A DNA stretch of 47,226 nt from an uncultured Caryophanales bacterium (GTDB lineage Bacteria > Bacillota_I > Bacilli_A > RF39 > UBA660), in the NCBI GenBank assembly GCA_949948745.1, contig CATLHA010000008.1:1-47226 (forward strand), in the 5' to 3' direction. The translations under genes were made by a program, and so were the position numbers. Shown here one piece after another: positions 1 through 47,226 of the stretch. The notes beneath the pieces are model-generated. The model saw nothing but the letters and a program-made list of their open reading frames with translations. It was not told where the DNA came from and did no database searches. How positions within the stretch are numbered: the first letter of the stretch is position 1; every line of letters starts with the position of its first letter.

Positions 1-56
1 GCTTAAAATTGTTGAGATAATAAGCAACCTTACAAATTAATTATATAACACTTTAT

Positions 57-93
57 AAAAAAAGAAAAGAGTATTGAACTTTGTCAACACTCT
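57..93 (-). terminator. Intrinsic terminator after mbl/mreB
   Basis: On the minus strand a 10-bp stem (arms 84-93 and 68-77, one G-U pair, six-base loop) is followed by a T-rich tract. It ends the spoIIQ-spoIIID-mbl run about 30 bases after the mbl stop. Positions 1-56 show nothing I can identify. Confidence 0.8.
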
Positions 94-123
94 GAAAAAT
101 AACATTATGTTACTTTTGTTTTT

Positions 124-1122
124 TTAATCATCAATTAAATCTAAATGGTTTAGCAGAATACCTGTTCCTTCTACTACATTAGTTAGCGGATTATCTGAAA
201 TGAAAACTGGTACTTTTAACTCATTTTTAAATTTTTGTACAAGTCCTCTAACTAAAGCTCCTCCTCCGGTTAGTATAATTCCTTTTTCTGCAATATCTGC
301 GGATAATTCTGGCGGTGTCTTTTCTAAAACCGATTTTGCTACTAAGATAATCTTTTTTACATCCTCTCTTAATGCTTCTTCTATATCATTTGATGTTACT
401 ATGACTGTTTCTGGTAGACCCGTTGTAATACTTCTTCCTGTAACCTCTTTTTCCTGCTTTTGTTTGTCTTTTATTACGGTACCAATTTCTTTCTTGATTT
501 CTTCTGCTGTTGTTTCTCCGATTATTATCTGATATTTTTCTTTAATAAAATTAATAATATCATCATCAAATGCATTTCCTGCTATTTTTATAGAATCACT
601 CGTAACAATTCCACCTAACGATAAAACCGCTATATCTGTTGTTCCACCACCAATATCTATTACCATACTTCCTGATGGTTTGGCTATATCAATTCCTGCA
701 CCTACTGCTGCTACTTTTGGTTCTTCTTCTATAAAAACTCGTTTTGCTCCTGTTCTTTCTGCTATTTCACGAATTGCATTTTTTTCTACTCCTGTAATAT
801 TAGAAGGACAACAAATTAAAATTCTTGGATGAGAGAGACTTTTTTTTCCTATTGCTTTCTTTATAAAAGTATTTAGCATTTCCTCTGTCATTTCAAAATC
901 TGCGATTACTCCATCCTTCATTGGTCTAACAGCTCTTACTTTTCCAGGTGTTCTTCCAAGCATATCTTTTGCTTCTTTTCCTACTGCTAAAACTTTTTTT
1001 GTATTATTATCAATACTAACAACACTTGGTTCATTTAATACTACACCTTTTCCTTTTACATATATTAATATATTAGTAGTACCCAGATCTATTCCTATGT
1101 CTCTCAACGTTATCACATCCAT
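124..1122 (-). CDS. mbl: MreB-family actin-like protein, probably Mbl
   Basis: This is a 332-residue bacterial actin that polymerises under the membrane and guides the elongation machinery of the cell wall. The phosphate-1 motif DIGIDLGTTN lies at residues 8-17, phosphate-2 DIGGGTTD at 156-163, and the adenosine motif TGGGALVRG near 290. Length fits MreB, Mbl and MreBH (about 333-337). The symbol mbl is inferred from the position directly after spoIIID, as in B. subtilis; sequence alone does not separate the paralogs. The ATG lies six bases after the spoIIID stop with only a weak AAAGAA as SD, so the two genes are probably co-transcribed and translationally coupled. A strong terminator follows. 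Confidence 0.93.
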   Translation of the reverse strand: MDVITLRDIGIDLGTTNILIYVKGKGVVLNEPSVVSIDNNTKKVLAVGKEAKDMLGRTPGKVRAVRPMKDGVIADFEMTEEMLNTFIKKAIGKKSLSHPRILICCPSNITGVEKNAIREIAERTGAKRVFIEEEPKVAAVGAGIDIAKPSGSMVIDIGGGTTDIAVLSLGGIVTSDSIKIAGNAFDDDIINFIKEKYQIIIGETTAEEIKKEIGTVIKDKQKQEKEVTGRSITTGLPETVIVTSNDIEEALREDVKKIILVAKSVLEKTPPELSADIAEKGIILTGGGALVRGLVQKFKNELKVPVFISDNPLTNVVEGTGILLNHLDLIDD

Positions 1123-1128
1123 TTCTTT

Positions 1129-1389
1129 TTATGATTCTAGTTTTTGTATTAAATACTTTTCTTTTGTAGATTGTCCACCTCGAAGATGCCTTATTTTAAT
1201 ATGTGAATCAAAGATTTCCTTTACTTTTTCATATTTTTCTAGATTTATTTCTTTTAAACGCTCTTGTATATCCTTATGAACTGTACTTTTACTAATTTTA
1301 AATTCTTTCGCTGTTTGTCTAATAGTATTATTTGTTTCTATAATATAATCTGCACATGCATTCACACGATCTATTAAACTTTTTCTCAT
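1129..1389 (-). CDS. spoIIID: Sporulation transcription regulator SpoIIID
   Basis: This 86-residue DNA-binding protein matches SpoIIID, the mother-cell regulator that modulates the sigma-E programme. The helix-turn-helix TIRQTAKEFKISKSTVHKD lies at about residues 22-40, and the conserved basic tail HIKIRHLRGGQSTKEKY follows at about 63-79. B. subtilis SpoIIID has 93 residues, so it is nearly full length. The SD AGAAAGAAGG (1396-1405) precedes the ATG. The start region sits in a long inverted repeat that could fold and hide the SD (see separate entry). The upstream gene spoIIQ is a forespore gene in known spore formers, so read-through between them would cross compartments. Confidence 0.95.
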   Translation of the reverse strand: MRKSLIDRVNACADYIIETNNTIRQTAKEFKISKSTVHKDIQERLKEINLEKYEKVKEIFDSHIKIRHLRGGQSTKEKYLIQKLES

Positions 1390-1440
1390 TCATAACCTTC
1401 TTTCTAGTAAATTATATTTTTACTAGAAAGCTTTATGAAT
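1388..1440 (-). promoter_or_regulatory. Inverted-repeat leader hairpin over the spoIIID SD and start
   Basis: The minus-strand RNA can form an inner 12-bp perfect stem (1419-1430 with 1400-1411, seven-base loop) and an outer 8-bp perfect stem (1433-1440 with 1388-1395), separated by a small asymmetric bulge. The SD lies in the inner 3' arm and the bulge, and the outer arm covers two bases of the AUG. No T-run follows, so it is not a terminator. A sigma-A-like pair TTCATA (1434-1439) and TATAAT (1411-1416), 17 bases apart, lies inside it; transcripts from there would lack the 5' arm. The role is inferred. Confidence 0.6.
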
Positions 1441-1443
1441 ATT

Positions 1444-2091
1444 TTAATTACTTGATTCTAATTTTAATTCTGATACTTGTTTTCCGTAATAATTTTCAGG
1501 ATCTACTAATTGCCCTTCAATTGTTAATTCAAAATGTAATTTATTTCCAAGCTCTGATCCTAGTTCACTTGTACCACTTTTCCCTATTGTTTGCCCCTGT
1601 GAAACTTTGTCACCTTTCTTAACTGTCACTTCACTCAAACTTTGATATACACTTATTGTTTCGTTATTATGTCTTATAGTAACACTTTTACCAAGAAGTT
1701 CTTCTTCTGTTACGTCTGTTACTTCACCATCTAGAATACTAATAACATCAAATACATCTGTAGCTTGATAATCTACTCCTGTATTTTGTAAATAGATTCC
1801 CTCATGATAAAAGATTGACTTTCGTTGATTTTCTTCTGCATCCTTATAATCATAATAATCTTTCCCAATAACTACATTTTCATTATTATATGGTTTTCCA
1901 ACTAATGTAGTTGGCGCTATTGTACTAACTACTGGCACATTTTCATCTAGAATAGTTCCAGATACATAGACATGTTCTTCCTCTTTTGCATCATTTTTTA
2001 CTGATACAAAAACACTAGCAAGTAATCCTATTACTAATAGTGAATATACTGCTGGAATTACAAATGGTTTTAAATATAATTTTTTTTTCAT
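1444..2091 (-). CDS. spoIIQ: SpoIIQ, degenerate LytM/M23 sporulation protein
   Basis: This 215-residue protein has one N-terminal membrane segment (about residues 12-30) and a C-terminal M23-like domain. In known spore formers SpoIIQ is made in the forespore and pairs with mother-cell SpoIIIAH across the intermembrane space. The metal site is mostly lost: the HxxxD histidine is replaced in NTGVD, the YxHLS motif reads YQSLS, and only one histidine of HxH remains in KLHFEL. It should therefore be a non-catalytic scaffold like the B. subtilis protein, unlike the catalytic clostridial one. The SD GAGGTGA precedes the ATG. Its place directly before spoIIID supports the name. Confidence 0.9.
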   Translation of the reverse strand: MKKKLYLKPFVIPAVYSLLVIGLLASVFVSVKNDAKEEEHVYVSGTILDENVPVVSTIAPTTLVGKPYNNENVVIGKDYYDYKDAEENQRKSIFYHEGIYLQNTGVDYQATDVFDVISILDGEVTDVTEEELLGKSVTIRHNNETISVYQSLSEVTVKKGDKVSQGQTIGKSGTSELGSELGNKLHFELTIEGQLVDPENYYGKQVSELKLESSN

Positions 2092-2110
2092 CTTTTTTCA
2101 CCTCATTAAG

Positions 2111-2138
2111 AGTTTGAACTAGAAAAAAAGAATTATAC
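2111..2138 (-). promoter_or_regulatory. Candidate sigma-F-type promoter of spoIIQ
   Basis: The minus strand shows GTATA (2134-2138), a 14-base spacer and GTTCAAACT (2111-2119). This matches the published sigma-F pattern GYATA-(14/15)-GGNNANANT except at one G. An overlapping TATAAT (2132-2137) would also suit sigma-A, so the sigma factor is uncertain. Confidence 0.45.
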
Positions 2139-2144
2139 ATCTTT

Positions 2145-2342
2145 TTAGAAAAATTTAGCAGCTATATAAAGATCATATAAAAAAGTTGTTACTAATTGAG
2201 TTATTGCACTCGCTAAAAGAAAATAAAATACTCTTGCTTGATAAACTCTATTTTTTTTAAAAATTTTATTAATCTGAATACTATCTAAGGACCAAATCAC
2301 TAAGATTCCTACTAAAATATATAAAAACAATTTTCCACTCAT
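2145..2342 (-). CDS. DUF1146 (YwzB-like) small membrane protein
   Basis: This 65-residue protein has two hydrophobic segments (about residues 5-20 and 38-60) around a basic stretch NKIFKKNRVYQARVFYF. It matches the DUF1146/YwzB family, whose function is not known to me. In B. subtilis ywzB also lies in the murAA-spoIIQ-spoIIID-mbl neighbourhood. Its ATG overlaps the rpiB stop as TAATG, and the SD GAGGAGGG sits inside the end of rpiB, so the two are translationally coupled. Confidence 0.8.
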   Translation of the reverse strand: MSGKLFLYILVGILVIWSLDSIQINKIFKKNRVYQARVFYFLLASAITQLVTTFLYDLYIAAKFF

Positions 2343-2788
2343 TAATATTTTCCCTCCTCATAATCTGTAATTTTTTTGATTCTTCTGTCATGTCTTTCTG
2401 CTTCTGGATGGCCTGTTGTTAGAAATACATCCAAAATATCAAGAGCTTTATAAGTAGGCATTCTTCCACTTAATGCAAGAATATTGGCATCATTATCTAT
2501 CCTTGAAAGTTTTGCATCTCTAGTACTATCTGCTTTTGCACAACGTATTCCCTTTACTTTGTTACAAGCAATAGATATTCCAATACCACTACTACAAATA
2601 GCGATTCCAAAATCTACTTCTTTATCCACAACTTTTGCTGATAACTTAAATGCAAAGTCAGGATAATCCACAGATTCTGTGGAAAAAGTTCCTATATCTT
2701 CCACTTCATAACCTTTCTTTTTTAAGTAATTCACAATTTTTGTTTTTAACTTAAATCCACCGTGATCATTTGCGATTCCAATTTTCAT
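2342..2788 (-). CDS. rpiB: Ribose-5-phosphate isomerase B
   Basis: The product (148 residues) interconverts ribose 5-phosphate and ribulose 5-phosphate in the non-oxidative pentose phosphate pathway. Visible active-site features are NDHGG at residues 7-11, the catalytic Cys65 in AICSSGIG, NDANILALSGR near 96-106 and ERHDRRI near the end. I chose the ATG at 2788 over the GTG at 2797 because the GTG lies within the SD GAGGTGGG. Some RpiB relatives act on galactose or allose phosphates, but the context with central housekeeping genes favours ribose. DUF1146 is coupled downstream. Confidence 0.92.
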   Translation of the reverse strand: MKIGIANDHGGFKLKTKIVNYLKKKGYEVEDIGTFSTESVDYPDFAFKLSAKVVDKEVDFGIAICSSGIGISIACNKVKGIRCAKADSTRDAKLSRIDNDANILALSGRMPTYKALDILDVFLTTGHPEAERHDRRIKKITDYEEGKY

Positions 2789-2817
2789 TTTTCCCACCTC
2801 TTCTATTTTCTATCAAT

Positions 2818-2826
2818 AGTATACCA
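2818..2826 (-). promoter_or_regulatory. Extended -10 promoter for rpiB
   Basis: The minus strand reads TGG followed by TATACT, an extended -10 element, about 30 bases before the rpiB start. The -35 region (TTTTAA at about the right distance) is weak. Confidence 0.5.
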
Positions 2827-2851
2827 CAATAATCGTCATTTAAAAGAGAAC

Positions 2852-2879
2852 AAAAAAAATAAAGCTTATGCAGCTTTAT
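2852..2879 (-). terminator. rpmE terminator overlapping its stop codon
   Basis: An 8-bp stem (2872-2879 with 2859-2866, five-base loop) followed by a run of seven T on the minus strand overlaps the last codons and stop of rpmE. Confidence 0.8.
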
Positions 2880-3084
2880 CTTCTTGGCTTAATCCATATT
2901 TTTGGTTAAATCTTTCTACTCTACCTGTTTTAGATGCTCTTGTTTGTTTTCCAGTATAGAATGGATGACATTTTGAACAAACTTCAACATTGATTTCGTC
3001 TTTTGTAGACATACAAGTGAAAGTTTCTCCACAAGCACAAGTAACTGTAGCTTCTTTTACCTCTGGATGAATATTTTTTTTCAT
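2866..3084 (-). CDS. rpmE: Ribosomal protein bL31, zinc-binding type
   Basis: The product is a 72-residue large-subunit protein. Cys16, Cys18, Cys36 and Cys39 give the zinc-binding C+ form, and HPFYTGKQ and [11 protein letters not shown] are hallmark segments. I chose the ATG at 3084 because AAAGGAGA lies just upstream. A longer in-frame extension to 3144 falls within the structured leader and is not conserved in L31. The gene has its own strong promoter, leader and terminator, so it is a single-gene unit. A second, zinc-independent L31 is not visible here. Confidence 0.96.
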
Positions 3085-3173
3085 ATGAAATTCTCCTTTC
3101 CGCCTAGATAGTTGCCTAGGTATATAGAGCCTTTTCTTCGCCATGCCCTCTTTGGGACATAGTAATTAAATGC
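3085..3173 (-). promoter_or_regulatory. Structured rpmE 5' leader, candidate L31 leader RNA
   Basis: About 89 bases lie between the predicted start of transcription and the rpmE ATG. The RNA has a CCC/GGG hairpin near 3150-3162 and a CCTAG/CTAGG hairpin near 3103-3120 just before the SD. Autoregulatory L31 leaders are known in Firmicutes; equating this one with them is inference from position and structure only. Confidence 0.4.
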
Positions 3174-3179
3174 GTTCTT

Positions 3180-3208
3180 ATTGTAGCAAAGTTTTTCTTT
3201 CTTTTCAA
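3180..3208 (-). promoter_or_regulatory. Sigma-A promoter of rpmE
   Basis: TTGAAA (3203-3208), a 17-base spacer and TACAAT (3180-3185) form a near-consensus promoter on the minus strand. The -35 overlaps the end of the SGNH gene. Confidence 0.8.
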
Positions 3209-3936
3209 TAGTTTTTTAATTTTTCTTGTTTTAACCTTTGATAGATTATTTCTGCCATTGCCTGATACCCTTTTGTATCTGGATGAATATCCATAGGATT
3301 TGGCAAGTACTCTGGATGTTTTTTAAATAAATCATAATTGGAGATATAGATTGCATCATATTTCTCTGCTATTTTTTGGTATTCACTATCTATATAGGTA
3401 AATAATTGATCTACTTCTGCTTCTGCCTGATTAAAAAGGAATGGAATTGGATTGTAGTAGCCTATGATATATAATTTGTTTTTTGCATATTTTCTAACCT
3501 CTTTTATACATTGATCTACTTCTTTAAAAATTTTCATTACATTTGTTTGATAGTTTTTGATGCTATCTATATTGATATTTGCTAAATCAATGGAAGATAA
3601 AAAATCATTAGCACCAATCGATATCGTTACTAAATCAGATTCCCTTAAGTCTCTTTTTATATCTGAATTACGAATAATATCATTGATTACATCAGAAGTT
3701 TCGTATCCACTATGGCTGTACTTCTTTGTGTAATATTTCAACTTTTTCTCTTTTTCTAATTTTTCCTTTAGATAATCTGTATATCCAAAACCTATTTCAC
3801 CATATGGATTTCTTCCTTCTGCGACTGAATCTCCAAGGGCAATATAATTTATTTTATTTTTAGGAAATAATTGGTATATTCCAAATATTAGCGAGCAAAT
3901 GACAATAAGAAACAGAATTTTATATTGTTTTTTCAT
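3205..3936 (-). CDS. SGNH/GDSL-family hydrolase, membrane-anchored or secreted
   Basis: This 243-residue protein begins with an uncleaved anchor or signal peptide (residues 1-23). It then shows the SGNH blocks: GDSVAEG with nucleophile Ser37, the GAND block near 110, and DIHPDTKGY near 216-224 carrying the Asp-His pair. It resembles YpmR-type esterases of Bacilli. Known family members hydrolyse acyl or acetyl esters of lipids, peptidoglycan or teichoic acids, but the substrate here is unknown. The SD GGAGGA directly follows the murA terminator, so expression may come from read-through or from a promoter I did not find. Confidence 0.85.
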   Translation of the reverse strand: MKKQYKILFLIVICSLIFGIYQLFPKNKINYIALGDSVAEGRNPYGEIGFGYTDYLKEKLEKEKKLKYYTKKYSHSGYETSDVINDIIRNSDIKRDLRESDLVTISIGANDFLSSIDLANINIDSIKNYQTNVMKIFKEVDQCIKEVRKYAKNKLYIIGYYNPIPFLFNQAEAEVDQLFTYIDSEYQKIAEKYDAIYISNYDLFKKHPEYLPNPMDIHPDTKGYQAMAEIIYQRLKQEKLKNY

Positions 3937-3946
3937 AAATTATCCT

Positions 3947-3975
3947 CCAAAAAAAGAATAGATTTTTCTATTCTT
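3947..3975 (-). terminator. murA terminator
   Basis: An 8-bp stem (3968-3975 with 3954-3961) with a six-base loop is followed by seven T on the minus strand. The T-run abuts the SD of the SGNH gene. Confidence 0.75.
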
Positions 3976-3997
3976 AGTTTATTCATTCTTTTCTTTT

Positions 3998-5251
3998 TTA
4001 GACTTCTTTTATTTCAATACTAGCACCAACATCAGTTAATTTTTCTACGATATTTTCATATCCACGTAAAACCGGTCCAATATTGGAAATAGTTGTTGTA
4101 CCACTAGCTAATAATCCTGCTAGGACAAGACAAGCTCCTGCTCTTAAATCTGTTGCTTCTACTTCACACCCTGTTAGTTCTGTTTTTCCATTAATATGAA
4201 TTTTTCTATTCTCTATTTCAATAGATGCTCCCATATTATTTAAATATGGAACATTTTTAAATCTATTTTCATAAATTGTTTCTTCAAGTGTAGAGTTTCC
4301 TTTACATTGTGTTAGTAAAACTGTTACTGGTTGTTGTAAATCTGTTGCAAAACCTGGGTATCCCTTCGTTACTATTTCTACTGGTTTTAGGTTTTCAGTC
4401 TTAGAAACTGTTACAGAATCTACTCCAACTTCCATATCTACACCCATTTCTTGCATTTTGGAAATTAATGATTCTACATGTTCTGGGATAATATTATCTA
4501 TTTTTAATTTTTTTCCCATCAATGCACCTGCGATAATATAAGTTCCAGTTTCAATTCTATCTGGAATTACTTCTGTATAACATCCTTCTAGTTTTTCTAC
4601 ACCTTCGATTTTTATTTCACTTTCTCCTGCTCCAGTTATTTTTGCTCCCATACCGTTTAAGAAGGATGCAACATTTATAATTTCTGGCTCTCTTGCTGCA
4701 TTTTTAATAATTGTTTCTCCCTTTGCCTTTACAGCAACTAACATTGCATTAATTGTTGCTCCTACACTTGGCATATCCAATTCTATGGTAGCTCCATTTA
4801 ATTCTTTGGCGTCAATTACATAATAGTTTTCTTTTTCTTCAACGGTTGCTCCTAGTGCACGGAATCCTTTTAGTGTTTGATCAATTGGTCTTGCGCCTAT
4901 AGAACAACCTCCAGGGAAATACATTTCTACGTGTTTATATTTAGCTAATAGTACTGCCATAAAGTAATAAGAAGCACGTAGTTTATTTGACATTTCTTCT
5001 GGAATCTCTTTGTTTACAAGTGATGTAGGATCAATTACGATACTTTCACTTGCCCTTTTTACAGTTGCACCTAAATACATTAAAATTTCTTCCAGTGCAT
5101 CTGTGTCTGTAATTTCTGGAACATTGCAAATTGTTACCTCACTATCTGCCAAAATAGCAGCAGGTATTAAGGCAACTGATGCATTTTTACTCCCACTAAT
5201 TCTGATTGTACCTTCTAGTGGTTTTGCTCCATTTATTTGTAATACTTTCAT
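3998..5251 (-). CDS. murA: UDP-N-acetylglucosamine 1-carboxyvinyltransferase MurA
   Basis: The enzyme transfers enolpyruvate from phosphoenolpyruvate to UDP-GlcNAc, the first committed step of peptidoglycan synthesis, in the cytoplasm. The 417-residue length is typical. Lys22 in GSKNA, the catalytic Cys116 in PGGCSIGARPID (the residue fosfomycin alkylates) and YPGFATDLQQP near 304 are all present. The SD GGAGGT precedes the ATG. It follows fba by 45 bases and probably shares its transcript. Low-GC Gram-positives often have two MurA copies; only one is visible here. Confidence 0.96.
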   Translation of the reverse strand: MKVLQINGAKPLEGTIRISGSKNASVALIPAAILADSEVTICNVPEITDTDALEEILMYLGATVKRASESIVIDPTSLVNKEIPEEMSNKLRASYYFMAVLLAKYKHVEMYFPGGCSIGARPIDQTLKGFRALGATVEEKENYYVIDAKELNGATIELDMPSVGATINAMLVAVKAKGETIIKNAAREPEIINVASFLNGMGAKITGAGESEIKIEGVEKLEGCYTEVIPDRIETGTYIIAGALMGKKLKIDNIIPEHVESLISKMQEMGVDMEVGVDSVTVSKTENLKPVEIVTKGYPGFATDLQQPVTVLLTQCKGNSTLEETIYENRFKNVPYLNNMGASIEIENRKIHINGKTELTGCEVEATDLRAGACLVLAGLLASGTTTISNIGPVLRGYENIVEKLTDVGASIEIKEV

Positions 5252-5296
5252 AAATACCTCCAGTATGTTTTCTATTATATTGTATTTTTATTTTGA

Positions 5297-6136
5297 TTAT
5301 AGGTTCATAAACATTTCTGTTTTTTCTTTTACTTTCTCTTTAATTGCTTTTTCTCCACTACTAATTATTTTTCTTGGATCATAAGCTTCTGTTGCATTTA
5401 TATATTTTTTTACTTTATCATGCCATGCAATCTGTAATTCTGTATTGATGTTAATTTTATTGATTCCACAAGAGATTGCTTCTTTAATTTGATAATCTGG
5501 AATACCAGTTCCTCCATGTAACACAAGTGGTACACTTAAATTTTCTGAGATTTCTTTCATTGTTTTGAAATCTAAGTTAGGTTCCCCTTTATATAAACCA
5601 TGTACACTTCCTAAAGCGGGTGCTAAGGAATCTATATTGGTTTCTTCTACTAATCTTATACATTCATCTAATCTTGCATTTGTCGTAGATGATGTGATAT
5701 TATCTTCTGTTCCTCCAATATGACCAATTTCTGCTTCTACACTGACTCCCCTTTTGTGAGCGTAGTCTACTACTTTTTTTGTAATTTCTATATTTTCTTC
5801 TAGTGGATGTTTAGAAGCATCGATCATTACTGATGTAAATCCTGCATCAATTGCACATTTACATGTCTCAAAGCTTGTCCCATGATCCACATGAAGACAA
5901 ACTGGTATTGTAATATTTAGGTCATGAAGCAGTCCTTTTACCATGTTACTAACGGTTAAGAAACCTCCCATATATTTTGCTGCACCTTCACTAACTCCTA
6001 GAATGACTGGTTTTTGTAAAGATTCCATTTCTTCCAAAATGTATTTTGTCCATTCTAAATTATTGATATTAAAGTGGGGGACTGCATATTGATTTCTTTT
6101 TGCATCTAATAAAATCTCTTTACTATTTACTAGCAC
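5297..6136 (-). CDS. fba: Class II fructose-bisphosphate aldolase
   Basis: This 279-residue zinc aldolase cleaves fructose 1,6-bisphosphate into two triose phosphates. LHVDHG (residues 81-86) carries the catalytic Asp84 and a zinc histidine. SVHG near 178 and LHGGTG near 207 supply the other metal ligands. The start is a GTG preceded by AAGAGGG; the N-terminus then aligns with B. subtilis FbaA (LVxxxEIL...A...YAV..FNxNNLEW). Tagatose-bisphosphate aldolases are close relatives and cannot be fully excluded, but a glycolytic role is likelier because no tagatose genes are nearby. Confidence 0.92.
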
Positions 6137-6192
6137 CTTATCCCTCTTTTCTACTGCTTGTCCAACTTTTTTACTCTTCTTATTTCAATTTA

Positions 6193-6220
6193 AGTGTATC
6201 ATATTTATATTAGAATCTAA
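6193..6220 (-). promoter_or_regulatory. Possible promoter of fba-murA
   Basis: The minus strand has TGA-TACACT (6193-6201), an extended -10, with TTAGAT 16 bases upstream. A consensus TTGACA near 6240 has no good -10 at the right distance, so the assignment is weak. Confidence 0.35.
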
Positions 6221-6263
6221 ATAAAATATAGTCATTTTCTGTCAAATATACAAAAAAACTGTC

Positions 6264-6794
6264 TTAAAAAATATAATGAATTCCTAAGATAAGTAAAATG
6301 ATACTTCCTATCATTGTCGCAATAGAACCAAATTTATTTACTAATAAATTTCCAAGTTTTAAACCACAGTATGTAAAAAATGCACTCGTAATGGAAAAGA
6401 TAAAACTGGCCATATAGATATTATTTGTTAAATTTCCAAGACCAATCCCTATACTAAAACTATCGATACTTACAGTAAATGCAAATAAAAGTACAGATGG
6501 AATACTTTCAAATATTGTTAGTTGTTCTTCTTTTTTTAAAGAGATTAACATTTCAATTGCTAACACAATAAATATTATTCCAGCTACTATTTCTGGATTG
6601 ATTGGTACAATAGAAAATATAATTTTTCCAATAAAGTATCCAAGTAATGGCATAAAAAAATGAAATATTCCTACAAAAATTGTCATCATATACTGAAATT
6701 TATTTTTAATATTTAATGTTCCATAGATTAAAGATAGTGAAAAAGCATCCATACTAAGACCAACTGCAATAATAAAAAGGATTCCTAAAGACAT
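6264..6794 (-). CDS. MntP/YtaF-type membrane exporter (DUF204)
   Basis: This 176-residue protein has six predicted membrane helices arranged as an internal repeat. Each half carries an acidic signature, SMDAFSLSL near residue 14 and SIDSFSIGIG near 109, which is typical of MntP manganese exporters and of related sporulation-associated YtaF proteins. B. subtilis has a homolog (ywlD) in the same spoIIR-rpiB neighbourhood. Metal specificity is inferred from the family. No yybP-ykoY manganese riboswitch fits in the 50-base leader. The SD GGAGG is instead part of a terminator-like hairpin that ends just before the ATG. Confidence 0.78.
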   Translation of the reverse strand: MSLGILFIIAVGLSMDAFSLSLIYGTLNIKNKFQYMMTIFVGIFHFFMPLLGYFIGKIIFSIVPINPEIVAGIIFIVLAIEMLISLKKEEQLTIFESIPSVLLFAFTVSIDSFSIGIGLGNLTNNIYMASFIFSITSAFFTYCGLKLGNLLVNKFGSIATMIGSIILLILGIHYIF

Positions 6795-6829
6795 AAAAAA
6801 ACCTCCTACTTAAGAATATGTAAGAGGTT
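6795..6829 (-). terminator. Terminator hairpin containing the SD of the MntP-like gene
   Basis: A 10-bp stem (6820-6829 with 6800-6809, one G-U pair) and a T7 run end one base before the ATG. The 3' arm holds the SD (AGGAGG). It terminates the PHP gene or occludes translation of read-through transcripts. Confidence 0.75.
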
Positions 6830-6851
6830 CTCTTTTTATCAACAAAGTATT

Positions 6852-7601
6852 TTATAATACAATTTTCTTTCTCTTTTCAAAGATTACTGGTTTTAATCCA
6901 ATTTCTTCACATAAGTATTCTGCTTGTTCTAAGTTGTCTGGTACTTCAGGTAATCTATGTGCATCACTTCCAATCGTTACATAATCTCCTACTAACTTAT
7001 AACGACATATTTTATCAATACTTGGAAATAGGTTTAATTGTGCTCTTCTTTCAGCGGAAGTATTGATTTCAATGATTTTTCCATTTTCTTTCACTGCATC
7101 TAATACTTCTTTTACCTGATTATATTCTGAAAAATCTTCTTTATAATATCGATTAATATAGTCAATATGTCCTATTACATCTACGGAACTTGACTCTATC
7201 ATTTTTAATATTTCTCTATAGTATAAATAGGTTACATATCTTTTATTTTCTGATGTTTTTAAATTCGGAATATTATGAATACTTCCCATGATAAAATCAA
7301 AAGGAAAGATATTTGCTAGTTCTTCTACTTGTTTTGGATATAAATGAGGTTCTGATATTTCTACTCCTTTTAATAAGGTTAATTTTCCTTGATGCTTCTC
7401 ATTTAGATGATCGATTTCATAGTCTCTTTCAGAAAATTTTCTTCGAATATACATCATATCTTCACGATCAAATTCTACGTGATCTGTAATTGTGGCGTAT
7501 CGAATATTGTTTTCAATTAATATTTTCGCAATATCTTCTAACTCCATTTTAGAATCCCAAGAATATTTTGAATGTATATGCATATTGGTTTTTATCATCA
7601 T
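6852..7601 (-). CDS. PHP-domain phosphatase, HisK histidinol-phosphatase family
   Basis: This 249-residue PHP-fold metal phosphatase shows the ordered metal-binding motifs NMHIHSKYS at the N-terminus, ITDHVEF, KGVEIS, SIHN, GHIDYI and IGSDAHR. It resembles HisK-type histidinol-phosphate phosphatases of Firmicutes. No other histidine-biosynthesis gene is in the window, so the true substrate may be another phosphoester. I chose the ATG at 7601, six bases after GGAG, instead of the ATG at 7613 that lies upstream of that SD. It has its own strong promoter just after spoIIR. Confidence 0.8.
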   Translation of the reverse strand: MMIKTNMHIHSKYSWDSKMELEDIAKILIENNIRYATITDHVEFDREDMMYIRRKFSERDYEIDHLNEKHQGKLTLLKGVEISEPHLYPKQVEELANIFPFDFIMGSIHNIPNLKTSENKRYVTYLYYREILKMIESSSVDVIGHIDYINRYYKEDFSEYNQVKEVLDAVKENGKIIEINTSAERRAQLNLFPSIDKICRYKLVGDYVTIGSDAHRLPEVPDNLEQAEYLCEEIGLKPVIFEKRKKIVL

Positions 7602-7621
7602 AATCCACTCCATCTGTTTAT

Positions 7622-7650
7622 ATTATAAAGGATAGAATGAGTTTTGTCAG
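7622..7650 (-). promoter_or_regulatory. Sigma-A promoter of the PHP phosphatase gene
   Basis: CTGACA (7645-7650), 17 bases, TATAAT (7622-7627) on the minus strand, placed immediately after the spoIIR stop. Confidence 0.8.
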
Positions 7651-7652
7651 TA

Positions 7653-8186
7653 TCATTTAAAATATTTGGTAATCAAATCTTTTACAAAAAACTTGTATTC
7701 TACTTCGGATGCTTGTTCTTTACTCTCTGCTTCTACAGAACAAAGTGGAGGAAATAACACACACCACCAATTTTTACCCTGTCCATCTCCTAATGTTACA
7801 ACTAAGGATTCATAATATCCTTCTTTATAGATAACTCCCCCATATACTTTTTCTGGAAAATAATTTTGTCCATAATTTAATTTTACTTCTGTATCTTGTT
7901 GATCTTCTTCTTTTAGGATAGTTTCGACTTTTTCTTGATATTCTCCTAATTTTCCTTTGGTTATTTTTCTAGCCTCTTCAATAGAGCTCGCATTTTTTAC
8001 GGATTCATATAATTCTTGTTGAATTCCTCTTTTTACTGTTCTTTTCACTCTTTGATCTTCTGTACTATCACTATTTGCGATTACTCGAAAACGGATTGCT
8101 TCTTTTGGTATCATTACTACTTCTTCTTTTTGATTGGTTAGAGATAGTAACATTAAAATACTTAGTATTGGTATTATTTTCTTCAT
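7653..8186 (-). CDS. spoIIR: Stage II sporulation protein R
   Basis: This 177-residue secreted protein has a short signal peptide (about residues 1-18). In B. subtilis SpoIIR is made in the forespore and triggers SpoIIGA to process pro-sigma-E in the mother cell. Family hallmarks are IPKEAIRFRVIANSDSTEDQ near 26-45 and LGDGQGKNWWCVLFPPLC near 131-148. The ATG at 8186 is chosen because the GTG at 8198 lies in the SD AAAGGTGGG. That SD is itself in the 3' arm of a terminator-like hairpin between prmC and spoIIR. I did not find a convincing sigma-F promoter. Confidence 0.93.
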   Translation of the reverse strand: MKKIIPILSILMLLSLTNQKEEVVMIPKEAIRFRVIANSDSTEDQRVKRTVKRGIQQELYESVKNASSIEEARKITKGKLGEYQEKVETILKEEDQQDTEVKLNYGQNYFPEKVYGGVIYKEGYYESLVVTLGDGQGKNWWCVLFPPLCSVEAESKEQASEVEYKFFVKDLITKYFK

Positions 8187-8187
8187 T

Positions 8188-8219
8188 AAAAAACCCACCT
8201 TTCTATTTCATAGTGGATT
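8188..8219 (-). terminator. Terminator hairpin containing the spoIIR SD
   Basis: The arms 8213-8219 and 8192-8198 form a 7-bp stem (one G-U pair) extended by a short inner stem, followed by a T-run that ends one base before the spoIIR ATG. The 3' arm includes GTGGG of the SD. It would stop prmC transcripts or keep spoIIR untranslated on them. Confidence 0.65.
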
Positions 8220-8240
8220 CTTTTTTTATATTTTATTCAC

Positions 8241-9062
8241 TTATTTTGAAAAAATAAATATCATTCTGTCTCGATTACTTAAATCTTTCTTACAAATCAC
8301 TTGAACATTTTCTAATTCTTGATAAATTAAATTTGTAACATCTTCCCTTTGATTGCATCCTATTTCAAAGGCTATCATGAATTTTTTAGATAGTTTATTT
8401 TTACATTGACTTAATATTGTTCTATAACAATCTAGTCCATCTTCCCCTGCAAAAAGAGCCAAATGTGGTTCATTCTCTTTTACTATATTTTCAATATCTT
8501 CGTTTGTTTTAATATATGGTGGATTACTGATAATAATATCAAATGGTCCTTCTAATTCTTCTAAAAAATCACTTTTTACAATATCTACATCTAATCCCTT
8601 TTTTTCTTTATTCTGTTTTGCGATTTCTAAAGCATTTTCACTAATATCTACTAATGTCATATCTAGGCTTGGAATTAGTTTTTTTAATGTTAACCCAATA
8701 CAACCAGTACCAGTTCCTAAATCTACTACTTTTAAATTTTTTGTATCAAAGAATTCATCTAGATAAATCATTGTATTTTCAACTAATTCTTCTGTTTCAA
8801 ATCTTGGGATTAAAGTAGATTCGTTTACTATAAATTCTTCTCCATAGAAATTTACATTTCCAATCACGTATTGAATTGGTCTATTTTTTACTAATTCTGC
8901 TACTTTTTCTTTAAATTCTTTTTCTACATTTTCTGGCACTTCTTCATCTAAATAATTTAATAATTCTAATGAGTTTACATTTAAAAGTGCTGCCAGAAGC
9001 ATTTTGGCATGTTGAGAATGAATTTTACTTTTCCCATAGACAATTAACTCATCCACTTTCAT
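8241..9062 (-). CDS. prmC: Peptide chain release factor N5-glutamine methyltransferase
   Basis: PrmC methylates the glutamine of the GGQ motif of RF1 and RF2 using S-adenosylmethionine. The 273-residue protein has an N-terminal helical domain (1-75), then GNVNFYG and LIPRFETEEL near 78-92, the SAM-binding DLGTGTGCIGL near 114-124, and the catalytic NPPY near 182. It lies 36 bases downstream of prfA, which encodes its substrate; this prfA-prmC pair is widely conserved. The SD AGGAGGAAG is strong. Confidence 0.95.
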   Translation of the reverse strand: MKVDELIVYGKSKIHSQHAKMLLAALLNVNSLELLNYLDEEVPENVEKEFKEKVAELVKNRPIQYVIGNVNFYGEEFIVNESTLIPRFETEELVENTMIYLDEFFDTKNLKVVDLGTGTGCIGLTLKKLIPSLDMTLVDISENALEIAKQNKEKKGLDVDIVKSDFLEELEGPFDIIISNPPYIKTNEDIENIVKENEPHLALFAGEDGLDCYRTILSQCKNKLSKKFMIAFEIGCNQREDVTNLIYQELENVQVICKKDLSNRDRMIFIFSK

Positions 9063-9098
9063 AACTTCCTCCTAAAATAAAAAAGGGACTTTTGGATT

Positions 9099-10160
9099 TT
9101 ATTCCTCATTCCCTGCTAGTTTTCTTTTTTGATCTTCCGTAATTAAAGCTTCGATTACTTCATCGATTGCTCCGTTCATAATTCTATCTAAATTATTTGT
9201 TGTATACCCGATTCTATGATCTGTTACTCTGTTTTGTGGATAGTTGTAAGTACGGATTTTTTCTGCTCTATCTCCAGTACCTATTTTACTTCTACGCTCT
9301 GATCCAAGTGCTTCCTCTTGTTTTTGAAGTTCTTGTTCATAAAGTCTAGCTCTAAGTACTTTCATCGCTTGTTCTTTATTTTGAATTTGACTTCTTTCAT
9401 TTTGACAAGTTACTACTGTATTGGTAGGTAAATGAGTAATTCTAACCGCACTATCTGTTGTATTTACTCCTTGTCCTCCACATCCACTAGAACGATAGAT
9501 ATCTATTCTTAAGTCGGATGGATTAATCTCAATATTTACATCTTCTGCTTCTGGCATAACTAAAACAGTAGCTGTTGATGTTTGTATTCTTCCTTGCGAT
9601 TCCGTTTCTGGTACTCTCTGAACTCTATGAGATCCGCTTTCATATTTTAATTTAGAATAAACGTTATCTCCTTTTACCATGAATTCAATTTGAGAGAAAC
9701 CTCCAGCTTCTCCTTCTTCTGCATCAATTAATTCTAATTTGAATCCTTGTTTTTCAGCATATCTTGTATACATACGATATAAATCACCTGCAAAGATATT
9801 TGCTTCATCTCCACCTGCAGCGCCACGTATTTCAACAATTACATTCTTTCCATCATTAGGATCTTTTGGAATTAATAATACTTGTAATCTTTCTTCAAGA
9901 GCTTGTTTTTCACTTATTAAGGATTCTAATTCTTCTCTTGCAATTTCTGCCATTTCTGGATCTTTTACTAATTCTTTATCTTCTTCTATTCCTTTTAATG
10001 TCTTTTGATATTGATGGTAACATTCTACAGTTTCTTCTAAATCTCTTTTTTCTTTTGATAAAGACTTCATTTTATTCATATTACTATAAACTTCAGGATC
10101 TGCAAGTTCTTTTTCTAGTTCTTGATATCTTTCATCAATAGCTTTTAATCTTTCTAGCAT
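9099..10160 (-). CDS. prfA: Peptide chain release factor 1
   Basis: RF1 recognises UAA and UAG stop codons. The 353-residue protein contains the GGQ hydrolysis motif in [16 protein letters not shown]. The tripeptide anticodon region [10 protein letters not shown] has the PxT form, which is the RF1 signature as opposed to SPF in RF2. The SD AAGAAGG is about ten bases from the ATG. It has its own good promoter and probably forms an operon with prmC. A short GGGA/TCCC element with a T-run follows the stop but is too weak to call a terminator. Confidence 0.96.
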
Positions 10161-10206
10161 TTTATCTAATCCTTCTTTCTTTTAATACCCGTTTTATAAC
10201 GGTTTT

Positions 10207-10235
10207 ATTATAGCATGGATATTTTTATCTGTAAA
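10207..10235 (-). promoter_or_regulatory. Sigma-A promoter of prfA-prmC
   Basis: TTTACA (10230-10235), 17 bases, TATAAT (10207-10212) with the extended -10 base pattern TGC on the minus strand. A small CCGTT/AACGG hairpin lies in the leader that follows. Confidence 0.8.
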
Positions 10236-10265
10236 TTAAAGAAAATACTTTCTTTTTTCTTCTGT

Positions 10266-10290
10266 CAAAAAGAACCAGAATTATTGTTCT
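10266..10290 (-). terminator. Weak terminator of rpoE
   Basis: A 5-bp stem AGAAC/GTTCT with a ten-base loop spans the rpoE stop and is followed by five T on the minus strand. Confidence 0.4.
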
Positions 10291-10712
10291 AATTCTAGTT
10301 CATCTTCATCTAAAACTACTAAGTCTTTTAAATCTTCATTTGTATCATCGATATCTTCATCATTATCGATACTATCATAATTATTCTCGTCGTCTTCCTC
10401 TTCTTCTTGTACTTCTTCTATCTCCTCATCGTCATCCTCTTCCACAATTTTGATTAATTTATCAGAAGTATGACGATTTCTCAAATCCCAAGAACCATCT
10501 TCTAATAGAATAAATCTTTTATCTGTAGTAAGAGATGTAAAGTAATCTCCTATTTTTTCATCAAATACTGATTCTGGTAATTCTAATAATTTAATTATTC
10601 TTTTAAATAGATCTGCTGTATTTTGTGCTCCAGATTCTTCTAATATTAAGTTTGTAATATCCTTATTAGATAATAATTCTAAGTCTTCTTTTTTTAAACT
10701 TTTAAGGCTCAT
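10281..10712 (-). CDS. rpoE: DNA-directed RNA polymerase delta subunit
   Basis: This 143-residue protein has an N-terminal HARE-HTH domain (about residues 1-75) and a very acidic, probably disordered tail of Asp and Glu. That is the classic layout of the Firmicute delta factor, which lowers non-specific RNA polymerase binding and speeds recycling. I chose the ATG at 10712 because GGAGGA lies six bases upstream; the in-frame ATG at 10736 would start before that SD. The order DUF1934-argS-rpoE matches ywiB-argS-rpoE of B. subtilis. Confidence 0.93.
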   Translation of the reverse strand: MSLKSLKKEDLELLSNKDITNLILEESGAQNTADLFKRIIKLLELPESVFDEKIGDYFTSLTTDKRFILLEDGSWDLRNRHTSDKLIKIVEEDDDEEIEEVQEEEEDDENNYDSIDNDEDIDDTNEDLKDLVVLDEDELELEQ

Positions 10713-10775
10713 AATAATCCTCCATAAATATTTCAAAATATTTTATATAATTTCTTTTAAAAATTATCATTAAAA

Positions 10776-10804
10776 TTTATATCATTATTTAGAAAAAAAT
10801 GCAA
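10776..10804 (-). promoter_or_regulatory. Sigma-A promoter of rpoE
   Basis: TTGCAT (10799-10804), 17 bases, TATAAA (10776-10781) preceded by TGA as an extended -10, just after the argS stop on the minus strand. Confidence 0.75.
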
Positions 10805-10812
10805 TCTATTTT

Positions 10813-12561
10813 CTACATTTTTTCAGGAACTGATATTCCAAGAACATCTAATAATAATAGACAAGTCTTATAAACTACATCTGTTAATGCTAACCAAGTC
10901 GTTTTTAATTCTTCATCTTTACTTGTTAATATATGATTTTCAGAATAAAATTTATTATACGTACTTGTTAACTTATATAAAAATTCTGCGATATCATTTA
11001 ATGATTTTACATCATATGATTTTTTTAAAATTCTTGGCATATTTAGTAGTGTTTGAAGTATTTCTTTATCTGTCTCATTCTTTAATTTTTTAATTTCATA
11101 GTTATTATATCCTTCATTTCTAGCCTTTTTTAAAAGGGAATTCATACGAATTGTTGAATATAATAAATAAGGTCCTGTCTTTCCTTCTAAATCGGCAAAT
11201 TTAGAAGGTTCAAAAATATAATCTGTTGTCCTATATGGTAATAAATCGGCATATTTTAAAGCAGCAATCGCAATCATTTTTGAAATTTTCTTTTGTTCTT
11301 CTTCATCAGTAATCATTGGATTTAGTCGTTTTCTAGTTTCTTCGTTTACTAAACTAATTAAATCTCTTAAAGTCATTACCCCGCCATCTCTTGTTTTAAA
11401 TGGTTTTCCATCTGATCCATTCATTGTTCCAAATCCAACAAATTCTAATCTAGTTGCTTCTGTTGTAATTTTTGATTTTTTAGAAGCTCTAAATACTTGT
11501 TCAAAATGAAGATCTTGCCTACTATCTGCTAAATACCATATTTCATCTGGAGAAAAACGTTTCATTCTTCCATAAATAGTTGCTAAGTCAGTTGTTGCAT
11601 AAACACTGGCACCATTACTTGTTACTAAAATAATTGGTGGCATTTCTTTTTTATCTGTTTCTTCTTTAATATCCATTATTGTAGCGCCTTCACTTACTTC
11701 TAATAGATTTTTCTCTTCTAAGTATTTTAACATATCTGGGATATATAAGAAACTATCTAGCTCACCTTCCCAAAGATCAAAAGAAGTATTTAATTCTTCA
11801 TAAATTCTTTTTATTTCTGGTAATGATAATTCTTTTACCTTATTCCAGATTGTGCTGTATCCTAAATGACCTTTTTGAATTTCATAAGTAATATTTCTAG
11901 CTTCTTCCATTTTTTCTTCATTTTCTTTAGCCTTTTTACTAGCTGTTGGATAAATTACCGATAAATCATCACTAGTAATTGGAAGTGAAAAATCTTCTCC
12001 CTGATAATTTTCCTTAAAGCAAGGAAGTTCTGGATATCTTTCTTTCATTTCAGAAACAACCATTCCTGCTTGTAATCCAGAGTCTCCTAAATGAACATCT
12101 CCTATTACTTCCATTCCAAGTAACCTAGCAAGTCTTTTTAATGCTTCTCCAATGTTTGCAGATCTTAAATGACCCACATGAAGAATCTTTGCTACATTCG
12201 CTCCACCATAATCTATGATAATCTTCTTTGCTGGTTCCATATCAATATTACTTTTTATATCTTTAGAAAGTTCTTTTAATGCTTCTAAATAAAATTCTTC
12301 TGTAAGGCTTAAATTAATAAATCCTGCTCCTGCAATATTTAAGTTATGAAATCTACCATCTTTTTCTAATTCTGTGACAATCTTTTCTGCAATTTCTCTT
12401 GGATTGCAATGATTTTCTTTTGCTAAAGAAAAGGCATCGTTAATTTGAAATTCCCCAAGTTCTGGTCTTCCACTAGGTTGTAGGTTTACTTTTTCTATGT
12501 TATAACCTAATTTACACATCATTTCTGTGATGTCATTTTCAATATTTCTTAATATACTCAT
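10813..12561 (-). CDS. argS: Arginyl-tRNA synthetase
   Basis: This is a 582-residue class I aminoacyl-tRNA synthetase that charges tRNA-Arg. It has the N-terminal additional domain (about 1-110), HVGHLRSANIGE as the HIGH motif near 130, and a KMSKS-equivalent of the form GKPFKTRDGG. The latter is the variant used by E. coli ArgRS and is not a defect. The C-terminal anticodon-binding domain begins near LLYSTIRMNSLL. I chose the ATG at 12561; a GTG at 12570 is possible because the SD AGAAGTGA is modest for either. Confidence 0.95.
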   Translation of the reverse strand: MSILRNIENDITEMMCKLGYNIEKVNLQPSGRPELGEFQINDAFSLAKENHCNPREIAEKIVTELEKDGRFHNLNIAGAGFINLSLTEEFYLEALKELSKDIKSNIDMEPAKKIIIDYGGANVAKILHVGHLRSANIGEALKRLARLLGMEVIGDVHLGDSGLQAGMVVSEMKERYPELPCFKENYQGEDFSLPITSDDLSVIYPTASKKAKENEEKMEEARNITYEIQKGHLGYSTIWNKVKELSLPEIKRIYEELNTSFDLWEGELDSFLYIPDMLKYLEEKNLLEVSEGATIMDIKEETDKKEMPPIILVTSNGASVYATTDLATIYGRMKRFSPDEIWYLADSRQDLHFEQVFRASKKSKITTEATRLEFVGFGTMNGSDGKPFKTRDGGVMTLRDLISLVNEETRKRLNPMITDEEEQKKISKMIAIAALKYADLLPYRTTDYIFEPSKFADLEGKTGPYLLYSTIRMNSLLKKARNEGYNNYEIKKLKNETDKEILQTLLNMPRILKKSYDVKSLNDIAEFLYKLTSTYNKFYSENHILTSKDEELKTTWLALTDVVYKTCLLLLDVLGISVPEKM

Positions 12562-12579
12562 TTGTATCACTTCTTTCTT

Positions 12580-12942
12580 TTAGAATTTTATAGAGTATTC
12601 TATATCTTCTTCTCCATCTATCATTTGATATTTTACATTCAGATTTCTTTTATTGTAACTATAAATTTCTGTTTTTATTTTTAGTGCTAATGTTTGATTA
12701 TAGTCTTGAAGTTTTACTAATACATCTGTTACTTTATCTTGTTCAAAAGAAAAGTCCATACTATACTCGTCTGTTTCTCTTTTCATTTTTTTATTATTAA
12801 AATCAAAAGTCATTCTCGTATTTTGTGCATCTTTTTCTTCAATTAGAAGTTTCTCTTTCTCTTTGTCATATTTTCCTTCTGAGATATACTTTTTTGTCTC
12901 ATTTCCATTTGTAATAGAGATTTCTACACTGATTTTTTCCAT
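12580..12942 (-). CDS. DUF1934 (YwiB-like) beta-barrel protein
   Basis: The 120-residue product is predicted to be mostly beta-strand and matches the DUF1934/YwiB family, a calycin-like barrel whose role I do not know. It is rich in Lys, Glu and alternating hydrophobics, with no membrane segment or signal peptide. The SD AAGGAGG is strong. It sits 18 bases upstream of the argS start; this linkage is kept in B. subtilis, which supports the call. Confidence 0.75.
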   Translation of the reverse strand: MEKISVEISITNGNETKKYISEGKYDKEKEKLLIEEKDAQNTRMTFDFNNKKMKRETDEYSMDFSFEQDKVTDVLVKLQDYNQTLALKIKTEIYSYNKRNLNVKYQMIDGEEDIEYSIKF

Positions 12943-12972
12943 CTAGTAGTCCTCCTTAAAAATCTAAGCCAA

Positions 12973-12981
12973 ATTATAGCA
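12973..12981 (-). promoter_or_regulatory. Extended -10 promoter for ywiB-argS
   Basis: TGC followed by TATAAT on the minus strand, about 30 bases before the DUF1934 start. The -35 (TAGGAA) is poor, as is common with extended -10 promoters. The remaining divergent gap up to 13108 shows no clear promoter for the plus-strand PBP. Confidence 0.6.
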
Positions 12982-13108
12982 TACCTTTTCTACTTTTCCT
13001 ACCATTTTTTAGAAATTTTTAAAATTCATTTTTAGTTTTATTTATTTTTTGATTTTCATACATATTTCAAGTTTTTCTTTTCATAATAAGATTAGATTGG
13101 AGGTTTTT

Positions 13109-15064
13109 ATGAAAAGATTTAAAAAATTAATAAAATTTATTCTTTTATTAATAGTACTTTTGGTACTTGCTTCAGGTGGAGTATATCTTTATATAAAAAT
13201 GTCTCCAAAACTAGAAATTAAAAGTGCTAATGCCTTTTTAATGTATGATAATAATCAAGAATTATTCTTTCAGGGGACAGGAAGTAAGGAATGGATTTCC
13301 TTAGATGATATTTCTGATAATTTGATTAAAACGACCCTAAATACAGAGGATAAAAATTTTTATAAACATCATGGATTTGATTTTTTAAGAATTCTGAAAG
13401 CAATTTATGTAAATGTTACTTCTAGATCAAAAAGTCAGGGTGCTTCTACTATTTCTCAACAATATGCAAAGAATTTGTTTTTAGACTTTGATAAGACCTG
13501 GGAAAGAAAACTAAATGAAATGTGGCTTACGATGCAGTTAGAAGTTCATTATAGTAAAGATGAAATTTTAGAAGGATATTTAAATACTATTAATTATGGG
13601 CATGGAATGTATGGTATTGAGAATGCTGCCAAATTTTATTTTGATAAGTCTGCCAAGGATTTAGATTTGGCAGAATCAGCAATGCTTGCAGGAATTCCAA
13701 AAAGTCCATCTTATTATTCTCCGTTAGTAAATTATGATTTAGCAAAAAATAGACAAAAAAATATTTTATATAAAATGTTTAAAAATAAAATAATATCTGA
13801 AGAGGAATATAAGAACGCTGTAGAGGAAGAATTAGTACTCGTTGGAGAAAAAAATTACTTAGAACTCGCAAATATTATGTATTATCAAGATGCTGTTATG
13901 AGGGAGCTAAAGGAAATCAAGGAAATCCCATCTTCATTTTTAGAAACAGGTGGTATTAGAATTTATACGAATCTTGATATGAATGCACAGGAAATCTTAG
14001 AAAATAGTATTAAAAATAATCTAACTACGGATAAAGATTTACAAGTTTCTTCTGTCATGATGGAACCTTCTACAGGAAAGATTTTAGCTCTAGTTGGCGG
14101 AAGAGATTATAATCAAAGTCAATATAATCGAGCAATTCAATCTGTACGCCAAGTTGGTTCTACAATGAAACCATTTTTATATTATGCAGCATTAGAAAAT
14201 GGCTTTACTTCAAGTACTACTTTTACAAGTGAAGAAACAACATTCAATTTTTCTAATAGTCAAAGTTATTCCCCTCAAAATTATGGAAATCAATATGGGA
14301 ACAAACCAATTTCACTGGCTACTGCGATTGCTTATTCTGATAACATTTATGCGGTTAAAACTCATATGTTTTTGGGAGAAGATACTTTAGTAAATATGGG
14401 AAAAAGATTAGGGATTACTGCATCTTTAGATGAAATTCCTTCCCTTCCACTTGGTACAGCTGAGATTAATATTGTCGAAATGGTTGCGGCTTACTCTGCC
14501 TTTGCCAATGAAGGATATAAAGTAGAAGGATATTTAATTTCTAGGGTAGAAGACTTAAAGGGAAATATTTTATATGAGAAAAAAAGTGAACCTGAAGCTG
14601 TATTAAATAAAAGTCTTACTTTTATTTTAAGCAATTTATTAACTTCTACTTATGATTCTGCATTTATTGATTATAATTACCCCACAGCAATTGGTATTGC
14701 ACCAAAGATTAAGCATACTCTCGCTTTAAAGAGTGGGACTACAGATACAGATCATTGGTCCATTGGTTATAATAAAGATATTTGTACTGCTGTTTGGATT
14801 GGATATGATGATAATCACCATATTGAAACCAGTGATTATAAGTATTCTAGAAATATTTGGGTAGAAGCAATGGAAAATTATTTAAAGGACAAGGAGAACA
14901 ATTGGTATAGTCAGCCGAATAATGTAGTTGGAGTCCTCGTAAATCCAATTACTGGAAAGCCTGCCACTGAACAGGATGAAAAAAGAAAAATTATGTATTA
15001 TGTAAAAGGAACAGAACCTACAAATACAGATATGGTCTTTGATGAACTATTAGAAGATAATTAA
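13109..15064 (+). CDS. Class A penicillin-binding protein (glycosyltransferase/transpeptidase)
   Basis: This 651-residue bifunctional enzyme polymerises and cross-links peptidoglycan on the outer membrane face. A membrane anchor spans about residues 8-30. The GT51 domain has the catalytic Glu80 in EDKNFYKHHG, GASTISQQ at 111-118, and EGYLNTINYGHGMYGI near 155-170. The transpeptidase domain has STMK (Ser351), SDN (410-412) and KSGT (541-544). The ATG at 13109 follows GGAGG. It is a PBP1/PbpF/PbpG type; a sporulation role is possible from gerQ downstream but is unproven. No hydrophilic C-terminal extension is present. Confidence 0.94.
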   Translation: MKRFKKLIKFILLLIVLLVLASGGVYLYIKMSPKLEIKSANAFLMYDNNQELFFQGTGSKEWISLDDISDNLIKTTLNTEDKNFYKHHGFDFLRILKAIYVNVTSRSKSQGASTISQQYAKNLFLDFDKTWERKLNEMWLTMQLEVHYSKDEILEGYLNTINYGHGMYGIENAAKFYFDKSAKDLDLAESAMLAGIPKSPSYYSPLVNYDLAKNRQKNILYKMFKNKIISEEEYKNAVEEELVLVGEKNYLELANIMYYQDAVMRELKEIKEIPSSFLETGGIRIYTNLDMNAQEILENSIKNNLTTDKDLQVSSVMMEPSTGKILALVGGRDYNQSQYNRAIQSVRQVGSTMKPFLYYAALENGFTSSTTFTSEETTFNFSNSQSYSPQNYGNQYGNKPISLATAIAYSDNIYAVKTHMFLGEDTLVNMGKRLGITASLDEIPSLPLGTAEINIVEMVAAYSAFANEGYKVEGYLISRVEDLKGNILYEKKSEPEAVLNKSLTFILSNLLTSTYDSAFIDYNYPTAIGIAPKIKHTLALKSGTTDTDHWSIGYNKDICTAVWIGYDDNHHIETSDYKYSRNIWVEAMENYLKDKENNWYSQPNNVVGVLVNPITGKPATEQDEKRKIMYYVKGTEPTNTDMVFDELLEDN

Positions 15065-15076
15065 TTCTATATTTAA

Positions 15077-15105
15077 TCATAGTTTGATTTATTATTTCAT
15101 ATATT
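15077..15105 (+). promoter_or_regulatory. Candidate sigma-E-type promoter of gerQ
   Basis: TCATAGT (15077-15083), 14 bases, CATATATT (15098-15105). This matches the sigma-E consensus KMATATT-(14/15)-CATACAHT at six of seven and seven of eight positions. Mother-cell expression would suit a coat protein. Confidence 0.45.
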
Positions 15106-15125
15106 CATTGTAGGAAGGTGATTTT

Positions 15126-15473
15126 ATGAATCAAGGTTATAGTACCCAAATAAATCCAAGCTATATTCCTAGTCAAAGTACATATCCCCCATATACAGAT
15201 TTTCAAAATACTCCAATTAATCAAGGAATTTCTTCTCAAATGCAACAAAATCCCCAGTATGCAGAAAGTATTTTTAGAAAAAATCTTGGAAAAAAAGTAA
15301 CTGCTTATTTTTCATATCCTGACTCTGTAGAATGGAGAGATAGAATTTTTACTGGAGTGATTCTCGATGAGGGAAGAGATTATTTATTACTTAAAGATGA
15401 TCAGGGAAAGACAACTCTACTATGGTTAGTTTATATTAATTTTGCTATCTTTGATGAACCAGCAAATTATTAA
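15126..15473 (+). CDS. gerQ: GerQ-family spore coat protein
   Basis: The 115-residue protein has a Gln-, Ser-, Tyr- and Pro-rich N-terminus (about 1-45) and the GerQ core. The core begins at PQYAESIFRKNLGKKVTAYF and continues through EGRDYLLLKDDQ to WLVYINFAIFDE. In B. subtilis GerQ is a coat protein cross-linked by transglutaminase and needed for localisation of the CwlJ hydrolase. This copy is shorter than the B. subtilis one (about 181), mainly at the N-terminus. The SD is AGGAAGGTGA. A sigma-E-like promoter precedes it and a terminator follows. The ung gene is also a near neighbour of gerQ in B. subtilis. Confidence 0.85.
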   Translation: MNQGYSTQINPSYIPSQSTYPPYTDFQNTPINQGISSQMQQNPQYAESIFRKNLGKKVTAYFSYPDSVEWRDRIFTGVILDEGRDYLLLKDDQGKTTLLWLVYINFAIFDEPANY

Positions 15474-15484
15474 TGGTAATATAT

Positions 15485-15519
15485 GACATTTTCACAATTT
15501 TAGTGGGATGTCTTTTTTT
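15485..15519 (+). terminator. gerQ terminator
   Basis: A GACAT/ATGTC stem (15485-15489 with 15508-15512), extended inward by GU and CAC/GTG pairs, is followed by seven T. Confidence 0.75.
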
Positions 15520-15563
15520 AGTATCTTAGAATTTATTTTTAACTTTCTTTTTTGCCTTTTACA

Positions 15564-15572
15564 TGATAGAAT
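15564..15572 (+). promoter_or_regulatory. Extended -10 promoter for lemA
   Basis: TGA followed by TAGAAT about 26 bases before the lemA start; no good -35 is visible. Confidence 0.4.
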
Positions 15573-15597
15573 GTTTTTAGAATAGATGGGTGATATT

Positions 15598-16143
15598 ATG
15601 TACTATATAATTTTCACATGTATTGTGATTATTTTATTATTTTTAATTGTGGAAGTCGCTTACTATAATCAATTCCAAATTGCTAGAATTCGTATTAGTG
15701 AAGCCGAAAATAATATAGATATTTTATTACAAAAGAAGTTAGTTCTCTTAGAAAGAGTTATTAAAATTATTGAAGATGCAAATCCAAAATATAAAGAGGA
15801 ACAAATCTTAGCTAATGTAATTAAATTAAAAAGTAAAAAAGTAAATAATTTTGAACTTAATAGAGAACTTGATAAAGCTTTAGCTGAATATAAAGGGTTA
15901 CTTGATTTAGATAGTAGTTTAGGAAATATTGAAAGCATTATTAATATTAATTATGATTTAATTGATATTGATAACGATTTAGTAGCCGCTAAAAAATATT
16001 ATAATGATACTATTGTATCTTATAATAAATTAATTCGTTGTTTTCCTTCTAATATTGTTGGTTCTTTATCTAGATATAAAAGTAAAGATTTCTATTCTGA
16101 AGAAAAGGAAGAAGTATTTGAAATTTTAAAGAAGAAAAAATAA
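15598..16143 (+). CDS. lemA: LemA-family membrane protein
   Basis: This 181-residue protein has one N-terminal membrane helix (about 3-20) and a helical domain. It matches LemA at two places: ARIRISEAENNIDILLQKK just after the anchor, and AAKKYYNDTIVSYNKLIRCF near 130-150, the counterpart of the family ARRxYNxxVxxYNxxIxxFP. The family role is not well established; in Listeria it is linked to peptide presentation. The ATG at 15598 is chosen because GGGTGA lies just upstream, with an ATG at 15586 as the alternative. A bidirectional terminator follows the stop at once. Confidence 0.8.
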   Translation: MYYIIFTCIVIILLFLIVEVAYYNQFQIARIRISEAENNIDILLQKKLVLLERVIKIIEDANPKYKEEQILANVIKLKSKKVNNFELNRELDKALAEYKGLLDLDSSLGNIESIININYDLIDIDNDLVAAKKYYNDTIVSYNKLIRCFPSNIVGSLSRYKSKDFYSEEKEEVFEILKKKK

Positions 16144-16174
16144 AACATTCGCTAATTGATTCGAATGTTTTTTT
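16142..16174. terminator. Bidirectional terminator between lemA and ung
   Basis: A 10-bp perfect stem (16142-16151 with 16162-16171) with a ten-base loop has T-runs on both sides, so it can end both convergent transcripts. It includes part of the lemA stop. Confidence 0.85.
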
Positions 16175-16176
16175 AT

Positions 16177-16839
16177 TTATTTTATTTCCCAGTTAATAGG
16201 TTTTAGACCCTTACTTTCTAAAAATTTATTTGTTTTTGAAAATGGTTTACTACCAAAGAACCCATTATAAGCAGAAAACGGAGATGGATGTGGAGATTCT
16301 ACTATATGATGTATTTTATTTGTAATTAAACTTTTTTTATTTCTTGCAAAACTTCCCCATAGAATGAAAACTACTGGAGTATTTTTTTCATTTATTTTGC
16401 GGATTACTTCATCAGTAAATTTTTCCCAACCTAAATCTTTATGAGAAGCTGGTTTATTTGCTTCTACTGTTAAAACGGTGTTTAATAAAAGTACTCCTTC
16501 TTCAGTCCAAGGTATTAAACTACCCGTATTTGGAATTTCATACCCTAAATCATCCTTTAATTCTTTAAAGATATTTTGTAATGATGGAGGTTTCGTTACT
16601 CCTACTTTTACTGAAAATGATAAACCCTCTGCTTGATTTACCCCATGATATGGGTCTTGTCCTAGAATTACAACTTTTGTATCTTTATAAGACGTATTTC
16701 TAAATGCCCTAAATATTTCTGTTTGTTTTGGATATATCGTCTTGTTTTTATATTCTTCTGTTATAATTTTTATTAAACTTTGGAAATATTCTTTCTCCAT
16801 TTCTTCTTTTAAGATTAAATCCCAATCATTTCCTATCAT
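16177..16839 (-). CDS. ung: Uracil-DNA glycosylase, family 1
   Basis: The 220-residue enzyme removes uracil from DNA in base excision repair. The water-activating motif GQDPYHG is at residues 60-66 with the catalytic Asp62, followed by LLLNTVLTV near 117 and the leucine-loop motif HPSPFSA near 184. The SD GAGGTG is five bases from the ATG. It lies 35 bases after an unrecognised coiled-coil gene and has its own promoter inside the end of that gene. Confidence 0.96.
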   Translation of the reverse strand: MIGNDWDLILKEEMEKEYFQSLIKIITEEYKNKTIYPKQTEIFRAFRNTSYKDTKVVILGQDPYHGVNQAEGLSFSVKVGVTKPPSLQNIFKELKDDLGYEIPNTGSLIPWTEEGVLLLNTVLTVEANKPASHKDLGWEKFTDEVIRKINEKNTPVVFILWGSFARNKKSLITNKIHHIVESPHPSPFSAYNGFFGSKPFSKTNKFLESKGLKPINWEIK

Positions 16840-16863
16840 AATGCACCTCTACTACTTATTTAT

Positions 16864-16892
16864 AGTGTAACATCTTATAATTGCTTGAACAA
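16864..16892 (-). promoter_or_regulatory. Promoter of ung
   Basis: TTGTTC (16887-16892), 17 bases, TACACT (16864-16869) with TGT as extended -10 on the minus strand, overlapping the 3' end of the upstream gene. Confidence 0.6.
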
Positions 16893-17699
16893 TCTTTTTA
16901 ACTCAGATTGTATTCTTTCATAGTTTTTTGTTACTATTTCTTCTGTCTTCATGATTTCTTCTGTTTCTTCCATTTTTCTTTCTGTTTTTCTAGTAATCGT
17001 ATCATTTATTTTAGTCTCTACTTTTCTATTCTCATCGACTATTTGATATTCTGAAATTTCTCCATTTTGGAATTTTATAGAAGCTTTTAATTCTTTTTCT
17101 ATTTGAATTTGAGCTTGAAATAGATTTTCTACTCCTCCAACTAATCTTAGTAAACTTTCTAGGTTTATATCTTCTAGTTCTTTCAATTGATTTCTAATCT
17201 GTTCAATCATTGAAATTAGGAAATCCTCCGATTCAAAAAATAAAATATATTCTTTATCGTTTTCTTGAATTATTAAATTTCTAAATTTTCCATAGATTTC
17301 TTTTATTTTAAGAGTTCTATTTTCTGATAACTTACTACTTATTTCAATTACTTCCAAACTTTTATCCGCTACATGTGAATAATAAAAGTCATATACATAG
17401 GAAAAAGAACTATTCTTTTTCTGCATGATCAAATAGTAATTTTTATTAAATCTTTCAGTACTTTTTCCATAACCTAATCCATAATTAAAAAATTTGAAAC
17501 TTGTATCGTCAGAATCTTTGATTTCATAGATACGATAATCATATTTAATGTATTCTTCTCCTATAATTTCAATATTTTTTAAAGAATCAAAATTCCCTAA
17601 TTTTCTTAATATTTTTTCTAGTAACTTTAACCGTTTTTTTCCCAATTCTTTTTCATAATATTTTTCGCTTGGGAATAACTCTTTTGGAAAAATAATCAT
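16875..17699 (-). CDS. Unrecognised coiled-coil protein
   Basis: I do not recognise this 274-residue soluble protein. The first 180 residues are mixed alpha/beta with many aromatic residues (for example FKFFNYGLGYG near 68-78 and SYVYDFYYSH near 100-109). The last 60 residues are strongly charged and predicted helical coiled coil (KTERKMEETEEIMKTEEIV), ending in a basic helix. There is no signal peptide, membrane segment or cysteine-based metal site. The SD AAGGTGGG is good. It begins 25 bases after the agcS stop, so the two are probably co-transcribed. A structural or partner-binding role is only a guess. Confidence 0.7.
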   Translation of the reverse strand: MIIFPKELFPSEKYYEKELGKKRLKLLEKILRKLGNFDSLKNIEIIGEEYIKYDYRIYEIKDSDDTSFKFFNYGLGYGKSTERFNKNYYLIMQKKNSSFSYVYDFYYSHVADKSLEVIEISSKLSENRTLKIKEIYGKFRNLIIQENDKEYILFFESEDFLISMIEQIRNQLKELEDINLESLLRLVGGVENLFQAQIQIEKELKASIKFQNGEISEYQIVDENRKVETKINDTITRKTERKMEETEEIMKTEEIVTKNYERIQSELKRLFKQL

Positions 17700-17724
17700 A
17701 CAATTCCCACCTTTTTATATTTTA

Positions 17725-19011
17725 CTACTTATTTTTTTTGTAATCAATCATTATTTCTTTTCTAAGACAGATTAATGAATACATATTAATAATGGCAAGT
17801 ATCGCTACAAAAATATCTACACTATCCCATAAAATAGTTGGACTAATAATACTTCCTAAAATAATCAAGATTAAGGTTAATATTTTTAAAATGGGGATTA
17901 AGATAGGATATTTTCCTTCTATTAGATATTTTAAACTACTTTCTCCATAATAATACCCTGAAATAATGGTGGAATATGCAAATGTTATGATGGAAAACAA
18001 TAGTACAATATTTCCTAAGGATCCAAGATGATAGGTCAGTGCATATTTTGTTAACTCTATACCATTCATATTTGTCCAGTTATATAGTGTATAGTCTGAA
18101 GTTAATATTACAAGTGCAGTTAATGTACAAATAATAAATACTGTGAAATAGACTCCTAAGACTTGAATGTATCCTGAAGAGGTGTTTTTATCTGTCTTTG
18201 TAGTACTACTTGCAATCGCACCACTTCCAAGCCCCGCTTCTGTTGAAAAAACTCCACGCTGAACTCCAATGATAAAGGAAGAAATCACTCCACCTCCAAG
18301 GGATTTTATATTAAACGCTGAAATAATTATCTCTGTGATTACTGTTGGTAATTTGGATAAATTTTGGAGGATAATAAATAAGCATAATATAAAATATCCA
18401 ACTCCCATAATTGGAACTAATTTTCCTGTAATATGTGCGATTCTAGTAATTCCCTTCATGATAATGTACGCTGTTAAGAAACACAAAATTATACCTATTA
18501 TGACGGTTGGAAAATTAATATATTCTTCTATTGATTTAGCAATTGTATTTGATTGTATTGTGATGAATCCAAATATATAAGATATAATTAAAACTATGGC
18601 GTATGTTTGAGCTAATTTAGGTTTTTTTAACGCTTTATCTATATAATATGGTGGTCCTCCTTTATAAGATGTTCCATCCTTTTCTTGGTATTTGGCTGCC
18701 ATTGTACTTTCGACAAATGTATTTGCTGCAGTTAGAATACCTGTTATCCAAATCCAAAAGATAGTACCTGGTCCTCCTAAATAAATTGCTAGTGCGATTC
18801 CTGCAAGAGATCCTACTCCAATACGTGCAGCTAATGCCATAGTTAGACTTTCAAATGGACTAACTCCTTTTTTATTAGTACCTTTGAAACAATGAATCAT
18901 TCTTTTAAAATGAAATTGAACCCCAGATAATTTCCAGGTAAAATAAATACTACCACCCACTAAAAAAACAATTGCAATACTCCATAAGATATCAATTACA
19001 ATTTTTAACAT
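17725..19011 (-). CDS. AgcS-family alanine/glycine:cation symporter
   Basis: This 428-residue integral membrane protein has about ten to eleven helices and matches the sodium-coupled alanine/glycine symporter family. Signatures are RIGVGSLAGIALAI near 63-76, GGPPYYIDKAL near 118-128 and GVQRGVFSTEAGLGSGA near 249-265. The last is the family's GxxRGxFSNEAGxGSA with Thr in place of Asn. Substrate specificity cannot be read from the sequence. The SD GTAGGTGA and an extended -10 promoter precede it. Confidence 0.88.
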   Translation of the reverse strand: MLKIVIDILWSIAIVFLVGGSIYFTWKLSGVQFHFKRMIHCFKGTNKKGVSPFESLTMALAARIGVGSLAGIALAIYLGGPGTIFWIWITGILTAANTFVESTMAAKYQEKDGTSYKGGPPYYIDKALKKPKLAQTYAIVLIISYIFGFITIQSNTIAKSIEEYINFPTVIIGIILCFLTAYIIMKGITRIAHITGKLVPIMGVGYFILCLFIILQNLSKLPTVITEIIISAFNIKSLGGGVISSFIIGVQRGVFSTEAGLGSGAIASSTTKTDKNTSSGYIQVLGVYFTVFIICTLTALVILTSDYTLYNWTNMNGIELTKYALTYHLGSLGNIVLLFSIITFAYSTIISGYYYGESSLKYLIEGKYPILIPILKILTLILIILGSIISPTILWDSVDIFVAILAIINMYSLICLRKEIMIDYKKNK

Positions 19012-19027
19012 GATCTCACCTACGGAA

Positions 19028-19036
19028 ATTATAACA
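19028..19036 (-). promoter_or_regulatory. Extended -10 promoter for agcS
   Basis: TGT followed by TATAAT on the minus strand, about 17 bases before the agcS start; the -35 is indistinct. Confidence 0.5.
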
Positions 19037-19057
19037 ATTGTTTTTGTCCCTTTTTGT

Positions 19058-19423
19058 CTAATTTTTATTTCTTATATATCTTGAAATTTGTGCAATTTTA
19101 AAGTCAGTATCGTCTAAAAGATAATTAAATAAATCTGGATTAGAATGAATTAATCTTATAATATTCCAATCTTCTTCAGATATATTGATAATTTTATTAC
19201 TTTTTCTATTAACTGTTGCTGTAATTTCTTTTCCAATTAACCAGAAGAAATCTACTTTTAAGAATTCTGCTAATTTTTCAATAATATCTATAGATGGTAT
19301 TCTTTTACCTTTTTCATAATAACAGATTGCATTTCTTGTTACGCCAATAGCATCTCCTACTATTCTTTGTGAATAACCTCTTTCTTCTCTTGCTTCCTTT
19401 AGTCTCTTTTTGAAAACTTCCAT
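19058..19423 (-). CDS. XRE-family helix-turn-helix regulator
   Basis: The 121-residue protein begins with a Cro/CI-type DNA-binding domain (about 5-65) that includes QRIVGDAIGVTRNAICYYEKGKRIPS. A 50-residue C-terminal region of unknown function follows. The SD GAGGG precedes the ATG. It sits alone between rlmH and agcS with a TATAAT at 19445-19450. A TTAAC/GTTAA inverted repeat lies just upstream, so autoregulation or control of agcS is possible but unproven. Confidence 0.82.
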   Translation of the reverse strand: MEVFKKRLKEAREERGYSQRIVGDAIGVTRNAICYYEKGKRIPSIDIIEKLAEFLKVDFFWLIGKEITATVNRKSNKIINISEEDWNIIRLIHSNPDLFNYLLDDTDFKIAQISRYIRNKN

Positions 19424-19444
19424 AATAATCCCTCTTTTACGATT

Positions 19445-19493
19445 ATTATAGAAATTAAAACATCTCGTTTTTCGTATGTTAACAGTTCGTTAA
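19445..19493 (-). promoter_or_regulatory. Promoter region of the XRE gene with a possible operator
   Basis: TATAAT (19445-19450) lies about 22 bases before the XRE start. A perfect inverted repeat TTAAC-5-GTTAA (19479-19493) lies at about the -35 to -60 region. No good -35 hexamer is present, which would suit activator or repressor control. Confidence 0.35.
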
Positions 19494-19513
19494 TTATGGT
19501 CTACAATTTTTTA

Positions 19514-19551
19514 CAAAAAAGTAAAAAATATCCACAAAACTGTAGATATTT
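19514..19551 (-). terminator. Terminator of the gdpP-rplI-dnaB-walJ-rlmH operon
   Basis: An 11-bp stem (19541-19551 with 19526-19536, one G-U pair) with a four-base loop and long T-runs follows rlmH on the minus strand. Confidence 0.9.
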
Positions 19552-20006
19552 TATTTATGATATTTTTCATTATTTTGAATTTTAAAACTGCGAAAAAGTT
19601 GTTCTAAAAGTAGAACTCTAAATAGTTGATGAGGAAAAGTTAGTTTAGAAAAAGAGATTTTTTCATTAGCTCTAGCTTTAATTTCTGTATGCATTCCGTA
19701 AGATCCACCAATAATAAATGTAATATTACTATTTTCTATTCTCCATTTATCTAATTTTTCAGATAATTCAGTCGATGTAAGCATTTTTCCTTCAATTTCT
19801 AATGTTATAACATAGTCTTTTGAATTTATATGTTTTTCTATTTTTTCTTTTTCTTTTTGTAAAGCAACCTTTTCATCATCTATTTTTTCATCCATCACTT
19901 CAATAATTTCTATAGAAGTATACTTTTGTAGCCTTTTTAAATATTCTTTACAAGCATCACTCCAGTAGGATTCCTTTAATTTTCCTACACAAATTATCTT
20001 AATCAT
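19551..20006 (-). CDS. rlmH: 23S rRNA pseudouridine-1915 N3-methyltransferase RlmH
   Basis: This 151-residue SPOUT-class methyltransferase modifies pseudouridine 1915 in helix 69 of 23S rRNA on 70S ribosomes. The SAM-binding trefoil knot shows TFIIGGSYG near 96-104 and FPHQLFRVLLLEQLFRSF near 124-141. The C-terminus ends EKYHK, the conserved tail of full-length RlmH. The SD AGAGGTG overlaps the walJ stop region, and only one base separates the genes. Confidence 0.95.
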   Translation of the reverse strand: MIKIICVGKLKESYWSDACKEYLKRLQKYTSIEIIEVMDEKIDDEKVALQKEKEKIEKHINSKDYVITLEIEGKMLTSTELSEKLDKWRIENSNITFIIGGSYGMHTEIKARANEKISFSKLTFPHQLFRVLLLEQLFRSFKIQNNEKYHK

Positions 20007-20007
20007 A

Positions 20008-20766
20008 TTACACCTCTATCATTTCTAAGGATTCATTAGGTTTGGCTACAATCAAATTTTTTTCTAAATGATTTTCCTTTAATATTTCATTTGTAGCTTC
20101 ATATGCTAATTCTACTGTATTATTGTGCTCACTTAAATGGGCCAATACAATATACTTAGTATTATCACCAATAATATCTTTTAGATAAGATGCTGCTGTA
20201 TGATTAGAGAGATGTCCCTTATCGCTAAGGATTCTTTGTTTTAATACATATGGATATGGTCCATTCATTAACATTTTTTCATCGTGATTACTTTCTAAAA
20301 TATAAATATTCTTATTGGATAATTTATTAAAAAATTTCCTATTGATATATCCTGTATCGGTTATATAAACTAAAGAGCTATTACTATCTTCTAAAATATA
20401 TCCAACAGATATTACATCATGAGATGTTCTGATATATTCTACTTTAAAATCTTTGATTTCTGTATATTCTGATAGTATTTGAATATTCGAAATAGGAATT
20501 TTTTCTATTAATTCTGGTATCATTTCTTCTATGGTATATACTTTTATATTGGTTCTTTTTACTAAGGATTGTAGTCCTTTAATATGGTCAGCATGAGTAT
20601 GAGTAATTAAGATTCCATCTAGTTCTAATGGTGAGATGGAAATTTGTTCTAATTCTCTTAATAAATAAGGATAGGAAACTCCTACATCTATTAGTAATTT
20701 TGTATTACCTGTTTCAATGTATGTAGAGTTTCCTTTAGAACTACTTGCTAAAACTTTTATTTTCAT
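20008..20766 (-). CDS. walJ: WalJ/YycJ metallo-beta-lactamase-fold exonuclease
   Basis: This 252-residue protein has the MBL-fold metal motif HTHADH (residues 56-61), SHD near 118, TDTGY near 139 and a terminal HLSEHNN. It matches YycJ/WalJ, linked in Firmicutes to cell-wall control and mismatch-repair excision. The start at 20766 overlaps the stop of the M23 gene as ATGA, so translation is coupled and no strong SD is needed. The longer in-frame extension to 20847 lies inside the M23 gene and lacks conservation. walRKHI are not in this window. Confidence 0.88.
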   Translation of the reverse strand: MKIKVLASSSKGNSTYIETGNTKLLIDVGVSYPYLLRELEQISISPLELDGILITHTHADHIKGLQSLVKRTNIKVYTIEEMIPELIEKIPISNIQILSEYTEIKDFKVEYIRTSHDVISVGYILEDSNSSLVYITDTGYINRKFFNKLSNKNIYILESNHDEKMLMNGPYPYVLKQRILSDKGHLSNHTAASYLKDIIGDNTKYIVLAHLSEHNNTVELAYEATNEILKENHLEKNLIVAKPNESLEMIEV

Positions 20767-22307
20767 CGATATAAATTCATTGGGTTCATTGAATTTCCTG
20801 TATATGGTGCTACTGTCCATAATCCATAATGCAAATGAACTCCCCATGCATATCCTGTATTTCCCATACCACCAATAACATCACCAGCATAAACAACTTG
20901 CCCTTTTTGTACATTTCTATGTGAAAGATGTGCATATTCTGTAAAATAACCGTTGGCATGCTTGATGACAATATAATGACCATTCATTCCTGTATAAGAA
21001 GAAATTACTACTATACCATTGTTGGCTGCTTTAATTGGAGAACCATATCCAGTACCACTGATATCCATACCAGCATGTAATTTTCCTCCACGCCATCCAT
21101 AACCACTACTTAGTGTATATCCTGCATTGGTTGGCCATACCCAACTACCAATACCTACTGGAACCTCTACATTGTATCCACCACCAGAAGATACTACATA
21201 TTTTCTTGTACCTCTGACAATTACTTTATTTACTGGAGCAGTGATTACTTGTTCACTATCTGGTACTACAGATGTGATTTCTCCATTTACTAATTTTATT
21301 TTTTCCGTAACTAAACTAAGTCCATCAGAACCTTCTTCTTTTACACTTTCATATCCAGTATATTGAGTAGGATCATCTTCATAAACAATTTCTCTTGTCT
21401 TTACTTTTTTGGATACTACGTGAGTTTCTTCTATGGTATCAAATCTTGGCTCAATTACTCCTAAAGTTACTACTTCTCCAGGATATAATAAGTCATTTGA
21501 TGTCTTATATGTAGTATTGGCAATTAGAAATTCATCTGCTGATAACTTATGATTGGTCGCGATGTCAGAAATGGTATCTCCCTCTTTTACTGTATAGGTA
21601 GTTAATTCATCTGTTGTTCCGAATAATAGATATTTACACAAATCTTCTTCAGTTAGATAAATGTATGCATTTGCTGGGATTCTTGTTTTCGTAATTGTAA
21701 TATTGTTTTGAATATATAAATCCTCTATAATTGTTCCTGTTTCTGTGATTTCTTTTTGTGTATCATGAAAGAAATTATCATAATCTTCCTCTGAAATAAA
21801 TGATTTGATTGTCTTCTCAACGGAATCTTTAAATAAGTTTTTATCTAATACATAGATAACCACATCTTCTGTTTTTTGTGTTCCGTGATCTTCTGTCATT
21901 TTCTCGTATCCATTGATGGTAATTTTGTACCCATCAATAGTAAATGATTCATCTTCTCTGTAATCAACTATTTTGTTATAAATTTCGTTAATACTTGAAA
22001 CCTTATTATTATATGTAATTTCTTGAACGATGTCTAAGTCATTAGGAATATATACTTTATTAACATTATATTTTTCTTTAATTTCTACTTGAACTTCATC
22101 AATATATTTTTCTAGTTCTTCCTTAGATTCTATTAATCCTAAAGATTTTCCTCCAAGATAAATATGATAAAGTTGTCTAGGTTCTGACTCTCTTCCTACA
22201 ATTCCTAATAGTTTTGCTGATATTGTTGTAGGATTTGCACTTATATATAGAATTGCCGATGAGATAAAGATAGCAATTACTGTTAATATAAACGTTTTTT
22301 TATCCAT
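20763..22307 (-). CDS. Membrane-anchored LysM-G5-M23 endopeptidase
   Basis: This 514-residue cell-envelope protein has an N-terminal membrane segment (about 5-24) and a helical region of about 200 residues. A LysM peptidoglycan-binding domain (TYTVKEGDTISDIA onward, about 237-283), a G5-like domain (about 294-368) and a C-terminal M23 domain follow. The M23 domain keeps its zinc site, with His411 and Asp415 in LHAGMD and HLHYG near the end, so it should be an active peptidoglycan endopeptidase, unlike SpoIIQ here. The ATG at 22307 has the SD GAGGAGG and overlaps dnaB by eight bases. It may serve wall growth or spore cortex; the sequence does not decide. Confidence 0.9.
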   Translation of the reverse strand: MDKKTFILTVIAIFISSAILYISANPTTISAKLLGIVGRESEPRQLYHIYLGGKSLGLIESKEELEKYIDEVQVEIKEKYNVNKVYIPNDLDIVQEITYNNKVSSINEIYNKIVDYREDESFTIDGYKITINGYEKMTEDHGTQKTEDVVIYVLDKNLFKDSVEKTIKSFISEEDYDNFFHDTQKEITETGTIIEDLYIQNNITITKTRIPANAYIYLTEEDLCKYLLFGTTDELTTYTVKEGDTISDIATNHKLSADEFLIANTTYKTSNDLLYPGEVVTLGVIEPRFDTIEETHVVSKKVKTREIVYEDDPTQYTGYESVKEEGSDGLSLVTEKIKLVNGEITSVVPDSEQVITAPVNKVIVRGTRKYVVSSGGGYNVEVPVGIGSWVWPTNAGYTLSSGYGWRGGKLHAGMDISGTGYGSPIKAANNGIVVISSYTGMNGHYIVIKHANGYFTEYAHLSHRNVQKGQVVYAGDVIGGMGNTGYAWGVHLHYGLWTVAPYTGNSMNPMNLYR

Positions 22308-23664
22308 TATTTCCTCCTCGATCTTCACTAGTAAAGTTTACAAATGAACTTGTATTTTTTCTAAATAATAAATCGATTTTTCCTGTTGGACCATTTCTAT
22401 GTTTCCCAATAATTAATTCACTGATACTTGGGTCTGGTGCATCTTGTGAAGTATCCTTTGGTGATTGGTAATAATCATCACGGTATAATAGTGCTACAAT
22501 ATCAGCATCCTGTTCGATCGATCCTGATTCTCTTAAATCACTCATTTTAGGTCGTTTATCTTCACGACTTTCAACACCACGGGATAACTGAGCTAAGGCA
22601 ATTACTGGGATATTTAATTCCATAGCCATTTTTTTTAAACTACGAGAAATATCTGTCATTTCTGCTTGTCTATTATTCCCATAATTTCCACCCATAGTTA
22701 ATAATTGTAAGTGGTCAATAATTACTAAATCTAGACCTTCTTCACTTGTTGCTAAACGACGACATTTGCTTTTTACATCTCCAACGGTTACACCTGCATC
22801 ATCTGATATATATAATTTTGCATTACTAAGTTGGCTTCTTGCTTCTGTAATTCTTTTCCAATCGTTGTTTAATAAGTTCCCATTGGTTAATTTTTGTCCT
22901 TCAATTTGACCTAGAGAAGATATAATACGATTTGCTAGTTGCTCTGCACCCATTTCTAATGAAAATATAGCAACAGTTTTGTCTGTATTAATTGCAACAT
23001 TAGTTGCTAGATTTAAGGCAAACGCAGTTTTTCCCATTGCTGGACGTGCTGCTAGAATGATTAATTGATTTTCATGTAACCCAGATGTCATTTTATCTAG
23101 CTCAATCCATCCCGTAGGAATTCCTGTTATTTTTCCTTTGGATTCAGATAGTACTTCTAAATTTTTTTGAACATTGACTAATACATCTTGAATGGATTGG
23201 AATTCTCCAGAACGTCTATTTTTAATTATTTTTACTATTTTTTGTTCAACTTGGTCTAAAACATCTGAAACTTCCCCCTCATTTTCATAAGCGAGAGTTG
23301 CTATTTCCGTTGAAGTATCAATCACATTTCTTAATAAATAATTATCTTCTACCGCTTTGATATAGAATTCTACATTTGCTGCAGTTGGTACTACGTTAAT
23401 AATTTCTGTTAAATATTCAACATTCCCGATTTCATTCAGCTTCTTTGTCTGATTTAGTTCCGCTGTCACTGTTGTTAAATCAATTGGTATTTTTTTTTCG
23501 TTTAAATCAACGATTGTTTGAAAAATGATACCATTTTTTTCATCATAAAAACTTGTTTTTGTTAGAACTTCTGTTGCTTTTTCAATTGCTAATTTTGATA
23601 AAAACATAGCTCCTAATACAGATTGTTCTGCTACTAAATCATGTGGAACTGCCTTTAAAGCCAT
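22300..23664 (-). CDS. dnaB: Replicative DNA helicase
   Basis: The 454-residue hexameric helicase unwinds DNA at the replication fork. It has the N-terminal domain that contacts primase and loader (about 1-150), a linker, and a RecA-like domain with Walker A ARPAMGKTA (206-214), LVIIDHLQLL as Walker B, and RGVESREDKRPKMSDLRESG near 370-390. B. subtilis calls it dnaC. The SD GAGGTGG is strong. The order gdpP-rplI-dnaB is a conserved Firmicute block. Confidence 0.97.
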   Translation of the reverse strand: MALKAVPHDLVAEQSVLGAMFLSKLAIEKATEVLTKTSFYDEKNGIIFQTIVDLNEKKIPIDLTTVTAELNQTKKLNEIGNVEYLTEIINVVPTAANVEFYIKAVEDNYLLRNVIDTSTEIATLAYENEGEVSDVLDQVEQKIVKIIKNRRSGEFQSIQDVLVNVQKNLEVLSESKGKITGIPTGWIELDKMTSGLHENQLIILAARPAMGKTAFALNLATNVAINTDKTVAIFSLEMGAEQLANRIISSLGQIEGQKLTNGNLLNNDWKRITEARSQLSNAKLYISDDAGVTVGDVKSKCRRLATSEEGLDLVIIDHLQLLTMGGNYGNNRQAEMTDISRSLKKMAMELNIPVIALAQLSRGVESREDKRPKMSDLRESGSIEQDADIVALLYRDDYYQSPKDTSQDAPDPSISELIIGKHRNGPTGKIDLLFRKNTSSFVNFTSEDRGGNNG

Positions 23665-23681
23665 GGTACCACCTCACTTCC

Positions 23682-24122
23682 TTATTTTACTAAATGTACT
23701 TTGATTACTGCTTTGATTTCTTTATATAGAATAACATTTACATTATGATATCCTAAAGAACTAATACTTGACATTAATTCAATTTGCCTTTTATCAATCT
23801 TGTATCCCTTTTTATGAAGTTCATCTTTGATTTGTTTTGGGCTTACACTTCCAAAAACTTTATCATTTTCTCCAGTTTTCACTTTGAATAAAAATTCTTC
23901 ATGCTCAAGTTTTTGCTTTAATTCTTCCGCTTCTTTTCTATTTTTAGTATCTTCTAACTTTTCTTCTTCTTTTTGATTTTTTAATGTTGTTAAATTTTTT
24001 TCATTCATTTGAACAGCATAACCATTTTTAATTAAGAAGTTTTGAGCATATCCATCTTTTACTTCTTTTATTTCACCTTTTTTAGCTTGTTTTTTTAGGT
24101 CTTTGATAAAAATTACTTTCAT
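23682..24122 (-). CDS. rplI: Ribosomal protein bL9
   Basis: The 146-residue protein has the L9 N-domain (MKVIFIKDLKKQAKKGEIKE, then VKDGYAQNFLIKNGYA), a long central helix rich in Lys and Glu, and the C-domain with GSVSPKQIKDEL. Length matches the family (about 148). It lies between gdpP-like and dnaB with gaps of 11 and 17 bases, and its SD is AGGGGGAA. Confidence 0.96.
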   Translation of the reverse strand: MKVIFIKDLKKQAKKGEIKEVKDGYAQNFLIKNGYAVQMNEKNLTTLKNQKEEEKLEDTKNRKEAEELKQKLEHEEFLFKVKTGENDKVFGSVSPKQIKDELHKKGYKIDKRQIELMSSISSLGYHNVNVILYKEIKAVIKVHLVK

Positions 24123-24133
24123 TTTAATTCCCC

Positions 24134-25096
24134 CTAATTTAATATTTCTAATAATTGTTTTTTTACTTCTTTAATTGTTTTATCCTTAATTTGTGCTGCG
24201 GCTTCCTGTTTTCCACCACCACCACTTAACTTTTCTAAAATTACGCCAACATCAATTTTTCCTTCGCTTCTAGCACTAATTCCTATATTTCCATCTACTA
24301 GTCTTCCTACCACAAATGAAGCTGTTACACCATTAAATTGAAGAAGCGTATCGGCGATTTTAGCTAGTTCTTCACGTTTATATTTGATAGATTCATCTCC
24401 TGCGGTTACTGCAAACCATTCATTGACAATTTCCACATCTATAATGACTTTTTGCCTTATAATATAGTCTTTAATATCTTGTTTTAAATAAAATTGTACT
24501 TTCGTTGGATCAGCTCCGAACGTTGCTAAGTGATATGCTGCGAAATAAGTTTTAGCATGTGTTTTTACTACAAAGTTATTAGTATCTAAGACAATTCCTC
24601 CTAAGATAGTAGTCGCTATTTCTGGTTCTAGTTTAATTCCATAATAGTATATTAGTTCAGTTACTAATTCACATGCACTGGATGATTCTGTATCGATTAA
24701 TAACATTCCATTCTGTATACTTGATGAGTTAGGCTGATGGTGATCAATTACTATAATATCAGAAAATTGATTGATTAAATCGCTATTCTGTAAAAGAAAT
24801 GGTTTATTTGTATCTACTATGATTAATAAGTTTTTATTTTTTTTCTTTTTTTCTAAATCTGTACTTTTTATAAAGTTCGATTTTAATGTCTGATTGATTA
24901 TTTTTTCTACTCCAGGCTCAAAGGTTTCATCATCTATAATTATATAAGCATCTCTATGAAATTTTCTAACAATATAGGACATACCTAGAGCCCCACCAAT
25001 CGCATCTAAGTCTAAATCTTTATGTCCAACTATGAATATAACTTCATGCTTTTTTATTATTTTTCTTAAGTCTTTTGCTCTTTCTAATATTCCCAT
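24134..25096 (-). CDS. DHH/DHHA1 phosphodiesterase, GdpP catalytic half only
   Basis: The 320-residue protein carries the DHH-family metal motifs GHKDLDLDAIGG (24-35), VDTNK near 95 and IDHHQPN near 118. A C-terminal DHHA1 domain ends in GGGGKQEAAAQI. It occupies the exact locus of gdpP (yybT), just before rplI and dnaB, and its motifs resemble GdpP more than NrnA. GdpP is about 650-660 residues and also has two membrane helices, a PAS and a degenerate GGDEF domain; all are absent. The short upstream gap holds a good promoter and no leftover coding sequence. It probably cleaves c-di-AMP or short oligonucleotides in the cytosol. The SD is AAAGGAG. Confidence 0.88.
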   Translation of the reverse strand: MGILERAKDLRKIIKKHEVIFIVGHKDLDLDAIGGALGMSYIVRKFHRDAYIIIDDETFEPGVEKIINQTLKSNFIKSTDLEKKKKNKNLLIIVDTNKPFLLQNSDLINQFSDIIVIDHHQPNSSSIQNGMLLIDTESSSACELVTELIYYYGIKLEPEIATTILGGIVLDTNNFVVKTHAKTYFAAYHLATFGADPTKVQFYLKQDIKDYIIRQKVIIDVEIVNEWFAVTAGDESIKYKREELAKIADTLLQFNGVTASFVVGRLVDGNIGISARSEGKIDVGVILEKLSGGGGKQEAAAQIKDKTIKEVKKQLLEILN

Positions 25097-25122
25097 AATG
25101 CTCCTTTCTAACTATGTAATTA

Positions 25123-25151
25123 ATTATACTACAAAATTACTTAACTGTCAC
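25123..25151 (-). promoter_or_regulatory. Sigma-A promoter of the gdpP-like to rlmH operon
   Basis: GTGACA (25146-25151), 17 bases, TATAAT (25123-25128) on the minus strand, about 27 bases before the start codon. Confidence 0.8.
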
Positions 25152-25195
25152 TTAGGCATTGTTTTTTTGTATTTTAAGAGATTAGGAAAATATTT

Positions 25196-26149
25196 CTACT
25201 TTTTTTCCTTTTTATAGACAATAACTGCATCTTCAAATCGATTATCATGACCATACTTTATGTCTGTTACTCCAGTAAATGAGTAATAATCATAAATAGT
25301 CCTTGGATAATATTTTTCTCTTTGATCTGGTTGGTATATGGATAAGTATGATTCTCTTTTATATTCATAAAGGTAACCTATAATTAAAATTCCATCTTTC
25401 TTTAGATAAGAAATTAATTTATCTGTTATTTTTTTAAACTCTTCTAATGGATTTTCTTTCCAAATATCATCTACATATCTAATAATATTTGATAAATTAA
25501 TGAAATCATATTTTTTTGTTAGGTGATATGGAAGTTCTTGAATAGAAAAATTTAAGAAGTTTATCGATAAATTTGAAATGCTATCTTGTAATTTTTGATA
25601 TTGCTCTTCTTCTATATAATTTAACATTCTTTCTAGATGTTGATATTCGGGTTCATCAGATGTAAAAAGTCTATCTGGTCTACGTATTTCGCTTCTTTTG
25701 TAAGTGTTAAACAGAAAATCCCAAAATTTTTGACTATCTCCTTTTATAAATGGATGAATTCGGTGATAAGTATCATAATTTAATACTTGCTTATTTATTT
25801 GGTTTGGTATTTGTAAATTTCTTGAAGATAGAAATTGAAAAAATTCTTGTTTTGGAAGATTTTCTATAAGTGCTGCTAATTTTAAATAATAGTAGGATTC
25901 TGTTAATGGATTTAAATCAAAGACGTCTATATTTTTTGCTCCTTTTAAAAAGTGTTCAAATACTTGATCTCCACTTCCCATTACTGTCAAGATGTCTTTT
26001 CCTTGTAAATCAAAAGGTTTCAGTTCTTCTTTTAGATTTTCTGTGGTAAAAGGATATAATTTACTACAACATCTTAATTTATCTGGATAGGATTCGCTGT
26101 TTTCTATCAAATTTTTAGCAAGTGATATTTTTTCTTCTAAATTTACCAT
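25196..26149 (-). CDS. DUF3419-like SAM-dependent transferase
   Basis: This 317-residue protein contains a Rossmann-type SAM-binding segment: ILTVMGSGDQVFEHFLKGA near 53-71, then VDVFDLNP-type residues near 75-81 and ESYYYLKLAAL. The GSGDQ plus DLNP plus LKLAA pattern recalls DUF3419/BtaA enzymes, which move the aminocarboxypropyl group of SAM onto lipids. That link is tentative; an ordinary methyltransferase is the alternative. A C-terminal segment near 230-250 (LISYLKKDGILIIGYLYEY) completes the fold. The ATG at 26149 follows GAGGTGAT. It stands alone between terminators and promoters. Confidence 0.65.
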   Translation of the reverse strand: MVNLEEKISLAKNLIENSESYPDKLRCCSKLYPFTTENLKEELKPFDLQGKDILTVMGSGDQVFEHFLKGAKNIDVFDLNPLTESYYYLKLAALIENLPKQEFFQFLSSRNLQIPNQINKQVLNYDTYHRIHPFIKGDSQKFWDFLFNTYKRSEIRRPDRLFTSDEPEYQHLERMLNYIEEEQYQKLQDSISNLSINFLNFSIQELPYHLTKKYDFINLSNIIRYVDDIWKENPLEEFKKITDKLISYLKKDGILIIGYLYEYKRESYLSIYQPDQREKYYPRTIYDYYSFTGVTDIKYGHDNRFEDAVIVYKKEKK

Positions 26150-26173
26150 TTTATCACCTCTTGTTAGTTTCCT

Positions 26174-26202
26174 ATTATACAATATTTTCTTTATTTGAAA
26201 AA
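26174..26202 (-). promoter_or_regulatory. Possible promoter of the DUF3419-like gene
   Basis: TATAAT (26174-26179) has TTTTTC 17 bases upstream on the minus strand. The -10 is perfect and the -35 weak; it overlaps the rpsR terminator tail. Confidence 0.45.
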
Positions 26203-26229
26203 GAAAAAAGATGAACTTTTGTCCATCTT
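26202..26229 (-). terminator. Terminator of rpsF-ssb-rpsR
   Basis: A 9-bp stem (26221-26229 with 26208-26216, one G-U pair) with a four-base loop and a T-run begins inside the rpsR stop codon. Confidence 0.9.
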
Positions 26230-26443
26230 ATTTTGTATAAGGTAATAATCCGATTGCACGAGCACGTTTAATTTGTTGAGCAATATATCTTTGATGTTTT
26301 GCACATGTTCCTGTAATTCTTCTAGGTAAAATTTTTCCCTTATCGTTGATATATTTCTTTAAAGTATCTACATCTTTATAATCGATATCTTTTCCTGTAC
26401 ACATGTAGCATACTTTTTTCTTTTTTCTATAAAATTCTGCCAT
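26228..26443 (-). CDS. rpsR: Ribosomal protein bS18
   Basis: This 71-residue small-subunit protein pairs with S6 on the platform of the 30S subunit. Core motifs are [20 protein letters not shown] and [14 protein letters not shown]. Cysteines CYMC near the N-terminus and another before KHQR resemble the zinc-binding form of S18. It is the last gene of the conserved rpsF-ssb-rpsR operon. The SD is AAGGAGA. Confidence 0.96.
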
Positions 26444-26460
26444 GATTTTTTTCTCCTTCC

Positions 26461-26928
26461 TTAGAATGGTAATTCATCATCACTTATTTCAATTGAAGAA
26501 CCGAAATCTGCAAAAGGATCTGAAGATACATCTGTTGTTGGTGCAGCTGGTGCTGATTGTTCAAAATCATATGGTGTAGGACCATTTGATTGGTATCCAC
26601 TGTTTCCACTAGATTTTGTATCTAAAAATTGCACATTATCTGCAATAACTTCTGTAACATATCTTTTTGATCCATCTTGTGCATCGTATGATCTTGTTTG
26701 AATACGACCATCGATTGCTACTTGACTTCCTTTTGTTAAATAATTTTTAACATTTTCTGCTTGTTTTCTCCAAACAATAATGTTAATAAAATCTGCTTCA
26801 CGTTCTCCATTTTGATTTGTGAAATTTCTGTTTACTGCAATACTAAATGATGCAGTTGGAATGTTACTGCTTGTATATCTTAATTCTGGATCTTTTGTTA
26901 ATCTTCCGATTAAAAATACTTTGTTCAT
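26461..26928 (-). CDS. ssb: Single-stranded DNA-binding protein
   Basis: The 155-residue SSB has the OB fold in the first 105 residues ([18 protein letters not shown], then [15 protein letters not shown]). A flexible Ser-, Pro- and Ala-rich linker follows, then the acidic tip DDELPF that docks replication and repair partners. The complete tip suggests full function. The position between rpsF and rpsR is conserved in Firmicutes. The SD is AGAGGA. Confidence 0.97.
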
Positions 26929-26941
26929 ATTAAATCCTCTC

Positions 26942-27232
26942 TTAATCTTCTACTCTTACTACGATATGACGAATGATGTTTTCATTGATACGACATACAC
27001 GATCAAATTCTTTTGTAGTTTCAAGATTTTCAGTTTCTACTGTGAATAGGAAATAATATCCAGTTTTATACTTGTTCATTTCATATGCTAGATCTCTTTG
27101 TCCCATTTCTTTTACTTCTTGAACTTTTCCACCATTAGAAGTTACAATCTCTTTCATATTGTCAGCAACAGCTTTGATTGCAGTTTCTTCTAAGTCAGGT
27201 CTAACGATAAACATTAATTCATATTTTCTCAT
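26942..27232 (-). CDS. rpsF: Ribosomal protein bS6
   Basis: The 96-residue protein has the S6 signatures YELMFIVRPDL at the start, RDLAYEMNKYKTGYYF in the middle and NIIRHIVVRVED at the end. It is the first gene of the rpsF-ssb-rpsR operon. A strong SD (AAAGGAGGTG) and a structured leader precede it. Confidence 0.97.
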   Translation of the reverse strand: MRKYELMFIVRPDLEETAIKAVADNMKEIVTSNGGKVQEVKEMGQRDLAYEMNKYKTGYYFLFTVETENLETTKEFDRVCRINENIIRHIVVRVED

Positions 27233-27296
27233 TGTTTACACCTCCTTTTGGACTTAAGGCCAACCATAAAAATTGGCAAGGAGTATTAAATACTCG
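27233..27296 (-). promoter_or_regulatory. Structured rpsF leader, candidate S6:S18 binding RNA
   Basis: The leader holds a GAGTAT/ATACTC hairpin near 27281-27295 and a GCCAA/TTGGC hairpin near 27262-27282, flanked by CTT/AAG. Firmicute rpsF leaders are known to bind the S6:S18 complex. Assignment is by position and structure only. Confidence 0.4.
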
Positions 27297-27301
27297 TTAG
27301 T

Positions 27302-27330
27302 ACTATAACAAAAAAAAGAGAGAATGTAAA
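27302..27330 (-). promoter_or_regulatory. Sigma-A promoter of rpsF-ssb-rpsR
   Basis: TTTACA (27325-27330), 17 bases, TATAGT (27302-27307) with TGT as extended -10, on the minus strand. Confidence 0.8.
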
Positions 27331-27370
27331 TGTTTTTTTCATTTTTTCTCACTTTCATTTTAATATTTTA

Positions 27371-27958
27371 TTATTGATACTTTGAAATTAATTCATTTCT
27401 TTTGTTAATCATTTTTTTTACTTTTTGAGCTTGTTCTTCTTCACGCTGACGACGCATAGCCTCTAATCGTGGTGCTTCTTCTTCTTGTCGTTTCTTCATG
27501 TCTTCTAACCTTTTTTGGCAATCTTCTCCATATCTTATTGCCCATTCTCTAACTCTTTTCATAGATTCAATATTAATTTCATTTTCTAACCAATGAATTA
27601 CATCTTCATTGGTAATACATTTTCCGTTATAATGAAATTTTCCATCTGGATGGCTTTTTTTCATAGAAGAGGATACTTCCCATTTTTTTGTTTCTACTCC
27701 TATACAAATTTCCATAAATGGTCTTGTTTCTTCATGATAATTTGGGTAGCAAAAAACAACTGGTATTTCTGTACCATACAAATAATAGTCATTTACTTTT
27801 TCTTCTTTTGATTCAATTAATATTTCTCCTTTTAATGCCCTTCTACTAGTTTTAACTGAGCACCAATAGGTACTATTCCAAAAATTTTCTATGTTTAATG
27901 CTGGTAATAATACCTTTTTTCTTTTTACTACAAATGCTTCTAATGTATTTTTCTCCAT
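27371..27958 (-). CDS. Unrecognised protein with a charged C-terminal coiled coil
   Basis: I do not recognise this 195-residue protein. It has a compact N-terminal domain (about 1-125) rich in aromatic residues, with Trp at several sites (NFWNSTYWCSV, KKWEVSS) and the stretch HPDGKFHYNGK. The last 65 residues are a continuous highly charged helix (RLEDMKKRQEEEAPRLEAM). No signal peptide or membrane helix is seen. The SD AAAGGAG is good. A GAGA/TCTC element with a T-run after the stop may be a weak terminator overlapping the rpsF promoter spacer. Confidence 0.7.
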   Translation of the reverse strand: MEKNTLEAFVVKRKKVLLPALNIENFWNSTYWCSVKTSRRALKGEILIESKEEKVNDYYLYGTEIPVVFCYPNYHEETRPFMEICIGVETKKWEVSSSMKKSHPDGKFHYNGKCITNEDVIHWLENEINIESMKRVREWAIRYGEDCQKRLEDMKKRQEEEAPRLEAMRRQREEEQAQKVKKMINKRNELISKYQ

Positions 27959-27998
27959 AAAATTTCTCCTTTGTATATATCTATCTTAATATAAAAAG

Positions 27999-28023
27999 AA
28001 AAAAAAGAACAGAAATATTCTTG
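27999..28023 (-). terminator. Weak terminator upstream of the coiled-coil gene
   Basis: A 6-bp stem (28018-28023 with 28006-28011, one G-U pair) is followed by seven T on the minus strand, about 29 bases after the stop at 28052. Confidence 0.5.
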
Positions 28024-28051
28024 ATTTTAACTTTTTACTATAAAATCTTCA

Positions 28052-28594
28052 TTACTTAATCTTTTGAATTGTATTTTCTTCTGTTTCTAACTTTCCTATC
28101 TTTGATGTTCCATCTGTTACTTTATATCCTTGTGATACAGTATATTTCTTTTTTTCTATTTCTATTTCTTGAATATTTCCCATCCATTTATTTTTATTAG
28201 TCATATCATCAATTGTATCAAATATTATCATATATCTTTCTCCAATACCTGCTGTATCTTCTTGAAAAAGTTGAAAAACACTTGCTGTAGACATTTCCAT
28301 TTCTTTTCCATTTATCCTAATTTCTATAATTTTTTGATATCCGAAAACATCATAGGAATATTCTTGATTTCCTATTTCTTCAAAATTTGATTCTTCTCTA
28401 AATTCTTGTTTAATTAAAACACTATTTTGATTTTTATCTATTTGGATGACTACCTTTTCTGAAGTATTATCTAAATTTTTTTGTTCTCTTCTTTGTAAAG
28501 TTAATTGATTATCATCTTCATCATAGGTAGCTTTCATTCCATCTACTTTTATTTTTGCTAGTGTAGCAAATTCTAACATTGATTCTAAAAACAT
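28052..28594 (-). CDS. Unrecognised beta-rich protein
   Basis: I do not recognise this 180-residue acidic protein. Alternating hydrophobic and charged residues suggest mostly beta-strands, as in KVVIQIDKNQNSVLIKQEF near 47-65 and KIIEIRINGKEMEM near 88-101. No signal peptide, membrane helix or cysteine is seen. Its look recalls DUF1934-type barrels, but I cannot support homology. It has its own promoter and terminator, and the SD GGGGGAT precedes the ATG. Confidence 0.65.
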   Translation of the reverse strand: MFLESMLEFATLAKIKVDGMKATYDEDDNQLTLQRREQKNLDNTSEKVVIQIDKNQNSVLIKQEFREESNFEEIGNQEYSYDVFGYQKIIEIRINGKEMEMSTASVFQLFQEDTAGIGERYMIIFDTIDDMTNKNKWMGNIQEIEIEKKKYTVSQGYKVTDGTSKIGKLETEENTIQKIK

Positions 28595-28658
28595 TTTTAA
28601 TCCCCCTAATACTTATTTTCTTTTTTTATTTAGTTATAATATTTAAAAAGTGTATTTT

Positions 28659-28687
28659 ATTATATAAAAAATAAAAGAAAAAAGCAA
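28659..28687 (-). promoter_or_regulatory. Sigma-A promoter overlapping a terminator
   Basis: TTGCTT (28682-28687), 17 bases, TATAAT (28659-28664) on the minus strand. The -35 lies inside the stem of the preceding terminator. Confidence 0.6.
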
Positions 28688-28704
28688 GAAATTTTTGCTT
28701 TTTT
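28670..28704 (-). terminator. Terminator of the BI-1 family gene
   Basis: A 10-bp stem (28695-28704 with 28678-28687) with a seven-base loop and T-rich tail follows the stop at 28713. Confidence 0.85.
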
Positions 28705-28712
28705 GCTTTTTT

Positions 28713-29357
28713 CTAATCATCGTTAATATTTCCAAATAATCTTAATAAATCATAAATGATATTAATAAAGTCTAAATATAATTGGAATGCACTAATTACT
28801 GCTAAGTTTTCATCATCAATCATTCCTTCTAGTCTTTTTACTTGTTGAATATCGTATGCAATATATCCTAAGAATACTACAATACTTATACATGTAACAA
28901 TAATATCAAATGTGTTATTTCCTATAAAAATATTAATTACTGAACATATAATTACTCCTAATAGAATCATAAGTAAATATGTTCCTATCTTACTTAAATC
29001 CATCTTTGTATAATATCCAATTAGTGCAAAAATTAGGAATAATGCTGCAGCAACTAAGAATACCATTAATATAGATTCTAGTTTATATATTACAAATACA
29101 CTTGAGAAGCTAAGTCCACTTAAAAATGAATATAGTAAGTAACATGTTTTTGCTGTTACTGGACTCATCTTAGTAATTCTTGCACTTAGGAATATAGCAA
29201 CTCCTAGTTCTAGTATTACTAAAAATATATAGGTACTTCCCGTAAAAATAAATTCTAGCATATCTTGATTATTTTGCACATAATACCCTGTTAAAAATGT
29301 GATTAATAATCCAATAAACAAATACATAAATGTTTTTGGATAAATTTTATTTTTCAT
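28713..29357 (-). CDS. BI-1 (Bax inhibitor-1/YetJ) family membrane protein
   Basis: The 214-residue protein has seven predicted membrane helices and the BI-1 signature near the C-terminus: AYDIQQVKRL near 167-176, then NLAVISAFQLYLDFINIIYDLLRLFG. The Asp of YDIQ and the Asp of YLDFIN correspond to the pH-sensing pair of B. subtilis YetJ, a calcium leak channel. The calcium role here is inferred from family. The SD GAAGGGTGA precedes the ATG. It lies 62 bases after ychF. Confidence 0.9.
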   Translation of the reverse strand: MKNKIYPKTFMYLFIGLLITFLTGYYVQNNQDMLEFIFTGSTYIFLVILELGVAIFLSARITKMSPVTAKTCYLLYSFLSGLSFSSVFVIYKLESILMVFLVAAALFLIFALIGYYTKMDLSKIGTYLLMILLGVIICSVINIFIGNNTFDIIVTCISIVVFLGYIAYDIQQVKRLEGMIDDENLAVISAFQLYLDFINIIYDLLRLFGNINDD

Positions 29358-29419
29358 TCTTTCACCCTTCTTTAGTATACTCTTTTTGTCGTGTATACAT
29401 TCTTTTTTTAATCTCTCTA

Positions 29420-30520
29420 TTAAACATTAAATCTAAAATGACAGATATCGCCATCTTGCATTAAATATTCTTTTCCCTCAAGTCTAAACTTTCCTGCTTC
29501 TTTTACTTTTAATTCACTTCCACATTCAATTAAATCTTGGTAAGAAATAACTTCTGCACGAATGAATCCTTTTTCAAAATCACTATGGATAATACCAGCA
29601 CATTGTTTTGCATTCATCCCTGTTTTATATGTCCATGCTCTAACTTCATCTGTTCCTACTGTAAAATAAGTAGAAAGTCCTAGTAATTCATAAGTAGCTT
29701 GAATCAATTGATCTAAACCACTCATATCTAATTCTAGTGCCTCTAACATTTCTTTTTTATCTGCATCTTCTAGTTGGCTTAATTCTTCTTCAATCTTGGC
29801 ACACACTTTAATAACTTTAGCATTTTCTTTAGATGCATATTCTTTTACTGATTTTACATAAATATTATCTTCTTCTGATAATTCTTCTTCATTGATATTT
29901 GCCATATAAATAATTGGCTTTAATGTTAAAAAGTTATAAGATTTGATGGCAAGTAATTCATCTTCTGTAAAATCTACAGAACGAAGAGCTTGATTTCTTT
30001 CTAATGCACTTTTTGCTTTTTCTAAAGCATCTAATTCAATCTGATCTTCTTTTTCTTTAGATGCTCTTAATTTTTTTGAAATTTTTTCTATTCTATTTCC
30101 GATACTTTCTAAATCTGCCAAAATTAATTCTAGATTTATAATCTCTATATCACGAATTGGATCAATTCCACCTTCTACGTGAATAATATCAGAATTTTCA
30201 AAACATCTAACAACTTCTACAATTGCGTCTGTTTCTCTAATATGTGATAAAAACTTATTTCCTAAACCCTCTCCTTGACTGGCCCCTTTTACAAGACCAG
30301 CAATATCAGTAAATTCATATGCAGTTGGTATTAGTCTTGCTGGATGATACATTTCATTTAGTATATCTAATCTTTTATCTGGTACAGTAACTACTCCTAC
30401 ATTTGGATCAATTGTCGCAAATGGATAGTTTGCTGCTAAAATACTTTTTTTTGTAATTGCATTGAATAATGTTGATTTTCCTACATTTGGTAATCCTACA
30501 ATTCCTGCAGTTAATCCCAT
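29420..30520 (-). CDS. ychF: Redox-regulated ATPase/GTPase YchF (OLA1 family)
   Basis: This 366-residue P-loop protein of the Obg-related TRAFAC group binds ribosomes and hydrolyses ATP in characterised homologs. GLPNVGKS is at residues 9-16, YPFATIDPNVGVV follows near 33, DIAGLVKGAS is the G3 region near 72, and a C-terminal TGS domain ends in MQDGDICHFRFNV. B. subtilis yyaF holds the same place left of parAB. The SD AGAGGG and an extended -10 promoter precede it. Confidence 0.96.
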   Translation of the reverse strand: MGLTAGIVGLPNVGKSTLFNAITKKSILAANYPFATIDPNVGVVTVPDKRLDILNEMYHPARLIPTAYEFTDIAGLVKGASQGEGLGNKFLSHIRETDAIVEVVRCFENSDIIHVEGGIDPIRDIEIINLELILADLESIGNRIEKISKKLRASKEKEDQIELDALEKAKSALERNQALRSVDFTEDELLAIKSYNFLTLKPIIYMANINEEELSEEDNIYVKSVKEYASKENAKVIKVCAKIEEELSQLEDADKKEMLEALELDMSGLDQLIQATYELLGLSTYFTVGTDEVRAWTYKTGMNAKQCAGIIHSDFEKGFIRAEVISYQDLIECGSELKVKEAGKFRLEGKEYLMQDGDICHFRFNV

Positions 30521-30547
30521 AATAATCCCTCTTTCCTATCAATTTAT

Positions 30548-30556
30548 AGTATAACA
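30548..30556 (-). promoter_or_regulatory. Extended -10 promoter for ychF
   Basis: TGT followed by TATACT on the minus strand, about 28 bases before the start; TTAATC lies 16 bases upstream as a weak -35. Confidence 0.55.
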
Positions 30557-30595
30557 TATTCTTATTGAAGATTAATCATTATTTCATTAGTTTTG

Positions 30596-31090
30596 TTATA
30601 TTAGAAATAGTTTCTTTTCATAAAAATTTTCTTTATTATGTCTACAGCGAAATTCAAAATCATGTTTTCTTACTAGTGAAATAGATGGTAGATTATTTGT
30701 TACTATATATGCAACCATACTTTCATAATTAATTTTAGATTCTTGAATTAAATGTTGTAATAGTTTGTTACCACATCCTTGATTTCTATAATCTGGATGT
30801 ATAATAATACAAGCTTCCCCAATCTTATCCATTGGAGTTTTTTCAGATGTTCTAAATTTACGACGAATTACCATATATGTTTGAAGATTCTTAACTACTG
30901 GTGTAACTGATCCATAACCTATTAAATCGTGATTATCATACATTGCATAGTTTTGTGATAGAGATAATTCGTCAATACTTTCCTGGTTGCATAAAAAACA
31001 TTTTTTCTCTTTATCCCAAGTATAAGCTTTTGAATAAACATTCATTACTTCTTCCACATTTTTATTATCCATTAACCTAAAATTTATCAT
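30596..31090 (-). CDS. GNAT-family N-acetyltransferase
   Basis: The 164-residue protein has the acetyl-CoA-binding motif A of the GNAT fold, IIIHPDYRNQGCGNKLLQHL near 95-115, with the pyrophosphate-binding QGCGNK. A hydrophobic strand VAYIVTNNLPSISLVRKHDF follows. The substrate (protein, small amine or antibiotic) cannot be read from the sequence. The SD AGGGGGAA and a good promoter precede it; ychF starts about 75 bases downstream with its own promoter. Confidence 0.85.
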   Translation of the reverse strand: MINFRLMDNKNVEEVMNVYSKAYTWDKEKKCFLCNQESIDELSLSQNYAMYDNHDLIGYGSVTPVVKNLQTYMVIRRKFRTSEKTPMDKIGEACIIIHPDYRNQGCGNKLLQHLIQESKINYESMVAYIVTNNLPSISLVRKHDFEFRCRHNKENFYEKKLFLI

Positions 31091-31117
31091 TTCTTTCCCC
31101 CTGTTTTTTTATTTGAT

Positions 31118-31146
31118 ATTTTACTACTTTTTAACAAAAATGGCAA
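31118..31146 (-). promoter_or_regulatory. Sigma-A promoter of the GNAT gene
   Basis: TTGCCA (31141-31146), 17 bases, TAAAAT (31118-31123) on the minus strand. Confidence 0.65.
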
Positions 31147-31173
31147 TAAAAAAAGACAACTGATGTTGTCTTT
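31147..31173 (-). terminator. Terminator of the parA-parB-mscS-DUF951-abgT operon
   Basis: A 9-bp perfect stem (31165-31173 with 31152-31160) with a four-base loop and a T7 run lies two bases after the abgT stop. Confidence 0.9.
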
Positions 31174-31174
31174 G

Positions 31175-32767
31175 TTATAGAGTTGGAAAACTTGATGGTC
31201 CTAAAGGTAATCCTGTTAAATACCAAAGAATTACTATTACTATCCAAGCAAAGCTAATAATTAAACAATAAGGTAAAATTAGCTTTAATGCTCTACCAAA
31301 TGTAATTGGTCTTTTTTTATTTGGATTATATATATTTAAGTAACCAATAAGAATTACAAAGTATGCTAATAGTGGAGTGATACCTTTTGTCATAGAATCT
31401 CCAGCTCTTAATAAAAATTGAGAAAATTCTGGAGAAATATTTGCTTGCATTAATTTTGGTACTACGGTTGGTGCAAGTATAGTCCATTTAGCAAGTGGCG
31501 TTGGTGATATTAAATTTACTAATGCTATTACTAATAAAACTAATAATATTAAAGGCAATCCAGTAAAACCTGCTTGAGATATTATATTAGCACCCCATGC
31601 TGAAATTACTGTTGCAATATTTGTTTTTCTAAACACTGCAATAAATTGAGAAGCTAAAAATACTAAAATAATTAAACTACTTACATTTGCAAGATATTTA
31701 CTAGCATCTGTAATAAGTTCTTTATCATTTTTTATTGTCTTTGCTCCTTTACCATAGGCAATACCGATTACTATAAAGTAAAGTGATACTAAAAACGTAA
31801 ATCCATCCTGGAAATATGAATTTTCCCCAAAAACTTGAGCTAAATATGTAGCCTCTTTACTATCTAAAAGTAATCCAGAGAATGGTAATCCTGGTAATAA
31901 CGCATAGATAAAGAAGGCTATAAACAGAATAGTGGCAATAAAAACATTCTTTAATCCTTTTTTTTCTCTAATTTCATCTTGAAGTCTTTTTTGTTCTATT
32001 TCTTCTTCATTTTCTATAATTTCAATTTCTTCTGTTTTTTCTTCTGTTTCTTTATATCTTCCTAATTTAGGAACTACAAAATATTCTATTATAAATGTTC
32101 CAATGATTGATAATATAATTGAAGTTGCAATAATAATAATTAAATTTGATGTTAATGCTACATGATATGTTTCATCAATTACTCTTGCAGCAGCTTCTGT
32201 TATTGGAATTAAATTTGCTTCCATAGATCCTACAAACAAGGTAACACCATATCCAAATGCTACACCAGTAAAGGCTGTTATAATCCCTCCTAACGGACTT
32301 CTATTATTTTCTTTGAAGATGATTGCAGCCAGTGGAATCATAATTACATATCCACTTTCATTTATTAAACTAGATATAATAGAAATAAATATTACTATAA
32401 AGGTTAATTTCCTATTATCTACTTTTACCAAAACTCTTCGTATAAATGTATCAAAGAAACCTGTTGCTTGGGCAATACTTAATCCTATTAGGGCAATTAG
32501 TAGAGTACTTAATGTAGTAAAACTTATAAAATTAGTAGCAGCCTCACTTATTAAAAACTTTATTCCATCATAATTTAATAGATTTTCTACAGATACTAAT
32601 GTTTTTTCTAATTCATATGTTGTTAAATTCAATTTGTTATATGTTGCTTGTACTTGTAAAGTACTAAACACCCAACTTAATAAGATAGTTAATATTATTA
32701 GACATATAAATGTTGTTACAGGATGAAAATGAAATTTTTTAAGTTTTAATTTCTTTTTTTCTCTCAT
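31175..32767 (-). CDS. AbgT-family transporter
   Basis: This 530-residue membrane protein has about a dozen predicted helices. It matches the AbgT family (p-aminobenzoyl-glutamate importers and MtrF/YdaH-type drug or sulfonamide exporters). Support comes from GFFDTFIRRVLVKV near 103-116 and from the C-terminal block SPTPLAKWTILAPTVVPKLM followed by FLLRAGDSMTKGITPLLAYF. A charged cytoplasmic loop (about 240-275) rich in Glu and Lys separates the halves. Substrate is unknown. The ATG at 32767 has the SD GAGGAG and lies one base after the DUF951 stop, so it is the last gene of the parAB operon. Confidence 0.85.
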   Translation of the reverse strand: MREKKKLKLKKFHFHPVTTFICLIILTILLSWVFSTLQVQATYNKLNLTTYELEKTLVSVENLLNYDGIKFLISEAATNFISFTTLSTLLIALIGLSIAQATGFFDTFIRRVLVKVDNRKLTFIVIFISIISSLINESGYVIMIPLAAIIFKENNRSPLGGIITAFTGVAFGYGVTLFVGSMEANLIPITEAAARVIDETYHVALTSNLIIIIATSIILSIIGTFIIEYFVVPKLGRYKETEEKTEEIEIIENEEEIEQKRLQDEIREKKGLKNVFIATILFIAFFIYALLPGLPFSGLLLDSKEATYLAQVFGENSYFQDGFTFLVSLYFIVIGIAYGKGAKTIKNDKELITDASKYLANVSSLIILVFLASQFIAVFRKTNIATVISAWGANIISQAGFTGLPLILLVLLVIALVNLISPTPLAKWTILAPTVVPKLMQANISPEFSQFLLRAGDSMTKGITPLLAYFVILIGYLNIYNPNKKRPITFGRALKLILPYCLIISFAWIVIVILWYLTGLPLGPSSFPTL

Positions 32768-32768
32768 A

Positions 32769-32966
32769 TTACTGCTCCTCACTTTGAATTACTTTCTTTA
32801 ATTTACGATTAAATTCAATTCTTGGAAGCATTACTGTTCTATTACAATTGACACATCGAATTTTTATGTCAGCACCAAGACGAATAATCTCCCATTCATT
32901 TGTCCCACATGGGTGCCCTTTCTTCATCACTACTCGACTATTAAGTCCATATTCTTTATTTTCCAT
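32769..32966 (-). CDS. DUF951 (YyzM-like) small zinc-ribbon protein
   Basis: The 65-residue protein has the DUF951 pattern KKGHPCGTNEWEIIRLGADI then IRCVNCNRTVMLPR. The CxxC pair plus an earlier Cys and His suggest metal binding. It is widespread beside parB and ychF in Firmicutes and its role is unknown to me. Its ATG overlaps the mscS end by 11 bases, and the SD GAGGTT lies within mscS, so it is translationally coupled. Confidence 0.85.
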   Translation of the reverse strand: MENKEYGLNSRVVMKKGHPCGTNEWEIIRLGADIKIRCVNCNRTVMLPRIEFNRKLKKVIQSEEQ

Positions 32967-33765
32967 GATGAACCTCTATTTGTGGATATGGTATTTTAAT
33001 TTTTTCCTCATCCAAACATTTCTTTACTTCTTCTCTCATTAATCTTTGGACATTATAATGAGACATCGATTTTGTTGATGCAATTAATCGATAAGTTACA
33101 GATGAATCCTTTAATGCTTCAATTCCTAAAACTTGTACTTCATCAGTTAAATCTGGGAGCGTTTTTGTTAGTTTTTTTGCAAGTGATATTAATACTTTCT
33201 TTGTGCGCTCAATATCTTCTTCATAAGAAATTTCAACGTCTACAATTGCTTTTGAGTCTACCATACTTAAATTGGTAATTTCTGTAATGTTGTGATTTGC
33301 AATAATTTTAGTTTTTCCATCAAAACTTCTAATTCTGGTTGTTTTTAAACCTAAAAATATTACTTCTCCTGTAAAATCTCCAATTGTTACGTAGTCACCT
33401 ATCGCATATTGATTTTCTAATACTATTCCTATTCCGGCAATAATATCTTTAGCAAAATCCTGTAATGCAAGACCTAATAATACTCCAACAATTCCAAGTC
33501 CTGCTAATACAGAACTCACATCAACTCCATATACAGTTAAAATTGCTAGAATTGTAAATATACCAATTATATATTTCATAAAATTACATAACAGTATTTT
33601 TAGAGTTTCTGATTTTTTATAGTTATAACTACCCTTTTCAAGATTTCTTTCCTTTGCTGAAATTACTGTTTTAATTAGTTTTTTTAAAATTCCATGAATT
33701 AGTACAGCAACTGCTATATATAAAATTGGTAAATATATCTGAGGAATTATTACTTTCTCTAACAT
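32956..33765 (-). CDS. MscS-family mechanosensitive channel
   Basis: The 269-residue protein has three N-terminal membrane helices. The pore-lining helix lies around residues 85-110 (SSVLAGLGIVGVLLGLALQDF), with the Gly- and Ala-rich packing typical of MscS TM3. A beta domain follows (GDYVTIGDFTGEVIFLGLKTTRIR) and an alpha/beta C-terminal domain ends the protein. It should open under osmotic downshock and release solutes. The same gene type lies near parB in several Firmicutes. The SD AGGGGGAA precedes the ATG. Confidence 0.92.
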   Translation of the reverse strand: MLEKVIIPQIYLPILYIAVAVLIHGILKKLIKTVISAKERNLEKGSYNYKKSETLKILLCNFMKYIIGIFTILAILTVYGVDVSSVLAGLGIVGVLLGLALQDFAKDIIAGIGIVLENQYAIGDYVTIGDFTGEVIFLGLKTTRIRSFDGKTKIIANHNITEITNLSMVDSKAIVDVEISYEEDIERTKKVLISLAKKLTKTLPDLTDEVQVLGIEALKDSSVTYRLIASTKSMSHYNVQRLMREEVKKCLDEEKIKIPYPQIEVHHGK

Positions 33766-33776
33766 TTAATTTCCCC

Positions 33777-34679
33777 CTAATTTTCAAAACCAATAATTTC
33801 TAGTAAACGATTTAAATCATTATTATTAATGAAAGATATTTCCATTTTATTGTTTTTAATCTTTACTTTTGTTCCTAATTTTTCAGACAATTCTTCTTCT
33901 ACTGCCTTATATTCGTTTACTACATTTTCTCGTTTTTTTATTTTATTTTTCTTTGCATATAGACTATCTAATGAAATATTTTCGATTTGTCTAACACTTA
34001 GGTTTTCCATCACAATGCGCTCTGCTAATTCTTTAATTTTTACTGGATCTTCCATTTTACTTAAAACTCTAGCATGACTCATTGTTAGTTTTTCATCCAT
34101 TATCATATCTTTTACTTCTTCTGGAAGGTTTAGAATTCCTAGCATATTTGTGATATGACTTCTACTTTTTCCTAGTCTTTGGGCTAATTGTTCTTGTGTT
34201 AAAGATAATTCTTCTAATAATTTTTTATATGCCATTGCTTCTTCTAATGCATTTAAATTTTCTCTCTGTAAATTTTCTAGCAATGCAATTTCCATCATAT
34301 CATTATCACTAAAATCACGAACAATCGCTGGTATTGTTTCTTTTCCTGCTAATTCTGATGCTTTTACACGTCTTTCTCCAGCGATAATTTCATACCCTTT
34401 GATACTTTTTTTCGCTATAATTGGTTGAAATACACCATGTTCTTTAATTGAATCAGCCAATTCCTGTAATGCTTTTTCATCAAAATTTTTTCTTGGTTGA
34501 TATGGATTACTTCTTAATTGTGATAAAGGAATCTCTATAATTTCTTCCTTTGGTGTTTCCTCTATAATTTTTTCTTCGATACTTGAATAATTCATTGGTT
34601 CATTATTAAATAATTCTTCTAAACCACGACCTAATGCTTTTCTTCTATTGTTCTCTCTTTGAATTTCCATTTCTTTCAA
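33777..34679 (-). CDS. parB: Chromosome partition protein ParB/Spo0J
   Basis: This 300-residue CTP-dependent clamp loads at parS sites and recruits SMC. It has LGRGLEELF near the N-terminus, NPYQPRKNF near 58-66, the CTP-binding IAGERRVKASELAG near 98-111, ENLQRENLNALEEA near 133, the HTH around LTQEQLAQRLGKSRSHITN, and a C-terminal dimer domain. The gene overlaps parA by 35 bases. The only well-placed SD (AAGGAAG) fits a TTG at 34679; the ATG at 34670 is the alternative. I found no full parS in the window. Confidence 0.95.
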   Translation of the reverse strand: MKEMEIQRENNRRKALGRGLEELFNNEPMNYSSIEEKIIEETPKEEIIEIPLSQLRSNPYQPRKNFDEKALQELADSIKEHGVFQPIIAKKSIKGYEIIAGERRVKASELAGKETIPAIVRDFSDNDMMEIALLENLQRENLNALEEAMAYKKLLEELSLTQEQLAQRLGKSRSHITNMLGILNLPEEVKDMIMDEKLTMSHARVLSKMEDPVKIKELAERIVMENLSVRQIENISLDSLYAKKNKIKKRENVVNEYKAVEEELSEKLGTKVKIKNNKMEISFINNNDLNRLLEIIGFEN

Positions 34680-35445
34680 TCACTTCCTTTGCTAAATTTA
34701 AATATGCAATTGTTCCACGATGTTTTGGATCATATTCTATAATTGGAGTTCCATGTGATGGTGCCTCTGCAATTCTTACTAGTCTTGGAATTATTGTATT
34801 ATAAACTCTTTCTTTAAAGAATCTACGTATGTCTTCTACTACTTCTAAACATAGAATTGCTCTTGAATCAAGCATTGTTAAAAGAACTCCCTCAATATCT
34901 AGGTTAGGATTTAAGTTTTTCTGGGCTAGCATTATAGTGTTTAATAATTGTGTAATTCCCTCTAATGCAAAGAACTCACATTGAACTGGTATAATTACGG
35001 AATTAGATGCTGTTAGAGCATTTGTTGTAATTAACCCTAAGGATGGGGGACAATCAATAATAATGAAATCAAATACATCTTTTATTGGATCCAACCCCTG
35101 TTTTAACTGTATATTTTTTGAAAAGTTTTGTTCTGACTTACTTTTTTCTACTAATTCTATATCTAATCCTGCTAAATTAATTGTAGCTGGTAAAAGGTAT
35201 AGATTTTTAAATTTTGTTTTTATAATTGCTTCTTGTGCAAGGCATCTTCCTGTCATTACATCATGTACACTTTTGATAATATCCCCTTTGTTAACACCCA
35301 CTCCAGTTGTTGTATTTCCTTGAGGGTCTAAATCTATTAATAATACTCTTTTTCCTAAATGTGCTAAAGATGCAGAAAGATTTATACTTGTTGTTGTTTT
35401 TCCTACTCCACCTTTTTGATTTACTAATGAAATTATCTTTCCCAT
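34645..35445 (-). CDS. parA: Chromosome partition ATPase ParA/Soj
   Basis: The 266-residue ATPase has the deviant Walker A KGGVGKTT (11-18), LLIDLDPQGNTTTG near 35-48 and IIIDCPPSLGLIT near 129. B. subtilis Soj moves on DNA with Spo0J, controls DnaA and affects sporulation onset. The 266-residue length is close to Soj (253). The SD AAAGGTGG and a promoter with an extended -10 precede it. It heads a five-gene operon. Confidence 0.96.
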   Translation of the reverse strand: MGKIISLVNQKGGVGKTTTSINLSASLAHLGKRVLLIDLDPQGNTTTGVGVNKGDIIKSVHDVMTGRCLAQEAIIKTKFKNLYLLPATINLAGLDIELVEKSKSEQNFSKNIQLKQGLDPIKDVFDFIIIDCPPSLGLITTNALTASNSVIIPVQCEFFALEGITQLLNTIMLAQKNLNPNLDIEGVLLTMLDSRAILCLEVVEDIRRFFKERVYNTIIPRLVRIAEAPSHGTPIIEYDPKHRGTIAYLNLAKEVIERNGNSKREQ

Positions 35446-35477
35446 GTTACCACCTTTTTTTGTTTTAATACTTTTCT

Positions 35478-35506
35478 ATTTTAACAAAAATAAATTAAAT
35501 ATGAAA
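35478..35506 (-). promoter_or_regulatory. Promoter of the parA operon
   Basis: TTTCAT (35501-35506), 17 bases, TAAAAT (35478-35483) with TGT as extended -10, on the minus strand. Confidence 0.5.
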
Positions 35507-35524
35507 TGAATTCTTATGAATTTG

Positions 35525-35553
35525 TTAAAAAAAAGTAGAACTCTCTACTTTTT
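35525..35553 (-). terminator. noc terminator
   Basis: A 10-bp perfect stem (35544-35553 with 35530-35539), a four-base loop and eight T overlap the noc stop codon on the minus strand. Confidence 0.9.
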
Positions 35554-36643
35554 ACATATTTTTCTCTATTTTTATTACTATCTGATAATTTTTTTCAAAG
35601 TCCATTTCTTCTACTTTGATTATAAATCCTTTTTCTCTTACTTTTCCAACACTATTTCTAATTTGTGCAACTGCATCTCTTAAAGAAAATAATTCTTCAT
35701 CATCTAATAACTCAATTACATTTGGTTTTTCTTGTGGAGTAATTAGCTGATTGATATCTTTTTTAGGTTTTACTTGGAAAATGCTTGGACTATTGTCATC
35801 TTCTTCTTCATCAATACTATCAGATTGAGGTATTATTGGTCTTACAAGCGATTCTGTTTTATTTGAAACTGGTGTAGGCATTGCATTTGGCATTTCAAAT
35901 CTTTCTACTTTTGCCTCACGATTTTCTACAGGGATTTGAGTAGGATTAATTGGATTTGAATTATAATTTTGATTTAGAGCATTTGACTCTACTGGTTGTT
36001 CATTATTTTTTGGAAACTCATTTATTATTGGTTTTTCCATTGTTCTTACTGAAGCACCTTTAATTCTTGTATCAAGTTCACGAACTGTCATTCTTTTGTC
36101 AATAATTTCGTGTAACATTGCAATTTGTTCTTCTGCATTCTGTAAATTTAGTAAACTTCTAGCATGACGCTCTGAGATTTGATCTTTTAATAATGCTTCT
36201 TGTACCTCATCTGGTAATGAAAGAAGTCTCATTTTATTTGCAATAGAAGCTTGACTTTTTCCCATAGTACGCCCTAATTCTTCTTGTGTCATAGAGTCTA
36301 ATTCTAAGATTTTTTGATATGTTCTAGCTTCTTCTATTGGTGTTAAATCTTTTCTTTGAAGATTTTCTAATAGTGCTACTTTTGATGTTTCTTTATCATC
36401 TAAATTTCTAATAATTGCAGGAATTTTAGTAAGTCCTGCCATTGCAGATGCTTTATATCTTCTCTCTCCGGCAATAATTTCATACTTATCTCCAATTTTT
36501 CTAACTATGATTGGCTGAATTACCCCGTGTGCTTTAATTGAATCTGATAGTTCTTTTAAAGCATCACCATTAAACACCTCACGTGGCTGAAAACGGTTAG
36601 GGATAATATCATCTAAGTATAAATCCACTACTTCTCTATCCAT
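35552..36643 (-). CDS. noc: Nucleoid occlusion protein Noc with a long linker
   Basis: This 363-residue ParB paralog has the N-domain motif PNRFQPREVF, the CTP-binding IIAGERRYKASAMAG (56-70), ENLQRKDLTPIEEA near 93-106 and a Noc-type HTH (GKSQASIANKMRLLSLP, 128-144). B. subtilis Noc has 283 residues. Here a polar, Asn-, Pro- and Glu-rich segment of about 110 residues (200-310) precedes the C-terminal dimer domain. The N-terminal amphipathic helix that tethers B. subtilis Noc to the membrane is missing. An in-frame stop with no start codon in between rules out an extension. The SD GAGGTTT is clear. A perfect Noc site lies at 39443-39456. Confidence 0.9.
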   Translation of the reverse strand: MDREVVDLYLDDIIPNRFQPREVFNGDALKELSDSIKAHGVIQPIIVRKIGDKYEIIAGERRYKASAMAGLTKIPAIIRNLDDKETSKVALLENLQRKDLTPIEEARTYQKILELDSMTQEELGRTMGKSQASIANKMRLLSLPDEVQEALLKDQISERHARSLLNLQNAEEQIAMLHEIIDKRMTVRELDTRIKGASVRTMEKPIINEFPKNNEQPVESNALNQNYNSNPINPTQIPVENREAKVERFEMPNAMPTPVSNKTESLVRPIIPQSDSIDEEEDDNSPSIFQVKPKKDINQLITPQEKPNVIELLDDEELFSLRDAVAQIRNSVGKVREKGFIIKVEEMDFEKNYQIVIKIEKNM

Positions 36644-36697
36644 AGTAAACCTCTTTTCATTCTTTTTATTCTTTTACCTATTTTTCTAATCATATTC

Positions 36698-36725
36698 ATT
36701 ATACCATATTTTTTCAACTAAACAA
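36698..36725 (-). promoter_or_regulatory. Sigma-A promoter of noc
   Basis: TTGTTT (36720-36725), 16 bases, TATAAT (36698-36703) with TGG as extended -10, on the minus strand, right behind the rsmG terminator. Confidence 0.65.
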
Positions 36726-36757
36726 GAAAAAAGCCGATTTTTTTTGATAATCGACTT
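36726..36757 (-). terminator. rsmG terminator
   Basis: An 8-bp stem (36750-36757 with 36731-36738, one G-U pair) and a T-run on the minus strand, about 40 bases after the rsmG stop. Confidence 0.8.
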
Positions 36758-36798
36758 CTATCAATCTTATGTTTCTAAATTGTATTTTTATCACTATT

Positions 36799-37500
36799 TT
36801 ATTTATTATTTTTAATTTTATCTATCTTTCTTGGGTATATTGGATTCGTTTTTGCATCTTTTTTTATTAAAATAATATTTCTAATACTATTCTCTATTGG
36901 AAGATAAAAAGTTTCTCGACGTTTTATTTTTCCATTTAATTTCATTAGTATTTCTTGTGAATCTATTATTTCTTCATCTATATTTGCTTTCATTGGAATA
37001 AAGTACCCATCTACTGCTACCATAGGAATACATAATTCAGCTAATATTCTTAAATTCGTTACCGCCCTTGCTGTTACTATATCGAATATTTCTCTATTAT
37101 CTTTTGCATAATCTTCTGCTCTTGTATGAATTGCCTCAATATCAGTCAATTCTAAGTCTTTTATAATTTGATTTAGATAATTTACCCTTTTTTGTAAGGA
37201 GTCTATTAATGTTATTTTTAGATTTGGAAAAGCAATTTTTAATACAATTCCAGGAAATCCTGCACCGCTTCCTACATCGCATAAAGTCATTTTCTTGTTT
37301 AAATCGATTACTTTTACTATTGTTAAACTATCATAAAAATGTTTTAAATATACTTCTTCTTTTTCTATAATCCTAGTTAAATTCATTTTTTCATTCCAAG
37401 AAATTAATAATCGATAAAATTTTTCTAATTTTGATAGTTGATCTTCCGTTAATAAAATACCTAATTTTTTTGCTTCTTCTAAAAAACATTCTATATTCAT
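36799..37500 (-). CDS. rsmG: 16S rRNA (guanine-527-N7)-methyltransferase RsmG
   Basis: The 233-residue SAM enzyme methylates G527 of 16S rRNA; loss gives low-level streptomycin resistance in several bacteria. Signature segments are LISWNEKMNLTRI near 32-44, the SAM site CDVGSGAGFPGIVLKIAFP near 74-92 and TARAVTNL near 143. It overlaps the mnmG stop as ATGA, the classic gidA-gidB coupling. The tail after the domain is basic and Asn-rich. Confidence 0.96.
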   Translation of the reverse strand: MNIECFLEEAKKLGILLTEDQLSKLEKFYRLLISWNEKMNLTRIIEKEEVYLKHFYDSLTIVKVIDLNKKMTLCDVGSGAGFPGIVLKIAFPNLKITLIDSLQKRVNYLNQIIKDLELTDIEAIHTRAEDYAKDNREIFDIVTARAVTNLRILAELCIPMVAVDGYFIPMKANIDEEIIDSQEILMKLNGKIKRRETFYLPIENSIRNIILIKKDAKTNPIYPRKIDKIKNNK

Positions 37501-39356
37501 ACTCTTTTTTCCTTTTTTAAATAAACCATTAGTATTGAAATATCTGCAGGATTTACTCCACTAATACGTGAGGCTTGTGCTATGGTTGTTGGTCTAATAG
37601 TAGATAACTTTTGCCTTGCTTCACTTGCTAAATTGTGAACATTGTCATAATTGATATCTTCTGGAATTTTTATTTTTTCTAAATCAAGCATTTTTTCTGC
37701 TTCACGATTTGCCTTTTTTATGTATCCTTCATATTTGTCTTGAATTTCTACCTGTTCAATTACTTCATTAGAAAAATCTATATCTATCCATTTTTTTAAA
37801 TTTTGAATTGTTATTTCTGGTCTTTTTAGTAAATCATATAAGCTTATTCCATCTAGTAGTTTTGTGGAACCAATAGACTCTAAATATTCATTATTTTCCT
37901 TTGTTGGAGTTACTTTTGTTTGCTTTAATAAATTATTAAGTTCTTCTATTTTTTCTTGTTTTAGTTTAAATTTCTGATATCTTTCTTCATTTATTAAACC
38001 AATGTCATGTCCATATTCTCTAAGTCTTAAGTCTGCGTTATCGTGTCGTAGTAATAATCTATATTCTGCACGAGATGTTAACATACGATATGGTTCTTTG
38101 GTTCCTTTTGTTACTAGGTCATCTATTAAAACACCAATATATGCTTCATTTCTTTTTAAAATTAGAGAATCTTGATTATGTATTTTACGAGAAGCGTTAA
38201 TTCCTGCAATTAATCCTTGTCCAGCAGCTTCTTCATACCCACTAGTTCCATTAATTTGTCCTGCAGTAAATAAGTTTTCAATTACTTTTGTCTCTAAAGA
38301 TTGTTTTAATTGTAGTGGGTCAATTGCATCATATTCTATCGCATAGGCATATTTTAATATTTTGGCATTTTCTAATCCTGGTAAACTATGAACCATTAAA
38401 TCTTGTATTTCTTCTGGCATACTAGTTGAAAATCCTTGAATATAGATATCATCGTAATATAAGCTTTCTGGCTCTAGAAATAATTGATGTCTTTCTTTAT
38501 CTTTAAATCTTACTACTTTATCTTCTATAGATGGACAGTATCTTGGTCCTATTCCTTCAACATAACCTCCATACATACTTGATTTTTCTAGGTTTTGCAT
38601 AATAATTTCGTGTGTTTCTTTTGTAGTATAAATTAAGTGACATGGTAATTGATCCTCTACTTTATATAGAGGTTCATTATCAAAAGAGAATGTGTGGGTA
38701 ACATCATCTCCAGGCTCTAAGCTGGTTTTTGAATAATCAATACTATTTTTATCAATTCTTTGTGGAGTACCTGTTTTTAATCTTTGTATTGTGAATCCAT
38801 ATTCTCTTAACTTATCACTTAGAAATTTAGATGGTCTTTCCCCATGAGGGCCACTTACTGTCTTTTTATCTCCTCTTAAGATTACTGCTTTTAAATAAGT
38901 TCCAGTTGTTAAAACAACAGCTTCTGCTTCGATTTTTTCTCCATTTTCTAAAATAACACCTTTGATTTTATTTTCTTCTACTATTAAATCTTCAACTAAA
39001 GACTCTCTTACCTCTAGATTTTCTTGATTTTTTATTGTTTCAATCATTGCTTTTGGATATGTTATTTTATCTCCTTGGGCGCGTAAAGCTCTAACTGCAG
39101 GTCCTTTTTTCGTATTTAACATTTTTACCTGAAGACAACTATGATCAATATTATTTGCCATTTCCCCACCTAGAGCATCAATTTCTCTTACTATAATTCC
39201 CTTTGCTGGACCACCAATCGATGGATTACAAGGCATGTCTGCTATATTTTTTATATTTCCTGTAATTAGAAGAGTTTTATTTCCTAGACGTGCTGCTGCA
39301 AGAGACGCTTCACATCCAGCATGCCCTCCTCCTACTACGATAATGTCATACTTCAT
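37497..39356 (-). CDS. mnmG: tRNA uridine-5-carboxymethylaminomethyl modification enzyme MnmG (GidA)
   Basis: This 619-residue FAD enzyme acts with MnmE to modify the wobble uridine of several tRNAs. The FAD Rossmann motif VVGGGHAGCEA is near the N-terminus. MPCNPSIGGPAKG carries the conserved cysteine, QINGTSGYEEAAGQGLIAG is near 380, and the C-terminal helical domain contains IAQASRISGVNPADIS. I chose the ATG at 39356, after AGAGGAAG. The usual mnmE-mnmG adjacency is broken here by an inserted transglutaminase-like gene and the Noc palindrome. Confidence 0.96.
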   Translation of the reverse strand: MKYDIIVVGGGHAGCEASLAAARLGNKTLLITGNIKNIADMPCNPSIGGPAKGIIVREIDALGGEMANNIDHSCLQVKMLNTKKGPAVRALRAQGDKITYPKAMIETIKNQENLEVRESLVEDLIVEENKIKGVILENGEKIEAEAVVLTTGTYLKAVILRGDKKTVSGPHGERPSKFLSDKLREYGFTIQRLKTGTPQRIDKNSIDYSKTSLEPGDDVTHTFSFDNEPLYKVEDQLPCHLIYTTKETHEIIMQNLEKSSMYGGYVEGIGPRYCPSIEDKVVRFKDKERHQLFLEPESLYYDDIYIQGFSTSMPEEIQDLMVHSLPGLENAKILKYAYAIEYDAIDPLQLKQSLETKVIENLFTAGQINGTSGYEEAAGQGLIAGINASRKIHNQDSLILKRNEAYIGVLIDDLVTKGTKEPYRMLTSRAEYRLLLRHDNADLRLREYGHDIGLINEERYQKFKLKQEKIEELNNLLKQTKVTPTKENNEYLESIGSTKLLDGISLYDLLKRPEITIQNLKKWIDIDFSNEVIEQVEIQDKYEGYIKKANREAEKMLDLEKIKIPEDINYDNVHNLASEARQKLSTIRPTTIAQASRISGVNPADISILMVYLKKEKRV

Positions 39357-39386
39357 TTGATACACTTCCTCTTTTTTTCTGGAACT

Positions 39387-39415
39387 ATTATACAATACTT
39401 TGCCTTTTTTTTAAA
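39387..39415 (-). promoter_or_regulatory. Sigma-A promoter of mnmG-rsmG
   Basis: TTTAAA (39410-39415), 17 bases, TATAAT (39387-39392) on the minus strand. Confidence 0.6.
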
Positions 39416-39436
39416 TTTTTTTTGGGAAATATAGAA

Positions 39437-39462
39437 AAAATTATTTCCCGGGAAATAATTTT
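39437..39462. promoter_or_regulatory. Noc-binding site (NBS) in a 26-bp palindrome
   Basis: ATTTCCCGGGAAAT (39443-39456) equals the B. subtilis NBS consensus exactly and is the centre of a perfect palindrome extending to 39437 and 39462. Followed by T-rich sequence on the minus strand, it could also act as a terminator with a CCGG loop for the upstream gene. A partial copy (GGGAAAT) lies at 39424-39430. Confidence 0.75.
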
Positions 39463-39508
39463 GCTATTTAAATTCTATTTTTTGAATTTATATTACATTT
39501 TTAGTAAT

Positions 39509-40060
39509 TTATATTTTTATTTTTCTACCTGTTCGACAATGATTATAAAATTTTGGACCTATAATTCCATAGTTTGGTTTTTGATATTCATAACAATAAA
39601 AATTTGAAAGATCATCATTGGGAGTAAAAAAATTATTTTTAAAACCATTTTTAATAAATCTATCTTTTGCATCTTTTAAACACTCTTGTTCACTATCATA
39701 TTCATGAATTCCTCTAGTAATTAAAGACAAACTAGGTTCTATCCATATATACTTTCCATTATTCTTATAAACTAAAAAAGAATGAGATGGACAATAATTA
39801 TCATTAATATATAAATAAATTAAGTATGTTTTAAAAGAATAGCGATTATTTTCAAAATAATATCTTAAAAGTTCACATCGATCCCAACAAATTCCTATTT
39901 TTCTACAAAATGTTTCTTCTGGAGTTTGAAGATGGTATTCTCTATCATCGTTATTATCATCGAAATGTTCTTGTTGTTTAGTATCAATCCATCCATATCT
40001 AATTTCTTTTAGTACATAATTAAATAAACTTTCAATATCTAGATTTAGAAACTCTTTCAT
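39509..40060 (-). CDS. Transglutaminase-like cysteine-protease-fold protein
   Basis: This 183-residue protein shows a Cys-His-Glu/Asp arrangement of the transglutaminase-like superfamily: TFCRKIGICWDRCELLRYYF near 50-69 (the Cys of GICWD as nucleophile), PSHSFLVY near 90-97 (His) and KYIWIEPSL near 102-110. It is a small intracellular protein without signal peptide; activity and substrate are unknown. It begins six bases downstream of the mnmE stop, with AGGAAAG as SD, so it is co-transcribed with mnmE. A TTG at 40081 inside mnmE is the less likely start. Confidence 0.65.
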   Translation of the reverse strand: MKEFLNLDIESLFNYVLKEIRYGWIDTKQQEHFDDNNDDREYHLQTPEETFCRKIGICWDRCELLRYYFENNRYSFKTYLIYLYINDNYCPSHSFLVYKNNGKYIWIEPSLSLITRGIHEYDSEQECLKDAKDRFIKNGFKNNFFTPNDDLSNFYCYEYQKPNYGIIGPKFYNHCRTGRKIKI

Positions 40061-40065
40061 ATATA

Positions 40066-41421
40066 CTACTTTCCTAAACAAAATTGACTAAATAATTGAT
40101 CAATTAATTCTTCCGTATAAGTTTCTCCAATGATTTCTCCTAATTTTTCCCAAGCTCTCTTAATATCAATTTCAATCATATCAACTGGAACTTCACTTTC
40201 AATACCATTTTCTACTTCTTCTAGGATACTATATGCTTCTTTTGCTAGAGATATCTGTCTTACATTACTTAGGTAAGTATAATCTTGCTGGTCTAATTCA
40301 TTTAAATTAAATAATTCTACTATTTTTTCTTTTAAGGAATCAATACCATTTAAGTCAATTGTATTTGTATAAATAATATTTTGATATGGAATTTCGTCGA
40401 TATTAATTTTTCTGTCTAAATCATTTTTATTGATAACCACAATTGTCTTCTTTTCACTACAAGCAGATAGTATTTTTTTATCTTCTTCTTTTAATTCTTC
40501 ATTATTATTTAATACTAATATTACTAAATCTGCATCATTAATTAGACTTAAGCTCTTCTCTACCCCTATTTTTTCTACGATATCATTAGTTTCACGAATA
40601 CCTGCAGTATCTATTATATTTAAGGATACACCATTAATTGTAATATTTCCTTCTACTGTATCTCTAGTTGTTCCTTCTATATTGGTAACAATTGCCTTTT
40701 CTTCGTCTAGTAATCTATTTAAAATGCTACTTTTTCCTACATTTGGCTTTCCAATAATAATAGTTTTGATACCATTAGTTAAAATTTTTCCATTTTCTGA
40801 TTCATTAATAATTTTATGAAGTTTTTCCTTAATATCAGATATTTGAGGTTTTACCTTCTCATTCGTCATTACTTCAGCATCTTCATATTCTGGATAATCT
40901 ATATTTACTTCGATAGAAGCTAGTAATTCTAATATCTGCTGACGTAGATTTCTAATAATGTTACTTACATAACCATTTAATCCTTTGATTGCTACTTTTC
41001 TTTTTGACTCATTTTTTGAATTAATTAAATCCATAACTGATTCTGCTTGGGTTAAATCAATTCTTCCATTTAAAAATGCACGTTTTGTAAACTCTCCAGG
41101 TTCTGCTAGTCTTGCACCACTATTTAATACCAATTCTAATACTTTATTTGTAGTAGAAATTCCCCCATGACAATTAATTTCTACAATATCTTCCATAGTA
41201 AAAGTTTTTGGAGACTTCATAATAGATACTAAAACTTCATCAATTGTTTCTCCTTTTTCTACTATATGTCCATAATGAATTGTATGAGACTCTACTTTTT
41301 CTAAGTCTTTTCCTTTAAAAATCTTATTTACTATTTTTATAGAATCCTTTCCACTAACTCTAATAATTGATATTGCACCTACTCCTAATGTTGTAGATAT
41401 GGCCGCTATTGTATCATTCAT
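40066..41421 (-). CDS. mnmE: tRNA modification GTPase MnmE (TrmE/ThdF)
   Basis: The 451-residue GTPase partners with MnmG in wobble-uridine modification. It has an N-terminal tetrahydrofolate-binding domain (about 1-118), a helical domain, and an inserted G domain with GKPNVGKSS near 224-232, GTTRD, DTAGIRET and NKND. The C-terminal catalytic CLGK is intact. The SD GAGGTGG precedes the ATG. The upstream jag terminator means it needs a promoter of its own; an extended -10 TGA-TAGTAT near 41448-41456 is a weak candidate. Confidence 0.97.
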   Translation of the reverse strand: MNDTIAAISTTLGVGAISIIRVSGKDSIKIVNKIFKGKDLEKVESHTIHYGHIVEKGETIDEVLVSIMKSPKTFTMEDIVEINCHGGISTTNKVLELVLNSGARLAEPGEFTKRAFLNGRIDLTQAESVMDLINSKNESKRKVAIKGLNGYVSNIIRNLRQQILELLASIEVNIDYPEYEDAEVMTNEKVKPQISDIKEKLHKIINESENGKILTNGIKTIIIGKPNVGKSSILNRLLDEEKAIVTNIEGTTRDTVEGNITINGVSLNIIDTAGIRETNDIVEKIGVEKSLSLINDADLVILVLNNNEELKEEDKKILSACSEKKTIVVINKNDLDRKINIDEIPYQNIIYTNTIDLNGIDSLKEKIVELFNLNELDQQDYTYLSNVRQISLAKEAYSILEEVENGIESEVPVDMIEIDIKRAWEKLGEIIGETYTEELIDQLFSQFCLGK

Positions 41422-41465
41422 GATTATCCACCTCTTTTGTTAGCAATATACTATCACTTTTTTTG

Positions 41466-41497
41466 CAAAAAGAAAAGAAGATTATTCTTCATCTTCT
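41466..41497 (-). terminator. jag terminator overlapping its stop
   Basis: A 7-bp stem (41491-41497 with 41476-41482) with an eight-base loop and a T-rich tract on the minus strand includes the jag stop codon. Confidence 0.65.
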
Positions 41498-42096
41498 CTT
41501 GGTTTTATTACTACATAACGGTTTGGTTCTTGTCCTTCGCTTTCTGTTTTAACTTTTTTATTATCTGCTAAAAGTGTATGAATTATTCTTCTTTCATAGG
41601 AATTCATAGGATCTAATTTTGCTTCTATTTTTGTTTTTCCTACTTCTCTAGCTACTCTTTTTGCTAAAGATTCTAATCTTTTCTGTTGTTGAACTTTATA
41701 TTCTCCGATATCTATTGTCATATTAAAATATGTTCCAATTTCTTTATGTACTGTTTGCTTTACAATAGTTGTTAATGATTCTAAAGTTCTTCCATTTTTT
41801 CCTATTAAAATTGCATTGTTATCAGCATATATAGTAAATATTACTGAATCTTCTCTCTTCTTTACTTCTATATTTGCTGTTAGACCCATATGCTCAATAA
41901 GATTTTTTAGATAATCTCTTATAAAATTGATTACATCTTCTTTTGTTATAACTTCTATTTCTACTTTCTTATTGAAAAGCCCAGTTTTAACTTCTATTTC
42001 TTTTATATATAAATCTTTTTCTAATTCTTGTAGAGCGATTGTTGCTTGATTCACAGCATCTTCTCTTGTTTTTCCTATATAATTGGTCTTATTCAT
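41482..42096 (-). CDS. jag: RNA-binding protein Jag/KhpB (SpoIIIJ-associated)
   Basis: The 204-residue protein has the three Jag parts in order: Jag-N (about 1-50), a KH domain with ILIGKNGRTLESL near 96-108, and an R3H domain with AREVGKT, DPMNSYERRIIHTLL and EGQEPNRYVVIKP near 150-200. KhpB binds RNA and influences cell elongation in streptococci; the sporulation link is historical. The SD AAGGAGG overlaps the yidC stop, so the two are coupled. Confidence 0.95.
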   Translation of the reverse strand: MNKTNYIGKTREDAVNQATIALQELEKDLYIKEIEVKTGLFNKKVEIEVITKEDVINFIRDYLKNLIEHMGLTANIEVKKREDSVIFTIYADNNAILIGKNGRTLESLTTIVKQTVHKEIGTYFNMTIDIGEYKVQQQKRLESLAKRVAREVGKTKIEAKLDPMNSYERRIIHTLLADNKKVKTESEGQEPNRYVVIKPREDEE

Positions 42097-42098
42097 TC

Positions 42099-43028
42099 TT
42101 ATTGAACCTCCTTACTTCTTTTTACAATTAAATTTTGAATAATTGTAAATAAGTTCGTTGTTATCCAGTAAATATTCAATGCACTAGACATAAATAATCC
42201 CATTACAATAATCATTCCTGTTGTAATATTTGTCATATTTTTCATTGGATCATTTTCTGACTGAGATGTTGTTTTATTTAAATTGAAAGATAAGTAAGTA
42301 GTTACTCCTACTAAAATAATTAATACTAAATATAGGAATTGTCCATTATTAAATAGTCCTACAGAAGGTGTTGTTCCTAATTGTAACCCTAAGAATGTTC
42401 CTTCAAACAAAGCAGGTACTCTATTTATTGCTTCTAAAAATGCAATAAATAATGGTAATTGAATTATAGAATAAAGGCAACTTGAAAATGGATTGATATT
42501 ATATTTTTTATAAATCATTGTCATTTCTTGACTTTTTTTCATTATAGATTCTTGATCAGTCTTGTCTTTATATTTTTTTTCTAGTTTATTTAATTCTGGT
42601 TGTGCTTTTTTAATAAGTTCAGATTGCATTGCTGTTTTTAATGTAACAGGATATAAGACTAAGCGTAATGCCAAACTAGTTAATATTAATGATAATCCTG
42701 CTTGACCGATAAATTTATCTATTAATAATATAATAAATGCTAACGGTTTTACAAAGAATGTTGTCCATAAACCTTCATATCCACCACTTGTTACACTAAA
42801 ATCTGTACATTTAGGAATGGCAGCTAAGTCTACTCCATTTTCTTCATATAATTTTATTACATCCTTATTTGTTGGTTTACATAATATATTTTTTGTTAAA
42901 CTTTGTCCTGTTTCTGGATTTTTTACTACTTTTTTGTCTTCTGATTTTAAAGTTGTAGTACACCCAGTTGTTAAAAATAGTATTGCTAGTAATAGTATTA
43001 CTATTTTTTTTCTATTATTTTTATTCAT
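42099..43028 (-). CDS. yidC: Membrane protein insertase YidC/SpoIIIJ
   Basis: This 309-residue lipoprotein insertase has a signal peptide with lipidated Cys23 (LTTGC), a short outside region, and five conserved membrane helices. The groove arginine is Arg122 in LALRLVLYP. It inserts membrane proteins alone or with Sec; SpoIIIJ of B. subtilis is also needed for forespore engulfment-stage signalling. The two extra cysteines (C50, C74) in the extracytoplasmic part are unusual. A second copy (YidC2/YqjG) is not in the window. The SD is GAGGAGA. Confidence 0.95.
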   Translation of the reverse strand: MNKNNRKKIVILLLAILFLTTGCTTTLKSEDKKVVKNPETGQSLTKNILCKPTNKDVIKLYEENGVDLAAIPKCTDFSVTSGGYEGLWTTFFVKPLAFIILLIDKFIGQAGLSLILTSLALRLVLYPVTLKTAMQSELIKKAQPELNKLEKKYKDKTDQESIMKKSQEMTMIYKKYNINPFSSCLYSIIQLPLFIAFLEAINRVPALFEGTFLGLQLGTTPSVGLFNNGQFLYLVLIILVGVTTYLSFNLNKTTSQSENDPMKNMTNITTGMIIVMGLFMSSALNIYWITTNLFTIIQNLIVKRSKEVQ

Positions 43029-43029
43029 T

Positions 43030-43371
43030 TTATTTCTCCTCTATCAAATTACTGTTTTTTATTAAATTAATAAAATGCTTTTCTAATTCTTTATATTCCA
43101 CATCTAAACAGTTCTTTCTTATTATTATAATATAATCTTGATTTTTTGGATAGAGTTTTTTGTTTGCATCTATTATATTTCTTAATTTTCTCTTGTATAA
43201 ATTGCGAATTACCGCATTTCCAGTCTTTTTACTAATTGATATTCCGAACCTATAGTGATTTAGATCATTTTCTAGTTGATATATCACATAATATCTATTT
43301 TTTGAGCATTTTCCCTTCTCTATAATTTTTTGGAAGTCTCTGCTTTCTTTTACTATATTCATCTTTTTCAT
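43030..43371 (-). CDS. rnpA: Ribonuclease P protein component
   Basis: The 113-residue basic protein assists the RNase P RNA in tRNA 5' maturation. It has FGISISKKTGNAVIRN and then KRKLRNI, the family core. The conserved RNR motif reads RNL: the second arginine is leucine. The ATG at 43371 is chosen because AGGTGA lies five bases upstream; a GTG at 43380 overlaps that SD. It precedes yidC by one base and follows rpmH after a hairpin. Confidence 0.93.
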   Translation of the reverse strand: MKKMNIVKESRDFQKIIEKGKCSKNRYYVIYQLENDLNHYRFGISISKKTGNAVIRNLYKRKLRNIIDANKKLYPKNQDYIIIIRKNCLDVEYKELEKHFINLIKNSNLIEEK

Positions 43372-43390
43372 TATATTCACCTATACCTAG

Positions 43391-43419
43391 ATTATAGTAT
43401 TTAAAAACCACTGTGTACA
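43391..43419 (-). promoter_or_regulatory. Possible promoter of rnpA
   Basis: TGTACA (43414-43419), 17 bases, TATAAT (43391-43396) on the minus strand. The -35 is in the loop and stem of the rpmH hairpin. Confidence 0.45.
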
Positions 43420-43426
43420 GTGGTTT
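43400..43426 (-). terminator. Hairpin/terminator between rpmH and rnpA
   Basis: A 9-bp perfect stem (43418-43426 with 43405-43413) with a four-base loop is followed by a short T-run, so termination is probably partial. Confidence 0.6.
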
Positions 43427-43429
43427 AAA

Positions 43430-43552
43430 TTATTTAGATAGTCTTTTACGTCCTTTTGCTCTACGCCTATTTAAAACTTTTGATTTCATACGTGCAAAAA
43501 AACCGTGTTTCTTTTTCATTTTTCTATTATTTGGTTGATAAGTTCTTTTCAT
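43430..43552 (-). CDS. rpmH: Ribosomal protein bL34, short form
   Basis: The 40-residue product starts [11 protein letters not shown] and ends [12 protein letters not shown]. Standard bL34 has 44-46 residues. Here the usual N-G-R-x stretch between ARMxxK and VLxRRR is missing, so ARMKSK joins directly to VLNRRR. The ATG at 43552 follows GGAGGTGG; a longer frame reaching 43672 runs into the origin and is not L34-like. It has a near-perfect promoter and sits at the conserved place between rnpA and dnaA. Confidence 0.95.
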
Positions 43553-43582
43553 AATTCCACCTCCAGACATAAAATCTACATT

Positions 43583-43611
43583 AGTATAATCGACCTGGTA
43601 TATTTTGTCAA
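43583..43611 (-). promoter_or_regulatory. Sigma-A promoter of rpmH
   Basis: Consensus TTGACA (43606-43611), 17 bases, TATACT (43583-43588) on the minus strand. Confidence 0.9.
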
Positions 43612-43772
43612 TAATTTTTCTATAATTTTTAGTTATTAACAGTTTCCACAGCGTGTTGATAACTTTATTCACATACTGGAAAAATTTTTTTTTAAATGTG
43701 GATAAGTTTCTATTTATTATATATTATAAGGATAGAATTTGTGGAAAAGTTTGTGGATATCCTGTGATTATC

Positions 43773-43803
43773 TTGTGAATAATTTTTTTTTAATTTTTAT
43801 ACT
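43773..43803 (+). promoter_or_regulatory. Possible dnaA promoter
   Basis: TATACT (43798-43803) has TTGTGA 19 bases or GTGAAT 17 bases upstream. DnaA boxes overlap the -35 and the expected start, which would fit autoregulation. Confidence 0.4.
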
Positions 43804-43869
43804 TTATTTTTCCACAGTTTTCAGTTACAATAAGTCTTACAATTTATTATTGAAAGAGAGGAGTAGTAT

Positions 43870-45255
43870 ATGAATGAAAAAATGATATGGTCAAATTTTC
43901 TAAATAGCATAAAAAATGATATAACTCCTCTTTCTTTTGATACCTGGTTTAAAGAAACTGAATTGTATGAATGTAAAAATGGGTTGGCTAAAATTATAGT
44001 TCCTATGGGAATTTCTAAAAAACATTTAACTACTCATTATTATGAACTGATTGTGTCAAAACTCAGTGAAATTGTTGGAGACAATGTAGATATTCAATTT
44101 TTTCTTAAAGAGGAAATAGAAAAAGAAAATAGGGTAGAACAGCAAGAATTATTTTCCTCTACGGAAGTACCCATTGATTATGAGGTTCAATCAATTCAAA
44201 GAAGGCATCAATCTAATTTAAATCCTGACTATACATTTGAAAACTTTATAGTAGGTAATAGTAATAAATTTGCACAAGCTGCGGCCTTAGATGTAGCGGA
44301 GAATCCTGGAAATATCTATAATCCACTATTTATTTATGGTAATAGCGGACTTGGAAAGACACATTTAATGCACGCAATTGGAAATTATATACAGCAACAT
44401 AGTGATAAAAAAGTTCTATATGTTCCAAGTGATCAATTTATTAATGATTTTCTTGGAATTAACAAGAAAGATGAATATGGAAATAACTTTGATTATATTA
44501 ATTATTTCAAAAATAAATACCGAAATATAGATGTTCTAATTATTGATGATATTCAATTTTTTCAAGGAACAAAGCAAACACAAAATGAATTTTTCCACAC
44601 ATTTACTAATTTGTATAATGAGAATAAACAGATTATTATTTCATCAGATAGGTCACCAGATGACTTAAAAATGTTAGAAGATCGTTTAAGAACAAGATTT
44701 TGTTGGGGACTAACTGCTGATATTTATCCACCAGACTTTGAACTTAGAGTTGCTATATTAAAGAAAAGAATAGTAGGGGAATCAATTGATAAGAATATTC
44801 CTGATGATGTAATAGAATATATTGCTTCCAATGTAGGAAGTGATGTAAGACATTTGGAAGGATCAATCACTAGACTACTTGCGTACTCTACTATTATGGG
44901 TGGAGCAAATATTACATTAGATCTTGCAATTGAAGTATTAAAAGATTTTGTTAATAAAGGTTATAGTGAAAAAAATAATATTAATAGGATACAAAGAATA
45001 GTAGCAGAACACTTTCAAGTATCAGTTGAAGATTTGAAAAGTAAGAAGAGAAGTGCAAATCTTGCTTTTCCAAGACAAGTGGCTATGTATCTTTGTAGAA
45101 AACTTACTGATGAATCTTTTCCTAAAATAGGTATTGAATTTGGGGGAAAAGATCATTCTACTGTAATGCATTCTGTTGAGAAGATAGAAAAAGAGATAAC
45201 AGTAAATAGAGAACTTGAAAATATTATAGAAAAATTAAGGAAAGAAATAGTATAA
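43870..45255 (+). CDS. dnaA: Chromosomal replication initiator DnaA
   Basis: The 461-residue AAA+ initiator has domain I (about 1-80), a linker, and the ATPase core with Walker A GNSGLGKT (157-164) and Walker B IIDDIQFF. The sensor and arginine-finger region is LEDRLRTRFCWGL. Domain IV carries the DnaA signature GGKDHSTVMH, with Lys where B. subtilis has Arg. The SD AGAGAGGAG precedes the ATG. DnaA boxes flank it on both sides. It probably shares a transcript with dnaN. Confidence 0.98.
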   Translation: MNEKMIWSNFLNSIKNDITPLSFDTWFKETELYECKNGLAKIIVPMGISKKHLTTHYYELIVSKLSEIVGDNVDIQFFLKEEIEKENRVEQQELFSSTEVPIDYEVQSIQRRHQSNLNPDYTFENFIVGNSNKFAQAAALDVAENPGNIYNPLFIYGNSGLGKTHLMHAIGNYIQQHSDKKVLYVPSDQFINDFLGINKKDEYGNNFDYINYFKNKYRNIDVLIIDDIQFFQGTKQTQNEFFHTFTNLYNENKQIIISSDRSPDDLKMLEDRLRTRFCWGLTADIYPPDFELRVAILKKRIVGESIDKNIPDDVIEYIASNVGSDVRHLEGSITRLLAYSTIMGGANITLDLAIEVLKDFVNKGYSEKNNINRIQRIVAEHFQVSVEDLKSKKRSANLAFPRQVAMYLCRKLTDESFPKIGIEFGGKDHSTVMHSVEKIEKEITVNRELENIIEKLRKEIV

Positions 45256-45394
45256 TGTTGATAACTTCAAAATAATTCACAAGTTATCAACAGCAAAAAA
45301 AGTGGAATTATTCTTATGAATAAATGAAAAAAGAAACTTTTCCACAGTTTCCACAGTAATAATAATAATAATTTTATAGAAAGAAGGAATATAT
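45256..45394. other. oriC downstream half: DnaA boxes and DnaA-trio-like repeat
   Basis: Right after the dnaA stop lies a perfect 12-bp inverted repeat (TGTTGATAACTT at 45256-45267, its complement at 45281-45292), each arm a one-mismatch DnaA box. Further on, TTTTCCACA (45338-45346) and GTTTCCACA (45347-45355) abut, followed after one base by five TAA units (45357-45371) and TTTTATAG. Abutting boxes next to TAA/TAG triplets is the layout of the B. subtilis origin-unwinding system, where the duplex melts in the dnaA-dnaN gap. The dnaN SD AGAAGGA follows. Confidence 0.75.
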
Positions 45395-46519
45395 ATGAAA
45401 CTAAAAATCAAAAAGGACTTATTATTAGATGGACTATCAAAAGTATCTAAAGCAATTTCAACTAAAAATTTAGTACCTGTATTAGCTGGTATAAAATTTG
45501 AACTTGAAAAGGAAGGATTAACTTTAACTGCAAGTGATAATGATATTACTATTCAAGTATTTATTGAATCTAATAGTGATGATATGACTATTGATCAAGT
45601 TGGTAGTATTATAATTCAAGGAAAGTATATTTTAGATATTGTTCGCAAATTACCAGATGAATTTATTAATATTGAAGTAGTGGACGATTTAAAAATTATT
45701 ATTTATACAGAGAATAGTGAATTTAACTTAAATGGTATTAGTAAAAGCGAATATCCTAATATATTATTAGAAAGCAGCAAAAATCCTATTTCTGTTAATT
45801 CAAGAGTATTTAGGAGTATTATTAATCAAACTTCTTTTGCTTCAAGTAATGATGAAGCTCGTCCTATTTTAACAGGAATCAATTTTAAAATTCTTGGAAA
45901 TGTATTAGAATGTAATTCTACAGATAGTTATCGTTTGGCTCGAAAGGTTATTCAATTAGAAACAGCGGTAGAAGATAATTATAATATTGTTATTCCAAGT
46001 AAAAACTTACTAGAATTTATTAAAATCATGGATGATTCTGAAGAAAATTTAGAATTACATGTATTTAATAATAAGATTTTAATTAAGTTTAATAACCTTT
46101 TATTCCAATCTAGACTTATTAGTGGGACATATCCAAATACTGCTAATTTATTACCAGACGAATTTATGTTAAGTATTCATGCTAAAATTAGTGATTTATA
46201 TAGTGTAATTGATAGAGCTAGTATTTTAACTAGTGATAAAGAAAAGAATATTGTTACATTTGAAATTGTTCAAAATACTTTATATGTTCGTAGCAGTTCT
46301 GCTGAAATAGGTAGAGTAGAGGAAAAAATGTCTATTGAAAAGAGTAATAGTGAGAACTTAAAAATATCATTTGTAGCTAAATATATGATGGATGCATTGA
46401 AATCTTTTGATGATGATAAAGTTGAAATTTCATTTGTTGGGGAAGTAAAACCTATTATTTTAAAAAGTGAAAAAGATGAAGGATTAACTCAATTAGTGTT
46501 ACCAATTCGTACATATTAA
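45395..46519 (+). CDS. dnaN: DNA polymerase III beta sliding clamp
   Basis: The 374-residue clamp has three repeated domains. Typical segments are LVPVLAGIKFE near 26-36, SEYPNIL near 115, FASSNDEARPILTGINF near 140-156, SGTYPNTANLLP near 238 and the C-terminal LVLPIRTY. It encircles DNA as a dimer and tethers the polymerase and other partners. The SD is AGAAGGA. A strong terminator follows, so comK is a separate unit. Confidence 0.98.
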   Translation: MKLKIKKDLLLDGLSKVSKAISTKNLVPVLAGIKFELEKEGLTLTASDNDITIQVFIESNSDDMTIDQVGSIIIQGKYILDIVRKLPDEFINIEVVDDLKIIIYTENSEFNLNGISKSEYPNILLESSKNPISVNSRVFRSIINQTSFASSNDEARPILTGINFKILGNVLECNSTDSYRLARKVIQLETAVEDNYNIVIPSKNLLEFIKIMDDSEENLELHVFNNKILIKFNNLLFQSRLISGTYPNTANLLPDEFMLSIHAKISDLYSVIDRASILTSDKEKNIVTFEIVQNTLYVRSSSAEIGRVEEKMSIEKSNSENLKISFVAKYMMDALKSFDDDKVEISFVGEVKPIILKSEKDEGLTQLVLPIRTY

Positions 46520-46531
46520 TATATATTGAAT

Positions 46532-46559
46532 AAGAATCTTTAAAAAAGGTTCTTTTTTT
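46532..46559 (+). terminator. dnaN terminator
   Basis: A 10-bp stem (46532-46541 with 46545-46554, one G-U pair) with a three-base loop is followed by a T-run. Confidence 0.9.
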
Positions 46560-46652
46560 AACACTTTTAACCAATTTTCGACATTTATGTAGTATAAAAT
46601 ATAAGCCATTAATTCTTGATTAGGATTAAAATCAATTTTTAGGGGGCATATT

Positions 46653-47114
46653 GTGGAAAAATATGAAATAGGTATAAATACACTAGCTGTAGTAGGAATT
46701 AATCAAAATAGAGCTAAAATTGTGGAATATGAACGTGATCTTTTTATTAATTCTAATTCTTATGATGTAATGAATTATAGTTGTTGTTATTATGGGAGTA
46801 GTTATAGTGGACGAGCTAATGGGAGTAGGGTAATGCTTAATTGTGAATATAAATTACCCATTATTATAGAAGAGACAAGAGAGATTATCTTTTTTCCTAC
46901 AGAATCTCCTAGTATTAATTCTTGTACTTGGATATCTTTAGAGATGGTGGACTTTATAGAAGGTAATTCTAAATCTTGTTGGATTTCTTTTAAAAATGGT
47001 AAAAAAATTAAAATTTGTCGTTCAAAAGACTCTATAGAGAATCAACTTTATAGAGCAACTCGTTTAAAATTTATTTTAGGTGAAAGAAAACAGTCTTATT
47101 GTATGAAAAAATAA
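46653..47114 (+). CDS. comK: ComK-family competence transcription factor, short form
   Basis: The 153-residue protein matches ComK through YEIGINTLAVV at the start, SCCYYGSSYSGRANGSR near 43-59, FFPTESPSINSCTWISLEMV near 80-99 and SIENQLYRATRLKF near 126-139. ComK is the master activator of DNA-uptake genes in B. subtilis. That protein has 192 residues; this one stops about 35 residues earlier and so lacks the FMLYPK motif bound by MecA for ClpCP degradation. The start is a GTG six bases after AGGGGG. Its place beside dnaN is unusual, since recF or yaaA usually follow. Whether DNA-uptake genes exist lies outside the window. Confidence 0.88.
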   Translation: MEKYEIGINTLAVVGINQNRAKIVEYERDLFINSNSYDVMNYSCCYYGSSYSGRANGSRVMLNCEYKLPIIIEETREIIFFPTESPSINSCTWISLEMVDFIEGNSKSCWISFKNGKKIKICRSKDSIENQLYRATRLKFILGERKQSYCMKK

Positions 47115-47154
47115 GGCTTTTTTACGTTTTTTCTACCTTTTTAAGCAAAATTTG

Positions 47155-47163
47155 TGATATAAT
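47155..47163 (+). promoter_or_regulatory. Extended -10 promoter at the right edge
   Basis: TGA followed by TATAAT points to a gene beyond the window; AAGAGG at 47219-47224 could be its SD. No start codon is visible before the end. Confidence 0.5.
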
Positions 47164-47226
47164 ACATGTGCAAGTATAGGAGTATTAGTTTTTATAAAAA
47201 TTAAAAATTAAGTGTTTTAAGAGGTA

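Follow-up and report, generated by a model that had tools for sequence, protein, structure and literature searches.

In most accounts, ComK marks competence and is the textbook case of a regulator controlled by proteolysis. The B. subtilis ComK sequence that served as reference is 192 residues long and matches the Pfam ComK domain (PF06338) up to residue 158; the 34-residue tail that is left holds the segment FMLYPK at residues 168–173. At the level of transcription, the B. subtilis comK promoter is a direct binding target of Spo0A~P, with sites that are described as having mismatches (PMC3297582). The core Spo0A site is TGTCGAA, according to PMC3485338 and PMC5295017. B. cereus ComK2 also lacks the C-terminal segment, by 22 residues, and coexists with a long ComK1 (PMC3128618). 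The MecA-binding region is likewise not conserved in B. coagulans ComK, which has a shorter tail and comes from a species that has MecA homologues (PMC3536758).

Here we analyze a comK gene that stands next to dnaA and dnaN in an uncultured bacterium. The window, which is the whole stretch of DNA analyzed, is an entire contig of 47,226 nt (G000:C8) from a 1.80 Mb assembly of 96 contigs that is 91% complete, and it ends 112 nt past comK. In all counts below, "the family" denotes the same family as the window genome (35 genomes), and the phylum sample comprises 393 genomes. The gene dnaN lies directly upstream of comK, and the region contains the following features:

43870..45255, + strand: dnaA (TIGR00362, 519.2 bits, cut-off 343.9)
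45395..46519, + strand: dnaN, DNA polymerase III beta subunit (TIGR00663, 311.1 bits, cut-off 137.65)
46532..46559, + strand: terminator-like inverted repeat AAGAATC...GGTTCTT with a T run, 3' of dnaN (by eye)
46577..46583, + strand: TTCGACA, an exact Spo0A-type box (reverse complement of TGTCGAA), 69 nt from box end to comK start
46595..46600, + strand: TAAAAT, candidate -10 element, 11 nt after the TTCGACA box
46641..46646, + strand: AGGGGG, ribosome-binding site of comK (read from the sequence)
46653..47114, + strand: comK, ComK family without the C-terminal tail, 153 aa (PF06338 match; alignment with 51 other family ComKs)

The open reading frame at 46653–47114, which starts with GTG preceded by AGGGGG, encodes a genuine ComK-family protein. 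PF06338 matched it with 120.9 bits (curated cut-off 22.3) over profile positions 1–151 of 152, in agreement with the clear ComK match reported by the first-pass annotation. None of the NCBIfam models matched this frame, and a PDB sequence search with the protein returned no ComK relative. Across 153 aligned positions, the protein shares ~30% identity with B. subtilis ComK, and it stops 7 residues past the end of the Pfam match, so that the MecA-binding FMLYPK segment is absent, as the same annotation had stated. It had also supposed that the segment was lost from this particular gene, and here the comparison with relatives gave a different picture. We aligned ComK from 52 of the 57 family loci (L003, L154, L155, L162 and L164 were dropped by the motif filter). 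The FMLYPK columns are empty in 52/52 proteins, whose lengths are 144–163 aa and which extend 0–9 residues past B. subtilis position 158. The short end is normal for the lineage and not peculiar to the window gene. A frameshift or truncation of the window comK, for which longer relatives would have been the sign, was rejected, as 0/52 family proteins are longer at these columns. The core is strongly conserved: 28 columns are at least 90% conserved in the 52 proteins, and at 25 of these B. subtilis ComK agrees with the family residue. A scan of genome contigs for ComK gave two loci, one of them on a contig of the relative G015. Among titles in the open-access literature, we found no relevant paper on ComK in such lineages.

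The proteolytic partner is missing as well. The search for mecA that had been proposed along with the first-pass annotation found MecA (PF05389) in 0/58 relatives and in 0/393 phylum genomes, while the controls B. subtilis and L. lactis were positive. The absent ComK tail and the absent MecA go together across the sampled phylum. The expectation that control of this ComK must differ from that in B. subtilis holds, and the protein-level switch of that species, MecA/ClpCP acting on the C-terminal tail, would be missing in the family because both the tail and MecA are absent. The first-pass view went further and held that ComK had lost its MecA signal and so escaped proteolysis. The absent tail agrees with this, but since none of the 52 family ComKs has the tail segment and MecA was found in none of the 393 phylum genomes, there was no MecA tag to lose. 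In addition, dN/dS of ~0.04–0.21 in 8 hand-picked pairs of family comK genes indicates that the gene is under purifying selection. We consider an escape of this kind hardly credible.

ComK is present in 32/35 family genomes and in 8/23 genomes from other families, and it was found in 118/294 genomes of the class sample and 89/393 of the phylum sample. The ComK open frames of the class and phylum samples are 128–202 aa long, plus one of 286; in twenty loci read in detail, including the long-frame G086, G143, G270 and G084, the proteins are 130–182 aa. By our own reckoning, some ComKs outside the family run up to ~24 residues past the profile end, and tails there are short, but not zero. Outside the family (L170–L189), a ComK-like gene stands directly upstream of pgk in 14/19 loci, of which 5 were assigned by Pfam and the others from the N-terminal sequence. 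In 4 loci it has a RidA-like neighbor (2 by Pfam). The pgk-side genes resemble the window comK in being short PF06338 proteins in genomes without MecA, and eight such genomes that were tested have no DprA. Unlike the window family, these genes have no dnaN neighbor, and no TTCGNCA lies within 150 nt upstream in 18/19 (L180 has one TGCCGAA in reverse orientation). Their position suggests a possible tie to glycolysis.

Within the family, the position of comK is well conserved. dnaN is upstream of comK in 54/57 loci, recF is downstream in 51/57, and gyrB follows further downstream within the fetched flank in 49/57; RecF and GyrB of L032 score above the NCBIfam cut-offs. B. subtilis differs in that comK here lies between dnaN and recF. 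Of the 6 loci without recF, 4 have a contig end 115–203 nt from comK (L001, which is the window, with a figure also given as 112 nt, L021, L146 and L156), and in the other 2 (L006 and L148) comK is located elsewhere. Loss or replacement of recF was rejected on these counts, and the earlier remark that comK replaces the usual recF neighborhood is an assembly-edge artefact: the window contig simply stops. L010 departs from this order, with a pilin-like gene separating dnaN from comK.

The control that the first-pass annotation could not name is, by our reading of the dnaN-comK gap, a set of candidate Spo0A boxes in the comK promoter. In a de novo 7-mer ranking of 31 family dnaN-comK gaps, the most over-represented word is AGGGGGA, and TTCGACA ranks second, after this ribosome-binding site; TTCGACA occurs in 15/31 of the gaps (expected 0.36, largest of 200 shuffles 3). 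An exact TTCGACA lies within 150 nt upstream of comK in 29/57 family loci (expected 0.66, largest of 500 shuffles 4), although loci of one genus are related and these counts are not independent events. The remaining 28/57 loci lack an exact box, and several of them have one-base variants. Pairs of boxes exactly 20 nt apart occur in 7/57 loci (expected 0.00). Moreover, -10-like hexamers lie 11, 21 and 31 nt after the box in 12–13, 8 and 10 cases, respectively, against ~1 expected (~1.1 for 11 nt; largest of 300 shuffles 4–5), spacings that keep the two elements in register at one, two and three turns of the helix. At 6 nt from the box there is a smaller excess of -10 elements, whose 6 cases are no more than the largest shuffle gave. 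Taken by itself, the single box of the window comK gap is weak, as the whole window has 4 box matches against 2.47 expected, while among the 27 window intergenic gaps of at least 60 nt the exact box occurs in only one, the dnaN-comK gap.

Elsewhere, counts in control regions are low. TTCGACA is present in 0/47 family comK-recF gaps and 5/107 other family gaps, and it occurs upstream of pilB in 0/21 and upstream of pilC in 1/19. By contrast with its expectation of 0.53, it is found upstream of spo0A in 14/22 family loci, and it also precedes the spo0A copy of the window genome, which is what autoregulation of Spo0A would predict. Compared with the B. subtilis comK promoter (PMC3297582), with which this locus shares the Pfam ComK core and Spo0A sites in the promoter, the boxes here are nearer to the consensus. 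Since the gap belongs to the dnaA-dnaN region, and the B. subtilis origin has published Spo0A boxes (PMC5295017), the boxes might serve replication control at the origin, like Spo0A at oriC, and not comK. However, the 140 nt that precede dnaN contain a box in 0/52 family loci, and it is with the -10 element and the comK start that the boxes are in phase. We rejected this use of the boxes, which appears very improbable.

The phasing of the boxes with the -10 element instead suggests a Spo0A-controlled comK promoter. Spo0A would occupy a single TTCGACA box, or a pair of them, between dnaN and comK, on a helix face shared with RNA polymerase, and would drive comK upon entry into stationary phase or sporulation. 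Because the boxes lie upstream of the -10 element, Spo0A would most likely be an activator of comK; we infer both its binding and this activation.

The regulator is present in most of these genomes. As a matter of gene-family presence, which is what the searches report, and not of function, Spo0A (PF08769) occurs in 31/35 and SpoIVA in 33/35 family genomes, so the family members, with genomes of 0.7–1.8 Mb, are likely spore formers. The Spo0A of the window genome passes TIGR02875 with 273.9 bits (cut-off 200). In at least one box-bearing genome (G015), no Spo0A was found, perhaps owing to incompleteness. Similar uncultured orders, namely RF39, RFN20 and ML615J-28, show mixed sporulation according to PMC10868615. 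In the window genome, spo0A (L190, G000:C1:38000-50000) sits by eye between tpiA/pgk-like and gpmI-like neighbors, i.e. in a glycolysis cluster.

Together, these results make it probable that the gene encodes a DNA-binding regulator of the ComK family and that Spo0A sets its amount, mainly through transcription and without a MecA branch. One alternative is that the short ComK binds DNA as a repressor or antagonist, the role suggested for B. cereus ComK2. According to PMC3128618, ComK2, minus 22 C-terminal residues, lowers comG expression, and B. subtilis ComK minus 25 C-terminal residues binds DNA and loses activation. In favor of this reading, the core of the family protein is conserved, with its 28 columns. 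However, every ComK-positive relative, the window genome included, has a single ComK match, so that a longer, activating ComK to oppose is absent, in which the family differs from B. cereus. A tail that never existed in the lineage also cannot be presumed to be needed for activation. We regard a repressor role as unlikely, yet we keep it in consideration because the tail-less B. subtilis protein loses activation (same source).

The other alternative is that ComK is a conventional competence master regulator, which, as in B. subtilis, would induce the pilus and ComEA-ComEC so that DNA is taken up and the chromosome transformed. The apparatus itself is widespread: ComEC occurs in 30/35 family genomes, a strong PilB-like ATPase (>330 bits) in 33/35, and a two-domain PilC in 21/21 examined, and PilD and ComEA are found by family models. 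For the window genome, ComEC is recognized by TIGR00361, and ComEA by the TIGR00426 domain model, whereas it does not pass TIGR01259. PilC and PilD form an operon there (L218), and two genes whose N-termini look pilin-like run divergently from pilB (by eye); Pfam found a pilin domain in neither of the two. The earlier suggestion to look for DNA-uptake genes, whose complete absence would have implied another role for ComK, was thus answered in part: comEA, comEC, pilB, pilC, pilD and pilin-like genes are present, while DprA is found in only 1/35 family genomes (G032), with 11/14 control genomes positive and no match in the window genome.

DprA, which processes the incoming strand, is needed for transformation. 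Among ComK-positive genomes 1/40 have DprA and among ComK-negative genomes 13/18, close to mutual exclusion, a contrast that is inflated by relatedness and rests on about a dozen families. Outside the family, the corresponding figures are 0/8 and 13/15. This distribution argues against ComK as a transformation marker here, insofar as gene presence reflects function.

Paired AAA-N5-TTT boxes (K-boxes), which had been named as another feature to look for, were found in 0/54 comK, 0/21 pilB, 0/19 pilC and 0/22 spo0A regions at the spacings applied, and the family's own ComK site may differ. In the window genome, comEA-comEC follows ~24 nt after a gene that by eye is rodA/ftsW-like, and we saw no separate promoter for it. 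Compared with the B. subtilis system, we found here no 34-residue tail, MecA, DprA or paired K-boxes. On this evidence, conventional competence control is improbable. Single AAAA-N5-TTTT boxes, which are half sites of the ComK type, are more frequent than expected in the comK gap (18/54, expected 7.7, largest of 500 shuffles 16); in fixed 150-nt comK regions the excess is smaller (16/57, expected 8.3, largest shuffle 17), the comK-recF control gaps also have a weaker one (8/47, expected 2.9, largest shuffle 9), and one of the two copies in the window gap falls inside the terminator-like repeat of dnaN. A variant with a 4-nt spacer precedes pilC in 7/19 loci (expected 1.06, largest shuffle 4). 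Autoregulation of comK, or control of pilC by ComK, is possible from these motifs.

The pilB loci have regulatory features of their own. Between pilB and the two pilin-like genes lies a compact, strongly conserved divergent promoter (L094:8620-8700 and pilB loci L072–L093), which reads TTGATT-N17-TATAAT followed by a TAAAATAC(C/T)ATAG block; in L097 this block forms an inverted repeat without mismatches. The conserved block TATAAT-N9-TAAAWTRCYAKA occurs in 12/206 loci, all 12 of them pilB stretches, and nowhere in the window with up to 2 mismatches allowed. An operator common to pilB and comK was rejected, as the block is confined to the pilB stretches and absent from the window. L094 also carries, at 6039-7634 on the minus strand, a gene that combines a pilin-like N-terminus with a glycine-rich domain (PF12810, 152 bits). 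In many genomes of the family, the PilB-type ATPase is accompanied by one or two additional secretion ATPases, with Tad-like neighbors by eye (L096, L098).

We then return to the Spo0A-controlled regulator as the preferred reading. Its likeliest target would be the pilus/ComEA-ComEC apparatus, which would then have a purpose different from chromosomal transformation by way of DprA. What is new here, as read from the genomes, is the candidate Spo0A boxes of the comK promoter and the finding that ComK occurs apart from DprA and MecA. It is tempting to propose, more tentatively than the reading above, that ComK proteins of this phylum do not regulate transformation at all: ComK would be mutually exclusive with DprA, it lacks MecA, and in the family it may have become, or have stayed, a direct arm of Spo0A beside the origin, serving a stationary-phase or sporulation-linked program. 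If true, the link between Spo0A and ComK would be the older part, and the competence switch of B. subtilis, including the tail, MecA and the K-box regulon, would have been elaborated from it later. A conserved ComK without MecA, tail or DprA, and yet with a putative Spo0A link at its promoter of the kind known from B. subtilis, would separate the parts of the classic switch and make their order of origin testable. The label "competence protein ComK" would then be no predictor of transformation in these gut lineages.
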